Shown here: positions 1 to 64,000 of the stretch, piece after piece
How the letters are laid out: the number at the start of each line of letters is the position of its first letter
How positions within the stretch are numbered: position 1 is the stretch's first letter
Origin: Bizionia argentinensis JUB59
GTDB taxonomy: Bacteria; Bacteroidota; Bacteroidia; Flavobacteriales; Flavobacteriaceae
Length of the DNA stretch: 64,000 nucleotides
Assembly (NCBI RefSeq): GCF_000224335.1
Contig: NZ_AFXZ01000009.1
Coordinates: 1 to 64,000, forward strand
Direction of reading: 5' to 3'
Notes under the pieces: model-generated
What the model was told of the DNA's origin: nothing
Databases searched by the model: none
What the model saw: only the letters and a program-made list of their open reading frames with translations
Made by a program: the position numbers and the translations under genes

Positions 1-117
1 TTCACTCCAGTAAATTCATACCCCTCTTCAACTAAAGAAGGGAGCCAGATAGGCTTTTTCTATATGTTTTGGAATATTATAAATTAAGTTTCATTTTTAA
101 TTTACTTGAACTTGATA

Positions 118-227
118 AAGAATCAGGTTAGTTGCTATTTATGAAAACAAGCAAAAACAGCTCCTCCCTTCAGTTGAAGGGAGGTGGCTAGACTGACGTT
201 AGGAAGGCTAGACGGAGGGTTTGTTTT
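118..227. repeat. Dispersed palindromic repeat, copy A (left part)
   Basis: This is the left half of a dispersed repeat that recurs at about 840-970, 1895-2115 and 2165-2405. It holds an inverted repeat at 163-184 (CCTCCCTTCA, two-base spacer, TGAAGGGAGG), followed by a GGCTAGACTGACG-type block. Bases 1-60 look like the right end of a further unit (CACTCCAGTAAATTCATACC). The unit is broken after 227 by the DUF559 gene and resumes at 644. Copies C and D show the uninterrupted arrangement. Confidence 0.8.
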
Positions 228-643
228 CTTATTCTAAATTAAAATGTTCCTGTATTTCTTTTATAACAGATGGAAGTAAATCAAAAACCATTTTATTTTC
301 AAACCGGATAACTTTATAGCCCTTACTTTCTAAATAAATAGTGCGCTTATTATCATATGCTTGAGCTTCGGGATTATTATGAACTTCCCCATCCAGTTCA
401 ATTATTAACTTTTCAGAAGCACAGTAAAAGTCTACTATATAATTTCCGATACTATGTTGTTTTGTAAAGCGCTTATTATCCAATTGCCTGGCTTTTAATT
501 GTGTCCATAAAAAGGCTTCCGCAGGTGTCAAGTTTTTTCGCAGTTTTTTTCTGTAACTGTGCAATTCTATTTTACTATGTATGTTTTGTTTGGACAAGTA
601 TTAAAAATACAAATTATTTTGATGTTAGAATTTTTTAAATAGA
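228..643 (-). mobile_element. Putative insertion carrying the DUF559 gene
   Basis: Bases 228-643 interrupt repeat copy A. The 10-base sequence GGTTTGTTTT lies on both sides (218-227 and 644-653), as expected of a target-site duplication. In copies C and D the same place reads GGATTGTTTTAAACC with no gene. The insert is about 416 bases, nearly all of it the DUF559 reading frame. I see no transposase and no terminal inverted repeats, so the mechanism is unknown. The insertion is inferred from comparison of copies within this window. Confidence 0.55.
229..597 (-). CDS. DUF559 (Vsr-like) endonuclease domain protein
   Basis: This 122-residue protein matches the DUF559 family, a PD-(D/E)XK nuclease fold related to Vsr mismatch endonucleases. 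The core is at residues 15-115. D56 (in VDFYC) and E67/D69 (in IIELDG) are the likely metal ligands, and the conserved strand GYKVIRF is at about 93-99. The length is normal for stand-alone members. The start is TTG at 597. An in-frame stop lies two codons upstream, so no earlier start is possible. The gene fills an insertion inside a dispersed repeat. Family assignment is firm, but the substrate and any role in moving the repeat are unknown. Confidence 0.85.
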   Translation of the reverse strand: MSKQNIHSKIELHSYRKKLRKNLTPAEAFLWTQLKARQLDNKRFTKQHSIGNYIVDFYCASEKLIIELDGEVHNNPEAQAYDNKRTIYLESKGYKVIRFENKMVFDLLPSVIKEIQEHFNLE

Positions 644-760
644 GGTTTGTTTTAAAACCAAGACATTATTGTTTACAAACTCCCCCTTCTTTATTTCCGT
701 TGTCACTCCAGTAAATTCATACCCCTCTTCAACTGAAGCGGGGAGCCAGATAGGCCTTTT
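644..760. repeat. Dispersed repeat, copy A (right part)
   Basis: This resumes the unit interrupted at 227: GGTTTGTTTTAAAACC, then an ACAAACTCCCCCTTC block, TCACTCCAGTAAATTC, and an imperfect hairpin CCCCTCTTCAACTGAAGCGGGG at about 721-742. It aligns closely with 2006-2110 and 2303-2405. Confidence 0.75.
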
Positions 761-839
761 CTATATGTTTTTGGAATAGTATTAGAACATAATCTTTTTT
801 AATAATTTCAATTTGGGAAGATTTCCAGTTAGTTTCTAG

Positions 840-970
840 ATTTGAAAACAAGCAAAAATAGCTCCGCCCTTCATTTGAAGGGCGATTAAGCATTAAAAAA
901 TAGTCCAGTGGATTATTTTAGCGCAGAGGCGAGCTGGCGCGTTGGAATCAAGGCTAGAAGGCGGGTTTTT
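840..970. repeat. Dispersed repeat, copy B (degenerate)
   Basis: This copy contains GAAAACAAGCAAAAATAGCTC, a GCCCTTCATTTGAAGGGC hairpin and an AATAGTCCAGTGGATTATT imperfect palindrome. It is closest to copy D at 2165-2300. It is followed at about 966-1000 by a C-rich/G-rich inverted pair (CCCCTAAATCCCCAAAGGGG). No coding sequence was recognised between 760 and 1180. Confidence 0.65.
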
Positions 971-1181
971 TTTATCCCCTAAATCCCCAAAGGGGACTTC
1001 TTACTGTTACGAAGTTGGTTTTCTGTTTAGTGGCAGACAGAGCTGTGGGGTTGGGTTCTAAAATTCTCGGCGCCGCAGGTATATCCTACCTTTAAATACT
1101 TTGTACTTCAATTATACTCTAATTTATATTGCGAAATAACGTTATATTAAATCACTGGTAACAAGTCAAACTAGTTTTTTG

Positions 1182-1189
1182 TATCTTTG
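1182..1189 (+). promoter_or_regulatory. Candidate -7 promoter element for the toxin-antitoxin pair
   Basis: TATCTTTG fits the Bacteroidetes -7 consensus TAnnTTTG and lies 19 bases before the antitoxin start codon. No good TTG is seen at the expected -33 distance, so this is a moderate call. Confidence 0.45.
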
Positions 1190-1208
1190 ATATTAAGATT
1201 TATATACT

Positions 1209-1427
1209 ATGGATATTCAGACAACAAAAATAGAATTGGTCAAAACGATTTTAGCGATTGAGAATATTGAATTTATTCAAAAAGTAGCAGATTTTATAAG
1301 CAAGGAAAAAATTGATTTCTGGAATGAATTAAGTGCTTCCGAACAAAAAGAAATAAAAAAAGGAATTGATGACCTAAATCAAGGAAAAAGAATCTCTTAT
1401 GATTCCTTTTTAAGGAAAATTTCCTAA
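1209..1427 (+). CDS. Putative type II antitoxin
   Basis: This is a small acidic and lysine-rich protein of 72 residues. Its C-terminal half (FWNELSASEQKEIKKGIDDL) resembles the short antitoxins that precede RelE/ParE toxins in Bacteroidetes. Such proteins usually have an N-terminal helix that dimerises and a C-terminal tail that wraps the toxin. The stop codon shares its last base with the start of the downstream gene, which indicates translational coupling. The call rests mainly on size, composition and the toxin-like neighbour. A DNA-binding motif was not confidently identified. Confidence 0.65.
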   Translation: MDIQTTKIELVKTILAIENIEFIQKVADFISKEKIDFWNELSASEQKEIKKGIDDLNQGKRISYDSFLRKIS

Positions 1428-1735
1428 TGATTGTTTTTTTATCCGAGCTAGCAGAAACTAAACTTCTCAAATTATCCGAATATCTTTTAGAAAATTGGAA
1501 TATAAAAACACGAGATAGGTTTATAGAGAAGCTTTCAGAAAAAATCAGACAAATTTCTATTCAACCAGAAAGTTGTCCGCAATCAACTGAATTTCCGGGT
1601 TTGTATGCATGTGTTGTAGCAAAGCAAATAACCTTATATTATCGAATTTCAATTGAATTACAAGAAATTGAGATAATTACCGTATTTGACACGAGGCAAA
1701 ATCCTGATAAAGTAAAAAAGGATATTGAATATTAA
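1427..1735 (+). CDS. RelE/ParE-family toxin
   Basis: The 102-residue protein has the ParE/RelE layout: two N-terminal helices (residues about 5-45, including LSEYLLENWNIKTRDRF), then a beta sheet ending in YYRI and ITVFDTRQNP. The final strand VFDTRQNP is typical of ParE-like toxins that act on gyrase or the ribosome; which of these cannot be told here. It overlaps the upstream antitoxin by one base and is probably cotranscribed with it. The pair lies among dispersed repeats, a common setting for addiction modules. Confidence 0.8.
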   Translation: MIVFLSELAETKLLKLSEYLLENWNIKTRDRFIEKLSEKIRQISIQPESCPQSTEFPGLYACVVAKQITLYYRISIELQEIEIITVFDTRQNPDKVKKDIEY

Positions 1736-1894
1736 ACACCAATAATGTATTTTATTAAAGGAACCTTGAAAAGATATTCGCTTGTCACTAAAGCACCTCC
1801 ATACACACCCATTATAATTCTTCCAATTTGGTGATTTTGAAATGTTCGTGGAGTAAAGCGCTTTAATTTTCTTCGCTTAAGCTATAAAAGTTTG

Positions 1895-2115
1895 AACTTG
1901 GGAAGAGTTCCAGTTAATTTCTAGATTTAAAAACAATAACAATTTAGCTCCTCCCTTCAGCTGAAGGGAGGTGGCTAGACTGACGCTAGGAAGGCTAGAC
2001 GGAGGGATTGTTTTAAACCAAAACATTATTACTTACAAACTCCCCCCTTCTTTATTTCCGTTATCACTTCAGTAAATTCATACCCCTCTTCAACTAAAGA
2101 AGGGAGGCAGAGTAG
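1895..2115. repeat. Dispersed repeat, copy C (uninterrupted)
   Basis: This is a full-length, uninterrupted copy. It has a perfect 22-base palindrome at 1950-1971 (CCTCCCTTCAGCTGAAGGGAGG), then the GGCTAGACTGACG block, GGATTGTTTTAAACC at about 2002-2018, the ACAAACTCCCCCCTTC block and CCCCTCTTCAACTAAAGAAGGG. It serves as the empty-site reference for copy A. Bases 1736-1894 hold nothing I recognise. Confidence 0.8.
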
Positions 2116-2164
2116 TAAATTACGCTTTATTTTTAATTTATTTGAACTTGATAAGTAGTTAGGT

Positions 2165-2405
2165 TAGTAGCTATTTATGAAAACAAGCAAAAACAGCTCC
2201 GCCCTTCAGCTGAAGGGCGATCAAGCGTTAAAAAATAGTCCAGTGGACTATTTTAGCGCAAAGGCGAGCTGGCGCGTTGGAATCAAGGCAAAACGGAGGG
2301 ATTGTTTTAAACCAAAGTATTATTACTTACAAACTCCCCCTTCTTTATTTCCGTTGTCACTCCAGTAAATTCATACCCCTCTTCAACTGAAGCGGGGAGT
2401 CAGAG
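2165..2405. repeat. Dispersed repeat, copy D (uninterrupted)
   Basis: This copy carries a perfect 18-base palindrome GCCCTTCAGCTGAAGGGC at 2201-2218 and a second perfect one at 2232-2254 (AAAATAGTCCA, G, TGGACTATTTT). The GGATTGTTTTAAACC junction and the same right end as copies A and C follow. A 63-codon open frame runs through it, but it is made only of repeat sequence. Confidence 0.8.
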
Positions 2406-2433
2406 AAGTTTTAAATATTCGGGATGCACTTAT

Positions 2434-2468
2434 ATTCTTCATTAGTAATTCTTCATTATTAACACCTC
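2434..2468. repeat. Short heptamer-phased repeat upstream of wzm
   Basis: The sequence runs in 7-base units attcttc, attagta, attcttc, attatta, acacctc and ends just before the possible TTG start of wzm at 2470. It is the most degenerate of the heptamer arrays in this window. Confidence 0.5.
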
Positions 2469-2469
2469 A

Positions 2470-3372
2470 TTGTTTATATTAGCCCTATTGAAAAATCCTA
2501 CTATATTGCATACAAAAGAAGATGACACGTGGTTATATACCATTTCTTCCAAACGAAAATTAATCGACTTTAATTTTGCTGAAATTTGGCGTTATCGCGA
2601 TTTACTTTTTTTGTTTGTGAAGCGCGATGTGGTTACGGTTTATAAACAAACCATTTTAGGGCCGCTTTGGTACATTATCCAGCCATTATTTACCTCCGTT
2701 ATTTTTACCTTGATTTTTAATAATCTCGGACAAATTTCCACCAATGGGGTGCCGCCATTTTTATTTAACTTGGCTGGTATCACAGCATGGAATTATTTTA
2801 AGGAATGCCTTACAGGAACATCCAGTACGTTTACTGCCAACCAGAGTATTTTTGGTAAAGTCTATTTTCCAAGAGTTATTGTACCCATGTCCATTACTAT
2901 TTCCAACTTATTAAAGTTTGGAATTCAACTGGGAATCTTCATAGGTTTTTATGTATATTATGCGTTTCAAGGCAGGACGTTAGGCTTTAATAGCCATGTG
3001 TTTTTATTACCTATATATATTATCATGATGGCTTTATTGGGCTTGGGATTGGGTATGATTATCTCCTCTATGACCACTAAATATCGCGACTTAACCATAT
3101 TAGTTGGTTTTGGCGTACAATTATTAATGTATGTATCGGCCGTTCCGTATCCCGTAAGTGAGGCAAAGGCCAAATTTCCAGAAGCTGTAGCACTTATTGT
3201 GGAATATAATCCGCTGACACAAATTATTGAAGGATTTAGATATATGCTTTTAAACACAGGAACGTTTAGCTGGTTTGGTTTTCTGTATACATTAGCGATT
3301 AGTATGGTGCTGTTTTTAATTGGTTTGGTTATATTTAACAAAACGGAGAAATCGTTTATTGATACGGTATAG
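2470..3372 (+). CDS. wzm: Polysaccharide ABC exporter, permease (Wzm type)
   Basis: This is an ABC-2 type permease that would form the transmembrane half of a glycan exporter with the ATPase encoded at 3912. The cytoplasmic N-terminus has the family signature YRDLLFLFVKRDVVTVYKQT followed by LGPLWYIIQP. About six hydrophobic segments follow between residues 65 and 295. Starts are uncertain: TTG at 2470 gives 300 residues and TTG at 2506 gives 288. Homologues usually begin a few residues before the WLYTISS motif, which favours the later one. It is the first gene of the large polysaccharide locus. Confidence 0.9.
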   Translation: MFILALLKNPTILHTKEDDTWLYTISSKRKLIDFNFAEIWRYRDLLFLFVKRDVVTVYKQTILGPLWYIIQPLFTSVIFTLIFNNLGQISTNGVPPFLFNLAGITAWNYFKECLTGTSSTFTANQSIFGKVYFPRVIVPMSITISNLLKFGIQLGIFIGFYVYYAFQGRTLGFNSHVFLLPIYIIMMALLGLGLGMIISSMTTKYRDLTILVGFGVQLLMYVSAVPYPVSEAKAKFPEAVALIVEYNPLTQIIEGFRYMLLNTGTFSWFGFLYTLAISMVLFLIGLVIFNKTEKSFIDTV

Positions 3373-3375
3373 GCA

Positions 3376-3431
3376 GTTGTCCGTTATGAGTTATCCGTTA
3401 ACAGACAATCGAAAACCGAAAACCGAAAATT
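3376..3431. repeat. Heptamer tandem array between wzm and the four-helix gene
   Basis: Eight 7-base units run in perfect phase and end exactly at the next start codon: gttgtcc, gttatga, gttatcc, gttaaca, gacaatc, gaaaacc, gaaaacc, gaaaatt. The first four are of GTT type and the rest of AAC type, roughly reverse complements in character. They fill almost all of the intergenic space. Confidence 0.8.
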
Positions 3432-3791
3432 ATGAAATCATTTAGAGATTTAGACGTTTATAATTTAGCATGCGATTATGCGTTAGAAGTTCATCATATC
3501 TCTTTAAAATTACCGAAGTTTGAATTATACGAGCAAGGAAGTCAAGTAAGAAGGTCATCCAAAAGTGTTAAAGATAATATAGTTGAAGGATATGGCAGAC
3601 GCCGATTTAAAATGGATTTTATAAAATTTTTAGTCTACGCGCATGCTTCTTTATTAGAATGTCTATCGCAGTTAGAAATGATTCAAAAAATATATCCAGA
3701 ATTGGAAGTAGATCATTTATCGGCTAAATATGATGTTTTAGGAGCTAAATTGTTCAAGTTTATTATTTACGTAGAAAAAGAATGGAAATAA
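3432..3791 (+). CDS. Four-helix bundle protein (23S rRNA IVS / Avd-like family)
   Basis: This 119-residue protein belongs to the four-helix bundle family found in 23S rRNA intervening sequences and related to the Avd accessory protein of diversity-generating retroelements. It shows the family layout: an N-terminal FRDLDVYNLACDYA helix, the helix-2 motif VRRSSKSVKDNIVEGYGRR at about residues 38-56, then FLVYAHASLLECLSQL. Homologues form positively charged pentamers thought to bind nucleic acid. No reverse transcriptase or rRNA gene is nearby. The gene separates wzm from wzt and has heptamer arrays on both sides, so it looks like an inserted cassette. Its role here is unknown. Confidence 0.85.
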   Translation: MKSFRDLDVYNLACDYALEVHHISLKLPKFELYEQGSQVRRSSKSVKDNIVEGYGRRRFKMDFIKFLVYAHASLLECLSQLEMIQKIYPELEVDHLSAKYDVLGAKLFKFIIYVEKEWK

Positions 3792-3796
3792 TGGCA

Positions 3797-3906
3797 GTTG
3801 TGAGTTTTCTGCTATGCGTTTTGATTCTTCTGACAACCCATAACCCATAACCCATAACCCACAACCGACAACCGACAACCGATAACCGACAACCGATAAC
3901 CAACAA
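3797..3906. repeat. Heptamer tandem array between the four-helix gene and wzt
   Basis: The stretch stays in 7-base phase throughout. GTT-type units come first (gttgtga, gttttct, gctatgc, gttttga, ttcttct), followed from 3830 by eleven clearer units: ctgacaa, cccataa three times, cccacaa, ccgacaa twice, ccgataa, ccgacaa, ccgataa, ccaacaa. It stops five bases before the wzt start. Confidence 0.85.
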
Positions 3907-3911
3907 AAAAC

Positions 3912-5210
3912 ATGAGTGTCATTTTAAAAGCCGAAAACATCAGCAAACAATACCGACTAGGTACTGTGGGTACAGGCACCATCAGTCATGATTTGAACCG
4001 TTGGTGGCATAAAGTACGTGGTAAGGAAGACCCTTTTTTAAAAGTAGGGGAGTCCAATGACCGCAGTACAAAAGGCACTTCAGACTATGTTTGGGCTTTA
4101 CAAGACATCAGCTTTGAGGTTAAACGCGGTGAAGTGTTGGGTATTATTGGAAAAAACGGTGCTGGTAAGTCCACACTTTTAAAAATTCTTTCTCGCGTCA
4201 CGAGTCCTACCACAGGTGAAATTAAAACCAAAGGGCGCATCGCTTCACTTCTGGAAGTAGGCACGGGGTTTCATCCCGAAATGACCGGACGCGAAAATGT
4301 ATATTTAAATGGGGCTATTTTGGGAATGACCAAAAAGGAAATTAAGTTAAAGGAAGAAGAAATTATAGCATTTTCTGGCTGCGAGCGTTATATTGATACC
4401 CCCGTAAAACGCTATAGTTCGGGTATGCGTGTTCGTCTGGCTTTTGCCGTAGCAGCGTTTTTAGAGCCTGATATTTTGGTGATTGATGAGGTGCTTGCCG
4501 TAGGTGATGCCGAGTTCCAGAAAAAAGCCATCGGCAAAATGCAAGATATTAGCAAAGGCGAAGGGCGTACGGTGTTGTTTGTGAGTCACAATATGGATTC
4601 CATCATGCGTTTATGTACGAGAGCGATATTACTGAAAAATGGAACTATCATTGAAAGCGGACAAGTTTCTCATGTAATAGATACCTATTTAAGTACCGAG
4701 TTTGGTGCAACCTCTAATAAAACTTGGGAAAAGAATAACGGTAATGATATTGTTAAAATTCTATCTATAAAAGCCCATAATCAAAATTTCGAAAAGACAG
4801 ATAATTTTAAAATTACTGAAAAAGTTGGGATTACTATTAAATATAAAGTAATGGAATCTGGACATAAAATCCATTCCGCACTTAATTTCTTTAATTCTAG
4901 CGGTGTTAATATTTTTGATTCTCACGAGAGTAATACTGTTCTATATCATGAGAAAAAGCATCCAGGAATTTACGAAGCAACCGTTTGGGTTTACGAAAAT
5001 ATTTTTTCTGAAGGTGTGTTAGTGGTTGGTGTTGCTTTAGTGACTCATGATCCATTTCAGGTACACTTTCACGAAAGAGACGTTATAGCATTTAATATCG
5101 TTGAGGATTTGGAAAATAGTCCTACCCGTGGTGATTACGTTGGAAGTCTTCCAGGGATAATACGACCAAATTTAAAATGGGAATCTCATAAAATAACCAA
5201 TAATGATTAG
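3912..5210 (+). CDS. wzt: Polysaccharide ABC exporter, ATPase with C-terminal sugar-binding domain (Wzt)
   Basis: This is the ATPase partner of the Wzm permease. The Walker A motif GKNGAGKS is at residues 80-87, the signature YSSGM at about 168-172, Walker B ILVIDEVL at 188-195 and the H-loop VSHN near 222. At 432 residues it is longer than plain Wzt. Residues about 275-400 form a Wzt-C-like beta-sandwich. In characterised systems (E. coli O8/O9a) that domain recognises the capped non-reducing end of the finished glycan. The start is ATG at 3912 just after a heptamer array. The 3' end overlaps the next gene by 8 bases. Confidence 0.93.
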   Translation: MSVILKAENISKQYRLGTVGTGTISHDLNRWWHKVRGKEDPFLKVGESNDRSTKGTSDYVWALQDISFEVKRGEVLGIIGKNGAGKSTLLKILSRVTSPTTGEIKTKGRIASLLEVGTGFHPEMTGRENVYLNGAILGMTKKEIKLKEEEIIAFSGCERYIDTPVKRYSSGMRVRLAFAVAAFLEPDILVIDEVLAVGDAEFQKKAIGKMQDISKGEGRTVLFVSHNMDSIMRLCTRAILLKNGTIIESGQVSHVIDTYLSTEFGATSNKTWEKNNGNDIVKILSIKAHNQNFEKTDNFKITEKVGITIKYKVMESGHKIHSALNFFNSSGVNIFDSHESNTVLYHEKKHPGIYEATVWVYENIFSEGVLVVGVALVTHDPFQVHFHERDVIAFNIVEDLENSPTRGDYVGSLPGIIRPNLKWESHKITNND

Positions 5211-5841
5211 ATTTAATAAAACCAATAAGGATGAAGCAGTTAAAGTTACTGTGGAATCCATAGATAAAGGGCATCATCAAGTAACCTATCGTGGAGTTAA
5301 AGCGATACGCTGTCCTTTTGATTATGTTATGTATCAAATGATTATTCAAGAAGTGCAACCTGATTTAATTATCGAAATAGGAACACGAAAAGGTGGTGGC
5401 GCTTATTACATGGCTGATTTATTAGATAGTATAGGAAATGGTATAATTCATACCATTGATATTGTAGATGAGGTAGAGCCTATTGTGAAAAAACATGAGC
5501 GTATAAAGTTTTTTACAGAAGGCTGGTTAGGCTATGATTTAGACTTAACAAAGCCTTATGATAAAATATTAATCATTGAAGATGCCTCACATATGTACGA
5601 AGACAGCATTGGCGTTTTAAATAAGTTTCATTCTATAGTTTCTAAAGACTCTTATTTAATTGTTGAAGATGGCATTATAAATAAATTAGGATTAGAAAAG
5701 AAGTATAATGGGGGCCCTTTAAGAGCCATTCGAGAATTCATGCCTGAACACCCAGAATATATAGTAGACAGAAAATGGTGTGACATGTTTGGGACAAATG
5801 CAACCTTTAATGTAAATGGGTTTCTAAAAAAAATAAAATAG
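5203..5841 (+). CDS. CmcI-like SAM-dependent methyltransferase/hydroxylase
   Basis: This 212-residue protein resembles the CmcI / rhamnosyl O-methyltransferase family. The SAM-binding loop is IEIGTRKGGGAYYM at residues 58-70, followed by an acidic IDIVDE strand at about 85 and IIEDASHMYED at about 120-130, which carries likely metal or substrate ligands. Family members O-methylate sugars or small molecules. It overlaps the end of wzt by 8 bases, so it is probably translationally coupled. A terminal O-methyl cap read by the Wzt C-domain is a reasonable inference. Confidence 0.8.
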   Translation: MIRFNKTNKDEAVKVTVESIDKGHHQVTYRGVKAIRCPFDYVMYQMIIQEVQPDLIIEIGTRKGGGAYYMADLLDSIGNGIIHTIDIVDEVEPIVKKHERIKFFTEGWLGYDLDLTKPYDKILIIEDASHMYEDSIGVLNKFHSIVSKDSYLIVEDGIINKLGLEKKYNGGPLRAIREFMPEHPEYIVDRKWCDMFGTNATFNVNGFLKKIK

Positions 5842-5877
5842 TTCAAACATATACCATCTTATATAAAAGAGTAGCCT

Positions 5878-6702
5878 ATGAGTTCTAAATTTACAGGAGA
5901 AAGACTTGAAACTTCTATTTGCAATGGAAATACCATAAATCATTTACATAGGTATGCGATTTCCATGGCATTAATAAAAGAGAAAACAGTTTTGGATATT
6001 GCTTCTGGAGAAGGTTATGGTAGTCACCTAATGAGTTTAGATGCCAGCTTTGTATATGGTGTTGATATAGATGCAGAAACTATAGAAAGAGCCAAAATCA
6101 AATATAATAGGGGTAATCTTAAATTTCTTCATGGTTCAACTAGCAAAATTCCTTTAGAGAATAACAGTGTTGATGTCGTAATTAGTTTTGAAACCATTGA
6201 GCACCATAATGAACACGAGGAAATGTTAACTGAAATAAAACGTGTTTTAAGACCAGAAGGTACCTTACTTATTTCTTCACCAGATAAACATTTCTATTCT
6301 GATTTAAGAAAATATACTAATCCTTTTCATATAAAAGAACTTTATAAAGATGAGTTTATCGATTTATTATCAATACGTTTTAAGAATCACAAATTATTTA
6401 GTCAGAGTTATATAAATGGCAGTTCATTGATTCTTGAAGACAGAAAGCGATATGAATTTGAATTCTTTACTGGAGACTATTCCAAAGTAAAGAATACGCT
6501 ATCAAATGCCAATTTTTTGATTGCTTTATGTTCAGATAGTGATTTGGTAAATATTAATAATTCTATCTTTGAGGGCGGGTATATGCTAGAAGAGCAAGTT
6601 TTAGAAAAAAAACTAAAAAATGTATATAGCTCAAATTCTTATAAATTAGGGAGCTTTATTTTGACTCCTTTTAGAATTATGAAACGTTACTTGAAGCGCT
6701 AA
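5878..6702 (+). CDS. Class I SAM-dependent methyltransferase
   Basis: This is a methyltransferase of the Methyltransf_11 type. Motif I VLDIASGEGYGSHLM is at residues 38-52, an acidic VDID motif near 61-64 binds the SAM ribose, and motif IV-like VVISFETIEHH is at about 100-110. The length is 274 residues. The N-terminus KFTGERL is common in polysaccharide-locus methyltransferases. The C-terminal tail, SYKLGSFILTPFRIMKR, is basic and amphipathic and is closely matched by the tail of the glycosyltransferase at 8867, suggesting peripheral membrane attachment. The substrate is unknown. Confidence 0.85.
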   Translation: MSSKFTGERLETSICNGNTINHLHRYAISMALIKEKTVLDIASGEGYGSHLMSLDASFVYGVDIDAETIERAKIKYNRGNLKFLHGSTSKIPLENNSVDVVISFETIEHHNEHEEMLTEIKRVLRPEGTLLISSPDKHFYSDLRKYTNPFHIKELYKDEFIDLLSIRFKNHKLFSQSYINGSSLILEDRKRYEFEFFTGDYSKVKNTLSNANFLIALCSDSDLVNINNSIFEGGYMLEEQVLEKKLKNVYSSNSYKLGSFILTPFRIMKRYLKR

Positions 6703-6716
6703 ACTCAAATAATAGA

Positions 6717-7634
6717 ATGCGAAATTTACCACTAGCAATAATCATTATCACCTATAACGGCATGCCATGGCTAAAAAAATGTTTAGATAGTTGTGCGCAT
6801 TTTCCAGTGATTATAGTTGATAACGCATCCACTGACGGAACCATCAATTTTATTGAAACCCACTACCCAGATGTTACAATAATAAAACAGTTCGAAAATC
6901 TAGGGTTTGGACAAGCTAATAATATAGGAATCCGCTATGCTTTAGATCAAGGTGCTGAACATGTGTTTTTATTAAATCAGGACGCGTATTTGGTAGACGA
7001 CGCTTTGGAACAATTATGTACTTTTCAAAAACAGTATCCTGAATATGGTATACTAAGTCCAATTCATATTACAGGTGATCAGAAAAAGCTGGATAAGAAC
7101 TTCTCTAATTACCTGCTTCACGAAAAATCTGGAAAGTTTTACTCTGATTTTGTTTTAAAAAATATCTTGGCTGCAGTTTATGAAGTTCCTTTTGTAAATG
7201 CTGCAGCTTGGTTAATTTCTAAAACATGTTTGGAAACTGTTGGTGGATTTGATCCCTTATTTTTTCATTATGGCGAAGACGATAACTATTGTCAGCGCGC
7301 TAATTATCATAATATTAAAATAGGCGTTTTACCAGAGTGTTATGTTATTCATGATCGCGAAAAGCGTAATATTCATAAATCTAGTATATTTAGTCCAGAG
7401 TATTATAAAGATGTGGAGAAAACGTATAGAGTTAATTATGCGAATATTAATTTTGAAAACGAACTCGATTCAAAGGTACAAAAACTAAAAAAAACAATTT
7501 TTAAACTCCTATTACAAATGAAATTTAAGCATTATACAGGTTTTAGAAAAGAATTAGCACTATTATTAGAATTGGAACCCTTGCTACAAAAGAGTCGGAA
7601 AATTAATAAAAAGAAAGGATCTCATTATTTGTAA
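6717..7634 (+). CDS. Family 2 glycosyltransferase (rhamnosyltransferase-like)
   Basis: This is a GT-A fold enzyme of 305 residues. The nucleotide-binding region IIIITYNGMPWLKKCL is at residues 8-23 and VDNASTDGT at 34-42. The DXD-equivalent NQDA is at 87-90 and the acceptor-side motif GGFDPLFFHYGEDDNY at about 178-193. The NQDA plus GEDD pattern is typical of WbbL-like rhamnosyltransferases, although sugar specificity cannot be proven from sequence. It lies 14 bases after the methyltransferase, in the same apparent operon. Confidence 0.88.
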   Translation: MRNLPLAIIIITYNGMPWLKKCLDSCAHFPVIIVDNASTDGTINFIETHYPDVTIIKQFENLGFGQANNIGIRYALDQGAEHVFLLNQDAYLVDDALEQLCTFQKQYPEYGILSPIHITGDQKKLDKNFSNYLLHEKSGKFYSDFVLKNILAAVYEVPFVNAAAWLISKTCLETVGGFDPLFFHYGEDDNYCQRANYHNIKIGVLPECYVIHDREKRNIHKSSIFSPEYYKDVEKTYRVNYANINFENELDSKVQKLKKTIFKLLLQMKFKHYTGFRKELALLLELEPLLQKSRKINKKKGSHYL

Positions 7635-7679
7635 GCTATTTTCTATTTTTTATTAATGATTTAAATTATATTCATTTCA

Positions 7680-8630
7680 ATGCAACCTCTTGTTTCCATA
7701 ATAATACCCACCTATAACCGCGCCCATTTAATTGGCGAGACGTTGGATTCTGTGTTGGCACAAACCTATACCAATTGGGAATGTATTGTAGTGGATGATG
7801 GGAGTACGGATGAGACTGATGCCCTTATGAAGACCTACTGCGATAAAGATGCTCGCTTTCAATATCATCATAGACCAATAGATCGGTTGTCAGGTGGAAA
7901 TGCGGCTCGTAATTATGGGTTTGAATTGAGTAAAGGAGCGTATGTGAATTGGTTTGATAGTGATGACATAATGTGTGAGAATAAATTGCAGTCACAACTT
8001 GATGCTTTAATTACTAGTGATTATAATTTTTCTGTATGTCAAACTCTTGTGTTTGAACGAGAGATAACAAATATTCTTGGTTTACGCCATGAACATATAG
8101 TTTCAAAACAACCTTTGCTAGACTTTATTAAAGGAAATATTGTTTTCTTAACTCCATCTGTATTATTCAAAAGAGTATTTTTAATAAAAAACAATTTAAG
8201 TTTTGATGAGGATTTAAAAGCAGCTCAAGACTGGGAGTATTTTGCGAAAGTATTATTTTATAATCAAGAATACCATACGACTGATGAGCCCCTCGTTAAA
8301 ATAAGAAGACACTTTACAAGTATCTCCCACAATAAAAATAATGAATTACGGATATGGCATTATTATTTGGCAAGAGAAAAATTATTTTTGTTTTTGAAGG
8401 GAAAGGAATTGAAAGATAAAAATGAAATATTAGTTTATTTTTCACGTTTTTTTAGAGATAAACTGAAATATTATGTTTTTAAAGGAAAAAACAAGGAAAG
8501 TTGGCTTATATGTTACAATACAATTAAATATTTTTATACCATGTCTGGATATTTAAAGTTAAAGTTATATATAAAATTAGTGCTAATAACTGGAAAAGGC
8601 TATAAATATAAATATTTAGTTAATTTGTAG
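7680..8630 (+). CDS. Family 2 glycosyltransferase
   Basis: This is a GT-A glycosyltransferase of 316 residues. VSIIIPTYNRAHLIGETL opens the domain at residues 5-22, VVDDGSTDET is at 37-46, and DSDD at 93-96 is the metal-binding DXD motif. AAQDWEYFAKV near 180-190 carries the usual catalytic-region acidic residues. The C-terminal third is basic and aromatic, likely membrane-associated. It shares blocks (TYNRAHLI, NWECIVVDDG) with the protein at 9697, suggesting an old duplication. Donor and acceptor are unknown. Confidence 0.9.
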   Translation: MQPLVSIIIPTYNRAHLIGETLDSVLAQTYTNWECIVVDDGSTDETDALMKTYCDKDARFQYHHRPIDRLSGGNAARNYGFELSKGAYVNWFDSDDIMCENKLQSQLDALITSDYNFSVCQTLVFEREITNILGLRHEHIVSKQPLLDFIKGNIVFLTPSVLFKRVFLIKNNLSFDEDLKAAQDWEYFAKVLFYNQEYHTTDEPLVKIRRHFTSISHNKNNELRIWHYYLAREKLFLFLKGKELKDKNEILVYFSRFFRDKLKYYVFKGKNKESWLICYNTIKYFYTMSGYLKLKLYIKLVLITGKGYKYKYLVNL

Positions 8631-8866
8631 CTATAAACATGATTTATCATTATCAAGGATTTATCTTACTTTTTTATATTTAGAATTGCATATTTTTAAA
8701 TAAGAAATTATCTTAAATCAAATTTTAATTTCACTTCCTTTGAAAATAGATTTGACATATTAAAAGCAAAATAGATTGAGATTTTTTTGTCATAATAAAT
8801 ATTTATATTCTAATAAGAAAACTAAAAATCGTCATCTTTTAATAAATTTAGAAGATTTTTAATATT

Positions 8867-9700
8867 ATGAACAATCCGTTAGTTTCTATAATTATCCCTT
8901 GTTATAACGACAATAAGCACATCTTTGAAGCAGTTCTTTCAGCGAATACGCAAACTTACTCAAACAAAGAAATAATTGTGGTTGATGATGGATCCAATGG
9001 TGCTACAAAAGTGGCTTTAGGTAAATTAAGCTTTAAAATTGATAAAATTATAACGCAAGAAAACAAAGGTTTAAGTTCTGCTAGAAATACAGGCATAAGA
9101 GCTGCTAAAGGTTCTTTAATAATCGTTTTAGATTCGGACGATTTTTTTGAACCCGAATTTTGTGAGAGTGCAGTTGGTATTAAACTCCAAAATCCTCATT
9201 ATAAAATTATTTCTTGTAAAGCGAGACGATTTGATGCGAATGGCCTTATAGATATTTACACACCAAGAGGTGGTGATATCAAGAATTTTTTGTTTTCAAA
9301 TTCTGCAATTGGAAATTCTCTTTTTTCTAAAGCCGATTGGGAACATGTGGGTGGCTATGATGAATATATGAAGAAAGGATATGAAGACTGGGAGTTTTAT
9401 ATTCGCATGTTGCTAACATCTGGAGAAGCATTCATTATTCAAGAACCATTATTTAATTATAGACAGAAAAAGAATTCTTTACGGATAAGCGCAAATAGTA
9501 TCAAGTACGAGTTATGGCAATATATTTATACGAAACATGAAAAGCTTTATAAAGCAAATTATCCTTTAATGATTAAATTCTTTCTTGAAAAATTACGTCA
9601 TATAGAAAAGGAGAAATTGAAACAAGTTAAAAGGATTGATTTTAAAATTGGAAAATTTATATTGTCTCCTTTCAGATTTTTTAAAAGAAAGTTTAGATGA
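8867..9700 (+). CDS. Family 2 glycosyltransferase
   Basis: This 277-residue GT-A enzyme has VSIIIPCYND at residues 6-15, VVDDGSNG at 38-45, GLSSARNTGI at 68-77 and the metal-binding LDSDD at 88-92. KKGYEDWEFYIRML near 165-178 is the acceptor-side motif. The tail KIGKFILSPFRFFKRKFR is a basic amphipathic helix shared with the methyltransferase at 5878. It follows a 236-base AT-rich gap in which I see no gene, and overlaps the next gene by 4 bases (ATGA). Confidence 0.9.
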   Translation: MNNPLVSIIIPCYNDNKHIFEAVLSANTQTYSNKEIIVVDDGSNGATKVALGKLSFKIDKIITQENKGLSSARNTGIRAAKGSLIIVLDSDDFFEPEFCESAVGIKLQNPHYKIISCKARRFDANGLIDIYTPRGGDIKNFLFSNSAIGNSLFSKADWEHVGGYDEYMKKGYEDWEFYIRMLLTSGEAFIIQEPLFNYRQKKNSLRISANSIKYELWQYIYTKHEKLYKANYPLMIKFFLEKLRHIEKEKLKQVKRIDFKIGKFILSPFRFFKRKFR

Positions 9701-10632
9701 ACAATCCTGTTGTAACCATTATTATGAGCACTTACAACCGTGCACATTTAATTTTAGAATCCTTACAGTCTATTGAAAACCAAAATTTTAAAAACTGGGA
9801 ATGTCTAATTATAGATGATGGCGGAACTGACAACACTGAAGAAGTAATCAAGCCATTTTTAAACGATAAAAGATTTCAATATTTAAAGCGTCCAGTACAA
9901 TATGTGAAAGGTTTGCCAGGCTGCAGAAACTATGGTTTAGATATTGCCAATGGAAATTATATTATTTTTTTTGACGACGATGACATAGTTCATTCACAGA
10001 ATTTGGAGATTTGTATTCACTTTCTCAAAAATGAAGATACGGATTTTATACATTATAAAAAACAATCTTTTACCTCCACAGCTCCAAGTGAAAATGTGAT
10101 ATTCATTCCAAAAATAGAGCAAACAAATATATGTCCAGATCATATTATAGACGTTATTACCCAAAAAATAGCTTTAGCTTCTTGCACTGTAATGTGGAAG
10201 AATAACGTAATTGGTAAATTGCGTTTTGAAGAGGGTTTGGTTTATGCAGAGGAGTGGGAGTTTTATAGCAGACTTCTTTCAAACGGACTTAAAGGTATTA
10301 AAATAGAAGAAACTCTTTACTATAATAAAAAACATAAAAATTCAAACACAGTTAAATTTTGGAGTGGGGATGAAAATAAAAAGAAGAGTAAAATTGATGC
10401 AGCTAATTTAATTATTTCAAATTTGGAAACAAAAGGAATGTTAAGTTTTAGACTTATGAAGTTTTTCACTTGGCAAAGTGTATGTTTAAATACTTCTTTA
10501 ATATTTGAACATTTATTAATGCAAAAAAGTTTAAAACCTTTCGATAGAATTAAAATGAAATTCTATTATTTTGGAAGTCCATTAATTAAGCGATGGTTGC
10601 GAATAAAAAAGAAACTAAAATTAGTCTTTTAA
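9697..10632 (+). CDS. Family 2 glycosyltransferase
   Basis: This 311-residue GT-A enzyme begins VVTIIMSTYNRAHLILES. IIDDGGTDNTEE is at residues 38-49 and the metal-binding FFDDDD at 91-96. The acceptor-side motif YAEEWEFYSRLL is near 185-197. It is coupled to the previous gene by an ATGA overlap. It resembles the 7680 protein in the first 100 residues, so the two are probable paralogues that add different residues. The basic tail suggests membrane contact. Confidence 0.9.
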   Translation: MNNPVVTIIMSTYNRAHLILESLQSIENQNFKNWECLIIDDGGTDNTEEVIKPFLNDKRFQYLKRPVQYVKGLPGCRNYGLDIANGNYIIFFDDDDIVHSQNLEICIHFLKNEDTDFIHYKKQSFTSTAPSENVIFIPKIEQTNICPDHIIDVITQKIALASCTVMWKNNVIGKLRFEEGLVYAEEWEFYSRLLSNGLKGIKIEETLYYNKKHKNSNTVKFWSGDENKKKSKIDAANLIISNLETKGMLSFRLMKFFTWQSVCLNTSLIFEHLLMQKSLKPFDRIKMKFYYFGSPLIKRWLRIKKKLKLVF

Positions 10633-10643
10633 TATAAAAATAT

Positions 10644-11627
10644 ATGAGAACTGGAAGTAATCCACAAAAATCTGATTATAAAGTTAGTTCGACATTTAAT
10701 CATCGCATTGTTCAAGTCATTTATATTCCGGAGCTGTCGGGTTATTATAAAAAAATGTTCGAGGTTTTTAAGCTCTCTATATTTTCGTTAATTAAAACAA
10801 TACCCAAAAGTTCTGCAATTACTATTGTAGATAATGGCTCCTGTAACGAGGTCAAACAGTTTTTAATAGATATTTTGAAACAGAAAAAGATAAACTCTTT
10901 GCAATTGCTGGAGACAAATATAGGTAAGATCGACGCTCAAATAGGAGCTGCTAGAGCATCTAGGGAAGACTTGATAACACTCTCTGATGGTGATATCCTT
11001 TTTCGAAAAAACTGGGTAGAAGAAACTTTTAAAGTTTTTGAAAGATTTTCAAATGTTAGCTCTGTTGCTCCTTATCCTAGTCGGCATTCTTCCACATATT
11101 TTACTTTTTCAACATTAAAAAGTATATTTTTAAAAAAAAATAAATTGGAATTTGAATCAATACCAGAAAATTTACAGGATTATAATCGATTTTTGAACAG
11201 TATTAATTGGGGAAAGGTCTCTGATAAGAATATACTTTGGCCAGTTGTTAAAAAGAATGGTTTCAAGGCATGCTTGGGTAGTGAACATCAAGTTATAACT
11301 TTAAGAAGACAAATTTTATTTAATTTTTCACCACTAAAACCCTCTTTTATCAAAGTGGGAAATCACTCCGAAATGAATTACGTAGATTTGCCAATTGATT
11401 TAAGTAAAGGATTAAGATTATCTACTTACAATTATTTTGCACATCATATGGGAAATGAAGTAGAAGGTTGGATGGAGGAAATTTATAATGAATTAAATTT
11501 GAATACGAATGATTCAAGCTATTGTATAGATGAAATGAAATTTTCGAGAAAGAATATTTTATTTTATAAGCTTCAAAAGAAGCTGTTAAAAATTTACATC
11601 AAAAGAAAAACACCTTCAAATTATTGA
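10644..11627 (+). CDS. GT-A-like glycosyltransferase, divergent
   Basis: This is a 327-residue protein with a recognisable but divergent GT-A core. IVDNGSCNEV is at residues 61-70, GKIDAQIGAARAS at about 94-106, and SDGD at 114-117 in the DXD position. About 20 residues precede the core. An AHHMGNEVEGW motif near 270 may belong to the acceptor region. It follows the previous gene by 11 bases. The family is likely; the specificity is unknown. Confidence 0.75.
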   Translation: MRTGSNPQKSDYKVSSTFNHRIVQVIYIPELSGYYKKMFEVFKLSIFSLIKTIPKSSAITIVDNGSCNEVKQFLIDILKQKKINSLQLLETNIGKIDAQIGAARASREDLITLSDGDILFRKNWVEETFKVFERFSNVSSVAPYPSRHSSTYFTFSTLKSIFLKKNKLEFESIPENLQDYNRFLNSINWGKVSDKNILWPVVKKNGFKACLGSEHQVITLRRQILFNFSPLKPSFIKVGNHSEMNYVDLPIDLSKGLRLSTYNYFAHHMGNEVEGWMEEIYNELNLNTNDSSYCIDEMKFSRKNILFYKLQKKLLKIYIKRKTPSNY

Positions 11628-11737
11628 TTAATATTTGGAGTTATTTGTTTGTGATTATTGTATGCTTTCAAATATTAAACCAGTTAATATAATCCCTTTC
11701 ATTTTATTCAAATAACTTTAACATAATAATTTTATTT

Positions 11738-12994
11738 TTGGCTCAATTTAAAAACATACTAGTTTTAATCGATTCTCTTGACGCTAACGGTAGCAGTGGG
11801 ATAAAAGGTCGTATAGCATTGTTGGAAAATTTTAGAAAAATAGGTTATTCGATAACGGTTTTACATTATTCTCAAAAAGAAATTCAGTTAGAAGGAATTA
11901 ATTGCATTTTAGTAAAAGAAATCAAGACTAATATTAACTATTTATTAAGCCGCATGCAACGCGTTTTATATCGTTGGTTTCAATGGGATATTTCAAAATA
12001 TGTAGATACGTTTTTTGGGTTTTCCTTTGGTTTTTTTAATGATGTAAAGAGTTTTTCAAAAGCATTAAGTAAACATGATCCAAACAATTTTGACATGGTT
12101 TGGACTCTCAGTAAAGGAAATAGTTATAGACCTCATGCAACGGTTTTAAAGCATCAAAAATGGCACCCTATATGGTATGCTTATGTGCACGACCCTTATC
12201 CTGAACAACTTTATCCGCGCCCATATACTTTTGTACCATATGGTTTTAGACATAAACGACTCTTTTTTAAAGAAATTACATTACGTTGTCATCGCATTGT
12301 ATTTCCAAGTTCGCTTTTAAAGGAATGGATGCAAAGCTATTATATTAATATTGAAGGAAAGAGTTTGATTATTCCACACCAATTGGCTTCTGTTGAAGGT
12401 TCTGATCAGGATTTACTAGATTATTTTAATTCTGAAAACTTTAATCTGGTACACGCGGGTAATTTATTAGAATTACGTGATCCGAAGCCTATAGTGGAGG
12501 CTTTCCAACAGTTCTTACTAAATTGCCCTGAAGCAAAAAAACATGCACGACTCTTTTTTCTAGGTAAAAAATCAATTTTTCAGAAGTATTTCGATGAAAA
12601 ACAAAATGAAATTTCACAACTATATATAAGCGATGGATATGTAGATTTTAAAAATGCCTATGTAATGCAACAAAGGGCCTCCGTAAACATTATTTTAGAA
12701 GCCAAAAGTGAAATTAGTCCATTTTTACCTGGCAAATTCCCGCATTGCGTGGCGGCTAATAAACCAATAATGTATATTGGGCCATATTATAGTGAATGTC
12801 GAAGATTGTTAGGTAAAGATTATCCTTATAATTTTGATTTTGATGAAGTCCAATCCATAGCTTTAGCCTTTACTACATTGTATGAACAATGGAAAATTAA
12901 TCCAGATAAGCTATTATTAAACAGAACTGATTTAATTCAATATCTATCTAGTCCTCACTTGGCGAAAACTCTGGAAAACGATATCAAATGTTAA
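11738..12994 (+). CDS. GT-B glycosyltransferase (GT4-like)
   Basis: This 418-residue protein has a GT-B layout. The N-terminal domain opens with NILVLIDSLDANGSSG. The C-terminal domain starts near residue 230 with LVHAGNLLELRDPKPIVEAF, the donor-binding region of GT4 enzymes. The usual EGxPxxLLEA loop is replaced by EAKSEISPFLPGKFPHCV, so the nucleotide-sugar site is divergent. The start is TTG at 11738; no ATG is available before the conserved first strand. A 110-base gap without genes precedes it. Confidence 0.75.
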   Translation: MAQFKNILVLIDSLDANGSSGIKGRIALLENFRKIGYSITVLHYSQKEIQLEGINCILVKEIKTNINYLLSRMQRVLYRWFQWDISKYVDTFFGFSFGFFNDVKSFSKALSKHDPNNFDMVWTLSKGNSYRPHATVLKHQKWHPIWYAYVHDPYPEQLYPRPYTFVPYGFRHKRLFFKEITLRCHRIVFPSSLLKEWMQSYYINIEGKSLIIPHQLASVEGSDQDLLDYFNSENFNLVHAGNLLELRDPKPIVEAFQQFLLNCPEAKKHARLFFLGKKSIFQKYFDEKQNEISQLYISDGYVDFKNAYVMQQRASVNIILEAKSEISPFLPGKFPHCVAANKPIMYIGPYYSECRRLLGKDYPYNFDFDEVQSIALAFTTLYEQWKINPDKLLLNRTDLIQYLSSPHLAKTLENDIKC

Positions 12995-13013
12995 TCACTA
13001 TCAGACATTACAT

Positions 13014-14159
13014 ATGAGAATTTTAATAGTTGCCATGCGCTCCATACACACCATTAGATGGGTTGGTCAGTTAAAGGATAGTGGACATGATGTGCATTGG
13101 TTTGATATTTTAAATGGTGGCTACATTAAAGAATGGGACTGGGTTACTCAGCATACCAATTGGCGTTATAAATTAGGAAACTTTAAAGGACGCTATCTTA
13201 TAAAAAAATATTTTCCGTACATACATATTTTATTTAAAAATAGTGTTGAAAAAAAATTTAATGCACTTATAAATGAAATTCAGCCGGATGTTGTTCATAG
13301 TTTGGTAATGTATAACTGTACTGTACCAATTTATAATGTGATGAAGCAAAACAGTCATATTAAATGGATTTATTCTGCATGGGGAAATGATCTGTTTTTC
13401 TATAAGAATGTAAAAGGATATAGGGAAGATATTCTAGAGGTACTTCCTCAACTGGATTTTATGTTTGCTGATTGTCATCGAGATATAAAAATCGCTAAAG
13501 AACTAGGTTTTAGAGGAGAAACGTTGGGTGTATTTCCTACTGGAGGAGGTTATAAGTTTGTTCATTATGATCCTTCAGTAATTCCACTGCCAGAACGCAA
13601 TATTATTCTTATAAAAGGATATGAACAGCGCTTTGGTAAAGCAATACAAGTTATACTTGCTTTAAAGAATATTGAGGATAAACTTAAGGATTTTAGAGTA
13701 ATCGTATTTGGAGCTGATGATCAATTTCATAAGGCCTATGCCAAAATTAAAGATGTTGATTTTATAGAAGTAAAAGGTCAGATGCCCCATGTTGAAGTTA
13801 TTACGTTAATGGGGCAGAGCTTAATTTATGTTGGTAATAGTATTTCTGATGGGATGCCCAATACACTTCTTGAAGCTATTATAATGGGAGCGTTTCCTAT
13901 CCAATCAAATCCTGGAGGTGCTAGCGCAGAAATAATTAAAGATAATGTTAATGGACTTTTGATTAACAAACCAGAATCTGTTAAGGAAATTGAAGAGAAA
14001 GTAATAGTGGCAATATCTAATCGTATGTTAGTGAATGAAGCATACCTATATAATAGAAAGTTGAGGAATGCTTTAAAATATGAAACTATTCAATATAAAG
14101 TGTTAAGAGCTTACTGTTCAGTTAAAAATGGTAGTCATAAAAATAACTTAAATATTTAA
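13014..14159 (+). CDS. GT4-family glycosyltransferase
   Basis: This 381-residue GT-B enzyme begins with RILIVAMRSIHTIRWVGQL, the N-terminal strand and acceptor loop. WIYSAWGNDLFFYKN is at about 120-134. The donor site YVGNSISDGMPNTLLEAI is at about 280-297, where the glutamate of LLEA would bind the donor ribose. It sits 19 bases after the previous gene. Such enzymes add the next sugar to a lipid-linked acceptor; the identity of the sugar is unknown. Confidence 0.88.
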   Translation: MRILIVAMRSIHTIRWVGQLKDSGHDVHWFDILNGGYIKEWDWVTQHTNWRYKLGNFKGRYLIKKYFPYIHILFKNSVEKKFNALINEIQPDVVHSLVMYNCTVPIYNVMKQNSHIKWIYSAWGNDLFFYKNVKGYREDILEVLPQLDFMFADCHRDIKIAKELGFRGETLGVFPTGGGYKFVHYDPSVIPLPERNIILIKGYEQRFGKAIQVILALKNIEDKLKDFRVIVFGADDQFHKAYAKIKDVDFIEVKGQMPHVEVITLMGQSLIYVGNSISDGMPNTLLEAIIMGAFPIQSNPGGASAEIIKDNVNGLLINKPESVKEIEEKVIVAISNRMLVNEAYLYNRKLRNALKYETIQYKVLRAYCSVKNGSHKNNLNI

Positions 14160-14461
14160 AATAAAATTTAATTTGCATTATTTACCAAGAACTAAATTTG
14201 TTTCGGTTCCATATGAAAGAAAGGAATCTAAAGGATTTTTTTTCCATTAATATTAAACTACCACTATTACACGCATTAATGAAAAGCAATAAAAATCAAG
14301 TATTTAAAAAAATCTATTTCGAATTATTGCTCACAATTTAATCAGAAACGTATGAGAAGAGTTTTTGACAGAGGAAAATTAAAAAACATGAAAATAAAAT
14401 TTTAAAACCCAATATCTGGAAAACTTTTTAAGGCAAAGCGAATTAAGAAACAGTAAATAAA
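14160..14461. other. Intergenic region without recognised genes
   Basis: This is a 302-base AT-rich gap. A 42-codon open frame (14213-14341) has no recognisable similarity and no convincing ribosome-binding context. It could be a remnant, but it is not annotated. No terminator hairpin was found, so readthrough from upstream is possible. Confidence 0.6.
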
Positions 14462-15298
14462 ATGAAAAAGTCTCATAGGAAATTTGTTAATCGAATTATT
14501 AATAAACTTTATGGTATTACAAAAAATGAATCATTGTATTTGTATAGTTTAAATATAGCAACAAAGCTGTTTAAGCATTCTAAAAATAGTATTAGTTTCG
14601 ATAAAGAAAATAATTGTTATTGGTTAAAAAACAGATCTAAATTTTTACAGTTAGCTGAGCGACCATATTTTGATTTTTCAGAAGAGGATATGAGGCAGAG
14701 ATGTCAAAAAATATTTTGTAAATATTATTCCCCTCAAGCAAAAGATGTTATATTAGATATTGGAGCAGGCATAGGAACTGAAGTTTGTTTTTTTGTAGAG
14801 GCTATAAAAAAAGAGGGCAAGCTGTATAATATAGAAGCGAGTCCCACCAGTTTTAATGGTTTGGAGCAAACTGTGCTTAAAAATAATTTTAAAAATTGTT
14901 ATAATTTCAATCTGGCCATTTCAAATAATGAAGAACCTATATGGATAGAGGAAAATGATAATTACGTTGTGAATTCTGTCAATAAAAATGCTGTAGGTGT
15001 TAGAATTAAAGCTATCACAATAGATCAATTTGTGACTATAAATAAAATCACAAAAATTAATTTATTAAAAGTTAATATAGAAGGTGCCGAATATGATATG
15101 ATAGATGGGATGAAAGATTCTATACATATAATAGAGAATGTAGCGATTTCTTGTCATGATTTTCTTTTTAAAGATGGGAACAAAATAGAGAATAAAGTTA
15201 GTGGGTTTTTAAGAGCAAATAATTTTCAAGTTTTTTATGAAAATTCCGGTAATCAAGTATTAGATAGCTGGGTTTACGGAAAGAAAATCTATAATTGA
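14462..15298 (+). CDS. FkbM-family methyltransferase
   Basis: This 278-residue protein has a C-terminal FkbM domain. SAM motif I VILDIGAGIGTEV is at residues 96-108, YNIEASPTSF near 123-132 places the acidic ribose-binding glutamate, and LLKVNIEGAEYDMIDG at about 198-213 is the family hallmark. FkbM enzymes O-methylate hydroxyl groups, in glycan loci probably on sugars. The first 70 residues are basic and not conserved. The stop overlaps the next gene (TGATG). Confidence 0.88.
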   Translation: MKKSHRKFVNRIINKLYGITKNESLYLYSLNIATKLFKHSKNSISFDKENNCYWLKNRSKFLQLAERPYFDFSEEDMRQRCQKIFCKYYSPQAKDVILDIGAGIGTEVCFFVEAIKKEGKLYNIEASPTSFNGLEQTVLKNNFKNCYNFNLAISNNEEPIWIEENDNYVVNSVNKNAVGVRIKAITIDQFVTINKITKINLLKVNIEGAEYDMIDGMKDSIHIIENVAISCHDFLFKDGNKIENKVSGFLRANNFQVFYENSGNQVLDSWVYGKKIYN

Positions 15299-16398
15299 TG
15301 TTTGTTATAATTTATCCCTATAGAAATCGCGAAGTGTCATGTGTAGAATTTTCATTAAAATCATTACAAGCACAAACAAATAAAAATTTTAAAGTCATTT
15401 TTATAGATTATGGTAGCGAAGACAGTTATGCTCATGCAGCAGAAGAAGTTGTAAATAAATTTGATTTTGCCACCTATCTATACATTGGTCATGCTGGATT
15501 ATTATGGAATAAGAGTAAAGCCCTAAACTATGGTATTAAAAAAGCGCAAAGCGCGTTTATAATTACGGCAGATGTGGATGTCTTGTTTTCAAATAACTTT
15601 ATTGAGACGGCTTCAAAATTAGTTGAATTAAATTCTTATTCCTTATTTAAAATAGGTTATCTCTCAAAGCAAGTAACCTTACAACAACAAAAACAACTTA
15701 ATTTAAACACCATTGAAACCACGCATATTGGTGATACCTTTGGCATTGGTTTATTTTCAAAATCCACATTGGAATCGGTGGGTGGCTTGGATGAGTTTTT
15801 TCACTTTTATGGTTCGGAAGATGAAGATTTAAATTATCGAATACAATTGTCTGGTGCTATTGCCAATAGCTGTGGTGAATTGTTGCTTTACCATCAGTGG
15901 CATGAACGCTATCCGCAGAAAAGAGATAATCAGCTAACACCTGTACCACGTTTAAAAAATATAATGCGTATTAACCAACGGCAGTTTTTATGGCATACGG
16001 CTCAAAAAATAGTGCATCCTAATTCCAAAAATTGGGGGCATGTTTATTCCAAAGCGGAAGCTCAAATTCTTGAAAATCCACAATCAATAATTCAATTAGA
16101 GAATATTTCTGCTCATATAGAACATTTTTTTGGCGACGCTATATCCAATTATAGGGGGTCAGTTGTTCAAGTAATTATTACAGAAGCAGCTTATTATAAA
16201 ACCCTAAAATATCAGGTAAAAAAAATTATGGGCAAACAAACCCAGCCTTATATGACAATGAAAGCAGTAAATGACCTGATATTGAAAGCGATTGTCTTTC
16301 ATTATCGAGATCATAATTACGCCTATGACATTTCAGAAGATTTAAAACAGATTTGTTTTACAATAGACCTTAAAACTACTAAAAATGAAGAGCTTTAA
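15298..16398 (+). CDS. Family 2 glycosyltransferase (galactosyltransferase-like C-terminus)
   Basis: This is a GT-A enzyme of 366 residues from ATG at 15298. A TTG one codon earlier is possible, but the ATG in the TGATG overlap is the better start. IIYPYRNRE opens the domain and FIDYGSED is at about 33-40. TADVDVLFSNNF near 95-106 holds the metal-binding DVD. GGLDEFFHFYGSEDEDL at about 160-176 is the glyco_transf_7C-like acceptor motif seen in chondroitin-polymerase-type enzymes. The 3' end overlaps the next gene by 14 bases. Confidence 0.88.
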   Translation: MFVIIYPYRNREVSCVEFSLKSLQAQTNKNFKVIFIDYGSEDSYAHAAEEVVNKFDFATYLYIGHAGLLWNKSKALNYGIKKAQSAFIITADVDVLFSNNFIETASKLVELNSYSLFKIGYLSKQVTLQQQKQLNLNTIETTHIGDTFGIGLFSKSTLESVGGLDEFFHFYGSEDEDLNYRIQLSGAIANSCGELLLYHQWHERYPQKRDNQLTPVPRLKNIMRINQRQFLWHTAQKIVHPNSKNWGHVYSKAEAQILENPQSIIQLENISAHIEHFFGDAISNYRGSVVQVIITEAAYYKTLKYQVKKIMGKQTQPYMTMKAVNDLILKAIVFHYRDHNYAYDISEDLKQICFTIDLKTTKNEEL

Positions 16399-17209
16399 AA
16401 CTGTACGATTGTTTTGGTGGAGTGAACCACATTTGATGGGGAAAACGAATGAGAATTATGGTGATTTAATAGGGAAATATCTCGTAGAAAAAATTAATAA
16501 AAAAAGTGTCGTTTGGACACATCCCAAACGCTGGTCTTTTAAAGATTACTTTCAGCCTATTTACGTAACAGCTGGCAGTATAATGGCGCATGTCAACTCT
16601 AAATGTGTGGTATGGGGGAGTGGTATTATTCAAAAAAATCAGCAGGTTAAAAAAGCGAAATTTTTAGCCGTTAGAGGACCTCAAACTCGAGAAAATTTAT
16701 TAGCGCAAGGTTATAATGTAACCGAAGTTTATGGCGATCCGGCCTTGCTACTGCCCAAATACTACAATCCTGATCGTGTTAAAATATATAAACTAGGTAT
16801 TGTACCTCATTATGCAGACTACGAATTTGTAAAATCCATATATGACGACAATTTAGACGTGCTTATTATTGATTTAATGACCACCGATATAGAAGCCACT
16901 ACCGATTTATTTTTAAAATGTGAACGTATAATATCGTCCTCTTTACACGGAATTATTGTGGCACATGCCTATCAAATTCCTGCTGTTTGGGTCGCGTTTT
17001 CAGATAAGCTATTTGGTGACGGCATTAAATTTCAAGATTATTTTGAATCTGTGAACTTGGTTTGTTATGTTCCTGAAAATGTGCATAACTGGTCAGATCT
17101 ACAACATGTTATTCAACATTTTGAAACGTTTCCTAATTTACCAGAAGAAGATCATATTAAGTTTTTGCAAGACGGTTTGTTAAAAGTCTGTCCTTTTAAG
17201 GCTGTTTAG
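16385..17209 (+). CDS. Polysaccharide pyruvyltransferase family protein
   Basis: This 274-residue protein matches the polysaccharide pyruvyltransferase family, which transfers pyruvate from phosphoenolpyruvate to sugar hydroxyls as a ketal. Visible motifs are NENYGDLIGKYLVEK near 21-35, AVRGPQTRENLLAQG near 98-112, YGDPALLLPKYY at about 118-129, and CERIISSSLHGIIVAHAY near 179-196. The SSLHG motif is diagnostic of the GT-B-like fold. It overlaps the preceding glycosyltransferase gene by 14 bases. The acceptor sugar is unknown. Confidence 0.88.
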   Translation: MKSFKTVRLFWWSEPHLMGKTNENYGDLIGKYLVEKINKKSVVWTHPKRWSFKDYFQPIYVTAGSIMAHVNSKCVVWGSGIIQKNQQVKKAKFLAVRGPQTRENLLAQGYNVTEVYGDPALLLPKYYNPDRVKIYKLGIVPHYADYEFVKSIYDDNLDVLIIDLMTTDIEATTDLFLKCERIISSSLHGIIVAHAYQIPAVWVAFSDKLFGDGIKFQDYFESVNLVCYVPENVHNWSDLQHVIQHFETFPNLPEEDHIKFLQDGLLKVCPFKAV

Positions 17210-17254
17210 TAATACAAATTCGCTTTTAAGCTATATGGCATCGCATAACTTTTA

Positions 17255-17262
17255 TATATTTG
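17255..17262 (+). promoter_or_regulatory. Candidate internal -7 element before neuB
   Basis: TATATTTG fits the Bacteroidetes -7 consensus and lies 19 bases before the neuB start, in the only sizeable gap (72 bases) near the nonulosonate cassette. No clear -33 TTG is seen. It could give neuBCA its own transcript. Confidence 0.4.
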
Positions 17263-17281
17263 AGAAAAGAAAATACGCTTA

Positions 17282-18292
17282 ATGAATGCTCTCTTTCTTA
17301 TTGCTGAAATAGCCCAAGCCCATGGCGGATGTTTGCAAAAGGCTCATGATTATATTGATGCTGTTGCTACAACTGGCGTGGATGCCATTAAATTTCAAAC
17401 CCATATTGCCGATGCGGAAAGCAGTATTCATGAGCCTTTTAGAGTCAAGTTTTCCGATGCCTATGCTACGCGCTTTGACTATTGGAGAGCCATGGAGTTC
17501 ACGCTTGACGAATGGAAAGCCCTAAAACAGCACTGTGAAGCCGTAGGTTTGGAGTTTATGAGTTCACCTTTTAGCAACGCGGCTGTGGACTTATTAGAAA
17601 TCGTAGGTGTTAATCGCTATAAAGTTGGTTCAGGTGAAGTGTCTAATTTTTTATTGTTGGAACGGATTTCCCAAACTAAAAAACCGGTTATTTTATCGTC
17701 AGGTATGAGTTCCTATGATGAACTAGATGCTGCCGTATCTTTTTTAAAGAAAAGAAACGTAGACTATAGTATCATGCAGTGTACCACAGCCTATCCAACA
17801 AATGCCGAACAATTAGGCTTGAATGTGATTCAGGAACTAAAGGATCGCTATCAGGTGCTAGTAGGTTTTTCGGACCATTCAGCCCTGATAAGTACAGGTG
17901 TTGCTGCCGTTTCACTAGGTGCAGAACTTTTAGAATTTCACGTAATCTTAGATTCTAACGAGTCTGGACCAGATGCCCTTGCCTCACTTACCATAGAGCA
18001 AGCAACACAACTTAATCAAGATGTTCGTTATATTTATAAGGCTTTACAACATCCAATAAATAAAATCGATTCGAATCAGTTTTCGGATCTCAAACAAATA
18101 TTTGAAAAATCTTTAGCGGTTAATAAAACATTACCGAAAGGGCATGTATTAACATTTGCCGATTTAGAAGCCAAAAAACCAAAGGGTTATGGGATTCATG
18201 CTTTTGAGTTTGAAAATGTTATAGGTAAGCAACTAAATACCCCACTTAAAAAATGGGATTTTTTGAATCATAAAGATATTGATAATGAATAG
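17282..18292 (+). CDS. neuB: N-acetylneuraminate synthase family protein (NeuB)
   Basis: NeuB-family enzymes condense phosphoenolpyruvate with an N-acetyl-hexosamine to give a nine-carbon nonulosonic acid. LIAEIAQAHGGCLQKAHDYI is at residues 6-25, DAIKFQTH at 34-41, YKVGSGEV at about 118-125, QCTTAYPT at about 160-167 and VGFSDHS at about 194-200. These form the TIM barrel with its PEP and metal ligands. A C-terminal SAF (antifreeze-like) domain occupies about 280-335. The length of 336 residues is normal. It overlaps neuC by 8 bases. Whether the product is Neu5Ac or a legionaminic-type acid is open. Confidence 0.9.
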   Translation: MNALFLIAEIAQAHGGCLQKAHDYIDAVATTGVDAIKFQTHIADAESSIHEPFRVKFSDAYATRFDYWRAMEFTLDEWKALKQHCEAVGLEFMSSPFSNAAVDLLEIVGVNRYKVGSGEVSNFLLLERISQTKKPVILSSGMSSYDELDAAVSFLKKRNVDYSIMQCTTAYPTNAEQLGLNVIQELKDRYQVLVGFSDHSALISTGVAAVSLGAELLEFHVILDSNESGPDALASLTIEQATQLNQDVRYIYKALQHPINKIDSNQFSDLKQIFEKSLAVNKTLPKGHVLTFADLEAKKPKGYGIHAFEFENVIGKQLNTPLKKWDFLNHKDIDNE

Positions 18293-19442
18293 CAAACGAA
18301 AAATAGCCGTTGTGGTCACCGCCAGACCTTCCTACAGTAGAGTGAAAACTTTGTTACAGGCTATCCAGAAACATCCGGCATTAGAACTGCAACTTATTGT
18401 AGCTGCTTCTGCCTTGCTGGATCGGTATGGTTCGGCTGTTAATTATATTGAAAATGATGGTTTTCATATCAGCGCTAAAGTTTTCAATGTATTAGAAGGC
18501 GAAAATTTAACAGCAGCAGCAAAAACCACAGGAATTGGCATATTAGAACTTTCCACAGTTTTTGATAATTTAAAACCAGACATTGTGGTTACGGTGGCAG
18601 ACCGCTTTGAAACCATGGCAACCGCCATTGCGGCTTCTTATATGAATATCCCCTTGGCGCACTTACAAGGCGGAGAAGTTACCGGGAATATAGACGAAAA
18701 AGTGCGTCATGCCATAACCAAACTTGCGGATTATCACTTTGTAGCTTCGGAAAGTGCGAAAACCCGTGTTATAAAATTAGGGGAAAATCCAGAATTGGTT
18801 TTCAATACAGGCTGTCCATCTATAGATTTGGCTTTGTTAGTAAAAGATACAAAACTAGATTTTGATCCCTATCAGAAATATGGCGGTGTTGGCGCACAAC
18901 CCGATTTATCTCAAGGCTATTTAGTTGTTATGCAACATCCGGTTACAACCGAATATCAGGACTCCCGAAGACACATTGAACAAACACTAAAAGCCATAGC
19001 CGAATTAGATGTGCCCACACTGTGGTTTTGGCCTAATGTTGATGCTGGCGCGGACGGCACCTCCACGGGAATTAGAGCCTTTAGGGAACACCATAAAATA
19101 GAGCAGATCCATTTTTTTAAAAATATGGAAGGAATAGATTTTCTTACCCTTCTTAATAACGCCAAAGTCCTGATTGGAAACTCGAGCGTAGGCATTCGAG
19201 AATGTGCTTATCTAGGTGTTCCTGTGGTGAATATTGGTAGCAGACAAAACAAAAGAGATCGTGGTCATAATGTGGTGGATGTAGATTATAATCAAGATGC
19301 CATTAAACAAGCTGTAAGTTCACAAGTGAATGAAGGAAAGTTCCCTATTTCAAATGTGTATGGCGGCGGAAATGCGGGAGAACAAATTGCTGATTTATTG
19401 CAAAAAGTACCTTTGCAATTTCATAAAACCATTACCTATTAA
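18285..19442 (+). CDS. neuC: UDP-N-acetylglucosamine 2-epimerase, hydrolysing (NeuC)
   Basis: NeuC releases ManNAc (or a related sugar) from UDP-HexNAc for NeuB. The protein has 385 residues from ATG at 18285; a TTG two codons earlier is also in frame. Motifs include VVVTARPSYSRVKTL near 8-22, VTVADRFETMATAIAAS at about 103-119, HLQGGEVTGNIDEKVRHA at about 127-144, MQHPVTTEYQ near 217-226, and GNSSVGIRECAYLGVPVVNIG near 300-320. These are characteristic of hydrolysing epimerases. It is tightly coupled to neuB and neuA. Confidence 0.9.
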   Translation: MNSKRKIAVVVTARPSYSRVKTLLQAIQKHPALELQLIVAASALLDRYGSAVNYIENDGFHISAKVFNVLEGENLTAAAKTTGIGILELSTVFDNLKPDIVVTVADRFETMATAIAASYMNIPLAHLQGGEVTGNIDEKVRHAITKLADYHFVASESAKTRVIKLGENPELVFNTGCPSIDLALLVKDTKLDFDPYQKYGGVGAQPDLSQGYLVVMQHPVTTEYQDSRRHIEQTLKAIAELDVPTLWFWPNVDAGADGTSTGIRAFREHHKIEQIHFFKNMEGIDFLTLLNNAKVLIGNSSVGIRECAYLGVPVVNIGSRQNKRDRGHNVVDVDYNQDAIKQAVSSQVNEGKFPISNVYGGGNAGEQIADLLQKVPLQFHKTITY

Positions 19443-20143
19443 TGAAAATACTCGGCATCATTCCCGCAAGAGGCGGATCTAAGGGCATTCCAAAGAAAAA
19501 CATTAAATTATTAAATGGTAAGCCCTTACTGGCATATACCTCTGAAATTGCTTTAAAGTCCACCTTACTTTCAGACGTTATAGTAAGTTCAGACGATGAC
19601 GAAATTATCAAAGTTGCAGAAACGTTAGGTGTTACCGTTCCTTTTAAACGTCCTTCAGCTTTGGCGCAAGATGATACACCAACCATAGACGTTATTTTAC
19701 ATGCTTTAGACTGGTATGCAAATCAAGAAATCTATTTTGATGCCGTTTGCTTACTGCAAGTAACATATCCTTTTAGAACACTTTCTTTTTTAAATGAAGC
19801 CATTTCAAAATTTAAAGATAGTAAGTGTGACACCCTAATATCCGTTCAAAAAGTACCACAAGAATTTAATCCACATTGGACTTTTGAGAAAAATAGCGAC
19901 GGGTATTTAAAAATAGCCACCGGCGAAGCAAAAATTATTAGTAGAAGACAGGAGTTGCCAGATGCCTATCATAGAGATGGTTCTATATATTTAACCACAA
20001 CTAAAACGCTGTTAGAGCAAAATTCTATTTATGGAAAACGCTTGAGTTTTTTAGAGTCTGCTTCTGAAACCTATGTAAATATTGATACTTTTCAGGATTG
20101 GGAAAGAGCTGAATTTTTGATAAAATCAAATGTCATAGAATAA
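19442..20143 (+). CDS. neuA: CMP-N-acetylneuraminate cytidylyltransferase (NeuA)
   Basis: NeuA activates the nonulosonic acid with CTP to the CMP-sugar used by transferases. IIPARGGSKGIPKKNIKLL at residues 5-23 is the CTP-binding signature, VSSDDDEI at about 48-55 holds metal ligands, LLQVTYPFR near 101-109 contacts the base and sugar, and YHRDGSIY is near 178-185. The 233 residues are the usual size of the single-domain form. The stop of neuC and the start of neuA share a base (TAATG). No NeuD acetyltransferase gene follows. Confidence 0.9.
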   Translation: MKILGIIPARGGSKGIPKKNIKLLNGKPLLAYTSEIALKSTLLSDVIVSSDDDEIIKVAETLGVTVPFKRPSALAQDDTPTIDVILHALDWYANQEIYFDAVCLLQVTYPFRTLSFLNEAISKFKDSKCDTLISVQKVPQEFNPHWTFEKNSDGYLKIATGEAKIISRRQELPDAYHRDGSIYLTTTKTLLEQNSIYGKRLSFLESASETYVNIDTFQDWERAEFLIKSNVIE

Positions 20144-20161
20144 TAATTTAATAAATCAGCA

Positions 20162-21574
20162 TTGTTGAAGGATAAGAGAAAGGTTTTTGTTTTAGTGCCA
20201 GATGGCGTGAGTTTAAAGAACTTTGCTTATACACGTTTTTATACGGAAGCCAAGGAAAGAGATTTTGAGCTAGTATTTTGGCATCATACCCCGTTTGATT
20301 TTGATTCTTTTGGCTACAAGCACTTAATTTTAGAGGAACCGAAACTACATTGGTTTACAACTGTTTTAAAAAATGTGAGAAAACGTGTGGAAATTTCTTG
20401 CTTCACAAAACGTGAAAACGATCCTATTTATCACCGGTATCTGTTCCCTTTATCTTATAAAAACTTTAAAAACACAATAAGAAGTATACTGACTCAATTT
20501 CTTGCAGTGTGTTTCAATTCTGAAAAGGATTTACGGTTTTTAAGGAAAGCCATAAACCTATTGGAAGCACGCACCAGTTATTATGAACATTGTATAAATG
20601 CACTAGAAAAACATCAGCCTGATCTTATTTATTGTACCAGTCAACGCAATGTGTTAGCGATAGCCCCATTACTTGCTGGCGCTAAACTAGAAATACCAAG
20701 CGTATGCTTTATATTTTCATGGGACAACTTACCAAAAGCGACCTTGGATGTCCCTGCAGATTATTATCATGTATGGAGCAACCATATGAAGAAAGAACTA
20801 TTGCATTATTATCCTTTTGTAAAAAAACATCAAATTACTGTTACGGGAACTCCACAATTCGAACCCCATTACGATACTGAAAAACTAAAAACTAGAGCAG
20901 AATTTTTTAGTGAACATAACTTGGATATCAATAAGCGTTACATTTGTTATAGTGGTGATGACGTAACCACCTCTCCCAAAGATCCATTATATCTAAAAGA
21001 TGTAGCACAAGCGATAAGAAATTTAAATAGCAAAGGTCATAATTTAGGATTGATTTTTAGACGATGCCCTGTTGACTTTTCTTCGCGTTATGATACCGTA
21101 ATAGCTAATTATAAAGATGTTATTGTTCCAATAGAACCTATCTGGAATAAAGTAGGAGGTGCTTGGGATACTATTTTACCCATGCCAGAGGATTTGAGTT
21201 TATTAAGCAATTTAGCTTTTTATACAGAAGCGGTAATTAATTTGGGGTCTTCTATGGTTTTTGATTATGCTATACATAATAAACCTTGTTTATATATGAA
21301 TTACAATTATTTCAATTCAGACAATATTCCTAAAGAAGGCGTTTATGTTTATAATTATGTTCATTTTAGGTCTATGCCCAATAGTGATGCTGTGGTGTGG
21401 CTGAATCATCCAAATACCATTGCTAAATCTATTGAAATGGTTTTAGAAAGCCCAAATGTTACAGTTTGTGCCGCTAGGGCTTGGTATGAAAAAATAAATA
21501 AGCATCCCGCGGATTCAGCCTCTATGCGTATTTGGGATAGCATCGAAACCATTATTAAAAACAACCAAGCATAA
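20162..21574 (+). CDS. Putative GT-B glycosyltransferase, candidate nonulosonate transferase
   Basis: This is a 470-residue protein (469 if the second of two adjacent TTG codons is used) with a GT-B-like character. An N-terminal Rossmann strand KVFVLVPDGVSLKNFAY is followed by PSVCFIFSWDNLPKAT near 180-195, VTGTPQFEPHY near 223-233 and GSSMVFDYAIHNKPCLYMNY near 360-380. The GSSMVFDYAI...KP pattern resembles CDP-glycerol or capsule-type transferases that bind nucleotide phosphates. I do not recognise a precise family. Its place directly after neuA makes it a candidate for adding the CMP-activated sugar. That is inference from position only. Confidence 0.6.
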   Translation: MLKDKRKVFVLVPDGVSLKNFAYTRFYTEAKERDFELVFWHHTPFDFDSFGYKHLILEEPKLHWFTTVLKNVRKRVEISCFTKRENDPIYHRYLFPLSYKNFKNTIRSILTQFLAVCFNSEKDLRFLRKAINLLEARTSYYEHCINALEKHQPDLIYCTSQRNVLAIAPLLAGAKLEIPSVCFIFSWDNLPKATLDVPADYYHVWSNHMKKELLHYYPFVKKHQITVTGTPQFEPHYDTEKLKTRAEFFSEHNLDINKRYICYSGDDVTTSPKDPLYLKDVAQAIRNLNSKGHNLGLIFRRCPVDFSSRYDTVIANYKDVIVPIEPIWNKVGGAWDTILPMPEDLSLLSNLAFYTEAVINLGSSMVFDYAIHNKPCLYMNYNYFNSDNIPKEGVYVYNYVHFRSMPNSDAVVWLNHPNTIAKSIEMVLESPNVTVCAARAWYEKINKHPADSASMRIWDSIETIIKNNQA

Positions 21575-21582
21575 GCCAAACC

Positions 21583-22719
21583 ATGCATATAGCTTTTCTT
21601 ACACCCGAATATCCACACCCTACCTTCAGTAAGTCAGGAGGCTTGGGCACGAGTATTAAAAACTTGGCCAAAGGGCTGGTGGATCAAGATATTCAAGTAA
21701 CGGTTTTTATTATAGGGCAACAGCACGATGCTGATATTAAAGAGGAAGGCATTCAATTAATAGCTATAGCCAAGCAAAAACATTGGGCTTTAAATTGGTA
21801 TTTGGAGCGGAAGCGTTACCAAAAAATAATTCAACAACGAATAAAAAAAGAGGGGATAGAACTTATTGAAGCACCAGATTGGACGGGTATTTCTGCTTTT
21901 ATGAACTTTAGTATTCCGTTAATTATAAGGCTTAATGGGAGCGATGGGTATTTTTGTTATTTAGATGGTAGAAAACAAAAATGGAAACATCGTTTTTTAG
22001 AGCGGAATGCACTTAAAAATGCGGATGCTATTGTTTCCGTAAGTACGTTTACAGCAAATCTCACAACATCTATATTTGGATTAAAGACGGCCATACCTAC
22101 TATTCCAAATGGTATTAATACGGACGATTTTAAGCCGCTGCATTTAGAGATTCATAATAGCCAATTATTATATTTTGGAACGGTGATTAGAAAAAAAGGC
22201 ATTCTAGAATTGGCGCTCATTTTTAATAAAGTTGTTGCGAAAGTTCCAGAATGTACACTCTTACTTATTGGAAAAGATGCTATTGATGTATTTGAAAAAA
22301 GATCAACGCTAGAGCTATTTTATCAACTATTAACGGACCAAGCTAAACAGCAAGTAATATATAAAAGTGAAGTCCCTTACGAAGCGATCAAAACCTATAT
22401 TGCCAAAGCGCAAATAGTAGTCTTGCCAAGTTTTGCAGAGGCATTCCCCATGACGTGGTTAGAGACCTTGTCTATGGAAAAAGCGTTAGTAAGCTCCAAT
22501 ATTGGTTGGGCCAAAGAGTTGATGGTGGATGGTGTTACGGGTTATACCGTGAATCCTAAAGATCACGATTTATATGCGGAAAAAATTATTGAATTACTGC
22601 GGGATGAAGACCTATGTGCGCAATTTGGCAAGGAAGGACGTCAACATGTTATTGAACATTTTTCAGCTGAAGTTATTACAAAACGTAATATCGCTTTTTA
22701 TAAAAAATATATTGGGTAA
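21583..22719 (+). CDS. GT4-family glycosyltransferase
   Basis: This is a 378-residue GT-B retaining enzyme. HIAFLTPEYPHP opens the protein. GGLGTSIKNLAKGL at about 20-33 is the glycine-rich acceptor loop, VSVSTFTANL near 150-160 and PNGINTDDFKPL near 171-182 are standard GT4 marks, and LPSFAEAFPMTWLETLSMEK at about 278-297 carries the donor-binding glutamates. It starts 9 bases after the preceding stop and overlaps the next gene by one base (TAATG). Confidence 0.9.
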   Translation: MHIAFLTPEYPHPTFSKSGGLGTSIKNLAKGLVDQDIQVTVFIIGQQHDADIKEEGIQLIAIAKQKHWALNWYLERKRYQKIIQQRIKKEGIELIEAPDWTGISAFMNFSIPLIIRLNGSDGYFCYLDGRKQKWKHRFLERNALKNADAIVSVSTFTANLTTSIFGLKTAIPTIPNGINTDDFKPLHLEIHNSQLLYFGTVIRKKGILELALIFNKVVAKVPECTLLLIGKDAIDVFEKRSTLELFYQLLTDQAKQQVIYKSEVPYEAIKTYIAKAQIVVLPSFAEAFPMTWLETLSMEKALVSSNIGWAKELMVDGVTGYTVNPKDHDLYAEKIIELLRDEDLCAQFGKEGRQHVIEHFSAEVITKRNIAFYKKYIG

Positions 22720-23534
22720 TGGACTTTAAAAAATCAATCAAAAAAAATATTAGCAGTTTATTACCAAAAGGCATTTATAAAGAAAAGCTTAAAGTGTTTT
22801 GGTATAATGTTTTAGCGAGTAAGAAAGTGAAATATAAAATTGTAAGCAAAGAGGGCGCAAACTTTATGTATGAAACTAAATATGAAGATCTCACTTTTTT
22901 TACAAACGAGCCCCTGTATGCAATTACACCAGACTTCGATAACTATCAACATTTTTACAAAGTAAAGGAAGGTGATGTGGTTATTGATGGAGGTGCTAAT
23001 GTTGGTGTTTTATCACTCCTTTTTTCGAAACAAGTAGGACAAACAGGACATGTTTATTGTTTTGAACCTGACAAATACAATATTGGCAAATTAAACTCCA
23101 ATTTTTCACTTAATAATCATGCTAGAAATTACAGTATTCATGGAGAATTGATGTGGAGTTGTGAGAACATAATTGATTTTCAAGAGTCTGGTACTGTGGC
23201 GTCGTCTGCGATTTGGTTTTCTGACGAACATGCAGTTGTGAAAAAGAGAACTATTACATTAGATAGCTGGTGTGTAAAAAATAATATTAAACATATAGAT
23301 TTGATAAAAATGGATATTGAAGGCGCCGAATTAGAAGCTGTTGAAGGGTGTCGGGACATTATCAAACAATTTAAACCTAATTTTGCCATTGCATCTTACC
23401 ATATGGTTGATGGTGAGCCTACTTATATAAAATTGGAAGCATTTTTTAAATCGATAGGATATCCTGTGAAAACAAAAAAATTTAGTGGCTACGAGGTTAT
23501 AACATTTGCTGGTCCTTGTGTTAAAGACGAATAA
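22719..23534 (+). CDS. FkbM-family methyltransferase
   Basis: This is the second FkbM protein of the locus, 271 residues. Motif I VVIDGGANVGVLSLLF is at residues 87-102, YCFEPDKYNIGKL near 110-122 holds the SAM-ribose ligand, and DLIKMDIEGAELEAVEG at about 192-208 is the family hallmark. It differs clearly from the FkbM gene at 14462 and is not a recent duplicate. It is coupled to the GT4 gene before it. It likely O-methylates a sugar of the repeat unit; the position is unknown. Confidence 0.88.
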   Translation: MDFKKSIKKNISSLLPKGIYKEKLKVFWYNVLASKKVKYKIVSKEGANFMYETKYEDLTFFTNEPLYAITPDFDNYQHFYKVKEGDVVIDGGANVGVLSLLFSKQVGQTGHVYCFEPDKYNIGKLNSNFSLNNHARNYSIHGELMWSCENIIDFQESGTVASSAIWFSDEHAVVKKRTITLDSWCVKNNIKHIDLIKMDIEGAELEAVEGCRDIIKQFKPNFAIASYHMVDGEPTYIKLEAFFKSIGYPVKTKKFSGYEVITFAGPCVKDE

Positions 23535-23551
23535 AAGAAGAAAAATATAAT

Positions 23552-25096
23552 ATGATTGTTCTAATACATAAACATAATAATGTAGTACGCGTATTTGATT
23601 ATCACACTAATGATAGTATTTCAATATCTGTGAATAAGCCAGCTAAAGCATTATTTGAATTGGCAACAGCGTATCCAAATAGGTTTATTGTTTGGTGTGA
23701 TGAGGCCTTACAAGATTATATCAATTTTGAAGGGTTTAAACAAGTGTTTCATCATAAGCGTATTATGGCTTCTTTTGAAATACGTAACACGCATTATATT
23801 TCAGATCGAATAGGTTATGTAGAATCGTCTCCATTCGTTAACATAAAGAAAAACGTAACATATCCGACTTGGTTGATGAGTACTTGTGTTGGTGCTATTC
23901 ATGCCCAAGTGTTATTAAAGTTCAATCCTAAAACTTATAAAGGGAGTCATTTTGCTTATATGTTAAACTCTATTGCAAAAAAAGGAATGAAATTTGGTTT
24001 ATTTTGTTATTCCTCACCAGAATTGTTAAAGCCAAATAATATCATATTAGCACCTTATAAATCAGCAAACAAAATACTATATCAATTTATTAAACAACAT
24101 TATAAAACGCGTTGGATTTTTATAACGTTTTTTAATAGTTTTATTTATGAAAGGAAGCTGCAAGTTGGAGCGTTAATCGCATCTTGGTTTGTTAGAAAGA
24201 AAATAATTACCCTTTGTTTTGGAGATATTCAAGTCAATTCGACTCAAATTGATGACTCTAATAATAGCATTACTGTTGTAATCCCAACAATGGGTAGAAG
24301 AAACTATTTATGCAATGTCTTATTAGATTTATCCAAACAAACGCTTTTACCAAAGCAAGTCATTATTATAGAGCAAAATTCCGATGTTTCTAGTGTTACG
24401 GATTTAGATTATTTAAGCACACAATCATGGCCTTTTGTTATTGAACATGTATTTATTCATCAAACAGGTGCATGTAATGCACGCAACATGGCTTTAAAAA
24501 AGGTGACTTCTGATTACGTTTTTATGGCTGATGATGATGTCAGGTTTAAAACTGATTTACTTGATAGCTCTTTAAAAGAGATGAATACTTATGGACTTCG
24601 TGTGGCAACCTTTAGTTGTTTGCAAAAAAGCGAAGAAGATTCTATTAATAAAATCATGCAATGGCATACATTTGGGTCTGGTTGTAGTATGGCTTATTCC
24701 AATGTATTACATAATGTTGCTTTTGATATGGCCTTTGAAAACGGTTTTGGAGAAGATGGCGATTTTGGCATGCAAATACGTAATTTGGGAGTAGATATTG
24801 GTTACTTACCAAACTGTAGATTACTTCATTTAAAAGCTCCTGTCGGTGGTTTTAGAGCCAAATTTGAACATCCTTGGCTAAAAGAAATGATACAGCCCAA
24901 ACCTTCACCAACCGTTATGTTATATAATTTGAAACATCAATCTATACAACAGATAAATGGTTATAAAACACTTCTATTTCTTAAGTTTTATAAAAAACAA
25001 GCTATAAAAAATCCTTTGGTTTATTTTAGAGCTATGAATAAACGTTGGGAACGCAGTGTCGTTTGGGCGGAATACTTAATACAGAAAACGAATTAA
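23552..25096 (+). CDS. Large family 2 glycosyltransferase with N-terminal extension
   Basis: This is a 514-residue protein. The GT-A domain starts only at about residue 245 with TVVIPTMGRRNYLCNVL. IIIEQNSD is near 270-277, TGACNARNMAL near 306-316, and the metal-binding ADDDVRF near 328-334. ENGFGEDGDFGMQI near 395-408 is the acceptor-side motif. The first 240 residues resemble no domain I can name. They could be an acceptor- or partner-binding module, since a fused second catalytic domain is not evident. The stop is immediately followed by the next start codon. Confidence 0.82.
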   Translation: MIVLIHKHNNVVRVFDYHTNDSISISVNKPAKALFELATAYPNRFIVWCDEALQDYINFEGFKQVFHHKRIMASFEIRNTHYISDRIGYVESSPFVNIKKNVTYPTWLMSTCVGAIHAQVLLKFNPKTYKGSHFAYMLNSIAKKGMKFGLFCYSSPELLKPNNIILAPYKSANKILYQFIKQHYKTRWIFITFFNSFIYERKLQVGALIASWFVRKKIITLCFGDIQVNSTQIDDSNNSITVVIPTMGRRNYLCNVLLDLSKQTLLPKQVIIIEQNSDVSSVTDLDYLSTQSWPFVIEHVFIHQTGACNARNMALKKVTSDYVFMADDDVRFKTDLLDSSLKEMNTYGLRVATFSCLQKSEEDSINKIMQWHTFGSGCSMAYSNVLHNVAFDMAFENGFGEDGDFGMQIRNLGVDIGYLPNCRLLHLKAPVGGFRAKFEHPWLKEMIQPKPSPTVMLYNLKHQSIQQINGYKTLLFLKFYKKQAIKNPLVYFRAMNKRWERSVVWAEYLIQKTN

Positions 25097-26092
25097 ATGA
25101 AATTCTCCCTCATAATCTGTACCTATATGCGGCCACAAGCCTTACTGAATTTATTAAATTCAGTCAAGAGCCAAACCCTGTACCCAGATGAAATTCTGAT
25201 TATTGATGGCTCTTTAGATGATAAGACGAAACAGGCTTTAGAAAAACAGCAATTCCATAATTTAAAATATTTTAAAGTCGATGCACAAAACAGAGGTTTA
25301 ACTAAACAACGGAATTTTGGTATTTCAAAGTTTGATCAAACATCTGATGTGGTTTGTTTTTTAGATGATGATACTATTTTAGATGCGACGTACTTTCAAT
25401 ATTTATTAGATACCTACACGCAATATCCGAATGCTTTAGGTGTAGGCGGCTATATTGCAAATGAAGTAAAATGGCAAGAAACGGATGGGTCTAAAAATTC
25501 CAAACGTTTTTATTTTGATGGTTGGATGCGGAATGAACCATTGCGATTTCGGGTGAGACGCTGGTTTGGATTGGCGCCAGATACACCACCTTGTTATTTG
25601 CCCAGCTTTTCACATGGACGGTCTGTGAGTTTTTTACCACCATCGGACAAAATTTACCCCGTTGAACAATTTATGGGAGGTGTATCTTCTTACAGAAGGT
25701 CTGTTTTTGAAGATATGCATTTTTCAACCTACTTTGAAGGCTATGGCTTATATGAAGATGCCGATTTTTGTTTACGATTGGCTAAAAAAGGTAGCTTATA
25801 TGTTAATACATCTGCCCAATTGGAACACCATCATGATCCAGAAGGGCGACCTAATACTTTTAAATATGGAAAAATGGTTATTAGAAATGGCTGGTATATC
25901 TGGCGGGTAAAATATCCCAATCCCAGCTTTAAAGCTCGGATTAAATGGAACTTAACGGCTGCTTTATTGATGACGCTTACTTTTTTTGGTATATTAAGGA
26001 ATAATAAAAAACGAGCGGTTTTTTCGGAAGTTATGGGACGTTTCGTGGGATTGATAAGTTTAGTTTTTAATAAACCAAAACTACTTTTATGA
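25097..26092 (+). CDS. Family 2 glycosyltransferase, membrane-associated
   Basis: This is a 331-residue GT-A enzyme. FSLIICTYMRPQALLNLLNS opens the protein. IIDGSLDD is at 35-42, GLTKQRNFGI at about 70-79, the metal-binding FLDDDT at 90-95 and GYGLYEDADFCLRL near 214-227. The C-terminal 45 residues contain a hydrophobic segment (LTAALLMTLTFFGIL), probably a membrane anchor. It starts directly at the preceding stop and overlaps the next gene by 4 bases (ATGA). Confidence 0.9.
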   Translation: MKFSLIICTYMRPQALLNLLNSVKSQTLYPDEILIIDGSLDDKTKQALEKQQFHNLKYFKVDAQNRGLTKQRNFGISKFDQTSDVVCFLDDDTILDATYFQYLLDTYTQYPNALGVGGYIANEVKWQETDGSKNSKRFYFDGWMRNEPLRFRVRRWFGLAPDTPPCYLPSFSHGRSVSFLPPSDKIYPVEQFMGGVSSYRRSVFEDMHFSTYFEGYGLYEDADFCLRLAKKGSLYVNTSAQLEHHHDPEGRPNTFKYGKMVIRNGWYIWRVKYPNPSFKARIKWNLTAALLMTLTFFGILRNNKKRAVFSEVMGRFVGLISLVFNKPKLLL

Positions 26093-27207
26093 AACTCGCT
26101 ATTTTCACTTTAGTCCAACATAGTTTTAAGGATAGCCAGTATTATGCTTATGCGCCGTATGTCAACGAAATGACTCTTTGGGGAAACTATGCTGATGAAT
26201 TGATAATTATTGGTGTTAAAAAAGTCACCAATGAAGTTGATGAAATTGATAGTGCTTATAAGCATTCGCATTTAGAATTTATTCCAGTACCTAATTTTAA
26301 TGTTTTAGGCATTATAGATGTTTTTAAAACGCTGTTTAAAACCCCTTATATTTTTTTTAAATGCATTCAGGTTATGCGACAAGCAGATCATATTCATTTA
26401 AGGTGTCCTGCCAACGTTAGTTTGGTAGCTTGTTTTGCACAAATACTTTTCCCAAACAAAAAAAAGTCGGCTAAATACGCTGGCAACTGGGATCCTAACA
26501 GTCAGCAGCCTTGGAGTTACCGTTTGCAAAAAGCCATTTTGCGTAATACCTTTTTAACACGAAATATGCAGGTACTCGTATATGGCGAATGGCCCAACCA
26601 AACCAAAAATATTAAACCTTTTATAACGGCTACTTATTATGACAGCGAGAAAATAACTTATCATGTTAAAGATTATTCAAAAAAATTAAACTTTGTATTT
26701 GCGGGAATGTTGGTGGAAGGCAAACGTCCTATGTTGGCCGTTCAAATTATTGAGGCCTTGCATGAAAATGGTATCCCTGTAGTGCTAGATATCTTTGGAG
26801 ATGGTCCTTTAATGCTCGAATTACAAGACTATGTGAAGTCAAATCATTTAGAATCCATCGTTTTTTTACATGGTAATCAGGATAAACCGATGATTAAAGC
26901 CGCTTTAATAGCTGCTCATTTTTGTATTTTGCCTTCCAAGAGTGAAGGTTGGCCAAAGGCTGTGGCTGAAGGTATGTTTTTTGGTTGTATTCCAATTAGC
27001 ACCAATGTATCTTGCGTTAAATGGATGCTTGGTAATGGCGCCCGAGGTATCCTAATTGAACCCGAATTAGATGCAGCAGTTGCAAAAATTATTTCGACTT
27101 TAAACAAGGCCGATTTAGATACTATGGCGAAGGCCGCTTTAGAATGGTCGCAGAATTATACGCTTGATCGGTTCGAGGAAGCTATTATGGATGTGATGGA
27201 GAGGTGA
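26089..27207 (+). CDS. GT4-family glycosyltransferase
   Basis: This is a 372-residue GT-B enzyme. VFAGMLVEGKRPMLAVQII near 204-222 begins the C-terminal Rossmann domain, and LPSKSEGWPKAVAEGMFFGC at about 281-300 is the donor site with its conserved glutamates. ADHIHLRCPANVSLVACFAQ near 98-117 is acceptor-side. It is coupled to the previous gene by an ATGA overlap. After it the operon is broken by a 146-base heptamer-rich gap, which may reduce coupling to the next gene. Confidence 0.9.
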   Translation: MKLAIFTLVQHSFKDSQYYAYAPYVNEMTLWGNYADELIIIGVKKVTNEVDEIDSAYKHSHLEFIPVPNFNVLGIIDVFKTLFKTPYIFFKCIQVMRQADHIHLRCPANVSLVACFAQILFPNKKKSAKYAGNWDPNSQQPWSYRLQKAILRNTFLTRNMQVLVYGEWPNQTKNIKPFITATYYDSEKITYHVKDYSKKLNFVFAGMLVEGKRPMLAVQIIEALHENGIPVVLDIFGDGPLMLELQDYVKSNHLESIVFLHGNQDKPMIKAALIAAHFCILPSKSEGWPKAVAEGMFFGCIPISTNVSCVKWMLGNGARGILIEPELDAAVAKIISTLNKADLDTMAKAALEWSQNYTLDRFEEAIMDVMER

Positions 27208-27338
27208 GTTGTGGGTTTTGAGTTTTGAGTTGTGAGTTGTGGGTTGTGAGTTTTGGAATTAGTTTGGAGATTTGATAACAGAGAACCGAAAACAGAGAAC
27301 AGAGAACCGACCACCGAAAACCGATGACAGATAACAGA
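27206..27338. repeat. Two-part heptamer tandem array
   Basis: From 27206 seven GTT-type units run in phase: gagttgt, gggtttt, gagtttt, gagttgt twice, gggttgt, gagtttt. After 21 degenerate bases still in phase, nine units of type nnacaga/nnaccga follow (27276-27338). The two halves are roughly opposite-strand versions of the same pattern. The array fills the gap between two glycosyltransferase genes and ends 15 bases before the next ATG. Confidence 0.85.
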
Positions 27339-27353
27339 AAATAAAATAAAAAC

Positions 27354-28427
27354 ATGCGCGTACTGCAATTAATAGATAGTTTAGAGGCTGGTGGGGCAGA
27401 GCGTATGGCGGTTAATATGGCTAATGTGCTTTCTGATTCTTTGGAGGGTTCGTATGTATGCGCGACAAGACAGGAAGGTTTATTAAAAGCGTCTATCAAG
27501 CAGAATGTTTCGTATTTGTTTTTGAATAAGCAGCATAAGATTGATGTACAGGCTATTCTTAAATTAAAGCGTTATATTAAACAGGAGCAGATTACCATTA
27601 TCCACGCACATTCGACTTCTTTTTTTATGGCTACCATTATGAAATGGCTAAACCCCCATTTAAAAATTGTTTGGCATGATCATTATGGGAATAGTAGCTT
27701 TTTGGCAGAGCGCCCTTATCGGGTTCTTGCGTTTTGCTCGCGGTATTTTTCACTAATTTTAAGTGTCAACCCCGTTTTAGAAACTTGGGCAAAAAACCAT
27801 TTGAAATGCAAGCAGGTGGTGTATTTGCCAAATTTTGCTATTCAAGAAAAGGAGACGGTAAAACTTACGCAATTAAAAGGTATACCAGGAAAACGCATGT
27901 TATGTTTGGCTAATTTAAGACCTCAAAAAGACCATCATAATCTTATAAACGCTTTTCAAATAGTTTCTTCTCAATATCCAGAGTGGAGCTTGCATTGTGT
28001 AGGACAGGATTTTAAAGATGTCTATTCGGAATCGGTATACCAGCTGGTAAATCAGTTGGATTTACAAGACCGGGTTTTCTTTTATGGAAGCTGTCCAGAT
28101 ACACAGCATATAATTCAGCAGGCTGATATAGGCGTGCTGTCCTCGTTATCCGAAGGGTTGCCCTTGGCGCTTTTGGAATACGGATTGGGTCAGTTACCTA
28201 TTGTAGCCACTCATGTTGGCCATTGTAGTAGCGTGTTCCCTAAAGCATGTCATGAATTTTTAGTCCTGCCAAACCAGTCGCAGCTTTTAGCGGAGCAATT
28301 ACTAGTTTTAATGAAAGATTTAGAACATAGAAAAACGATTGGAAAGCTAATTTATCAACATGTTTTGACGCAATTTTCCGCAGTGGCAGTAAGGGATAAA
28401 TTACTTCAGATGTATTCTCAACTCTAA
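27354..28427 (+). CDS. GT4-family glycosyltransferase
   Basis: This 357-residue GT-B enzyme begins MRVLQLIDSLEAGGAERMAV, the textbook N-terminus of GT4 enzymes with its glycine-rich acceptor loop. HAHSTSFFMATIMKWLNP is near 82-99, LANLRPQKDHHNLINAF near 180-196, and SSLSEGLPLALLEYGLGQLP near 262-281 is the donor site. The start codon follows a heptamer array by 15 bases. Confidence 0.92.
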   Translation: MRVLQLIDSLEAGGAERMAVNMANVLSDSLEGSYVCATRQEGLLKASIKQNVSYLFLNKQHKIDVQAILKLKRYIKQEQITIIHAHSTSFFMATIMKWLNPHLKIVWHDHYGNSSFLAERPYRVLAFCSRYFSLILSVNPVLETWAKNHLKCKQVVYLPNFAIQEKETVKLTQLKGIPGKRMLCLANLRPQKDHHNLINAFQIVSSQYPEWSLHCVGQDFKDVYSESVYQLVNQLDLQDRVFFYGSCPDTQHIIQQADIGVLSSLSEGLPLALLEYGLGQLPIVATHVGHCSSVFPKACHEFLVLPNQSQLLAEQLLVLMKDLEHRKTIGKLIYQHVLTQFSAVAVRDKLLQMYSQL

Positions 28428-28466
28428 TAAATACTGTATTTTGCAAGTCCTATATATTTTAATTTT

Positions 28467-29858
28467 ATGACAGCCAAACGAAGCTATCGCTACCGCTTTA
28501 CCAATGATGCCTATGTGGCCTTGATTGTGTTGCATATTGTTATGGGTATCTTTATCAATAAGATTCCGCAGTTTTCTAAACTATATTTCACAGTTGTTTG
28601 TGTGTTTTTTATATTTAAAACCATTACAAGCGCACCAAGTAAGAAGGTTATGTGGGTGCTTTTTGGCGCCTCTTATATTGTGGCAGCTGAATCTTTATTT
28701 AGAATGACCGGTGGTGGTTTGTTTTATGAATTCTCAAAATATTTTGTCATATTATTAATGGGAATAGGGATTTTTTATGATGGCATTTCAGGAAAAGCCT
28801 ATCCCTATTTTATTTATTTAATTTTATTAGTACCAGCTGTGCTGGTGGCATCAACTACTTTAGGCTACGATTTAAACTTCCGCACGAGTGTCGCTTTTGT
28901 ATTGAGTGGTCCCATTTGCTTGGGGGTTTCAGCTTTATATTGTTACAATAAGAAAGTAAGTAGAGAGGTTTTACTTCAAATTGTGGCCAGTATGAGCTAT
29001 CCCATCATTGCCATGACTACACATTTGTTCTTGTTTAACCCGAGTGTCAAGGAGGTGTTAACATCAACAGGGTCTAGCTTTGAGACGTCAGGTGGTTTTG
29101 GACCCAATCAAGTTTCTACCTTATTGGGCTTGGGTATGTTTGCATTAACCGTTCGTTTTTTTATGAAATCTCCCACACTTTTTTTAAAAGTGTTTAATCT
29201 TGTATTATTAGCTGCAGTATCCTTTAGAGCCATAGTAACTTTAAGTCGTGGTGGTGTTTTTGGCGCTATTATTATGATTTTAGCCTTTTTGGCGATTTTT
29301 TACGGCAGTGCTAAATTTCGAAAAAGACAACAAATTATCGTGTCTATAGTTCTTTTGTTTTTTGTGGCCCTTGTAACTTGGACCATAAGTTTAAATCAGT
29401 CCAGTGGCTTGGTGGGTAATCGCTATGCGAATGAGGATGCCGGCGGTAGAGAAAAAAAGGATATTACTACAGGACGTGTGGATCTTTTTCTTGATGAATT
29501 TGATGGTTTTAAAAAAAATCCTTTTTTAGGGGTTGGTGCTAGCGGTATGAAACAATCCCGTTTAGAGGAAGAAGGAACTATTATTGCATCTCATAATGAG
29601 ATTAGCCGTTTGCTTTCCGAACATGGTGTTTTTGGTATTTTAATTTTAATAATTCTTATTTTTACACCATTATACTTTAGAAGTGGGCATCGCAATAATG
29701 TGTTTTTTTATGCCTTTTTAGCCTTTTGGTTTGCCACTATTAATCATTCAGCCATGCGAATTGCAGCACCAGCCTTTATATATGCATTAGCTTTATTAAA
29801 CGTAACACATGACAAACGTCCTTTACATAGGAAACAACTTAAGCAAAAAACAGACTAA
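28467..29858 (+). CDS. O-antigen ligase / Wzy polymerase family protein
   Basis: This is a 463-residue polytopic membrane protein with about eleven hydrophobic segments. It has the Wzy_C/WaaL-type periplasmic loop at about residues 320-385: RANEDAGG-like basic/acidic stretch, GFKKNPFLGVGASGMKQSR, then SHNEISRLLSEHGVFGIL. The glycine-rich GVGASG and the HNE...EHG pattern are shared by WaaL ligases and Wzy polymerases. With a Wzm/Wzt exporter in the same locus, a ligase role that joins exported glycan to lipid A core fits well, but polymerase activity cannot be excluded. The 3' end overlaps the next gene by 50 bases. Confidence 0.85.
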   Translation: MTAKRSYRYRFTNDAYVALIVLHIVMGIFINKIPQFSKLYFTVVCVFFIFKTITSAPSKKVMWVLFGASYIVAAESLFRMTGGGLFYEFSKYFVILLMGIGIFYDGISGKAYPYFIYLILLVPAVLVASTTLGYDLNFRTSVAFVLSGPICLGVSALYCYNKKVSREVLLQIVASMSYPIIAMTTHLFLFNPSVKEVLTSTGSSFETSGGFGPNQVSTLLGLGMFALTVRFFMKSPTLFLKVFNLVLLAAVSFRAIVTLSRGGVFGAIIMILAFLAIFYGSAKFRKRQQIIVSIVLLFFVALVTWTISLNQSSGLVGNRYANEDAGGREKKDITTGRVDLFLDEFDGFKKNPFLGVGASGMKQSRLEEEGTIIASHNEISRLLSEHGVFGILILIILIFTPLYFRSGHRNNVFFYAFLAFWFATINHSAMRIAAPAFIYALALLNVTHDKRPLHRKQLKQKTD

Positions 29859-30821
29859 TATTTCGGCTATAGGTATATTAGGGCCTTTGTTGGAAGCTGA
29901 AGGTTATACGCTGTTTTATGCGTCTTCAAAATCCAATAAGGTGTTACGATTATGTGATATGCTTTATCGTGTTTGTAGTTATGCGAAGCGTGTGGATGTG
30001 GTTTTGATAGACACTTATAGTACCAAAAACTTCTATTATGCCTTTTTGGTGAGTCAACTTTGCCGCGTTTTAGGTTTACCTTATATACCGATACTTCATG
30101 GGGGCAATTTGCCAAGTCGCATAAAAAAATCGCCTAAAATGAGTGCAAAGCTGTTCAAAAATGCCCAAAAATTGGTGTCGCCTTCCTTATATTTACGAAG
30201 CATATTCGAAGAAATGGGTTTTAAAGATGTAGTTTATATTCCGAATAGTATATCTATTGAGCAGTACACGTTTCAAGAAAAAATTTTAAAACGATTCGCT
30301 TACTTTGGGTGCGGTCCTTTTCAGATATTTATAATCCTCAATTGGCAATTCGAGTTTTAAAACGCTTGCAAGATGCCGGATATAGTTGCGAACTCTGCAT
30401 GGTAGGACCCGATTCTGGAGATGGTAGTTTTCAAGCGACCCAAAAACTGGCAGAAGAATTGAATGTTGCTATAACCTTTACAGGCAAACTCTCGAAACCT
30501 GAATGGTTGGCCTTGGCTGCGAATTATAATATTTTTATTAATACCACTAACTTTGACAATATGCCAGTGTCTATCATTGAAGCTATGGCGCTGGGATTGC
30601 CGGTTATTTCTACTGATGTTGGTGGTATGCCGTATTTAATTTCTGATACTGAATCAGGAAAATTGGTTCCAGCTAATGATGCTGTGGCTTTCGAGCGTGC
30701 CGTTATTCAATTGGTTTCGGATGTGGAAGGTACAAAGCAAATGGCGCGGCAGGCTAGGGCACAAGTAGAAGCATTTGATTGGAATATTGTTAAGGAGCGA
30801 TGGTTTGAGGTAATCCCTTAA
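29809..30821 (+). pseudogene. GT4-family glycosyltransferase split by a -1 frameshift
   Basis: Two overlapping frames encode one GT4 protein. 29809-30360 gives the N-terminal domain (TNVLYIGNNLSKKQT, ILHGGNLPSRIKKSP, PNSISIEQY), and the frame ending at 30821 gives the C-terminal domain (LLWVRSFSDIYNPQLAI, FDNMPVSIIEAMALGLPVIS). The break lies at an A6 run, 30278-30283: adding one A restores a continuous reading TFQEKNFKTIRLLWVRSF across the junction. Both halves are otherwise intact and well conserved, so the lesion is recent, phase-variable, suppressed by slippage, or a sequencing error. If the gene is really broken, one sugar addition would be missing. Confidence 0.85.
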
Positions 30822-31186
30822 TCCCTAAGAGGATTTTTGTTGTTGGAGTTAGATGTTGACGGATCAATCGTAAATGTTGTGTTTAAGCAAAAATAGCAGT
30901 CAATCTAAAAAGAAATAATCCTGCATTCTATACGCTCTAAACGCTTTAAAAGATTCGGCTGAAGCACTAGTACTTCTATTTATAAAGTAGTTTGCAGTTG
31001 TAGTTATAGATGGGTATTAGGTATAATTTCTACAAGCACGTCCAGTAAGCTCTGTGAAACAGCTTCAGAACAACCAATATCCTGGAAATGCTTTAGAATG
31101 CTGGCCGTTAACAAGGAACCAACTACCAGTAAATAAACTTGGTTAATTTCTGTATCTTATTATCTTTACCAAGCTAATCTAGTACT
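30822..31186. other. Intergenic region with a candidate promoter
   Basis: This 365-base gap separates the broken glycosyltransferase from the initiating transferase. No gene, hairpin terminator or strong repeat was seen. Its last 50 bases contain the promoter annotated at 31139-31168. Confidence 0.6.
31139..31168 (+). promoter_or_regulatory. Candidate promoter of the WbaP/WcaJ-like gene
   Basis: TTG at 31139-31141 is followed after 19 bases by TATCTTTA at 31161-31168, one mismatch from the Bacteroidetes TAnnTTTG consensus. The start codon is 18 bases further on. The initiating transferase may therefore be transcribed separately from the genes upstream. Confidence 0.5.
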
Positions 31187-32578
31187 ATGGGAAAACAGGC
31201 TATTCACTTTAATATATCGGAGCGCAAAATATTATTACGGGTTGTCGATATTTTAAGTGTACTTTTAGCTCTGTATTTTGTTAGTAATTGGTTTCATTTT
31301 GATTATTTTACGATCACGAAACAAAATTGGACTTGGGTTGTTGTTTTAATCGTTTATTTAATTGTTTTTGGAACTGTTTTTGAACTTTACGACTTGCAAA
31401 AGGCTAGTCGGAAGGATAAAGTCTTCGCTAATATTGTTTTAACATCCTCTATCACAGTTTTGTTTTATTTATTAACACCGTTTTTCACGCCCATATTACC
31501 ATCAAATCGTTTACAAATCGCCTATTTTTATCTGGCAATAATGATTGCTTTATCGCTATGGCGCTTGGTTTATATTTACTTTATAACTTCGCCACGGTTT
31601 TATAAAAAAGTGCTTATTGTAGGGGAAACATCTAATATTGAGGGCATTATAAGTGCTTTCAAGGATGCCGACCCGAATTATAAAATTGTAGGTTATATTA
31701 ATTGCGAAAAGATAGTTTCAGAACGGGTAAGGTTTAAAGGAATTAAAGAATATTCACCGGAATCTATCCATGATATAATAAAGGAAGAATCTATTTCAGA
31801 AATTGTTGTTGCTAGTTATAATGCCGAAAACATAACACCCCCAATTTATCGCGATTTGATTAGGTTATTAGAACGTGGATTTCCTATAAAAGAGTACGCT
31901 CAAGTTTTTGAAGATATTACATATCGCGTGCCTGTTCAGTTTGTAGGCAAGGATTTTTACAAATATTTTCCATTTAGTCGCAGCAATCAAAATAAGCTTT
32001 ATTTGTTTTTCCATCGTTTGTTTGATATACTTTTAGCTCTTATTGGTGCACTAATTGGTTCCATTTTAGTTCCATTTATTTTTATAGGCAATTTAATAGC
32101 GAATAAAGGACCACTTTTATACCGTCAAGAACGCGTAGGGAAAAATGGGAAATTATTCCGTATCGTTAAGTTTAGAACCATGGTGACTAATGCCGAATTG
32201 AATGGAGCTGTTTGGGCTGTTAAAAATGATAGTCGCATTACGCCTTTTGGTATGTTTTTAAGACGCTCACGTTTGGATGAAATTCCCCAGTTTTTAAATA
32301 TTTTAAAAGGAGATATGAGTTTAATTGGTCCGCGACCTGAACGTCCAAGTTTTGTCAGAGAATTATCAGATGTTATTCCATTTTATGAAACACGGCATAT
32401 TATTAAACCGGGTTTAACGGGATGGGCACAAGTAAATGTGCGTTACGGAGGAACAGTCAAGGATAGCTTACTGAAGCTTCAATATGATTTATATTACATT
32501 AAACACCGAAGTTTTTTCTTGGATTTAAATGTGCTAATTAAAACTGTTGGAACCATGATTTATTTTAGGGGGCAGTGA
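31187..32578 (+). CDS. Undecaprenyl-phosphate sugar phosphotransferase (WbaP/WcaJ family)
   Basis: This is the initiating enzyme: it transfers a sugar-1-phosphate from a UDP-sugar to undecaprenyl phosphate at the inner membrane. The 463 residues have the full polyisoprenyl glycosylphosphotransferase layout: about four N-terminal membrane segments to residue 130, a central nucleotide-binding-like domain (KVLIVGETSNIEGI near 143-156), a fifth hydrophobic segment near 275-305, and the catalytic bac_transf domain with YRQERVGKNGKLFRIVKFR, SRLDEIPQFLNILKGDMS and LIGPRPERP. The sugar is not predictable. Confidence 0.92.
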   Translation: MGKQAIHFNISERKILLRVVDILSVLLALYFVSNWFHFDYFTITKQNWTWVVVLIVYLIVFGTVFELYDLQKASRKDKVFANIVLTSSITVLFYLLTPFFTPILPSNRLQIAYFYLAIMIALSLWRLVYIYFITSPRFYKKVLIVGETSNIEGIISAFKDADPNYKIVGYINCEKIVSERVRFKGIKEYSPESIHDIIKEESISEIVVASYNAENITPPIYRDLIRLLERGFPIKEYAQVFEDITYRVPVQFVGKDFYKYFPFSRSNQNKLYLFFHRLFDILLALIGALIGSILVPFIFIGNLIANKGPLLYRQERVGKNGKLFRIVKFRTMVTNAELNGAVWAVKNDSRITPFGMFLRRSRLDEIPQFLNILKGDMSLIGPRPERPSFVRELSDVIPFYETRHIIKPGLTGWAQVNVRYGGTVKDSLLKLQYDLYYIKHRSFFLDLNVLIKTVGTMIYFRGQ

Positions 32579-32713
32579 TGAGTTATGGCTTGAATATGAG
32601 TTGTGATTTTTTTGTGAGTTGAAGCTGTTTAATGATAATAATAAGTTATTAAAGTTTAAAGTGAACATTGGGTCATAAATGGAAAACGTTAGATATATTT
32701 CGCTTTATTGATA

Positions 32714-32790
32714 AACACCGAACACCGAACACCGAACACCGAACACCGAACACCGAACACCGAACACCGAACACCGAACACCGAACACCG
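32714..32790. repeat. Perfect heptamer tandem array (aacaccg)11
   Basis: Eleven uninterrupted copies of the 7-base unit aacaccg occupy 32714-32790. The preceding 32579-32625 is GTT-rich (gagttat, gagttgtga), a degenerate counterpart of the GTT-type half seen in other arrays. After the array comes a GCCTGCCC...GAGGCGGG inverted pair (about 32791-32821). An open frame across it merely translates the repeat. Confidence 0.95.
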
Positions 32791-32870
32791 CCTGCCCATC
32801 CGGAGCGTTTTGCAGAGGCGGGAACACCGAGTCTATGTAAAACTTTGATTAATAGAACAATGAAAACTAT

Positions 32871-34040
32871 TTACACATTTAGCTTTCTATTGAAATAGTT
32901 TATTAAAAACAGGTACCTCATTAATAATGCTAAAAGCAATGGAATTAATGCTGGAGCGAATACTTGAACGCCTATTGTCCAGTGAAAACTCATTAATGCG
33001 AGTATTATTACCAAAAACTTTAGGAAAGGAATTACCCATGCTTTTGGTTGTCGTTTAGCTATTTGCCAAGCCAATATACCATTTAAAGGAAAAGCCCATA
33101 GCAGATTGTAATTTTGAGCCGTGGTTTGATGGTCTGTTGCAAACCATAGCAGTAATACCATAATTCCAATTAACATCGTGCTTATTAAAAGTATCGTATC
33201 TAATATTTTACTGCGTTTTTGCTTTTTAAAGTCGGAGTAAGTAATGCCTATTATAAGCAAACCGATGATAGTAAAAACAACGAATGGACTCCATAGAATA
33301 TCAAGGCTAGCTTCCGTTGGCTTTTCCTGATAGATTATCTTCTCACTACTTACCAGTTTTTTACTACCTAGAGTCGCTTCACTAAAAAACACATGAATAT
33401 AATCGGGTAGAAACATATGTTCTTGAGCTGTTGCTTGTTGATCGATAACTGAACCTAAAGCAAGATCGATACCAACGCTACCCCATAAATTTGTTGGGAC
33501 TTTTTCACGAATGAGACTTCTAAATGTTTGCGGTTGAAAATTATCGGGTTCAGGAAAAATTATCTCTTTATTTGTAACAACTTGCAATACATCGCGAATT
33601 TTGGTGGCACAATTATTATAAAAGAAATCGTAAAGATATTCGCGGTTTTCGGGCTTGTAATTATTTTTTAGATAATCGAAAATAGCCTGTTTTTCTTCCG
33701 AAGAAAGATTTAAAACCTGCTCTTTTATAGTGCGATTTTGCCAGATATAAAAGTCTTTAATATCGTTGTATTTACTTTTTCCAATAGAGTAATTAAGTTT
33801 TCCTTGAGCAAAATTCAGATAAAAGCCAGGTTCATCAAAAGGGAAGCGCCCGTAATCATAACCAACATCTAAATCGTTAGCGCGATCCAAAATACGGAAC
33901 ACATTATGTCCAAAAGCATCATTTAAAGAAGCTCCAGGGCCAATAGTAACAACGCTTATTTGGGCTTGCGATGATAAGTTCTGTGTCCATACATTCTGAA
34001 AAGAAAGTGCTAGAAAAAGAAAGAGGTAACGGTAATTCAT
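32871..34040 (-). CDS. DUF4105 membrane protein
   Basis: This 389-residue protein has a signal peptide (MNYRYLFLFLALSFQNVWTQ) and a periplasmic DUF4105 domain at about 25-240, with GPGASLNDAFGHNVFRI, YDYGRFPFD and YDFFYNNCATKIRD. The N-C pair and the histidine resemble the NlpC/P60-like and Lnb N-terminal papain-like fold, so a cysteine hydrolase is plausible. Five hydrophobic segments follow from about 250 to the end. The start is 12 bases downstream of the stop of the PorV-family gene on the same strand, so the two are probably cotranscribed. Function is unproven. Confidence 0.85.
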   Translation of the reverse strand: MNYRYLFLFLALSFQNVWTQNLSSQAQISVVTIGPGASLNDAFGHNVFRILDRANDLDVGYDYGRFPFDEPGFYLNFAQGKLNYSIGKSKYNDIKDFYIWQNRTIKEQVLNLSSEEKQAIFDYLKNNYKPENREYLYDFFYNNCATKIRDVLQVVTNKEIIFPEPDNFQPQTFRSLIREKVPTNLWGSVGIDLALGSVIDQQATAQEHMFLPDYIHVFFSEATLGSKKLVSSEKIIYQEKPTEASLDILWSPFVVFTIIGLLIIGITYSDFKKQKRSKILDTILLISTMLIGIMVLLLWFATDHQTTAQNYNLLWAFPLNGILAWQIAKRQPKAWVIPFLKFLVIILALMSFHWTIGVQVFAPALIPLLLALLMRYLFLINYFNRKLNV

Positions 34041-34051
34041 AATGTAATTTA

Positions 34052-35143
34052 TTATCTAAAAATGCTAAAATCTAATTTTAAGGAAAACACATTGGAGTAG
34101 AGTGCAACACTTTGATCGCCAATGTCTGTAAACGCATAATCTACTTGGATGCCTTTGTATTTAAATCCGACTCCAATACTAGGTTGAAATGATATGCGTT
34201 CATTAGTATCTATCTGTAATTCATTTTGAAAATTTCCTACGCCCGTGCGTAAAAATACCATGTCTAAATAGCCGAATTCGAAACCAACTGCCGGTGTAAT
34301 ACTAGCAAATGAGGTAGAAATAATATCGTTATTTTGTTCAAAACGTACATTTAAATCGACTTCCGCTAACAATGAATAATCATAGCGAATAATAAATTTT
34401 TTGGCTATACCTATTTGCAGTTTAGGAATGGTGATTTCGGTAGTTTCAGGCAATTCCTGATTCTGACCTTCTATGGCATCTTGAACGGTTGCAAATTCAT
34501 CTTCATCAATGGCCCAAGCATTAAAAGTGGTTGTTATATCGCGAGCCATAACGCCAAACTTCCAGTTGTTTTTAGTCTCAAACTGAATAGCGGCATCCAG
34601 CCCAAAACCCCATGAAGACGCAAACTTACCAATAATACGACGAATAACCTTCGCATTAATACCATAATTTAAACCATCCAAAGGTAGGCTTCTGGCATAG
34701 GAAAACGTTACGCCATAATCGGCAGTGGAAAACAAGCTAATTCTATCGTAGTTTATATTTCCTTGCTCGTCAATTAATTGTGTTGTGTTTAAAATATCAT
34801 CTACAGCAAAACGAATAACAGAAATACCTATAGCCGAGCGGTTATCAATAGGCATGGCGAATCCAATGTAATCGTAATTGGCAATATTGGCGAAGTAACT
34901 GGAGTGCATTAGCGCTATTTGCTTATCTTCTATATGAACGAGTCCGGCGGGATTCCAATACCCCGAATTTACATCGGCAGAATTTGCGGTAACGGCATTA
35001 CTCATTCCCAATGCCGCGGCATCAACCCCAATATTCATGAATTCATTTGAATATTTTCGGACGGCTTGACCAAATATGTTTACAGAGACTAATAAAACCA
35101 ATGCTGTAGTTAGTAATGCTTTCAAATAGAATTCTTTTTGCAA
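34052..35143 (-). CDS. PorV/PorQ-family outer membrane protein (PorV2-like)
   Basis: This 363-residue protein has a signal peptide ending near SVNIFGQA. The conserved N-terminal signature of PorV/PorQ proteins follows: FMNIGVDAAALGMSNAVTAN, then NSGYWNPAGL. The rest is an FadL-like beta barrel with a final aromatic strand (FSLKLDFSIF). PorV is an outer-membrane shuttle of the type IX secretion system. Flavobacteria often carry extra copies such as this one, so a direct role in secretion is possible but not shown. No other type IX genes are nearby. Confidence 0.85.
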   Translation of the reverse strand: MQKEFYLKALLTTALVLLVSVNIFGQAVRKYSNEFMNIGVDAAALGMSNAVTANSADVNSGYWNPAGLVHIEDKQIALMHSSYFANIANYDYIGFAMPIDNRSAIGISVIRFAVDDILNTTQLIDEQGNINYDRISLFSTADYGVTFSYARSLPLDGLNYGINAKVIRRIIGKFASSWGFGLDAAIQFETKNNWKFGVMARDITTTFNAWAIDEDEFATVQDAIEGQNQELPETTEITIPKLQIGIAKKFIIRYDYSLLAEVDLNVRFEQNNDIISTSFASITPAVGFEFGYLDMVFLRTGVGNFQNELQIDTNERISFQPSIGVGFKYKGIQVDYAFTDIGDQSVALYSNVFSLKLDFSIFR

Positions 35144-35254
35144 ATATGCTACAATTTTTCAACATATTAAACTTGTAATTGATGTAGATATTGTCTGTTT
35201 TTTCTTTATACCTATAAATAGTTTGCTATTTTTACAGGATTATCTAATAGACCT

Positions 35255-36010
35255 ATGAAAAAACATATCCCTAATTTTATTACGCTTTTAAACTTATTTA
35301 GTGGCTGTATTGCCGTGGTACTTGCTATAAACAATCATTTTGTTACGGCTGCTATCTTTATGTTTTTAGGCATATTTTTCGATTTTTTTGATGGCTTTTT
35401 TGCACGTAAATTTAACGTTCAAGGACCATTAGGTGTTCAGCTGGACTCGCTTGCCGATATGGTAACCAGTGGTTTGGTGCCTGGGGTAGTCATGTTTAAA
35501 CTATTGCATTTATCATTGGGGAATCCGGTTATTGAAGATGCAGATGCCGTTTGGAGTAGCAGCAGTATATTTGAAGGTTTACATTATACACCATTAGCTT
35601 ATATCGGCTTTTTTATCACACTAGCTTCTGCCTATCGTTTGGCTAAATTTAATATAGATGAAGATCAGCAGAGTTACTTTAAAGGTTTACCAACGCCTGC
35701 CAATGCGATTTTAATTGTTTCACTACCAATGATTTTGGAGTTTCAAAATAATGATCTTATTAACTCTACTATTATGAATCCTTGGTTTTTAGTAATATTG
35801 ACGTTAATTAGTAGTTATATGTTGAATGCACCAGTGAAGTTATTTGCTTTAAAATTTAAGACTTGGGATTTTAAGTCTAACATTACGCGCTATGTCTTTA
35901 TTCTTTTAACGGTGGTATTGCTAGTTGTTTTACAATTTGCGGCAATTCCTTTAATTATTTTGCTTTATGTATTATTGTCGTTGTTAACAGCAAAAAGTAT
36001 TAAAGCCTAA
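35255..36010 (+). CDS. pssA: CDP-diacylglycerol-serine O-phosphatidyltransferase
   Basis: PssA makes phosphatidylserine, the precursor of phosphatidylethanolamine, from CDP-diacylglycerol and L-serine in the inner membrane. The CDP-alcohol phosphotransferase signature DG..AR...G...D...D is visible as FFDGFFARKFNVQGPLGVQL followed by DSLADM at residues 47-72. About seven hydrophobic segments cover the 251 residues. It is divergent from the PorV-family gene and 32 bases before the DUF808 gene. Confidence 0.92.
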   Translation: MKKHIPNFITLLNLFSGCIAVVLAINNHFVTAAIFMFLGIFFDFFDGFFARKFNVQGPLGVQLDSLADMVTSGLVPGVVMFKLLHLSLGNPVIEDADAVWSSSSIFEGLHYTPLAYIGFFITLASAYRLAKFNIDEDQQSYFKGLPTPANAILIVSLPMILEFQNNDLINSTIMNPWFLVILTLISSYMLNAPVKLFALKFKTWDFKSNITRYVFILLTVVLLVVLQFAAIPLIILLYVLLSLLTAKSIKA

Positions 36011-36042
36011 CCTTTTAATTTTAACGAATACACTTTATTTTT

Positions 36043-36918
36043 ATGGCTTCTGGATTTTTTGCTCTTCTTGACGATATTGGTGTACTCATGGACGATGTGG
36101 CTGTATTAAGTAAAGTTACCACCAAGAAAACTGCTGGTATTTTGGGCGATGATTTAGCTGTGAATGCCGAAAAAGCATCAGGTTTCATGTCGTCTAGAGA
36201 AATCCCTGTTTTGTGGGCAATTACTAAAGGTTCATTTTTAAATAAACTCATTATATTACCTATTGCTTTTTTATTGAGTGCTTTTTTACCCGCAGCCGTT
36301 ACCATTATTTTAATATTAGGTGGTATTTATTTGGCTTTTGAAGGCGCTGAAAAAATAGTTGACTATTTTATTCCACATGGTTCTAAAACAGCAGCGGTTA
36401 ATACAGCCGAAGAGCTTTCTGAAAAAGAAATTTTGGAACAGGAAAAAAGTAAAATAAAGTCAGCAATATTAACCGATTTTATTTTATCGGTTGAAATTGT
36501 CATCATCGCTTTAGGTGTCGTTTTAGAACAGACCTTATTGCTCCAAATTATTGTGGTATCTATTGTGGCTATAATTGCCACCGTTGGGGTTTATGGTATT
36601 GTAGCATTGATTGTCCGTATGGATGATTTTGGGTTGAAATTAGTAGAAAGGAGCGGTGGAAAAGGAGTTTTAGGTGGCATAGGAACCGTTTTGGTTAACG
36701 CTTTGCCTTATGTTATTAAAAGCTTATCCGTTATCGGAACTATTGCCTTGATACTGGTTTCCGGCGGTATTTTTGCACATAATATTGATTTCTTTCATCA
36801 TGTGTTCGAAGCCTGGCCTTCCATTCTAAAAGAATTTACTATCGGATTAATAATCGGTATTTTGGCCGTTTTGGTATTTAAATTTGTGCTTTGGGTTGTT
36901 GGGATGGTTAGAGGGTGA
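36043..36918 (+). CDS. DUF808 family membrane protein (YedI-like)
   Basis: This 291-residue protein begins ASGFFALLDDIGVLMDDVAV, the hallmark of the DUF808/YedI family. It has about six hydrophobic segments (residues 70-95, 140-160, 165-190, 220-245, 265-290). DDLAVNAEKASGF near 45-57 and REIPVLWAITKGSFLNKLI near 62-80 are also family-conserved. The biochemical function of the family is not known. It lies close behind pssA and may be cotranscribed with it. Confidence 0.88.
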   Translation: MASGFFALLDDIGVLMDDVAVLSKVTTKKTAGILGDDLAVNAEKASGFMSSREIPVLWAITKGSFLNKLIILPIAFLLSAFLPAAVTIILILGGIYLAFEGAEKIVDYFIPHGSKTAAVNTAEELSEKEILEQEKSKIKSAILTDFILSVEIVIIALGVVLEQTLLLQIIVVSIVAIIATVGVYGIVALIVRMDDFGLKLVERSGGKGVLGGIGTVLVNALPYVIKSLSVIGTIALILVSGGIFAHNIDFFHHVFEAWPSILKEFTIGLIIGILAVLVFKFVLWVVGMVRG

Positions 36919-37249
36919 TGAGGTGTTTAGTTGTTTGTTGTGAGTCAGAAAGAAGCAGTTATGCGCAGAGAAAAGAAAATAGAGCATAAAATATAGAAAA
37001 AAAGTATTAGAAATTAAAGCAAACCACCCTTTGTACATGGCGGATTGCATGGCCAGGATTCAATCTTCCCGTCCAAACTGCGTTTGTCCAGCCCTCTTAA
37101 CTAAATAGAGAGCTGAATGTGAATAATAGTTAAGATGAAATGAATTGTTTTTCTGTGAAGCTCCACGGCTCTCTAGGTTACTTCGCGAAATAACTTGTTG
37201 AGAATATAGATGTGAGTATTCAGAAAGCCATGATATATAAAACACTGTA
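36919..37249. other. Convergent intergenic region
   Basis: This 331-base gap lies between DUF808 (+) and lptB (-). The first 50 bases are GTT-rich and loosely heptameric (gtttagt, tgtttgt, tgtgagt), a degraded form of the heptamer arrays. No gene or convincing terminator hairpin was seen in the remainder. Confidence 0.55.
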
Positions 37250-37993
37250 TTACTCTTCCCTTATATTCTTTTTCCGAAGTTCGAAATTCTGACCTAAATA
37301 CACTTTTCTAACCATTTCATCATTGGCTAATTCTTCTGGTTCACCAGCCTTTAAAATACTTCCTTCAAACATTAAATAAGTTCTGTCGGTAATGGCCAAG
37401 GTTTCTTGCACGTTGTGATCGGTAATAAGAATACCGATGTTTTTCTTGGTCAGTTGTGCCACAATACGCTGAATATCTTCCACAGCAACAGGGTCCACAC
37501 CTGCAAAAGGTTCATCTAATAGAATAAAATTTGGATCGGTTGCCAGAGCACGTGCTATTTCAGTACGACGGCGTTCACCACCAGATAATAAATCGCCGCG
37601 ACTTTTTCTAATATGTCCCAAGCTAAACTCTTCAATCAGCGATTCCATTTTATGCAATTGCTCTTTCTTGCTTAATTTGGTGAGTTGTAAAACGCTTAAA
37701 ATATTATCTTCAATGCTTAATTTTCTAAATACAGAAGCTTCTTGTGCCAAATAACCAATACCGTTTTGAGCACGTTTATACATAGGATATTTCGTGATGT
37801 TGGTATTATCTAAAAAGATATTGCCACCGTTGGGTTTAATTAATCCCACAATCATATAAAAAGAAGTGGTTTTACCGGCGCCATTAGGTCCTAAAAGACC
37901 AACAATTTCACCTTGATTTACTTCCAAAGATACATCTTTAACGACTTTTCGGCCGCTATAGGATTTCATTAAATGTTCTGCTTTTAATTTCAT
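37250..37993 (-). CDS. lptB: LPS export ABC transporter ATPase LptB
   Basis: LptB powers extraction of lipopolysaccharide from the inner membrane with LptFG. The 247-residue ATPase shows Walker [10 protein letters not shown] at about 35-43, the Q-loop [13 protein letters not shown] near 84-96, the signature [16 protein letters not shown] near 135-150 and Walker [14 protein letters not shown] near 155-167. [10 protein letters not shown] carries the switch histidine. [12 protein letters not shown] and the GERRR variant of the signature are typical of LptB. It is the last of three same-strand genes after kpsF and tatC, but a 323-base gap precedes it. Confidence 0.93.
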
Positions 37994-38316
37994 AGGCTTA
38001 AACTCTAGGCTAAAATAGTAAAATCAAGACGACAATTGAATTTTTTCGATTGAATTTAAACAATGTTTAACGGCTTATATTTCAAAATCGACACTTGTAA
38101 TTTCAACATATCTTAATTTCTTCAAATATAGTTAGAAGTATTTACTATAGTGCTTCTCGTTGTGATTTCTGGAAATTTTGACACGAATTACACGGGTTTA
38201 CACCATTGTACTTATTTCCGAAAAAATATAGGCACAAATCATCTTATGTAAACGACACGAATCTGAAAGATTTTTAATCTGTTTTAAAAAGCGGTTTTTG
38301 ATGAATTTGTTTGTAT
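37994..38316. other. Intergenic region between tatC and lptB
   Basis: This 323-base gap on the - strand side probably holds the lptB promoter. It contains a degenerate tandem with the theme cacgaatt/acacgggttt (about 38177-38201 and 38250-38262), a type of dispersed intergenic repeat common in Bacteroidetes. No gene was recognised. Confidence 0.5.
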
Positions 38317-39156
38317 TTATACCTGTTTTTTCTTTGTATCCTTTTTAGCTTGTCGTTCCTGATTTCTAACGACTACTTTCGAAATATAAATACTTATCTG
38401 ATATAACAATAAAATTGGAATAGCCACAATAACTTGACTGGCAATATCTGGAGGCGTAATTATAGCCGAAATAATCAGTACAATAACCAAGGCGAATTTG
38501 CGGTATTTTTTGAGAATCTGCGGTGTTACTAGCCCAATTTTTGTTAAGAAGTAAATCACAATTGGCAATTCAAAAACTAATCCAGAGGCTAATGATGAGG
38601 AGCGCACCAATGCTATATAGGAACTTAAATCTATTTCATTTGAAATTTCAGTACTAACGGTGTAAGTACCTAAAAAGTTAATAGATAATGGCGTTACAAT
38701 ATAGTATCCGAATAAAACGCCAATAAAAAATAACAAAGATGATATTACAATAAAGCCACGTGAATGCTTGCGTTCATTAATTTGTAAGCCTGGACTTATA
38801 AATTTCCAGAATTGATAAACGACGTAGGGGAAAGCAATAATTAGTCCCGCATATATGGACGTCCAAATATGGGCAGAAAACTGACCAGCCATAGTTCTAT
38901 TTTGAATGCGGAACGGAAATTCATCCAAACAAAAAGTAGTGTCGACACCTATAAATTGTGATGCTTTACATAACCACTGATAAGTTGGAAAGGTCATGCG
39001 TTTTGGTCCGAAAATTATGGTTTCAAAAATAAAATCGGACATTAAAAAAGCGACAGATCCAGCAATTAAAATAGCGAAAGTGGCGCGGATTAAATGCCAT
39101 CTTAAGTCTTCTAGATGATCTAGAAAAGACATGTCGTTGATACTCTTTCTGGCCAT
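38317..39156 (-). CDS. tatC: Sec-independent protein translocase TatC
   Basis: TatC binds twin-arginine signal peptides and forms the Tat translocase core. The 279 residues begin with the conserved MSFLDHLEDLRWHLIR region at about 9-24 (the F..HL.ELR motif) and have six membrane segments. A periplasmic insertion at about 50-85 (CKASQFIGVDTTFCLDE) containing two cysteines is typical of Bacteroidetes TatC. The P-rich motif FRFFISPGL-equivalent reads WKFISPGL. Its start shares a base with the stop of kpsF (TAATG on the - strand). Confidence 0.93.
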   Translation of the reverse strand: MARKSINDMSFLDHLEDLRWHLIRATFAILIAGSVAFLMSDFIFETIIFGPKRMTFPTYQWLCKASQFIGVDTTFCLDEFPFRIQNRTMAGQFSAHIWTSIYAGLIIAFPYVVYQFWKFISPGLQINERKHSRGFIVISSLLFFIGVLFGYYIVTPLSINFLGTYTVSTEISNEIDLSSYIALVRSSSLASGLVFELPIVIYFLTKIGLVTPQILKKYRKFALVIVLIISAIITPPDIASQVIVAIPILLLYQISIYISKVVVRNQERQAKKDTKKKQV

Positions 39157-40121
39157 TATATGATACCTTCTTTTATTAAATCATGAATATGGACAATTCC
39201 TGCATATTCACCTTGTTTCTCTACTAATAATTGTGAAATACCATGCGTTTCCATTAATTCTTTAGCTTCTACAGCCATGGCATTAGCATCAATCCGTTTG
39301 GGATTAGCTCCCATAATATCTTTAGCAGTTAAGTGGATAAAATCATTGGACTTGGTTAACATTCTACGTAAATCGCCATCCGTAATAATACCCATTATTT
39401 TATTGTTTTCAACAACCGCTGTTACGCCTAACATTTTTTCAGAAATTTCAATAATCACCTCTTTAATATTGGTGTCAGGGTTTACCTGAGGTTTTTCATT
39501 TATATCACTCATATCGCTAACACGCAAATATAATTTTTTGCCCAGGGCACCTCCAGGATGATATTTGGCGAAATCGTTGCTCGTAAAACCACGTAATTCT
39601 AATAAACAAATAGCCACAGCGTCGCCCATAACTAATTGAGCAGTTGTACTGGTTGTTGGTGCTAAATTATTCGGGCAGGCTTCTTTTTCCACAAATGTAT
39701 TTAAAACAAAATCAGCGTTTATTCCTAAAAAGGAATCGCGATTACCCGTTATAGCAATCATTTTGTTTTTCGCACGTTTTATAAGCGGTACTAGTACTTT
39801 GATTTCTGGAGTATTACCACTTTTAGAAATGCAAATAACAACATCGTCATCCAAGATTAAGCCTAAATCGCCATGAATGGCATCGGCAGCATGCATAAAA
39901 ACAGCAGGTGTTCCGGTGGAGTTTAAAGTTGCCACAATTTTCGTAGCAATAATGGCACTTTTTCCAATACCAGTTATGATAACTCGGCCTTTAGAATTGT
40001 AAATGCATGATACTGCGTCGGCAAAATTACTATCTAATAAGGAAGTTAGGTTTAGAATAGCCCGACTTTCCATCTCAATAGTCTGTTTGGCAGTCTGTAA
40101 GATTGTGTTATGAGTTTTCAA
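39156..40121 (-). CDS. kpsF: KpsF/GutQ-family arabinose-5-phosphate isomerase
   Basis: This enzyme interconverts ribulose-5-phosphate and arabinose-5-phosphate, the first step of Kdo synthesis for lipopolysaccharide. Residues about 30-170 form the SIS domain (RVIITGIGKSAIIATKIVAT, DAIHGDLGLI, SKSGNTPEI) and 205-320 a pair of CBS domains. The signature HPGGALGKKL is near 190-199. The length of 321 residues is normal. It is followed immediately by tatC on the same strand and is divergent from recQ, with 208 bases between. Confidence 0.92.
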   Translation of the reverse strand: MKTHNTILQTAKQTIEMESRAILNLTSLLDSNFADAVSCIYNSKGRVIITGIGKSAIIATKIVATLNSTGTPAVFMHAADAIHGDLGLILDDDVVICISKSGNTPEIKVLVPLIKRAKNKMIAITGNRDSFLGINADFVLNTFVEKEACPNNLAPTTSTTAQLVMGDAVAICLLELRGFTSNDFAKYHPGGALGKKLYLRVSDMSDINEKPQVNPDTNIKEVIIEISEKMLGVTAVVENNKIMGIITDGDLRRMLTKSNDFIHLTAKDIMGANPKRIDANAMAVEAKELMETHGISQLLVEKQGEYAGIVHIHDLIKEGII

Positions 40122-40140
40122 AATTTATTATTTTTTTGGG

Positions 40141-40170
40141 TTGATGCTTTTAAAGAATTTGTTATCTTTA
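40141..40170 (+). promoter_or_regulatory. Candidate recQ promoter
   Basis: TTG at 40141-40143, a 19-base spacer and TATCTTTA at 40163-40170 match the Bacteroidetes promoter pattern with one mismatch in the -7 element. It lies 160 bases before the recQ start, within the divergent kpsF-recQ gap. Confidence 0.45.
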
Positions 40171-40329
40171 AAGTTATTCAAACTAAATAATTAATTTGTT
40201 GGTTTTTGGATGATGCAAAGCTAACAAAAATAATTATCAGAGTTCTGAAAATGCACGTGTAATTAATTAATAGCAAATTTATATGCGATGCGTTTTAAAT
40301 GAGGGGAAATAATTTATTAAAAACGATAC

Positions 40330-42531
40330 ATGTCTGTAAATGAAAAAGACTTGCACAGTGCACTAAAAACCTATTTTGGATTTAGTGCCTTTAAAGGCTT
40401 GCAAGAACCTGTAGTGAAAAGTATTTTATCGGGGAAAGATACATTTGTAATCATGCCAACTGGTGGCGGTAAATCATTATGTTACCAATTACCAGCCTTG
40501 ATGCAAGAAGGCACCGCTATTGTGGTTTCGCCGTTAATTGCACTCATGAAAAATCAAGTGGATGCCATTCGCGGCATTTCGGATCATGATGGTGTAGCTC
40601 ACGTTTTAAATTCGTCGTTGAATAAAACTGAAATAAGACAGGTTAAGGAGGATATTACCTCTGGTATTACCAAGCTGCTATATGTAGCGCCAGAATCGCT
40701 TACCAAAGAGGAAAACGTGGAGTTTTTACGCTCTGTAAAAATCTCGTTTATGGCGGTAGATGAAGCACATTGTATAAGTGAATGGGGACATGATTTCCGA
40801 CCAGAATACCGTAACCTTAAAAGTATTATAGAACGTATTGGGGATAATATTCCTATTATAGGTCTTACTGCAACGGCAACGCCAAAGGTGCAAGAGGATA
40901 TTCTTAAAAATTTAAATATTAATGATGCCAAGACCTTTAAAGCATCTTTTAATAGACCAAACTTATATTATGAAGTGCGGCCGAAAACAAAACATGTAGA
41001 TGCTGATATTATCCGTTTTGTTAAAAAATACGAAGGTAAATCTGGTATTGTATATTGTTTGAGTCGTAAGCGGGTTGAGGAGTTGGCGCAAACACTGCAA
41101 GTAAATGGTATTAAAGCGGTGCCATATCATGCAGGATTGGACGCCAAATCACGTGCTAGACATCAAGACATGTTTTTAATGGAGGATGTGGATGTTGTTG
41201 TAGCAACCATAGCCTTTGGGATGGGAATAGACAAGCCAGATGTGCGCTTTGTTATTCATCATGATATTCCTAAAAGTATTGAGAGCTATTATCAAGAAAC
41301 TGGACGCGCTGGTCGTGATGGAGGTGAAGGCTATTGCCTGGCGTTTTATGCCTATAAAGATATTGAAAAGTTAGAAAAATTTATGTCAGGAAAACCTGTT
41401 GCAGAACAGGAAATAGGTCATGCTTTATTACAGGAAGTTGTTGCTTTTGCAGAAACATCTATATCCAGACGAAAGTTTATTTTGCATTATTTTGGTGAGG
41501 AATTTGATTCGGAAACCGGGGAAGGTGGTGATCTTGATGATAATATGCGTTACCCTAAAAAACAAAATGAAGCTAAAGATAATGTGGTTTTATTGCTGAA
41601 AACAGTTTCTAAAACTAATGAAAAATACAAGACTAAAGATTTAGTAAATGTACTGACAGGGAGTGAAAATGCCCTAATTAAATCACATAAGACTAATGAA
41701 CAACCATTTTTTGGATTAGGGAGTGCAGAAGATAATAAATACTGGATGGCTTTAACACGGCAAGTTTTAGTGGCTGGTTATCTTAAAAAAGATATTGAAA
41801 CGTATGGCGTTATAAAAATAAAACCTGCAGGGAAAGAGTTTATTGAAAATCCGAAATCTTTTATGATGACGGAAGATCATTTATTTAATGGCGAAGGTGA
41901 CGATGCTATTATTGCGGCCACAAAAGGTGCAGGTGCTGTGGCGGACGTAATGCTTATGAAGATGCTTAAGGATTTACGTAAACGCAATGCGAAGCGTTTG
42001 GATGTTCCGCCTTTCGTGATTTTCCAAGACCCTTCATTAGAGGATATGGCTTTGAAATACCCTATGACTCTGGAAGAATTAACTTACGTACACGGTGTCG
42101 GTGATGGTAAAGCTAAAAAATACGGGAAGGATTTTGTGGATTTAATAGCTAAATATGTCGACGAAAATGAAATTGTTCGTCCGGATGATATGGTCGTCAA
42201 GTCTACGGGAATGAATTCGGCCCTAAAATTATATATCATACAAAACATTGATAGAAAACTCCCACTAGATGATATTGCATCGGCAAAAGGTATGACCATG
42301 ACCGATTTTATTAAAGAAATGGAAGCTATTGTGTTTTCAGGAACGAAATTGAATATCAACTATTGGATTCAAGATATCCTGGATGACGATCAGCAGGAAG
42401 AAATTCATGATTATTTTATGGAATCGGATACTGATAAAATTGATGTGGCGATTGACGAATTTGATGGCGATTATGATGATGAAGAATTACGTTTGTATCG
42501 TATTAAGTTTATTAGTGAGGTAGCGAATTAA
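40330..42531 (+). CDS. recQ: ATP-dependent DNA helicase RecQ
   Basis: RecQ is a 3'-5' helicase for recombination and fork repair. At 733 residues it has the helicase core with motif I MPTGGGKSLCYQLP near 40-53, the DEAH box VDEAHCISEWGHDF near 142-155, GLTATAT near 181-187 and motif VI YYQETGRAGRDG near 320-331. These are followed by a RecQ-C zinc/winged-helix region to about 530, an HRDC domain near 530-610 and a C-terminal helical extension to 733. Clusters of cysteines expected in the zinc site are not obvious, as in many Bacteroidetes RecQ proteins. Confidence 0.93.
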   Translation: MSVNEKDLHSALKTYFGFSAFKGLQEPVVKSILSGKDTFVIMPTGGGKSLCYQLPALMQEGTAIVVSPLIALMKNQVDAIRGISDHDGVAHVLNSSLNKTEIRQVKEDITSGITKLLYVAPESLTKEENVEFLRSVKISFMAVDEAHCISEWGHDFRPEYRNLKSIIERIGDNIPIIGLTATATPKVQEDILKNLNINDAKTFKASFNRPNLYYEVRPKTKHVDADIIRFVKKYEGKSGIVYCLSRKRVEELAQTLQVNGIKAVPYHAGLDAKSRARHQDMFLMEDVDVVVATIAFGMGIDKPDVRFVIHHDIPKSIESYYQETGRAGRDGGEGYCLAFYAYKDIEKLEKFMSGKPVAEQEIGHALLQEVVAFAETSISRRKFILHYFGEEFDSETGEGGDLDDNMRYPKKQNEAKDNVVLLLKTVSKTNEKYKTKDLVNVLTGSENALIKSHKTNEQPFFGLGSAEDNKYWMALTRQVLVAGYLKKDIETYGVIKIKPAGKEFIENPKSFMMTEDHLFNGEGDDAIIAATKGAGAVADVMLMKMLKDLRKRNAKRLDVPPFVIFQDPSLEDMALKYPMTLEELTYVHGVGDGKAKKYGKDFVDLIAKYVDENEIVRPDDMVVKSTGMNSALKLYIIQNIDRKLPLDDIASAKGMTMTDFIKEMEAIVFSGTKLNINYWIQDILDDDQQEEIHDYFMESDTDKIDVAIDEFDGDYDDEELRLYRIKFISEVAN

Positions 42532-42965
42532 AAACACAGGATTCAAAGTTTATCTAAAAAATATAAATTAGTTGGTAGGTCTTAACCCTTCGCCTAGATC
42601 TTCTATCTTCTATCTTCGACATCGACGACTCCCTTCAGTTGAATGGAGGTGCTTAAATTATTAATGTTAATACATTTATTTGATTTTTGGTTTGCTCTTA
42701 AATTTAATTTAAATGAAAATTACCGGTAATTAATATCATTCCAGGTATTTATAAAACTTAACCATTTAGCTACTCGCTTCAGTTAAAAAGGGGAATTAAT
42801 TTACAAAAGTGATAACGGAAGTAAAGATAGAGTAGTTTGTTTTCTATCAACTCCACAACTCCCAGCTTTGTGTCTTCGCGTGTTTGCGAGTCTCATTAAA
42901 TTACCAACTTATTCATCTTCAATTTATATTCAAAGTAGTTTTGCTCCTTATTAAGTTTAAAGTGT

Positions 42966-43020
42966 TAGTTTCCACTTCGATTTCTTCTTCAACTTCAATT
43001 TCCATTTTAACTTCAATTTC
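42966..43020. repeat. Three imperfect 18-base tandem repeats upstream of the cyclophilin-FKBP gene
   Basis: Read on the - strand, the segment consists of three degenerate copies of an 18-base unit, gaaattgaagttaaaatg, all purine-rich. The array ends one base before the candidate -7 element of the downstream gene and so covers its -33 region. An open frame on the - strand through it encodes only a KLK-rich low-complexity peptide. Confidence 0.55.
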
Positions 43021-43021
43021 A

Positions 43022-43029
43022 TATCTTTG
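43022..43029 (+). promoter_or_regulatory. Candidate -7 element of the cyclophilin-FKBP gene
   Basis: TATCTTTG matches the TAnnTTTG consensus and lies 22 bases before the start codon. There is no TTG at the -33 distance; instead the 18-base tandem repeats occupy that region. Confidence 0.5.
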
Positions 43030-43051
43030 CAGCTCATTAATAAAATAAACG

Positions 43052-43984
43052 ATGCAAGACGGACTATACGCAAAATTTCATACAAATAAAGGCGACATTT
43101 TAGTGGCTTTAGAATTTCAAAAAACACCTGGAACTGTTGGTAACTTTGTTGCTTTAGCAGAAGGTAAATTAGAGAATTCAGCAAAAAAACAAGGTACACC
43201 ATATTATGATGGATTAAAGTTTCATAGAGTTATTCCAGATTTTATGGTGCAAGGTGGATGTCCACAAGGTAGCGGAACTGGGAGTCCAGGTTATAAATTT
43301 GCCGATGAGTTTCATCCTGATTTAAAACATGATGCGCCAGGGATTTTATCTATGGCAAATGCTGGTCCTGGAACAAATGGGAGTCAGTTTTTTATTACAC
43401 ATGTTGAAACACCTTGGTTAGACGGAAATCATACGGTTTTTGGAAAAGTTCAAGAAGGTCAAGATGTTGTGGATGCTATTGCGCAAAGTGATACATTAGA
43501 TACATTAGAAATTATTCGTGTAGGTACAGAAGCAGAAAACTTTAATGCTGTTGAAGCATTTCGCACATTTGAAGGTTCTCGTGAGAAACTTTTAGCTGAA
43601 GAAAAAGCAGCAGGTGAGGCAGAATTGGATAAATTGGCAGCTGGTTTTGAAAAAACTGACAGTGGTTTACGCTACCAGATTCTTCAAAAAGGAACAGGTG
43701 CAAAAGCTCAAAAAGGACAAACGGTTTCTGTACATTATAAAGGTCAATTAGCGGATGGTACCGTTTTCGATTCTTCATACAAGCGTAAAGATCCATTAGA
43801 ATTTCAAGTTGGTGTTGGGCAAGTTATTGCTGGATGGGACGAAGGAATTTGTCTGCTTCAAGTTGGTGATAAAGCGCGATTGGTTATACCAAGTCATTTA
43901 GGATATGGTTCTGCTGGTGCTGGAGGTGTTATTCCAGGTGATGCAACGTTAATATTCGACGTGGAATTGGTTGCGACCAAATAA
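43052..43984 (+). CDS. Dual-family immunophilin: cyclophilin-FKBP fusion peptidyl-prolyl isomerase
   Basis: The 310-residue protein fuses two unrelated prolyl isomerase domains. Residues about 5-170 are a cyclophilin ([48 protein letters not shown]). Residues about 205-310 are an FKBP ([46 protein letters not shown]). A glutamate- and lysine-rich linker joins them. This order was described as CFBP in Flavobacterium. There is no signal peptide, so it acts in the cytoplasm as a folding catalyst. It is a single-gene unit ended by a strong terminator. Confidence 0.93.
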
Positions 43985-44004
43985 ACGAACTTATATATAA
44001 ACTT

Positions 44005-44033
44005 AAAAAAGCTACCGGATTGGTAGCTTTTTT
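44005..44033 (+). terminator. Rho-independent terminator after the cyclophilin-FKBP gene
   Basis: AAAAAAGCTACC pairs with GGTAGCTTTTTT around a GGATT loop, giving a 12-bp stem with a T-run, 20 bases after the stop codon. The A-run on the other arm makes it potentially bidirectional. Confidence 0.92.
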
Positions 44034-44370
44034 ATTTATAAATGTTTCAGATAATTCTTTATTTTTAAATTATCGGTATAATTATATGTTGAGATGTGAA
44101 CATGATTTTTATTATTTATTACATCCACACTTGCTATATTAGTAGAAGTCTGTAAAAACCTCCGTAATCAGCGGGAAATAAACATTAGTGCTGGAAAGAG
44201 TTGTCCCGCAGATTTCGAGGATTTACGCAGAACAAAATAAAACATTTGATATTTTTGATGTAATAAATATGTCATTATAATAATGATTATTTATAGCGTT
44301 ATGATATTTTACGGACAATCAACTTTTTTCTATGAAATAAACGTGCTACTTTAATAAGGTAGTTTTATTT
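44034..44370. other. Intergenic region with a degenerate dispersed repeat
   Basis: No gene was seen. Bases about 44157-44232 contain two facing fragments, CCTCCGTAATCAGCGGGAAA and CCCGCAGATTTCGAGGATTT, with a roughly 10-base internal period (gcagatttc, gaggatttac, gcagaac). This type of element is widespread in Bacteroidetes intergenic DNA. Confidence 0.5.
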
Positions 44371-44461
44371 TACCGACTACCGACTACCGACTACCGACTA
44401 CCGACTACCGACTACCGACTACCGACTACCGACTACCGACTACCGACCACCGACTGCCGAC
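44371..44461. repeat. Heptamer tandem array (taccgac)13
   Basis: Eleven perfect copies of taccgac (44371-44447) are followed by caccgac and tgccgac. The last base of the array is also the last base of the stop codon of the gene on the - strand, so the array begins exactly at that gene's 3' end. Confidence 0.95.
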
Positions 44462-45021
44462 TATTCTTTAATCCATTTAATATTACAACCCATACTCGGT
44501 TTTTGTTCTTTGGTATTTTCTGTATTTTGAATAAGGCAATCCAAAGCATGACGAACATCGGTTCCTGTTACTGGAATGTCGTTACTTGGTCTCGAATCGT
44601 CCAACTGACCGCGATACACTAATAATAAATCGTTGTTAAACACATAAAAATCGGGTGTGCAAGCCGCTTGATAAGCTTTTGCTATTTCTTGTGTTTGATC
44701 ATATAGGTAAGGGAAAATATAACCTTCGTTAATAGCATTCTGCTTCATTTTTTCCGGTGCATCTTGTGGGTAATTCGCAACATCATTACTTGAAATAGCT
44801 ATTAAATTAACGCCTTTACTTTTATAAGTTTTAGCTATTTTAACAATTTCAGCATTTATATGTTTCACATAAGGACAATGATTGCAAATAAACATAACAA
44901 CTGTAGCTTGTAGTCCTTTAGCGTTCTGCAAGGTTGTTTTTTCATCTGAAATTGTATCTTTTAAGCTGAAATTTGCTGCTTTTGTCCCTAATGGAAGCAT
45001 GTTTGAAGGTGTTTCTGCCAT
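44461..45021 (-). CDS. Thioredoxin-like AhpC/TSA-family protein
   Basis: This is a 186-residue protein of the thioredoxin fold. The N-terminal GTKAANFSLKDT resembles peroxiredoxin-like redoxins, and FICNHCPYVKHINAEI near 44-59 carries a CNHC active-site pair followed by the PYV motif typical of this sub-family. AISSNDVANYPQDAPEKM is near 75-92 and ACTPDFYVFN near 119-128. There is no signal peptide, so it is probably a cytoplasmic thiol-disulfide or peroxide-handling protein with unknown substrate. Its stop codon abuts a heptamer array. Confidence 0.88.
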   Translation of the reverse strand: MAETPSNMLPLGTKAANFSLKDTISDEKTTLQNAKGLQATVVMFICNHCPYVKHINAEIVKIAKTYKSKGVNLIAISSNDVANYPQDAPEKMKQNAINEGYIFPYLYDQTQEIAKAYQAACTPDFYVFNNDLLLVYRGQLDDSRPSNDIPVTGTDVRHALDCLIQNTENTKEQKPSMGCNIKWIKE

Positions 45022-45214
45022 GGTAATAGATCCTGTTTTTGTTTGCTAAATTTAGGCATAATTTAGAATACCCCCAATTTACTAATAACATATTTATTTA
45101 ATCTATAATTATAATTTACTTGGTTTAAGGTGTAATTTAATGGCTTTTGATTTGCTATTTTAAAATTATACTGTCATATTACACGCCTTTTACCAACCAA
45201 CTAAAATAGCTTTT

Positions 45215-46132
45215 TTGATACAAGAACTTGATAGCGTTCGGATTCATTTTGATACAAGTAATCTATGGATTTTAAACATAGCCTTGGCTATAGTTATGTT
45301 TGGCGTGGCTTTGGGCGTTTCTATTAGCGACTTTAAAAGTCTCTTTAAAGCACCTAAAGTTTTATTTGTTGGCTTATTATCGCAGTTTATCCTTTTGCCC
45401 TTAATAACTTATGGCTTTATTTTAATTGTTAATCCGCAGCCTAGTATTGCCTTGGGAATGATAATGGTTGCTGCTTGTCCTGGTGGGAATATTTCCAATT
45501 TTATTACCCATGTAGCGGGAGGAAACACAGCACTATCTGTAAGTTTAACGGCCTTTTCTACTTTCATTGCAATTATTATGACTCCCTTTAATTTTGAGTT
45601 TTATGGTAACCTCTATCAGCCAACAGCGGTTTTACTGCAAGATATATCTTTGAATCCATTTGATATGTTTAAAATTGTACTGCTTATTTTAGGTATTCCT
45701 TTAGTGTGTGGGATGTTAGTTCGGTATAAATATCCTAATTTTGCTGGCCGTTTATCAAATTGGTTAAAACCTTTTTCCATTATAGTTTTTATAGGTATTG
45801 TAATTATTGCGCTTACCAATAATCTCGACATATTTTACGAATATATTCATCACGTATTTCTATTAGGAATTGGTCATAATTTACTCGCTTTTGGATTAGG
45901 ATTCTTGGTGGCGCGTATTTTTAAATTATCTTTTGAGAATAAGAAAACATTAATTATAGAAACGGGTATTCAAAACTCAGGTATTGGCCTGTTACTTATT
46001 TTTACTTTTTTTAACGGGTTAGGAGGTATGGCAATTATGGCTGCTTTTTGGGGCATCTGGCATATTGTATCTGGATTATTGTTAGCACATTATTGGTCAT
46101 TAAAACATATATTAAAAACCCAAAGAGTTTGA
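45215..46132 (+). CDS. Bile acid:sodium symporter family (BASS) transporter
   Basis: This is a 305-residue membrane protein with about nine to ten hydrophobic segments. Family motifs are AIVMFGVALGVSISDF near 27-42, AACPGGNISNFITHVAGGNT near 89-108, where the conserved sodium-site residues lie, and IIETGIQNSGIGLLLIFTF near 247-265. Bacterial BASS proteins carry varied organic anions such as pantoate or 2-keto acids, so the name should not imply bile acids. The start is TTG at 45215; no ATG lies near the conserved N-terminus. Its stop overlaps the acyltransferase start. Confidence 0.9.
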   Translation: MIQELDSVRIHFDTSNLWILNIALAIVMFGVALGVSISDFKSLFKAPKVLFVGLLSQFILLPLITYGFILIVNPQPSIALGMIMVAACPGGNISNFITHVAGGNTALSVSLTAFSTFIAIIMTPFNFEFYGNLYQPTAVLLQDISLNPFDMFKIVLLILGIPLVCGMLVRYKYPNFAGRLSNWLKPFSIIVFIGIVIIALTNNLDIFYEYIHHVFLLGIGHNLLAFGLGFLVARIFKLSFENKKTLIIETGIQNSGIGLLLIFTFFNGLGGMAIMAAFWGIWHIVSGLLLAHYWSLKHILKTQRV

Positions 46133-47160
46133 AGAAAATCTGGATTTATAGTGTTCGTTCGTATATACAATTAGCGTTGTTTTTTTATTACAGACGTATT
46201 AATCTTAAACAGCGAAAGAACGTACCAAAAAATGAACCAGTAATTTTGGTTTCTAATCATAATAGTGCACTTATGGATGCTTTGCTGGTAGCATCGCAGT
46301 CAGGAAGGTATATGTACTTTTTAACACGTGCTAGTGTTTTTAAGAAACCTTTTGTAAATGCGCTTTTAAGAAGTTTTAATATGCTGCCCGTTTATCGTGT
46401 TCGGGATGGCTGGAGTAGTATTTCTAATAACAAAGCTATTTTTGAAACATGTAGTCTTGGTTTGTTTAATAATGGCGCTGTTGCCCTTTTTCCCGAAGGC
46501 AATCATCATTTGAATCGAACCGTTAGAAATTTAAGTAAAGGTTTTACGCGTATTGTTTTTGAAACATTAGATTCATATCCGACAACCGATTTAAAAATAA
46601 TTCCTATTGGTTTGAATTATGAAAAAGCCGATGCTTTTGCTGATAGTGTATCTATTTATTTTGGTAAACCTATTTATGGCCAAAACTATATGGAAAACGA
46701 TCGGAATGCTGGAACAAATAGATTAAAAGCTGATGTCCGAAAGGCAATCACTCAATTAACAACCCATATTCCAGCGGATAATTATGAGGAAACTATTCAG
46801 AAATTAGAATTATTAGGCGCAGATTTTTTAGATCCACAAGCAGTTAATAACTGTGTCAAATCGGATTTTGAAAACTGTTCGTTTACTAAAGCACGAAAGC
46901 TTAAAAGTATAAAAGCAGCCTTTAAATTTTTAATGATTACTTTCCTAATAGCTCCTTATGCCATTTGGAAAGGTCTTGCGGAACCGAAAATTAAGGATGC
47001 GGAATTTATTGCTACTTTTCGTTTTGCTATAGTAATGACTCTAGTCCCTATATGGCTCTTAATTATAACGGTTATTTTATTGTTTACTTTAGGATTGCAA
47101 TGGGCGCTGATTTACCTTGTTTCTGCATTGTGTGTGTCACTGTTAGCCGTTAAACTATAA
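46129..47160 (+). CDS. 1-acyl-glycerol-3-phosphate acyltransferase (PlsC-like)
   Basis: This is an acyltransferase of the PlsC family, which acylates lysophosphatidic acid or a related lysolipid. Motif I is SNHNSALMDALL (HX4D type), motif II YRVRDG, and motif III FPEGNHH. Two C-terminal hydrophobic segments follow. The open frame reaches back to 46048, but those codons lie inside the symporter gene. The TTG at 46129, in a TTGA overlap with its stop, is the likely start and gives 343 residues. A GTG or TTG further in cannot be excluded. Confidence 0.85.
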   Translation: MKKIWIYSVRSYIQLALFFYYRRINLKQRKNVPKNEPVILVSNHNSALMDALLVASQSGRYMYFLTRASVFKKPFVNALLRSFNMLPVYRVRDGWSSISNNKAIFETCSLGLFNNGAVALFPEGNHHLNRTVRNLSKGFTRIVFETLDSYPTTDLKIIPIGLNYEKADAFADSVSIYFGKPIYGQNYMENDRNAGTNRLKADVRKAITQLTTHIPADNYEETIQKLELLGADFLDPQAVNNCVKSDFENCSFTKARKLKSIKAAFKFLMITFLIAPYAIWKGLAEPKIKDAEFIATFRFAIVMTLVPIWLLIITVILLFTLGLQWALIYLVSALCVSLLAVKL

Positions 47161-47164
47161 CTAA

Positions 47165-47195
47165 AAAAAAACCACTATAAAAGTGGCTTTTGTAT
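47165..47195. terminator. Bidirectional terminator between the acyltransferase and DUF3276 genes
   Basis: CCACT (47172-47176) and AGTGG (47182-47186) enclose a five-base loop. An A-run precedes and a CTTTT run follows, so transcripts from both convergent genes would end in a hairpin with a U-run. The stem is short, and stronger for the - strand transcript (nine U). Confidence 0.7.
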
Positions 47196-47210
47196 TTGTA
47201 ACGAGCTATT

Positions 47211-47603
47211 TTAGATATCGTCAAAACTAATATCTGTGAAACTTTCAGCAGATTTTGGTGCTTCATCAACCGACGCAGTTGCTTCTTCTGAATATTCTTT
47301 TTTGAAATCTTTTTGGTGACGTTCACTAATTACTTCATCGCCTTTTTCGTTAATGATATAGTTAGTCATTTCTTCCAAAATGGTATTGAACTCCGAAAAA
47401 TCTTCTTTGTATAAATAAATTTTATGCTTTTTGTAGTGGAAAGAACCATCATCATTCGTGAATTTTTTGCTCTCCGTAATTGTTAAGTAGTAGTCACCCG
47501 CTTTTGTAGATCTTACATCAAAAAAATAGGTGCGTCTGCCAGCTCTTAATACTTTCGAGAAAATCTCTTCTTTCTCCATCATTCCATTATTATCCATAGC
47601 CAT
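47211..47603 (-). CDS. DUF3276 family Pur-alpha-like DNA/RNA-binding protein
   Basis: This 130-residue protein matches DUF3276, a Bacteroidetes family with a PUR-repeat fold. Its core at residues 10-95 reads EEIFSKVLRAGRRTYFFDVR, YYLTITESKKF, and FHYKKHKIYLYKEDFSEF. The aromatic and basic strands are those that contact single-stranded nucleic acid in Pur proteins. The last 35 residues are acidic and probably disordered. It is a short monocistronic gene; its cellular role is not established. Confidence 0.88.
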   Translation of the reverse strand: MAMDNNGMMEKEEIFSKVLRAGRRTYFFDVRSTKAGDYYLTITESKKFTNDDGSFHYKKHKIYLYKEDFSEFNTILEEMTNYIINEKGDEVISERHQKDFKKEYSEEATASVDEAPKSAESFTDISFDDI

Positions 47604-47759
47604 ATATATATATTATAGAAACATAAATTATAAGTTCTTCAAAAATCTAAAAAAAACAGATACCACGCAACAAATTATGAATTTTCTTTTGACTTCCGTA
47701 GTTTCTTTCGCTTAACTAGTTTAAAAACAGTTAGTTGTCGTGTTTGAGGCATCATTTTT

Positions 47760-49517
47760 TTATGAGTTTTCCGATTCACTTAACTGTTTTAGATACAGGT
47801 TTTTATAATAACCCTCTGTATTTAAGAGTGTTTCATGAGTTCCTGCTTGTTTAATGCGACCGTCGTCCAGAATAATTATTTTATCTGCATTTTTGGCTGC
47901 GGAAATACGGTGACTCACAATAATAGTTGTTTTGCCAACCGTTAATTTTTTAAGATTGTTTAAAATTTTCTCTTCAGTTTCGGTATCTACAGCCGATAAA
48001 CAGTCATCAAACAATAATATTTGCGGTTCCTTAATTATAGCTCGCGCAATAGAAACTCGTTGCTTTTGTCCACCAGATAATGTTATGCCGCGTTCGCCTA
48101 AAACTGTTTCATAACCTTTAGTGAAGCCCATAATGTTTTTATGAACTTGGGCATTTTTGGCGGCTTGTATTACCTGTTCATTCGTGGCATCTTCTTTACC
48201 AAATTTTATGTTGTTATTTATGCTATCAGAAAACAAAAAGGCTTCTTGAGGCACATAGCCTATAACATCCCGCAAATCCACAAGGTTTACTTGGTCTATA
48301 GGTATGCCATCTATTAGTAATGCGCCAGCTTCAATATCATATAAACGACCAATTAAATCTAAAATAGTCGATTTTCCAGAGCCTGTTTTTCCAATGACAG
48401 CTAGTGTTTCACCGCCTTTCACTGAAAATGAAACATCTTTTAAGGCTTGAATATTAGTGTCGTCATAGGTGAAGGATACATTTTTGAAAACAATATCACC
48501 TTTAATATGTGAGTGATGTGATACGTTATTTTTAATTTCAGGAGAAATTTTTAAAAACTCGTTAATTCGTTGTTGTGATGCTTCTGCTTGCTGAACGATA
48601 GAAGTAACCCAACCTACAGTTGCCACCGGCCATGTAAGCATATTGACATAAATAATGAATTTGGTAATAACACCCAGGCTAATTTCACCAGCCATGTATT
48701 GCAGTCCACCAACATAAATAACAATTAAATTACTTAAGCCTATTAGTAAAATCATCATGGGATAAAAAAACGCGTTAATACGTACTAAATCTAATTGCTT
48801 TTCGCGGCTTTCGCTTGCTAGTTTATCAAAACTTAAAGCCGATTGGCGCTCCATTCCGTAAGATTTAATAATGGCAATACCACTAAATGTTTCTTGTGTA
48901 AAAGAAGATAATTTAGATAAGTATTGCTGCACTATTGTACTCCGTTTATGGATGATTTTACTGAGTTTGTAAATAATAACCGATAAAATTGGCAGCGGGA
49001 TAATAGTATATAATGTTAGTTCTGGAGCTTGTCTGTACATAAAAAAGATAGCAATAATAAATAATGTTACGGTATTAATACTATACATTATGGCTGGTCC
49101 AGCGTACATTCGTACGCTATTAACATCCTCACTAATCCGATTCATTAAATCGCCCGTTCGGTTTTTCTTATAAAAGTTTAAAGATAATCTTTGGTATTGC
49201 TGGTAGATTTCGTTTTTTAAATCGAACTCAATATAACGCGACACATTAATTATAGTTTGACGCATAAAAAAGGTTAGAACACCAGTAATAAGAGCGGCAC
49301 CAATAATATAAATAATATTGATAAGAAGTTCTTGTTTAACAACTTCCACATCCGTAATAATACCTTTCCTAAAACTATCAATCACATCAATGGATGATCC
49401 GATAAGTTCAGGGGTGAAGAGTAAAAATATTTTTGAAACAATGGTGATTAAAATTCCAATAATAACTTTTCTTTTATACTTTAAGAAATATTTATTTATG
49501 TGCTTTAATTCTTTCAT
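47760..49517 (-). CDS. ABC exporter, fused permease-ATPase (MsbA/multidrug type)
   Basis: This 585-residue half-transporter acts as a dimer. Six membrane segments lie in residues about 15-310 (type I exporter fold, with LSLNFYKKNRTGDLMNRISE coupling region near 110-130). The ATPase has Walker A VIGKTGSGKST near 370-380, the Q-loop YVPQEAFLFS near 413-422, the signature LSGGQKQRVSIARAI near 476-490 and Walker B ILLFDDCLSAVD near 497-508. The Walker B glutamate is replaced by aspartate (FDD), seen in some degenerate or slow sites. Lipid or drug export is likely; the substrate is unknown. Confidence 0.9.
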   Translation of the reverse strand: MKELKHINKYFLKYKRKVIIGILITIVSKIFLLFTPELIGSSIDVIDSFRKGIITDVEVVKQELLINIIYIIGAALITGVLTFFMRQTIINVSRYIEFDLKNEIYQQYQRLSLNFYKKNRTGDLMNRISEDVNSVRMYAGPAIMYSINTVTLFIIAIFFMYRQAPELTLYTIIPLPILSVIIYKLSKIIHKRSTIVQQYLSKLSSFTQETFSGIAIIKSYGMERQSALSFDKLASESREKQLDLVRINAFFYPMMILLIGLSNLIVIYVGGLQYMAGEISLGVITKFIIYVNMLTWPVATVGWVTSIVQQAEASQQRINEFLKISPEIKNNVSHHSHIKGDIVFKNVSFTYDDTNIQALKDVSFSVKGGETLAVIGKTGSGKSTILDLIGRLYDIEAGALLIDGIPIDQVNLVDLRDVIGYVPQEAFLFSDSINNNIKFGKEDATNEQVIQAAKNAQVHKNIMGFTKGYETVLGERGITLSGGQKQRVSIARAIIKEPQILLFDDCLSAVDTETEEKILNNLKKLTVGKTTIIVSHRISAAKNADKIIILDDGRIKQAGTHETLLNTEGYYKNLYLKQLSESENS

Positions 49518-49574
49518 TAACAGGTTTTGGTTTGCATAAAATTTTAACGAATTCTTTTTTAAGTATTAATTATG

Positions 49575-49605
49575 TTGTTTAGGCACTAATATTCCCTTAA
49601 TTTTG
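49575..49605 (+). promoter_or_regulatory. Promoter of the leucine dehydrogenase gene
   Basis: TTG at 49575-49577, a 20-base spacer and TAATTTTG at 49598-49605 match the Bacteroidetes promoter exactly. The start codon is 51 bases downstream. Confidence 0.65.
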
Positions 49606-49656
49606 CCAGTTGATTTACATACAGTATAAACACAAATAACTTAAACTATAATTAAT

Positions 49657-50760
49657 ATGGTAACAGACGTTATTAAGGCGAATGAATTACATAAAGTTGA
49701 TCCAGTTTTTGGACAACAATCATTCGATAATCACGAGCAAGTTGTTTTTTGCAACGACAAAGATACAGGATTAAAAGCAATAATTGGAATTCATAATAGC
49801 GTTTTAGGACCTGCTTTAGGCGGTACTAGAATGTGGGATTATGCCAACGAATGGGAAGCTTTAAATGATGTATTGCGACTTTCACGAGGTATGACTTATA
49901 AGTCAGCCATTACAGGGTTAAATCTTGGTGGTGGAAAAGCTGTCATTATTGGCGATGCTAAAACTCAAAAAACACCAGAGTTGATGCGTAAATTCGGTGA
50001 ATTCGTGAATGGATTAGGCGGTAAATATATCACTGCTGAAGACGTTGGAATGACCACTGCTGATATGGATACAGTAAGAGAAGTAACCCCTTATGTAACG
50101 GGTATTTCTGAATCTAAAGGAGGTCTTGGAAATCCGTCGCCTATAACCGCTTATGGTGTGTTTATGGGAATGAAAGCAGCAGCTAAATATAAATTTGGAA
50201 GCGATGTTTTAGAAGGTAAAACTATTTTTGTACAAGGTATTGGAAACGTAGGTGAAGCGCTTGTTGGACATTTAGTTAAAGAAGGTGCTAACGTTACTAT
50301 TTCAGATATTAGTCAAGAACGGTTAGAAGAAGTGCGTGCTAAATACGGCGTTACCATTTATTCTGGTAATGATATTTATTCAGAAGAAATGGATATTTAC
50401 GCTCCATGTGCTTTAGGAGCAACTATTAATGACGATACTGTTAATAAAATAAAAGCAAAAATTATTGCAGGAGCGGCAAATAACCAGTTAGCTGTTGAGC
50501 AAGTACACGGAAAGATTTTATTTGATCGCGATATTGTTTGGGCCCCAGATTTTTTAATTAATGCTGGAGGCATTATTAACGTATATGGTGAATTAGAAGG
50601 TTATGACCGTAAGGAAATTACGCGTAAAACAGAGAATATTTACAATACTACTTTGGAAATATTAAAGAACGCTAAAACTAACAAGGTTACAACAAATACT
50701 GCTGCTATGAATATTGCGCAAGCAAGAATTGATGCAAGAAAAGAAGAGAATTCGAAATAA
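49657..50760 (+). CDS. Leucine dehydrogenase (Glu/Leu/Phe/Val dehydrogenase family)
   Basis: This NAD-dependent enzyme interconverts L-leucine (and valine, isoleucine) with the 2-oxo acid and ammonia. LGGTRMWDY near 50-58 and ITGLNLGGGKAVIIG near 75-90, whose lysine is catalytic, form the substrate site. FVQGIGNVGEALVGHL near 187-202 is the NAD-binding glycine motif, and INAGGIINVYGELEGY near 305-320 closes the active site. The length of 367 residues matches octameric leucine dehydrogenases. It fits with the HMG-CoA lyase at 56133 in branched-chain amino acid use. Confidence 0.92.
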   Translation: MVTDVIKANELHKVDPVFGQQSFDNHEQVVFCNDKDTGLKAIIGIHNSVLGPALGGTRMWDYANEWEALNDVLRLSRGMTYKSAITGLNLGGGKAVIIGDAKTQKTPELMRKFGEFVNGLGGKYITAEDVGMTTADMDTVREVTPYVTGISESKGGLGNPSPITAYGVFMGMKAAAKYKFGSDVLEGKTIFVQGIGNVGEALVGHLVKEGANVTISDISQERLEEVRAKYGVTIYSGNDIYSEEMDIYAPCALGATINDDTVNKIKAKIIAGAANNQLAVEQVHGKILFDRDIVWAPDFLINAGGIINVYGELEGYDRKEITRKTENIYNTTLEILKNAKTNKVTTNTAAMNIAQARIDARKEENSK

Positions 50761-50786
50761 TTCTATAAATAAATATTATTTTTGCA

Positions 50787-50817
50787 GGGCGAAAGGTTTA
50801 CTTTCGCCCTTTTAAAT
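50787..50817 (+). terminator. Rho-independent terminator after the leucine dehydrogenase gene
   Basis: GGGCGAAAG and CTTTCGCCC form a perfect 9-bp stem around GTTTA, followed by TTTT. It lies between a TAnnTTTG match at 50777-50784 and the nusB start at 50837, so it may also sit in the nusB leader. Confidence 0.88.
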
Positions 50818-50836
50818 TTAAAAGTTCTTTGTAAGT

Positions 50837-51781
50837 ATGCTAAATAGAAGACATATTCGTATTAAGGTGATGCAAACCATTTACGCCTATAAAGGTGGTG
50901 AAGGAGGCGATTTTATAGACGATCAAAAATTTTTACTGCGCAGTATAGATAATATGTACAACCTATATTTGTTGCAGTTGTCCTTGTTAATTAAATTGCA
51001 GGAACGATCGGAAGATTATGTGTTTAAAACACAAAACAAATTATTGGCAACTACCGCTGATAAAGATCCAAACAAAAAATTTAGTAATAACGAAGTTTTG
51101 GTTGGATTAAAAAATAACATACGTTTACAAGACGCTTTCGACAATTATCGCGTGACCAATTGGGAACTTGATAGTGAATATGTAGATGTTATTTTTAAAA
51201 GCATGCTAACATCAGATTTGTATACAAATTATATGGAAACGCGAACATCGACTTTTGCTGAAGATAAAAATTTCATTGTCGATTTATTTAAAGATATTAT
51301 TGCCCCTAATGATAAGCTGTATGATTATTTAGAAGATCAGAGTTTAACATGGACAGACGATTTACCTGTTGTAAACACAACACTTTTAAAATTATTACGC
51401 AAAGTAAAACCGAGTTCGGCTGAAGCCTTTTTTCTTCCAAAACTTTTTAAGGATGAAGATGATAGGAGCTATGCCCTGGAAATATTCAAAAAAACCATTT
51501 TAAAGCAGAATAGTTTAAACGAAACGATTGCGTTAAAAACCAAAAATTGGGATGTTGAACGTATTGCTAGAATTGATACAGTTTTGCTCCAGATGGCAAT
51601 TTGTGAACTTAACAATTTTCCATCCATTCCAGTAAAGGTTACTATCAATGAATATCTAGAGATAGCCAAAGAGTACTCCACACCAAAAAGTAGTGTCTTT
51701 ATTAATGGTATTTTAGATAAGTTGGTAAAGGAATATGAAGAAGCTGAAACATTAAATAAAGTCGGGCGGGGGTTGATGTAA
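50837..51781 (+). CDS. nusB: Transcription antitermination factor NusB (long form)
   Basis: NusB with S10/NusE binds boxA RNA and supports antitermination of rRNA operons. The NusB domain is in the C-terminal half (residues about 175-300: LLRKVKPSSAEAFFLPKL, RIDTVLLQMAICELNNFPSI, VTINEYLEIAKEYSTPKSSV, FINGILDKL). The first MLNRRHIRIKVMQTIYAY residues are the usual NusB N-terminal helix. The intervening 150 residues make it about twice the length of E. coli NusB, normal for Bacteroidetes. Nucleic-acid-binding residues R and K in the N-terminal arm are kept. Confidence 0.92.
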   Translation: MLNRRHIRIKVMQTIYAYKGGEGGDFIDDQKFLLRSIDNMYNLYLLQLSLLIKLQERSEDYVFKTQNKLLATTADKDPNKKFSNNEVLVGLKNNIRLQDAFDNYRVTNWELDSEYVDVIFKSMLTSDLYTNYMETRTSTFAEDKNFIVDLFKDIIAPNDKLYDYLEDQSLTWTDDLPVVNTTLLKLLRKVKPSSAEAFFLPKLFKDEDDRSYALEIFKKTILKQNSLNETIALKTKNWDVERIARIDTVLLQMAICELNNFPSIPVKVTINEYLEIAKEYSTPKSSVFINGILDKLVKEYEEAETLNKVGRGLM

Positions 51782-51829
51782 TAAGAAATAATTCTTACAT
51801 TTACAGCCCGAACAAAAAATAATTTTATT

Positions 51830-52408
51830 ATGAAAAAAGTAATTTTAGGATTAAGTGCTTTTTGCTTAATCGCGTTTACATCATGTAAAGAAGATGCCAC
51901 GCAAAAAATTGATGAAAAAAACGTTGCTGATGCAGCGGATAGAGATGCGCAAGCTTCTAACTTTCCAGTGTTATCATTTGATAGAACCGAACATGATTTT
52001 GGTGAAATTGAAGCAAGATCTAAAGTTGAAACAGTATTTAAGTACACAAATACAGGTAATTCCCCATTAGTTATTACGGATATTACAAGTTCATGTGGTT
52101 GTACCATACCTAAAGATTGGAGTAAAACACCCTTAGCACCAGGCGAAGGTGCCGAATTCACCGTTATTTTTGATGGTACAGGTGCCAATAAAGTAACTAA
52201 AACGGTAACGGTAACTGCTAATACGGAAAATGGTAGAGAAACAGTAAAAGTTTCTGCATTTGTTAAGCCTGATCCAAACGCACCAGCAAGAGCTGCTGCA
52301 CCAGCAGTAACAAATCAAGGACAGGTGCCAGCAGGAGCGGTACAACAAAATAGTGCACCAAGAAAATACAGTACACAACCAGGTCATGAAGGCCACAACC
52401 ACGATTAA
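51830..52408 (+). CDS. DUF1573 lipoprotein
   Basis: This is a 192-residue lipoprotein precursor: MKKVILGLSAFCLIAFTSC ends in a lipobox with the lipidated cysteine at residue 19. A DUF1573 immunoglobulin-like domain follows at about 48-140 (FDRTEHDFGEIEARSKVET, FKYTNTGNSPLVITDITSSC, GCTIPKDW, PLAPGEGAEFTVIFDGT). The tail is low-complexity alanine/proline/glutamine with a final GHEGHNHD that could bind metal. It lies between nusB and yajC, 8 bases before the latter. The function of the family is unknown. Confidence 0.9.
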   Translation: MKKVILGLSAFCLIAFTSCKEDATQKIDEKNVADAADRDAQASNFPVLSFDRTEHDFGEIEARSKVETVFKYTNTGNSPLVITDITSSCGCTIPKDWSKTPLAPGEGAEFTVIFDGTGANKVTKTVTVTANTENGRETVKVSAFVKPDPNAPARAAAPAVTNQGQVPAGAVQQNSAPRKYSTQPGHEGHNHD

Positions 52409-52416
52409 TTAGCCAT

Positions 52417-52707
52417 ATGGAAAGTTTAACCTCTTTTTTACCTTTTATTTTAATGTTTGTTGTCGTGTATTTTTTCATGATAGCACCACAAATGAAACGT
52501 GCAAAACAAGAAAAGAAATTTGCAGCCGAATTAAAACGTGGCGACCGCGTAATTACCAAAAGTGGTATGCACGGTAAAGTAGTTGATTTTAATGATAAGG
52601 ATGCTAGCTGTGTTATTGAAACGCTTGCTGGTAAAATTAAATTTGATCGCTCATCTATTTCTATGGAAATGAGTAAAAAACTCAATGAACCAGAAAAAGT
52701 GAAATAA
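52417..52707 (+). CDS. yajC: Preprotein translocase subunit YajC
   Basis: YajC is a small inner-membrane partner of SecDF-YidC. It has one N-terminal membrane segment (LPFILMFVVVYFFMIAPQM, residues about 7-25) and a cytoplasmic domain with the conserved LKRGDRVITKSGMHGKV near 40-56 and IETLAGKIKFDRSSI near 68-82. The length of 96 residues is normal. It is followed by a strong terminator, closing the nusB-DUF1573-yajC unit. Confidence 0.93.
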   Translation: MESLTSFLPFILMFVVVYFFMIAPQMKRAKQEKKFAAELKRGDRVITKSGMHGKVVDFNDKDASCVIETLAGKIKFDRSSISMEMSKKLNEPEKVK

Positions 52708-52730
52708 TAAATAGCATTTTTGCTAGAACT

Positions 52731-52760
52731 AAAGCCATTCCGGAAGGAGTGGCTTTTTTT
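52731..52760 (+). terminator. Rho-independent terminator after yajC
   Basis: AAAGCCATTCC pairs with GGAGTGGCTTT (one T-G wobble) around a GGAA tetraloop, followed by TTTT. It begins 24 bases after the yajC stop. Confidence 0.92.
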
Positions 52761-53010
52761 ATATTTTATCTTCAGTCTATATAGTCTAACCTAGAATTTT
52801 AGATCTCTTTTATACTAATACCGCACAGTCCCGACGTTTCGGGATTAAAACCTGTGAGGTCTATTAGAATTATTTCGCTTTCTATTCCAATTAGAGTTTT
52901 ATTTAAAACTAGTTGTATGTCATATTTCAATTTTAATAATTCACATTATTAATGAGAAATAATTTCGAGTGATATTGTTTTTTCTATCTAATAAAACGTC
53001 AAGTTTAGAC
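52761..53010. other. Intergenic region with a small hairpin element
   Basis: No gene was seen. A hairpin TCCCGA, CGTT, TCGGGA at about 52831-52846 followed by AAACCTGTGAGGT resembles short dispersed palindromic elements of Bacteroidetes. The rest is AT-rich without clear signals. Confidence 0.5.
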
Positions 53011-53012
53011 AT

Positions 53013-53052
53013 AAAAAAAAAGCCGATGATTGGTAATTAATCATCGGCTTTT
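53013..53052 (-). terminator. Rho-independent terminator of pepT
   Basis: AAAAGCCGATGATT (53018-53031) and AATCATCGGCTTTT (53039-53052) form a perfect 14-bp stem with a seven-base loop. On the - strand it is followed by nine U residues, so it ends the pepT transcript. Confidence 0.92.
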
Positions 53053-53069
53053 GTATGCTCTTTTTTTCT

Positions 53070-54311
53070 TTACTTATGCTTGCTTGCCGTTAGTTCAGCA
53101 ATCTTACAAATAACTTCTGTCGCTTTTATAATACTTTCCACAGGCACATATTCATAACGACCATGAAAGTTATGACCACCAGCAAAAATGTTAGGACATG
53201 GTAAACCCATATAACTTAATTGCGAACCATCAGTTCCACCGCGAATAGCTTTAATAAGTGGTTTAATATCTAATTGAATCATCGCTTCTTCAGCAAGGTC
53301 AACAATATGCATAACCGGTTCCACTTTTTCTTTCATATTGAAGTACTGATCTTTGATTTCAATAGAAACGACTTCACGGCCGTATTGCGAATTAATTTCA
53401 GTTGCCAACTTCTGCATGACTTCTTTTCGTGCTTCGAAATGCTCTTTATCATGATCACGAATAATATATTCTAATTTTGTTTCATCTACGTCACCTGTTA
53501 CTGTATGTAAGTGGAAAAAACCCTCATAACCTTCTGTATGTTCTGGTGTTTCTAATCGCGGTAAGGAATTAATATATTCCGTTGCAATATATATAGAGTT
53601 AATCATCTTCCCTTTAGCATAACCAGGATGAACAATTTTCCCGTGTATGGTTACCACAGCGCCAGCCGCATTAAAGTTTTCATATTCTAACTCACCAACT
53701 TGACTTCCGTCCATGGTATAAGCCCATTCAGCTCCGAATTTTTCGACATCAAATTTATGAGCACCACGACCAATTTCTTCATCAGGTGTAAAACCAACAC
53801 GAATTTTTCCATGCTTAATTTCTGGATTTTGAATCAAATATTCCATTGCCGAAACAATTTCTGTGATACCAGCTTTATCATCCGCTCCTAAAAGAGTTGT
53901 CCCGTCTGTTGTTATTAGAGTTTGACCTTTGTACAATAATAAATCTTCAAAATAGTCTGGCGATAGGATAATATCTTTTTCAGCGTTTAGAACAATATCT
54001 TTACCATCATAATTCTCATGAATTTGAGGCTTTACATTGGCACCCGTGAAATCTGGTGAGGTATCAAAATGCGAAACGAAACCTATAACAGGAACATCGT
54101 GATCTACATTACTTGGAAGGGTTGCCATAATATAAGCATTCTCGTCAATCGTAACGTCTTCCATACCTATCACCTTTAGCTCTTCAACTAAAGCGTTTGC
54201 CAAATCCCATTGTTTAGCCGTACTTGGTGTCGTGTCAGAGTTAGGATCCGATTCGGTATCAACGGTTACATAACTCACAAAGCGTTTTATGATGTGTTCT
54301 TTTGAAATCAT
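53070..54311 (-). CDS. pepT: Peptidase T (tripeptidase)
   Basis: PepT is a cytoplasmic M20B metallopeptidase that removes the N-terminal residue of tripeptides. Two-zinc site motifs are visible: [13 protein letters not shown] near 75-87 (the H and D ligands), [10 protein letters not shown] near 140-149 (bridging aspartate), [15 protein letters not shown] near 173-187 (catalytic glutamates), [19 protein letters not shown] near 192-210, and a C-terminal histidine in [13 protein letters not shown] near 375-387. The 413 residues are the normal length. It is a monocistronic unit on the - strand with its own terminator. Confidence 0.94.
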
Positions 54312-54381
54312 TTTAATTAATTTGAAGGTTTAACAATTATGTATGCAAATTTAGTGAATATTGAAATTTTTACCATTTGAA

Positions 54382-54412
54382 TTGCCCACATTTTTATTTA
54401 GGATTACTTTTG
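54382..54412 (+). promoter_or_regulatory. Promoter of pyrD
   Basis: TTG at 54382-54384, a 20-base spacer and TACTTTTG at 54405-54412 match the Bacteroidetes consensus exactly. The pyrD start is 15 bases further, so the leader is very short. Confidence 0.65.
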
Positions 54413-54427
54413 CGCAAACATTGACCA

Positions 54428-55459
54428 ATGTATAAGCTACTACTCCGACCTATATTCTTTCTTTTCGATCCCGAAAAAATTCATCATTTCACGTTTTCAT
54501 TGATAAAAATGACCTCTAAAATTCCCGGTATTTCCGCTATTTTCAGAAGTCTATATGTTGTTGAAGATGCAAAATTAGAACGTCAGCTTTTTGGCTTAAG
54601 CTTTAAAAACCCTGTGGGATTAGCTGCTGGTTTTGATAAAAACGCCCTTCTGTATAACGAATTGGCTGATTTTGGTTTTGGTTTTATTGAAATAGGAACT
54701 GTTACACCGCTAGGACAAGAGGGAAACCCGAAGAAACGTTTGTTTCGCTTGAAGGAAGATCAAGGTATTATTAATCGAATGGGATTTAATAATGAAGGTC
54801 TTGAATCTGCTATTTCACAATTAAAAAAGAACAAAGGAACTGTTATTATAGGTGGAAACATTGGTAAAAACACGCAAACCCAGCCAGAAGATTATACCAA
54901 AGATTATCTCATCTGTTTTAATGCGCTGCATCCGTATGTGGATTATTTTGTACTTAATGTGAGTTGTCCAAATGTTGGCAGTCATGCAAAATTGAATGAT
55001 AAAAATTATTTGTTAGAATTAATTTATACGGTTCAAAAAGCGAATAATACGTTTGATAAGCAGAAACCTATTCTACTAAAAATAGCACCAGATTTAAACG
55101 ATATCCAGTTAGATGAAGTTATCGAACTCATTGCCGAAACTAATTTAGATGGTGTTATTGCAAGCAATACATCGGTAGATCGATCGGGTTTAAAAGCCTC
55201 AAATGAGCGTTTGGCAGAAATTGGAAATGGCGGTTTAAGTGGTCAGCCGATTAAAGATAAATCCACAGAAGTTATAAAATATTTAGCAAGCAAGAGTAAA
55301 AAAGCATTTCCTATTATTGGTGTTGGCGGAATTCATTCAGCTAAAGATGCTTTAGACAAAATTGATGCTGGTGCCGATTTGGTGCAAGTTTATACCGGTT
55401 TTATTTACGAAGGTCCGAAATTAATAAAAGCTATAAATAAAGCACTTTTAAAGCATTAG
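54428..55459 (+). CDS. pyrD: Quinone-dependent dihydroorotate dehydrogenase
   Basis: PyrD oxidises dihydroorotate to orotate in pyrimidine synthesis and passes electrons to quinone. The class 2 type is shown by the N-terminal membrane-association helices (residues 1-40, [20 protein letters not shown]) before the FMN barrel. [12 protein letters not shown] near 62-73, [20 protein letters not shown] near 83-102, and [12 protein letters not shown] near 177-188, whose serine is the catalytic base, are present. [16 protein letters not shown] near 297-312 binds the FMN phosphate. The 343 residues are normal. Confidence 0.94.
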
Positions 55460-55463
55460 TTTT

Positions 55464-56081
55464 TTGAACTACGATATCCTCATATCATTTATATTAGCAA
55501 CGACGGCTTTGGCTTTTTCGCCGGGTCCCGATAATATTTATGTGTTGATGCAAAGTGTTGCGCACGGCAAAAAATATGGTTTAGCCACTGTTTTTGGGCT
55601 GATTTCTGGTTGCATTGTTCATACGACCTTATTAGCTTTTGGTGTTTCTGCAATTATTAAAAATAGTGCGTCTTTATTTTTTACCATTAAATTATTAGGC
55701 GCACTTTATTTATTATATCTAGCGTACCAAGTTTTTAGAAGTCCAAGTGATTTAACGATTTCAGAAAGATCGGTTCCTAAAAAATCACCAGGTCAATTGT
55801 ACAAACAAGGGTTTATCATGAATGTGTTAAATCCTAAAGTAAGTATTTTCTTTCTAGCATTTTTTCCAGGCTTCTTGTTTAGCGATACTATGAGTACTGT
55901 TTGGCAATTTTATGTATTAGGTTTTATCTTTATGGGCGTTTCCTTAATTATATTTTCTGTCATTGCTATTTTGGCGGGTTCAATTTCAATCTATATAAAA
56001 TCACATCGTAAAATAGGTTCAATTTTAAAATGGCTTCAAATTGTCGTTTTTATTGGAATTGCCATTTTAATTTTGATGTAG
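55464..56081 (+). CDS. LysE-family amino-acid exporter
   Basis: This is a 205-residue inner-membrane exporter of the LysE/RhtB family with about six hydrophobic segments. The N-terminal signature FSPGPDNIYVLMQSVAHGKK is at residues 18-37, followed by GLATVFGLISGCIVH, and FIMNVLNPKVSIFFLAFFPGF near 115-135 is the second signature. The start is TTG at 55464, 4 bases after the pyrD stop, so it is probably cotranscribed with pyrD. The exported substrate is unknown. Confidence 0.9.
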   Translation: MNYDILISFILATTALAFSPGPDNIYVLMQSVAHGKKYGLATVFGLISGCIVHTTLLAFGVSAIIKNSASLFFTIKLLGALYLLYLAYQVFRSPSDLTISERSVPKKSPGQLYKQGFIMNVLNPKVSIFFLAFFPGFLFSDTMSTVWQFYVLGFIFMGVSLIIFSVIAILAGSISIYIKSHRKIGSILKWLQIVVFIGIAILILM

Positions 56082-56118
56082 TTTTCCATAAAAGGTTTTA
56101 GTAGAAACAATAGTTTAG

Positions 56119-56126
56119 TATCTTTG
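56119..56126 (+). promoter_or_regulatory. Candidate -7 element of the HMG-CoA lyase gene
   Basis: TATCTTTG lies only 6 bases before the ATG at 56133. Transcription from it would start at or next to the start codon, giving a leaderless or near-leaderless mRNA. No TTG is seen at -33. Confidence 0.45.
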
Positions 56127-56132
56127 AAGTCC

Positions 56133-56996
56133 ATGAATAAACCAGTTAAAATTATAGAATGCCCACGTGATGCCATGCAAGGTATCAAGGCGTTTATTCC
56201 TACCGAACAAAAGGTGCAATACATCCAATCGCTTTTGCGTGTTGGGTTTGATACTATTGATTTTGGAAGTTTTGTTTCGCCAAAAGCTATTCCGCAAATG
56301 GTGGATACAGCCGAAGTCTTGGCGCAATTAGATTTGAGTAAAACCACTAGTAAACTGCTGGCTATTATTGCCAATACACGTGGTGCTGAAGATGCTTCAA
56401 AACATAAAGAGATTAAATATTTAGGTTATCCTTTCTCTATTTCAGAGAATTTCCAAATGCGAAATACACATAAAACGATTGCAGAATCGGTTGTAACGTT
56501 AGGCGAGATTCTAGAAATAGCTGATAAAACCGATAAAGAGGTGGTTGTTTATATTTCTATGGGCTTCGGAAATCCGTATGGAGATCCATGGAATGTTGAT
56601 ATAGTAGGTGAGTGGACTGAACGTTTGAGTAATATGGGTGTTAAAATTCTATCCTTAAGTGATACCGTTGGAACTTCTAATCCTGAAAATATTAACTATT
56701 TATTTTCCAATTTAATTCCGAATTATCCGCAAATTGAATTCGGTGCGCATTTACATACCACGCCAACAACTTGGTTTGAAAAAGTTGATGCGGCCTATAA
56801 AGCGGGCTGTATGCGATTTGATGGCGCTATTCAAGGATTTGGTGGCTGTCCTATGGCAAAAGACGATTTAACAGGAAATATGCCTACAGAAAAATTACTG
56901 TCGTATTTCACCACTAAAAAGCATTCAGATTTAAATGCTTTAAGTTTTGAGAGTGCTTATAATGAAGCGACCAAAATTTTCTCTGTCTATCATTAA
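56133..56996 (+). CDS. Hydroxymethylglutaryl-CoA lyase
   Basis: This enzyme cleaves HMG-CoA to acetoacetate and acetyl-CoA, the last step of leucine breakdown. The HMGL-like TIM barrel begins VKIIECPRDAMQGIKAFIPT, with the catalytic arginine in PRDAMQG. DFGSFVSPKAIPQM is near 45-58, SLSDTVGTSNPENI near 175-188, GAHLHTTPTTW near 208-218, and the cysteine-containing signature GCPMAKDDLTGNMPTE near 240-255. From ATG at 56133 it has 287 residues; a TTG three codons upstream is also in frame. It complements the leucine dehydrogenase 6 kb upstream. Confidence 0.9.
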   Translation: MNKPVKIIECPRDAMQGIKAFIPTEQKVQYIQSLLRVGFDTIDFGSFVSPKAIPQMVDTAEVLAQLDLSKTTSKLLAIIANTRGAEDASKHKEIKYLGYPFSISENFQMRNTHKTIAESVVTLGEILEIADKTDKEVVVYISMGFGNPYGDPWNVDIVGEWTERLSNMGVKILSLSDTVGTSNPENINYLFSNLIPNYPQIEFGAHLHTTPTTWFEKVDAAYKAGCMRFDGAIQGFGGCPMAKDDLTGNMPTEKLLSYFTTKKHSDLNALSFESAYNEATKIFSVYH

Positions 56997-57056
56997 TTGT
57001 GTTAATATATCTAATTGACTTCTAGATATATAGTTTGATTTTAGATTATTATTTTA

Positions 57057-57069
57057 ATTTAGTCTAAAT
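57057..57069. promoter_or_regulatory. Palindromic operator candidate 1 of the iron-uptake operon
   Basis: ATTTAGTCTAAAT is a perfect 13-base palindrome (six-base arms, central T). It lies immediately upstream of the -33 element. Its TTAG-n-CTAA core resembles sites of DtxR/IdeR-type metal regulators, but the regulator is not identified. Confidence 0.55.
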
Positions 57070-57074
57070 AATAT

Positions 57075-57105
57075 TTGCGATAACCAATTTACATTTTTAT
57101 TTTTG
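57075..57105 (+). promoter_or_regulatory. Promoter of the DUF4856-imelysin-HTTM-receptor operon
   Basis: TTG at 57075-57077, a 20-base spacer and TATTTTTG at 57098-57105 match the Bacteroidetes promoter consensus exactly. Operator candidates lie on both sides. The start codon is 41 bases downstream. Confidence 0.65.
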
Positions 57106-57129
57106 TTGTGAAATCAAACAACTATTTAT

Positions 57130-57142
57130 ATTAAGTCTAAAT
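57130..57142. promoter_or_regulatory. Palindromic operator candidate 2 of the iron-uptake operon
   Basis: ATTAAGTCTAAAT differs from operator 1 by one base and lies between the promoter and the start codon at 57147. With operator 1 it brackets the promoter, a good arrangement for repression. Confidence 0.5.
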
Positions 57143-57146
57143 AAAA

Positions 57147-58355
57147 ATGAAAAATATTTTTGTGGCTGCAACCCTAACTGCACTATTTTTAACATCATGC
57201 TCTAGTGATGATGTTAATACATCAACGCCAGATAATACAGGTGTAACAGCTCCAGAAACTTATATCTTTAAAAGAGGTGGCGAATCATCTGTGAGTTTTG
57301 GAGGTCAAACAACGCGAATTTTAATGGCTGAGGAATTTGTATCTGCTTTAAAAGATAATACGAAGTCGGAAACTGATTTAAATGCCATGTTTACACATGT
57401 AGAAGGTGAATCGGATTTTACTGACACGGATTTAAACGCTTCAGGAAAAAACATTCGTAGTAAAGTAGCCGCGTCTAAAGATTACTTCTCTGCTAATATT
57501 ACCGTATCAAATGAAATAAAAGCTGATTTTGATGCATGGATTGCAGAGCAAGCTAATATTGTGTTTCCAAATTGGACTACAACTGCCACTTCTGGTGTAG
57601 CGGGTCAATTACAACAATTTAACGGGGGTTCTACACGCTATATTAATGCGAAAGGTTTAGAGTTAAATCAAGCTGTAGCCAAAGGGCTAATAGGTGGTTT
57701 AATGGCGGATCAGATGTTAAATAATTATTTAAGCATCACTGTTTTAGATGAAGGCTCAAACAAAGCTAATAACACAAATGATATTGTAGAAGATGGTAAA
57801 ACGTACACGTCTATGGAGCACAAGTGGGATGAAGCTTATGGGTATTTATATGGTACGGAATTAGATCCAAGTTTTCCAGTTTTAGGTGCAGATAGTTTTT
57901 TAAACACGTATTTAAAACAGGTAGATGCTGATAGCGATTTTTCCGGTACAGCTAATGCTGTTTTTGAAGCTTTTAAATTAGGTCGTGCTGCCATTGTAGC
58001 AAAAAACTATGTTGTTCGTGATGCACAGGCACAAATTATTAGAGAAAACATTTCGAAAGTCATCGCTGTTCGTGCTGTGCATTATTTACAAAGCGGGAAA
58101 ACTAAAATAGCAGAAGGGGATATGGCTGCCGCATTCCATCAACTATCAGAAGGATTTGGTTTTATTTACAGTTTGCAATTTACAAGAAAACCAAATACGA
58201 ATGCACCATACTTTTCACATAACGATGTTCAAGCTTATGTTGCAGAATTAATGACAGGAAATGGTTTTTGGGATGTTTCTAATGAAACTTTAGATACAAT
58301 TTCAGAAGAAATTGCTGATCGTTTCAATTTTAGCGTAGCACAGGCTGCTAATTAA
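57147..58355 (+). CDS. DUF4856 lipoprotein
   Basis: This is a 402-residue lipoprotein: KNIFVAATLTALFLTSC ends in a lipobox cysteine at about residue 18, followed by an SSDD spacer typical of surface-directed flavobacterial lipoproteins. The DUF4856 domain fills the rest. Visible blocks are RILMAEEFVSALK near 61-73, LELNQAVAKGLIGGLMADQM near 170-190, and EHKWDEAYGYLYG near 228-240. The last resembles the GxHxxE...YLLFG region of imelysins in position and character. It is the first gene of the iron-type operon; a periplasmic or surface iron-binding role is inferred from context. Confidence 0.85.
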   Translation: MKNIFVAATLTALFLTSCSSDDVNTSTPDNTGVTAPETYIFKRGGESSVSFGGQTTRILMAEEFVSALKDNTKSETDLNAMFTHVEGESDFTDTDLNASGKNIRSKVAASKDYFSANITVSNEIKADFDAWIAEQANIVFPNWTTTATSGVAGQLQQFNGGSTRYINAKGLELNQAVAKGLIGGLMADQMLNNYLSITVLDEGSNKANNTNDIVEDGKTYTSMEHKWDEAYGYLYGTELDPSFPVLGADSFLNTYLKQVDADSDFSGTANAVFEAFKLGRAAIVAKNYVVRDAQAQIIRENISKVIAVRAVHYLQSGKTKIAEGDMAAAFHQLSEGFGFIYSLQFTRKPNTNAPYFSHNDVQAYVAELMTGNGFWDVSNETLDTISEEIADRFNFSVAQAAN

Positions 58356-58384
58356 AAGTTATAAATATCTCTGTAGAAGATACT

Positions 58385-58420
58385 AAACTGAAGTTTACAT
58401 ATATTAAACTTCAGTTTTTT
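58385..58420 (+). terminator. Intercistronic terminator-like hairpin after the DUF4856 gene
   Basis: AAACTGAAGTTTA and TAAACTTCAGTTT form a perfect 13-bp stem with a seven-base loop, followed by TTT. It lies 29 bases after the DUF4856 stop and 30 bases before the imelysin start, inside the apparent operon. Confidence 0.85.
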
Positions 58421-58450
58421 GAATGTTTTTAATGAGTTAAATTTAAAAAG

Positions 58451-59575
58451 ATGATTAAAAAAATAATTTCGATTTTCATAATTATAGCGTCTATAGTATC
58501 CTGTAGCTCATCCGATGATGCAGGGTCTGGTTCTGGAAATTCTGTTGATGGCTTTAATAGACAATCCATGCTTACCAATTGGGCAGATAATATTATAATT
58601 CCTGTATTTCAAGATTTAAATACACAATTAGCAGATTTGGTAACTTCTAAAAATAGCTTTATTGCAGCGCCAAATCAAACCAATTTAGAAGCCTTTCGCG
58701 CCTCATGGTTAAAAGCTTACAAAGTCTGGCAATATGCTGAAATGTTCAATATCGGTGAAGCAGAAGCTATTAATTATTATTCAAAAATGAATATTTATCC
58801 AACATCTGTACCGGAAATTGAGAGCAATATAGCTTCTGGAACTTATAATTTGTCGCACCCTAATAATCAAGATGCGGTTGGGTTTCCTGCTTTAGATTAT
58901 TTGTTATATGGTGTAGCCAATAACGATATGGATATTTTAAGTATTTATACAACAAACGTTAATGCTGAAAATTATAAAAACTATCTATCTGATTTGGTGA
59001 ATGAAATGAAAACTTTAACTAATTCTGTTTTAAATAATTGGACAACCATTTATAGAGGTCAGTTTGTAAGTAGTACAGCAAATACGGCCACTAGTTCAAC
59101 TAATAAGCTAACAAACGATTTTATTTTCTATTATGAAAAAGGCTTGCGTGCCAATAAAATTGGAATTCCAGCTGGTGTGTTTTCAACAAATCCATTACCA
59201 AAAAAAGTTGAAGCATATTACAAAAGTGATGTTTCCAAAGAATTAACTTTAGTAGCATTAGATGCTGTTCAAGATTTTTTTAACGGCAAGGCTTATAATA
59301 GTAACGAAACAGACGCTAGTTTTAAACAATATTTACAGTATTTAAATAGCGTTAGAAATGGTGAAGATTTAGATGTCTTAATTAATAATCAAATTAATTT
59401 AGCACGTTCGAAAGTTGTAGATTTAAATCCTAACTTTACGGAGCAAATTACTACAAATAATGCTGAAATGACCAATGCCTACAACGAATTGCAAAAGGTG
59501 GTAGTTTTAATAAAAGTAGACATGGTACAATCTATGAATATCAGTGTTGATTACGTAGATGCTGATGGCGATTAA
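58451..59575 (+). CDS. Imelysin-family lipoprotein
   Basis: This 374-residue lipoprotein has KKIISIFIIIASIVSC with its lipobox cysteine at about residue 18, then an SSSDDAGSGSG spacer. The imelysin (EfeO-like, M75) helical domain follows. WADNIIIPVFQDLNTQLADL near 43-62 opens repeat one, and FRASWLKAYKVWQYAEMFNI near 83-102 and YEKGLRANKIGIPAG near 227-241 are family blocks. The usual GxHxxE metal motif reads GFPALD (in VGFPALDYLLYG near 138-149), so both the histidine and the glutamate are replaced. An iron-related binding role is likely from context; peptidase activity is not. Confidence 0.9.
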   Translation: MIKKIISIFIIIASIVSCSSSDDAGSGSGNSVDGFNRQSMLTNWADNIIIPVFQDLNTQLADLVTSKNSFIAAPNQTNLEAFRASWLKAYKVWQYAEMFNIGEAEAINYYSKMNIYPTSVPEIESNIASGTYNLSHPNNQDAVGFPALDYLLYGVANNDMDILSIYTTNVNAENYKNYLSDLVNEMKTLTNSVLNNWTTIYRGQFVSSTANTATSSTNKLTNDFIFYYEKGLRANKIGIPAGVFSTNPLPKKVEAYYKSDVSKELTLVALDAVQDFFNGKAYNSNETDASFKQYLQYLNSVRNGEDLDVLINNQINLARSKVVDLNPNFTEQITTNNAEMTNAYNELQKVVVLIKVDMVQSMNISVDYVDADGD

Positions 59576-59600
59576 AATTAAATAAATAACGTAAAACATG

Positions 59601-59640
59601 AAGATTCTTTAGTAATAACGACTACTAAAGAATCTTTTTT
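59601..59640 (+). terminator. Intercistronic terminator-like hairpin before the HTTM gene
   Basis: AAGATTCTTTAGTA and TACTAAAGAATCTT form a perfect 14-bp stem with an eight-base loop, followed by TTTT. It ends 4 bases before the HTTM start codon, so it also covers the expected ribosome-binding region. Confidence 0.88.
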
Positions 59641-59644
59641 CATC

Positions 59645-61027
59645 ATGAATTTCAAAATAAAAACATATTTAGCCAAGCAAACTAGCGCAGCACCATTGGT
59701 GGTGTTTCGGATGCTTTTTGGTATCATGATGTTTTACAGCATTGTGCGTTTTTGGGCACATGGTTGGATTGATAAACTATATATTCAACCTGATTTTCAT
59801 TTTTCATTCTATGGATTTCATTGGGTGAAACCTTTAGGGACTTACACCTATTTAGTATTTGTTGTTTGCGGTTTAGCAGCATTATTTGTCGCTATCGGAT
59901 ATAAGTATCGCATTGCTATAATCACCTTTTTCTTGAGTTTTGCTTACATAGAACTCATGGATAAAACCACATATTTAAATCATTACTATTTTATTAGTGT
60001 ATTAAGTTTTTTAATGATTTTTTTACCGGCGAACGTGAGTTTTTCTGTAGAGAGTTATTTGAAAAAAGTAAGCTATGCCAAAGTGCCTAACTGGACTATT
60101 GATAGTATAAAACTTCTTTTAGGTCTCGTTTATTTTTATGCGGGATTAGCTAAAATTAATAGCGATTGGCTGTTTAAAGCCATGCCTTTAAAAATATGGC
60201 TGCCTTCCAAATATGATTTACCGATTATTGGCGAAACCCTCATGCAACAAGAATGGTTTCATTATGCCATGAGTTGGAGCGGTATGTTTTATGATTTATT
60301 GATTCCCTTTTTATTACTCTATAAAAGAACGCGGTTATTTGCATTTATTATTGTAATTTTCTTTCATGTATTTACGCGGGTTTTATTTCCTATTGGCATG
60401 TTTCCGTTTATAATGATTGTTTCCACGTTAATCTTTTTTGAAGCGAATTTTCATCAGAAAATCATTAATTTTGTAATTGGAAATTTGAAATTTTTGCGTC
60501 AAAAAATAGCGATATCAAACGCGATTCAAATAAAAGTAGAGGATCAGTATCCAATTCGAAATAAACGAATTCTAATGCCTGTTTTAATGGTGTTTTTTGC
60601 GATTCAAATGGTTTTTCCATTTCGTTATTTCGCTTATCCTGGCGAACTTTTTTGGACAGAAGAAGGTTTTCGGTTTTCATGGCGAGTTATGCTCATGGAA
60701 AAAATGGGTTATACTACGTTTACTATTAAAAATGCAGAAACTGGCGCCATGTTTGTTGTAGATAATTCCGATTTTTTAACCGAATTTCAGGAAAAGCAAA
60801 TGAGCTTTCAGCCTGATTTTATTTTAGAATATGCTCATTATCTTGGTGATCACTTTGCCGAGCAAGGACATGAAAATATACAAGTGTTTGCTGAAAGTTA
60901 TGTAGCAATTAACGGCCGTTTGAGTCAGCCATATATTAATTCAAATGTCGATTTATATAAAGAAAACGATTCATTTAAACATAAAACCTGGATTTTACCA
61001 TTCAATGATGTTATTAAAGGACTTTAA
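59645..61027 (+). CDS. HTTM (vitamin K-dependent gamma-carboxylase-like) membrane protein
   Basis: This 460-residue membrane protein has the HTTM domain shared with animal gamma-glutamyl carboxylase. VVFRMLFGIMMFYSIVRFW at about 20-38 starts the first membrane segment, and YLNHYYFISVLSFLMIFLPA near 110-130 and LLLGLVYFYAGLAKINSDWL near 157-176 (the YxxAGLxKI...W signature) are diagnostic. VDNSDFL and IQVFAESYVAINGR mark the C-terminal soluble part. Bacterial HTTM proteins are largely uncharacterised, and carboxylase activity should not be assumed. The 3' end overlaps the receptor gene by 23 bases. Confidence 0.88.
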   Translation: MNFKIKTYLAKQTSAAPLVVFRMLFGIMMFYSIVRFWAHGWIDKLYIQPDFHFSFYGFHWVKPLGTYTYLVFVVCGLAALFVAIGYKYRIAIITFFLSFAYIELMDKTTYLNHYYFISVLSFLMIFLPANVSFSVESYLKKVSYAKVPNWTIDSIKLLLGLVYFYAGLAKINSDWLFKAMPLKIWLPSKYDLPIIGETLMQQEWFHYAMSWSGMFYDLLIPFLLLYKRTRLFAFIIVIFFHVFTRVLFPIGMFPFIMIVSTLIFFEANFHQKIINFVIGNLKFLRQKIAISNAIQIKVEDQYPIRNKRILMPVLMVFFAIQMVFPFRYFAYPGELFWTEEGFRFSWRVMLMEKMGYTTFTIKNAETGAMFVVDNSDFLTEFQEKQMSFQPDFILEYAHYLGDHFAEQGHENIQVFAESYVAINGRLSQPYINSNVDLYKENDSFKHKTWILPFNDVIKGL

Positions 61028-63437
61028 ACTAGTAAGTATTTTGTTACTTCTAACAAGCATATCTGCTTGGGCACAGCAATCCGTTTCGGGAATTGTTACC
61101 CATTCAGAAACAAATCTTCCTATAGAAAATGTTGAGATTTTTGATAAGGATTCCGGAATGCAAGCCAAAACTGATGCATCGGGTTATTATCAGTTCGAAA
61201 CTTTAAAATCCGAACTAACAATAATCTTTTTTTCCTATGAATTTGATGTGTATACAGTAACCGTCGATTTGAATACAAGTAAAGAAATTAATGTGCAGTT
61301 AAAGCCTTTAGGTGTGTCACTTTCTGAAGTGGAATTATTCGCTCGAAAATCACAGGTATTTGAATTATCAAGATTGAAAGATGTTGAGGGAACAGCCATT
61401 TTTGCAGGTAAAAAAACGGAGGTTGTTTTGGTGGATCAGTCCATGGCGAATTTAGCATCTAATAATGCCAGACAAATTTTTAGTCAAGTAGTGGGACTTA
61501 ATATTTACCAAAATGACGATGCCGGTTTACAGCTCAATATTGGCGGTCGTGGTTTGGATCCTAACCGAACTTCTAATTTTAATACGCGTCAAAATGGGTA
61601 TGATATTAGCGCTGATGTTTTGGGGTATCCTGAAAGTTATTATACACCAGCATCTGAAGGTTTAGGCGAAGTTCAAATAGTTAGAGGTGCTGCATCTTTA
61701 CAATTTGGAACCCAGTTTGGTGGTTTGGTTAATTTTAAAACGAAAAAACCAAATCCAGATAAAGCCTTGGAACTAATAACTAGGAATACTTTAGGTAGTT
61801 TTGGTTTGTATACCAACTTTACAAGTGTGAGTGGAACGAAAAATAATTGGAGCTATTATGGGTATTTCAATTATAAAAAAGGTGATGGTTTCAGACCTAA
61901 TTCCGAATTTGAATCTAAAAATATATTTGCTCATTTAGGGTATAAAATATCTAAAAATACAGCCATTTCTGGAGAAGTAACATACATGCGCTATTTGGCG
62001 CAACAAGCTGGTGGATTAACAGATACTATGTTTAATCAAGATCCATATCAGAGTAATCGGGAGCGCAATTGGTTTCAGGTGGATTGGTTGTTGTACAATT
62101 TGAAATTTGAACATCAGTTTTCTGAAACTAGCGATTTTAGCTTTAGCTTCTTCGGGTTGCAAGCCTCACGTTATGCGTTAGGCTTTAGAACAAACCGGGT
62201 TGACCAATTAGATCCTGGTAGCGAGCGTGATTTAATAAAAGGTGATTTTAATAATTTTGGTTTTGAAACCCGGTATTTGAATACATATACTATTTTAGAT
62301 AAAGATGCTACGTTTTTAATAGGAGCGAAATATTATAATGCTAAAAACGATCAGCAACAAGGACCAGGCAGTACCAATAAAAACTCTGATTTTAATTTTT
62401 ACACCGATGCTTTTCCGAATTATTCTAACCAATCAGATTTTGATTTACCTAATTTAAATATAGCTGTATTTGGTGAAAATATATTTTATATAACCAATAA
62501 GTTTTCAGTAACACCTGGTGCGCGTTTTGAGTATATAAAAACTCAAAGTAATGGGTTTTATAAGGAAGTGCGCTTAGATGGTGCTGGTAACCCAATTTAT
62601 AATGAAACGGTTTATGAAGATCAAAATTTTGATCGATCCTTCGTGCTACTGGGTTTAGGCTTGAGTTACAAGGGCGATAAAGGCTTTGAATTCTACGGAA
62701 ATATCTCTCAAAATTACCGTTCTGTTACATTTTCAGATATTAGTATATTTAATCCCGCTTTCGCAATCGATAAAAACATTACAGATGAGGAAGGCTTTAC
62801 GAGTGATTTAGGTATTCGAGGTAACTTTAAAGGCATTGTCTCCTATGATGCAAATGTATTTGGATTATTTTATAACCAACGTATAGGTTTAGTGCAAGAC
62901 GTTCTACCAGGTGGTCGCATTATTAGCAAACGTACAAATGTTGGCGATGCCGCTATGTATGGCGTAGAATCCTTATTTGATCTTAATATTAAAAAAATTA
63001 TCGGATTAAATTCTGATTACAATTTTAATTATTTTGTTAACTCCTCATTCATTACTTCGCAATATAACGAGTCAGATATACCAGGGATAAAAGGAAATAA
63101 AGTTGAGTTTGTGCCAGAAGTAAATATTAAAACGGGTTTAAGATTTGGTTATAAAAATCTTTTGGGAAGTGTTCAATATACCTATTTATCCGATCAGTTT
63201 ACAGATGCATCAAACTCTGTAGATGCAGGTATTAGTGGTGTTATAGGTCAGATTCCAAGTTATGATATCCTCGATTTTTCTATATCATACAGTTACAAAC
63301 GCTTTAAGTTGGAAGCTGGTGTAAATAATGCTTTAGATAATGCGTATTTTACACGACGCGCAACTGGATATCCGGGACCTGGCATTATTCCATCGGCACC
63401 AAGGAATTGGTATACTACTTTGCAAATAAAAATTTAA
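61005..63437 (+). CDS. TonB-dependent receptor (FecA-like)
   Basis: This outer-membrane receptor probably imports a ferric chelate by TonB. The likely start is ATG at 61005 (or 61008), giving a signal peptide KLVSILLLLTSISAWA before QQSVSG and a total of 810 residues. The open frame extends back to 60945 inside the HTTM gene. A CarboxypepD_reg beta-sandwich lies at about 25-105. The plug at about 120-235 has NIGGRGLDPNRTSNF and VQIVRGAASLQFGTQFGG, the FecA-type pattern. The barrel runs to the C-terminal aromatic strand (NWYTTLQIKI). Confidence 0.92.
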   Translation: MMLLKDFKLVSILLLLTSISAWAQQSVSGIVTHSETNLPIENVEIFDKDSGMQAKTDASGYYQFETLKSELTIIFFSYEFDVYTVTVDLNTSKEINVQLKPLGVSLSEVELFARKSQVFELSRLKDVEGTAIFAGKKTEVVLVDQSMANLASNNARQIFSQVVGLNIYQNDDAGLQLNIGGRGLDPNRTSNFNTRQNGYDISADVLGYPESYYTPASEGLGEVQIVRGAASLQFGTQFGGLVNFKTKKPNPDKALELITRNTLGSFGLYTNFTSVSGTKNNWSYYGYFNYKKGDGFRPNSEFESKNIFAHLGYKISKNTAISGEVTYMRYLAQQAGGLTDTMFNQDPYQSNRERNWFQVDWLLYNLKFEHQFSETSDFSFSFFGLQASRYALGFRTNRVDQLDPGSERDLIKGDFNNFGFETRYLNTYTILDKDATFLIGAKYYNAKNDQQQGPGSTNKNSDFNFYTDAFPNYSNQSDFDLPNLNIAVFGENIFYITNKFSVTPGARFEYIKTQSNGFYKEVRLDGAGNPIYNETVYEDQNFDRSFVLLGLGLSYKGDKGFEFYGNISQNYRSVTFSDISIFNPAFAIDKNITDEEGFTSDLGIRGNFKGIVSYDANVFGLFYNQRIGLVQDVLPGGRIISKRTNVGDAAMYGVESLFDLNIKKIIGLNSDYNFNYFVNSSFITSQYNESDIPGIKGNKVEFVPEVNIKTGLRFGYKNLLGSVQYTYLSDQFTDASNSVDAGISGVIGQIPSYDILDFSISYSYKRFKLEAGVNNALDNAYFTRRATGYPGPGIIPSAPRNWYTTLQIKI

Positions 63438-63778
63438 TTGGTTCTGTAAATTTTAAATTATTTGTAATTCCAAAGATGCATTGGATTGGAATTAGACGAT
63501 TTTATTTAAAAAGCAGTATCATTGATTTCAAGGTATTTATAAAAACTTGGAAGAAAAACCTTTAATAATATAGCAAAATGAAATGGTTTTTTAGTTTTAT
63601 GATATCTAAAATCATCTGATTTTAATGAAATATTACGGATGAAAACGCTCGTTAACAGTACGCTTTAACCCAGTTTCATACTTGCTATAAAAATGGTGTT
63701 ATTAATTTAACGGCAACTTAAAACATATTTCCTTATTTATAGTGTATATTTGCACGCAATTATAACTGTAATTGCAAC
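63438..63778. other. Intergenic region upstream of guaB
   Basis: No gene and no clear terminator for the receptor operon were seen in these 341 bases. The 3' end carries the guaB promoter element. Confidence 0.6.
63745..63752 (+). promoter_or_regulatory. Candidate -7 promoter element of guaB
   Basis: TATATTTG matches TAnnTTTG and is 26 bases before the guaB ATG. The -33 position lacks a TTG. A short inverted pair (GCAATTATAACTGTAATTGC, 63756-63775) lies between it and the start codon. Confidence 0.5.
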
Positions 63779-64000
63779 ATGATAGCACACACCAACAAAA
63801 TTTTAGGAGAAGGACTAACATACGACGACGTATTATTGGTTCCAGCTTTCTCCGAAGTTTTACCTCGCGAAGTAAGTATTCAATCCAAATTTTCAAGAAA
63901 TATTACATTAAATGTTCCAATTGTATCCGCAGCTATGGATACAGTTACCGAAAGCAAAATGGCTATTGCCATGGCGCAAGAGGGTGGCATTGGTGTTTTA
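63779..64000 (+). CDS. guaB: Inosine-5'-monophosphate dehydrogenase, N-terminal part
   Basis: The gene runs off the window end; 74 residues are visible. IMPDH oxidises IMP to XMP with NAD, the committed step of GMP synthesis. [20 protein letters not shown] at residues 11-30 and [20 protein letters not shown] at about 46-65 are the family's N-terminal signatures, followed by [10 protein letters not shown]. The catalytic cysteine loop and CBS domains lie beyond the window. The start is ATG at 63779. Confidence 0.95.

Follow-up and report, generated by a model that had tools for sequence, protein, structure and literature searches.

A candidate minimal mobile element in Bizionia argentinensis: a lone Vsr-fold nuclease gene bounded by palindromic G+C-rich units

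REPtrons, which combine a TnpA_REP/RAYT enzyme with REP sequences, share with the locus considered here a single nuclease gene, cognate palindromes, gene-less palindromes elsewhere and a pairing of types, as far as the available sections of the source describe them (PMC8266576). The EDxHD/Vsr free-standing homing endonuclease genes, i.e. the family of Dassa 2009, include I-Bth0305I (PMC12350094, available sections). MITEs and the Rickettsia palindromic elements are likewise short palindromic units with inverted ends that are inserted in frame into protein genes; they differ, according to the excerpts of the source at hand, in being non-autonomous and nuclease-free, whereas some copies of the units described below carry one gene (PMC10969869). 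VsrA of Caulobacter is a DUF559 protein for which an SOS response was reported in cells without a methyltransferase; in contrast to the present case, an association with repeats is not mentioned in the accessible part of that paper (PMC12907096).

Here we describe a DUF559 gene at the beginning of a window of 64,000 nucleotides (the whole stretch of DNA that was analysed) from Bizionia argentinensis JUB59 (genome G000). On balance we read the feature as a single copy of a minimal mobile element, i.e. a lone Vsr-fold nuclease gene bounded by palindromic G+C-rich units. The locus bears on the question of what moves short G+C-rich palindromes in RAYT-less bacteria. No earlier description linking DUF559 to repeats was found in the literature searched, which for the most part did not include subscription papers.

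Repeat copies and nuclease gene in the window

The window starts at base 1 of its contig, which falls inside a repeat copy. One comparison gives this copy as 2-70; in another, positions 2-76 are a partial copy with 93% identity to 703-780. The first 2.4 kb hold four copies of a repeat made from G+C-rich hairpins, all given here on the forward strand. Copy A is split by a gene of 122 aa at 229-597 on the reverse strand, which has a TTG start in the list of open reading frames. The left half of this copy (159-227) has the hairpin CCTCCCTTCAGTTGAAGGGAGG (166-181), then GGCTAGAC..GACGGAGGGTTTG, and is 96% identical to the stretch 1946-2014 of copy C; the right half (644-750) runs from CAAACTCCCCC to the hairpin-like ACCCCTCTTCAACTGAAGCGGGGAGC, and the stretch 637-750 has 89% identity with 2291-2404 and 75% with 1998-2111. 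An inverted repeat (160-185 and 721-746, 85% identity) surrounds the gene in the manner of MITE-type terminal inverted repeats. Copy B (795-974) is divergent, with 83% identity to 2130-2309 and the hairpin CCCTTCATTTGAAGGG at 867-882. Copies C (1946-2111) and D (2199-2404) are gene-less and were recognised by identity to the other copies, D by a hairpin match as well. When at most one mismatch is allowed, the hairpin CCCTTCANNTGAAGGG has five sites, four of these in 166-2217, against 0.01 expected. The single-strand fold of copy C has a z of -2.28, and equal stability was reached in 4 of 200 shuffles. A search of 1-3600 for known RNA families gave two matches, each under its own gathering score.

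Several smaller features lie in the same region. A palindrome, AAAATAGTCCAGTGGACTATTTT, is found at 897-919 in copy B and at 2232-2254 in copy D, and a relative of it adjoins the element of G003. Between repeat copies, 1209-1735 contains two small genes, a 72-aa ORF and a member of the ParE_toxin family (PF05016). Farther on, a gene for a 23S_rRNA_IVP four-helix bundle (PF05635, 3432-3791) lies between the ORF of an ABC-2 transporter and the ABC-type ORF that comes next; short simple repeats adjoin it on either side, so that it is seemingly another small gene in repeats.

The earlier note had described a segment of 416 bases, nearly all of it DUF559 gene, that splits copy A between two identical 10-mers, with uninterrupted sequence in copies C and D, and this description stands. 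Exact matches to the 10-mer GGTTTGTTTT stand at 218-227 and at 644-653 of the forward strand, separated by the 416 bases 228-643; the window has four copies of it against 0.68 expected, a number reached by 1 of 100 shuffles. The gene-free GGATTGTTTTAAACC is found at 2005-2019 in copy C and at 2299-2313 in copy D. Two other statements did not survive. The repeat had been called dispersed; a search of G000 gave five matches, four of them in 2-2404 of the window and one of 26 bp on another contig, i.e. its clear copies all lie in a single locus of 2.4 kb. GGTTTGTTTT had also been proposed as a target duplication that other DUF559 junctions should keep. In the listed junctions of loci having a flank repeat in common with the window, the gene does sit at the repeat edge that it occupies in the window (in G001 and G003, where it is a near kin of the window gene, and in Gelidibacter gilvus), but the 10-mer is missing on the other side. 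The same-genus junctions thus argue against it as a universal target duplication, and no conserved target duplication was found.

The 122-aa protein is a DUF559 nuclease (PF04480, with Vsr fold, PD-(D/E)XK; E 5.2e-34 and 116.8 bits against a curated cut-off of 20.6 in a profile search), and a second DUF559 match was not found in G000. Compared with its nearest kin it is under purifying selection, e.g. dN 0.123 and dS 1.365 against G001. Its conserved acidic residues are D56, E67 and D69 in alignment numbering. The predicted structure (pLDDT 91.6) matches NGO0050, I-Bth0305I and Vsr by structure comparison, i.e. DUF559 has the same fold as Vsr. For I-Bth0305I the Foldseek E is 1.2e-4 and the structural alignment has Z 11.4 and rmsd 2.9 with 94 aligned; this enzyme was found by sequence too (profile E 6.5e-4), so that the window nuclease is kin to the EDxHD/Vsr homing endonucleases in both catalytic-domain fold and sequence. 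It does not have the HuH/Y1 transposase fold of the REPtrons. Since the enzyme class differs, the DUF559 element is not a REPtron member, despite the like layout.

Palindromic flanks of DUF559 genes

Matches to PF04480 were found in 72 of the 149 genomes of the window's family. Flanks were surveyed in 59 genes, i.e. 55 picked ones (E <1e-20, open frame <220 aa, plus the fused case L083), three from the same genus and the window gene; weaker and fragmentary matches are left out, as is one gene of the G078 tandem copy (L060, two genes ~1.4 kb apart with equal scores). Direct repeats link both 600-bp flanks in 45 of the 59 genes against 23 of 537 control windows from the same regions, and inverted repeats do so in 18 against 2. 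In a second, named set over several phyla the direct and inverted repeats are found in 33 and 19 of 69 loci, with controls at 3/211 and 0/211; here 11 of 80 loci were skipped (six for short flanks, five for long ORFs), and five loci duplicate survey loci. Hairpins with a stem of at least 8 and a G+C content of at least 60% are present in 134 of 236 windows adjoining the gene, in 21 of 231 at 300 bp and in 10 of 228 at 600 bp.

Similar layouts occur in cyanobacteria, alphaproteobacteria and other phyla. Plasmid loci with hairpins beside the gene come from Picosynechococcus, Pseudanabaena, Sphingomonas, Azospirillum and Sinorhizobium, the Sphingomonas DUF559 gene lying between two transhydrogenase subunit genes. 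At L048, L066 and L092 the gene is flanked by two complete units. Azospirillum argentinense (L188) has ~1.2 kb of extra sequence relative to A. brasilense beside palindromes next to its DUF559 gene. Two candidate cases were set aside: a clean empty site beside the Sinorhizobium gene, where the deletion in S. meliloti Ak57 extends into the gene, and a unit splitting a PglX gene in Synechocystis (L183), which is not claimed because the upstream ORF has no Pfam match.

Five loci of Pontibacter carry the gene inside inverted repeats of 27-61 bp, and the arms of these repeats are themselves hairpins; terminal inverted repeats of the MITE type are at their clearest here. Hairpins at both unit ends would suit a REPtron-like transposition, in which a nuclease of PD-(D/E)XK-type fold acts on single-strand end hairpins and directly mobilises units with and without the gene, in the way proposed for TnpA_REP/IS200-type enzymes; so would a coevolution of enzyme and palindrome of the kind reported for TnpA_REP (PMC8266576, in the excerpts at hand). 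Nevertheless, the fold neighbours of the nuclease are homing and repair nucleases, and we consider such transposition unlikely. No strand-transfer enzyme of this class is known to act without partner proteins, which also counts against it.

The flanks vary together with the nuclease. In a set of 123 loci (five duplicates, long-ORF cases, five proteins <100 aa and L083 removed), common flank sequence was seen beside the gene in 601 of 7503 locus pairs, in 55 at 300 bp and in 27-50 farther out. Sharing was found in 18 of 2889 pairs at 30-40% nuclease identity, in 56 of 80 at 70-80% and in all 14 pairs above 80%; none of 2000 permutations reached the observed value. That flank sharing keeps step with nuclease identity shows that gene and repeats travel together; alone it does not speak for an action of one on the other, and covariation would equally result if gene and repeats were inherited jointly as cargo. 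We hold with considerable confidence that repeat and gene are a single mobile unit.

The units might be moved by an IS200/RAYT enzyme or by host recombination, DUF559 being a Vsr-like repair gene that is carried along. In favour of this, Y1 transposase genes are present in 10 of the 16 genomes examined, among them G000, and Caulobacter VsrA was interpreted as a mismatch-repair endonuclease (PMC12907096, accessible part). However, no Y1_Tnp (RAYT-type Y1 transposase) match was found in the other six of these 16 genomes, five of which have DUF559 units, so that RAYT is disfavoured as a general mover. Moreover, the association spans distant nuclease clades and several phyla, which arbitrary cargo would not explain, and we regard a mere passenger role of DUF559 as improbable.

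DUF559 genes are, as in REPtrons, bordered by cognate palindromes that also occur gene-less. The palindromes are not genome-wide in G000; in other genomes, e.g. G038, a hairpin type is dispersed, with 13 sites over 8 contigs. In the window's family an exact hairpin pattern has 43 sites in 15 of 149 genomes, 9 of the 43 being <1 kb from a DUF559 gene; the pattern was picked after inspecting G038 and G012, and its count is therefore circular for these two genomes. This scarcity of gene-less units is a further point against REPtron-like transposition. At least two sites occur in six genomes only, all among the 51 with a DUF559 match <1e-20 (hypergeometric 0.0013). In G098, G100 and G106 no DUF559 match was found, though exact hairpin sites are present. 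A second pattern has 14 sites in seven genomes, six of them <1 kb from a DUF559 gene; these include a second-family hairpin, CCCCTAAATCCCCAAAGGGGACTT, at 976-999 of the window (forward strand), the sole exact-pattern match in G000, and the proportion of sites near DUF559 genes is 4/5 in G032 and 1/2 in G150.

Occupied and uninterrupted places

DUF559 is present in five of the six genomes of the window's genus that were searched. The elements of G001 and G003 are 88% identical, the remainder of the compared 12-kb regions having in common one 424-bp stretch at 66%; to judge from these alignments, the two elements occupy different places. In the window an ABC-2 transporter gene follows downstream of the element, and the same holds for G003. 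Upstream of the matching gene no element was seen in G002 (396 bp visible), G004 and G005, and G001 gave no match. G004 carries another DUF559 clade within another palindromic repeat family; upstream of its ABC-2 gene (L192) there is a different repeat array around a GTCATTGCGAGG-type palindrome.

Occupied and empty alleles of one place are seen in leuS. A 464-bp insert with hairpin ends is found in G001 and G005, and the gene is uninterrupted in G000, G002, G003 and G004. The inserts of G001 and G005 differ by one base over ~320 bp, whereas identity in the 1.4 kb upstream is 87%; this contrast suggests that the tract was exchanged laterally. Such a combination of both alleles with lateral transfer was seen for the leuS unit, as distinct from the window's own copy. 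The leuS translation of G000 (L201) runs into stops shortly past the compared region, apparently because of a frameshift that may be an error of assembly. The presence and absence at orthologous places and the exchanged leuS tract resemble, together with the kinship in fold and sequence, the EDxHD/Vsr homing genes; the DUF559 units differ from these in that no intron or intein was seen and in that they have palindromic boundaries, of a kind that is found gene-less as well.

In the genus of G012 the gap between a ligase and a helicase gene was recovered in 10 of 12 genomes, with the order unit-gene-unit in nine and a single unit in G157. Two of the nine gap genes have an internal stop. The DUF559 gene tracks the neighbouring helicase (rho 0.78), from which it follows that the site is mainly vertical and that G157 more probably represents a loss; the single unit was probably left by recombination between units. 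Flanking units of one genome have a likeness of 0.72, as against 0.65-0.67 for units of different genomes, which makes the case for their concerted evolution weak. Covariation within the unit hairpin is weak as well, with 5 of 31 predicted pairs two-sided, in one helix, and a term of -0.18.

The congruence with the helicase in this one genus is what would be expected if the architecture were static, i.e. if a resident gene were surrounded by hairpins with a terminator or regulator function and the flanks were alike by common descent only. This we disfavour as very improbable in view of the uninterrupted leuS alleles inside one genus, the gene-less units, the 88%-identical copies at non-orthologous places, the exchanged leuS tract and the units inserted in frame into coding genes.

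The latter are recurrent. By Pfam, DUF559 lies inside LeuRS (L011) and MetH (L032); it is N-terminal in the proteins with HemD (L020) and with a PALP enzyme (L083), and C-terminal in the one with HisD (L019); more cases in LeuRS, MetH and HemD were spotted by eye from conserved stretches. The edges of many of these in-frame domains are translated palindromes. In the tree the domains from leuS, metH and hisD group together in a supported clade, and those from hemD in another. That units of one clade occupy the unrelated leuS and metH, and the end of hisD too, is in keeping with REPtron-like transposition; in contrast to REPtrons, the DUF559 gene is patchy and at varying places, with hairpin-bounded units in frame within genes.

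The wider claims of the earlier note can be judged from these comparisons. The nesting of the nuclease gene in palindromic repeats extends far beyond the window, as seen in both locus surveys and in the hairpin counts; gene-less copies and uninterrupted sites do exist, in leuS and in the ligase-helicase gap; and no transposase gene belongs to the DUF559 unit. The note had also taken DUF559 genes without the repeat as evidence to the contrary. Such genes occur in so far as 14 of 59 and 36 of 69 have no flank direct repeat at the threshold, but all except 9 of the 123 loci have flank sequence in common with at least one further DUF559 locus.

Movement of the units

At the level of sequence, the structure of the unit, its presence and absence and one lateral exchange are established. 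We infer from the same comparisons that the nuclease would drive the movement, by homing-type break repair or by hairpin transposition, and that it would mobilise the repeats. We think it rather probable that movement is started by the nuclease; that it proceeds through break repair, not single-strand transposition, we put at close to, if somewhat under, an even chance.

In this preferred model of homing, the nuclease would cut or nick the unit DNA, either as duplex or as extruded hairpin. The break would be repaired off a gene-bearing copy, the repeats serving as homology arms, and repair would copy the gene from one unit copy to another and from strain to strain, like a free-standing homing endonuclease gene. 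Gene-less units could come from recombination between flanking units or from internal deletion, and they may move in trans. Applied to the window, the model would make A the gene-bearing copy and the other three, B, C and D, its gene-less relatives. The vertical site in the genus of G012, the only slightly greater likeness of flanking units within than between genomes, the DUF559-free genomes with hairpins, the single-locus repeat in G000 and the failure to find a conserved target duplication were counted against this reading.

A broader proposal, which we offer tentatively and which we rate as less likely than its alternatives taken together, is that these elements are a hitherto undescribed REPtron-like class of many phyla. 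Its Vsr-fold nuclease would recognise the hairpins at its own unit and spread gene-bearing and gene-less units, also in frame through leuS and metH, both of them essential genes. If the nuclease is indeed cognate to the palindromes, the DUF559 domains in LeuRS, MetH, HemD, HisD and PALP-fold proteins would be hairpin-bounded units, not functional fusions. With a cognate nuclease, whose sole name so far is that of a domain of unknown function, the question of how palindromes spread becomes testable, and the package of gene plus repeat hints at an overlooked route by which small repeats may spread.
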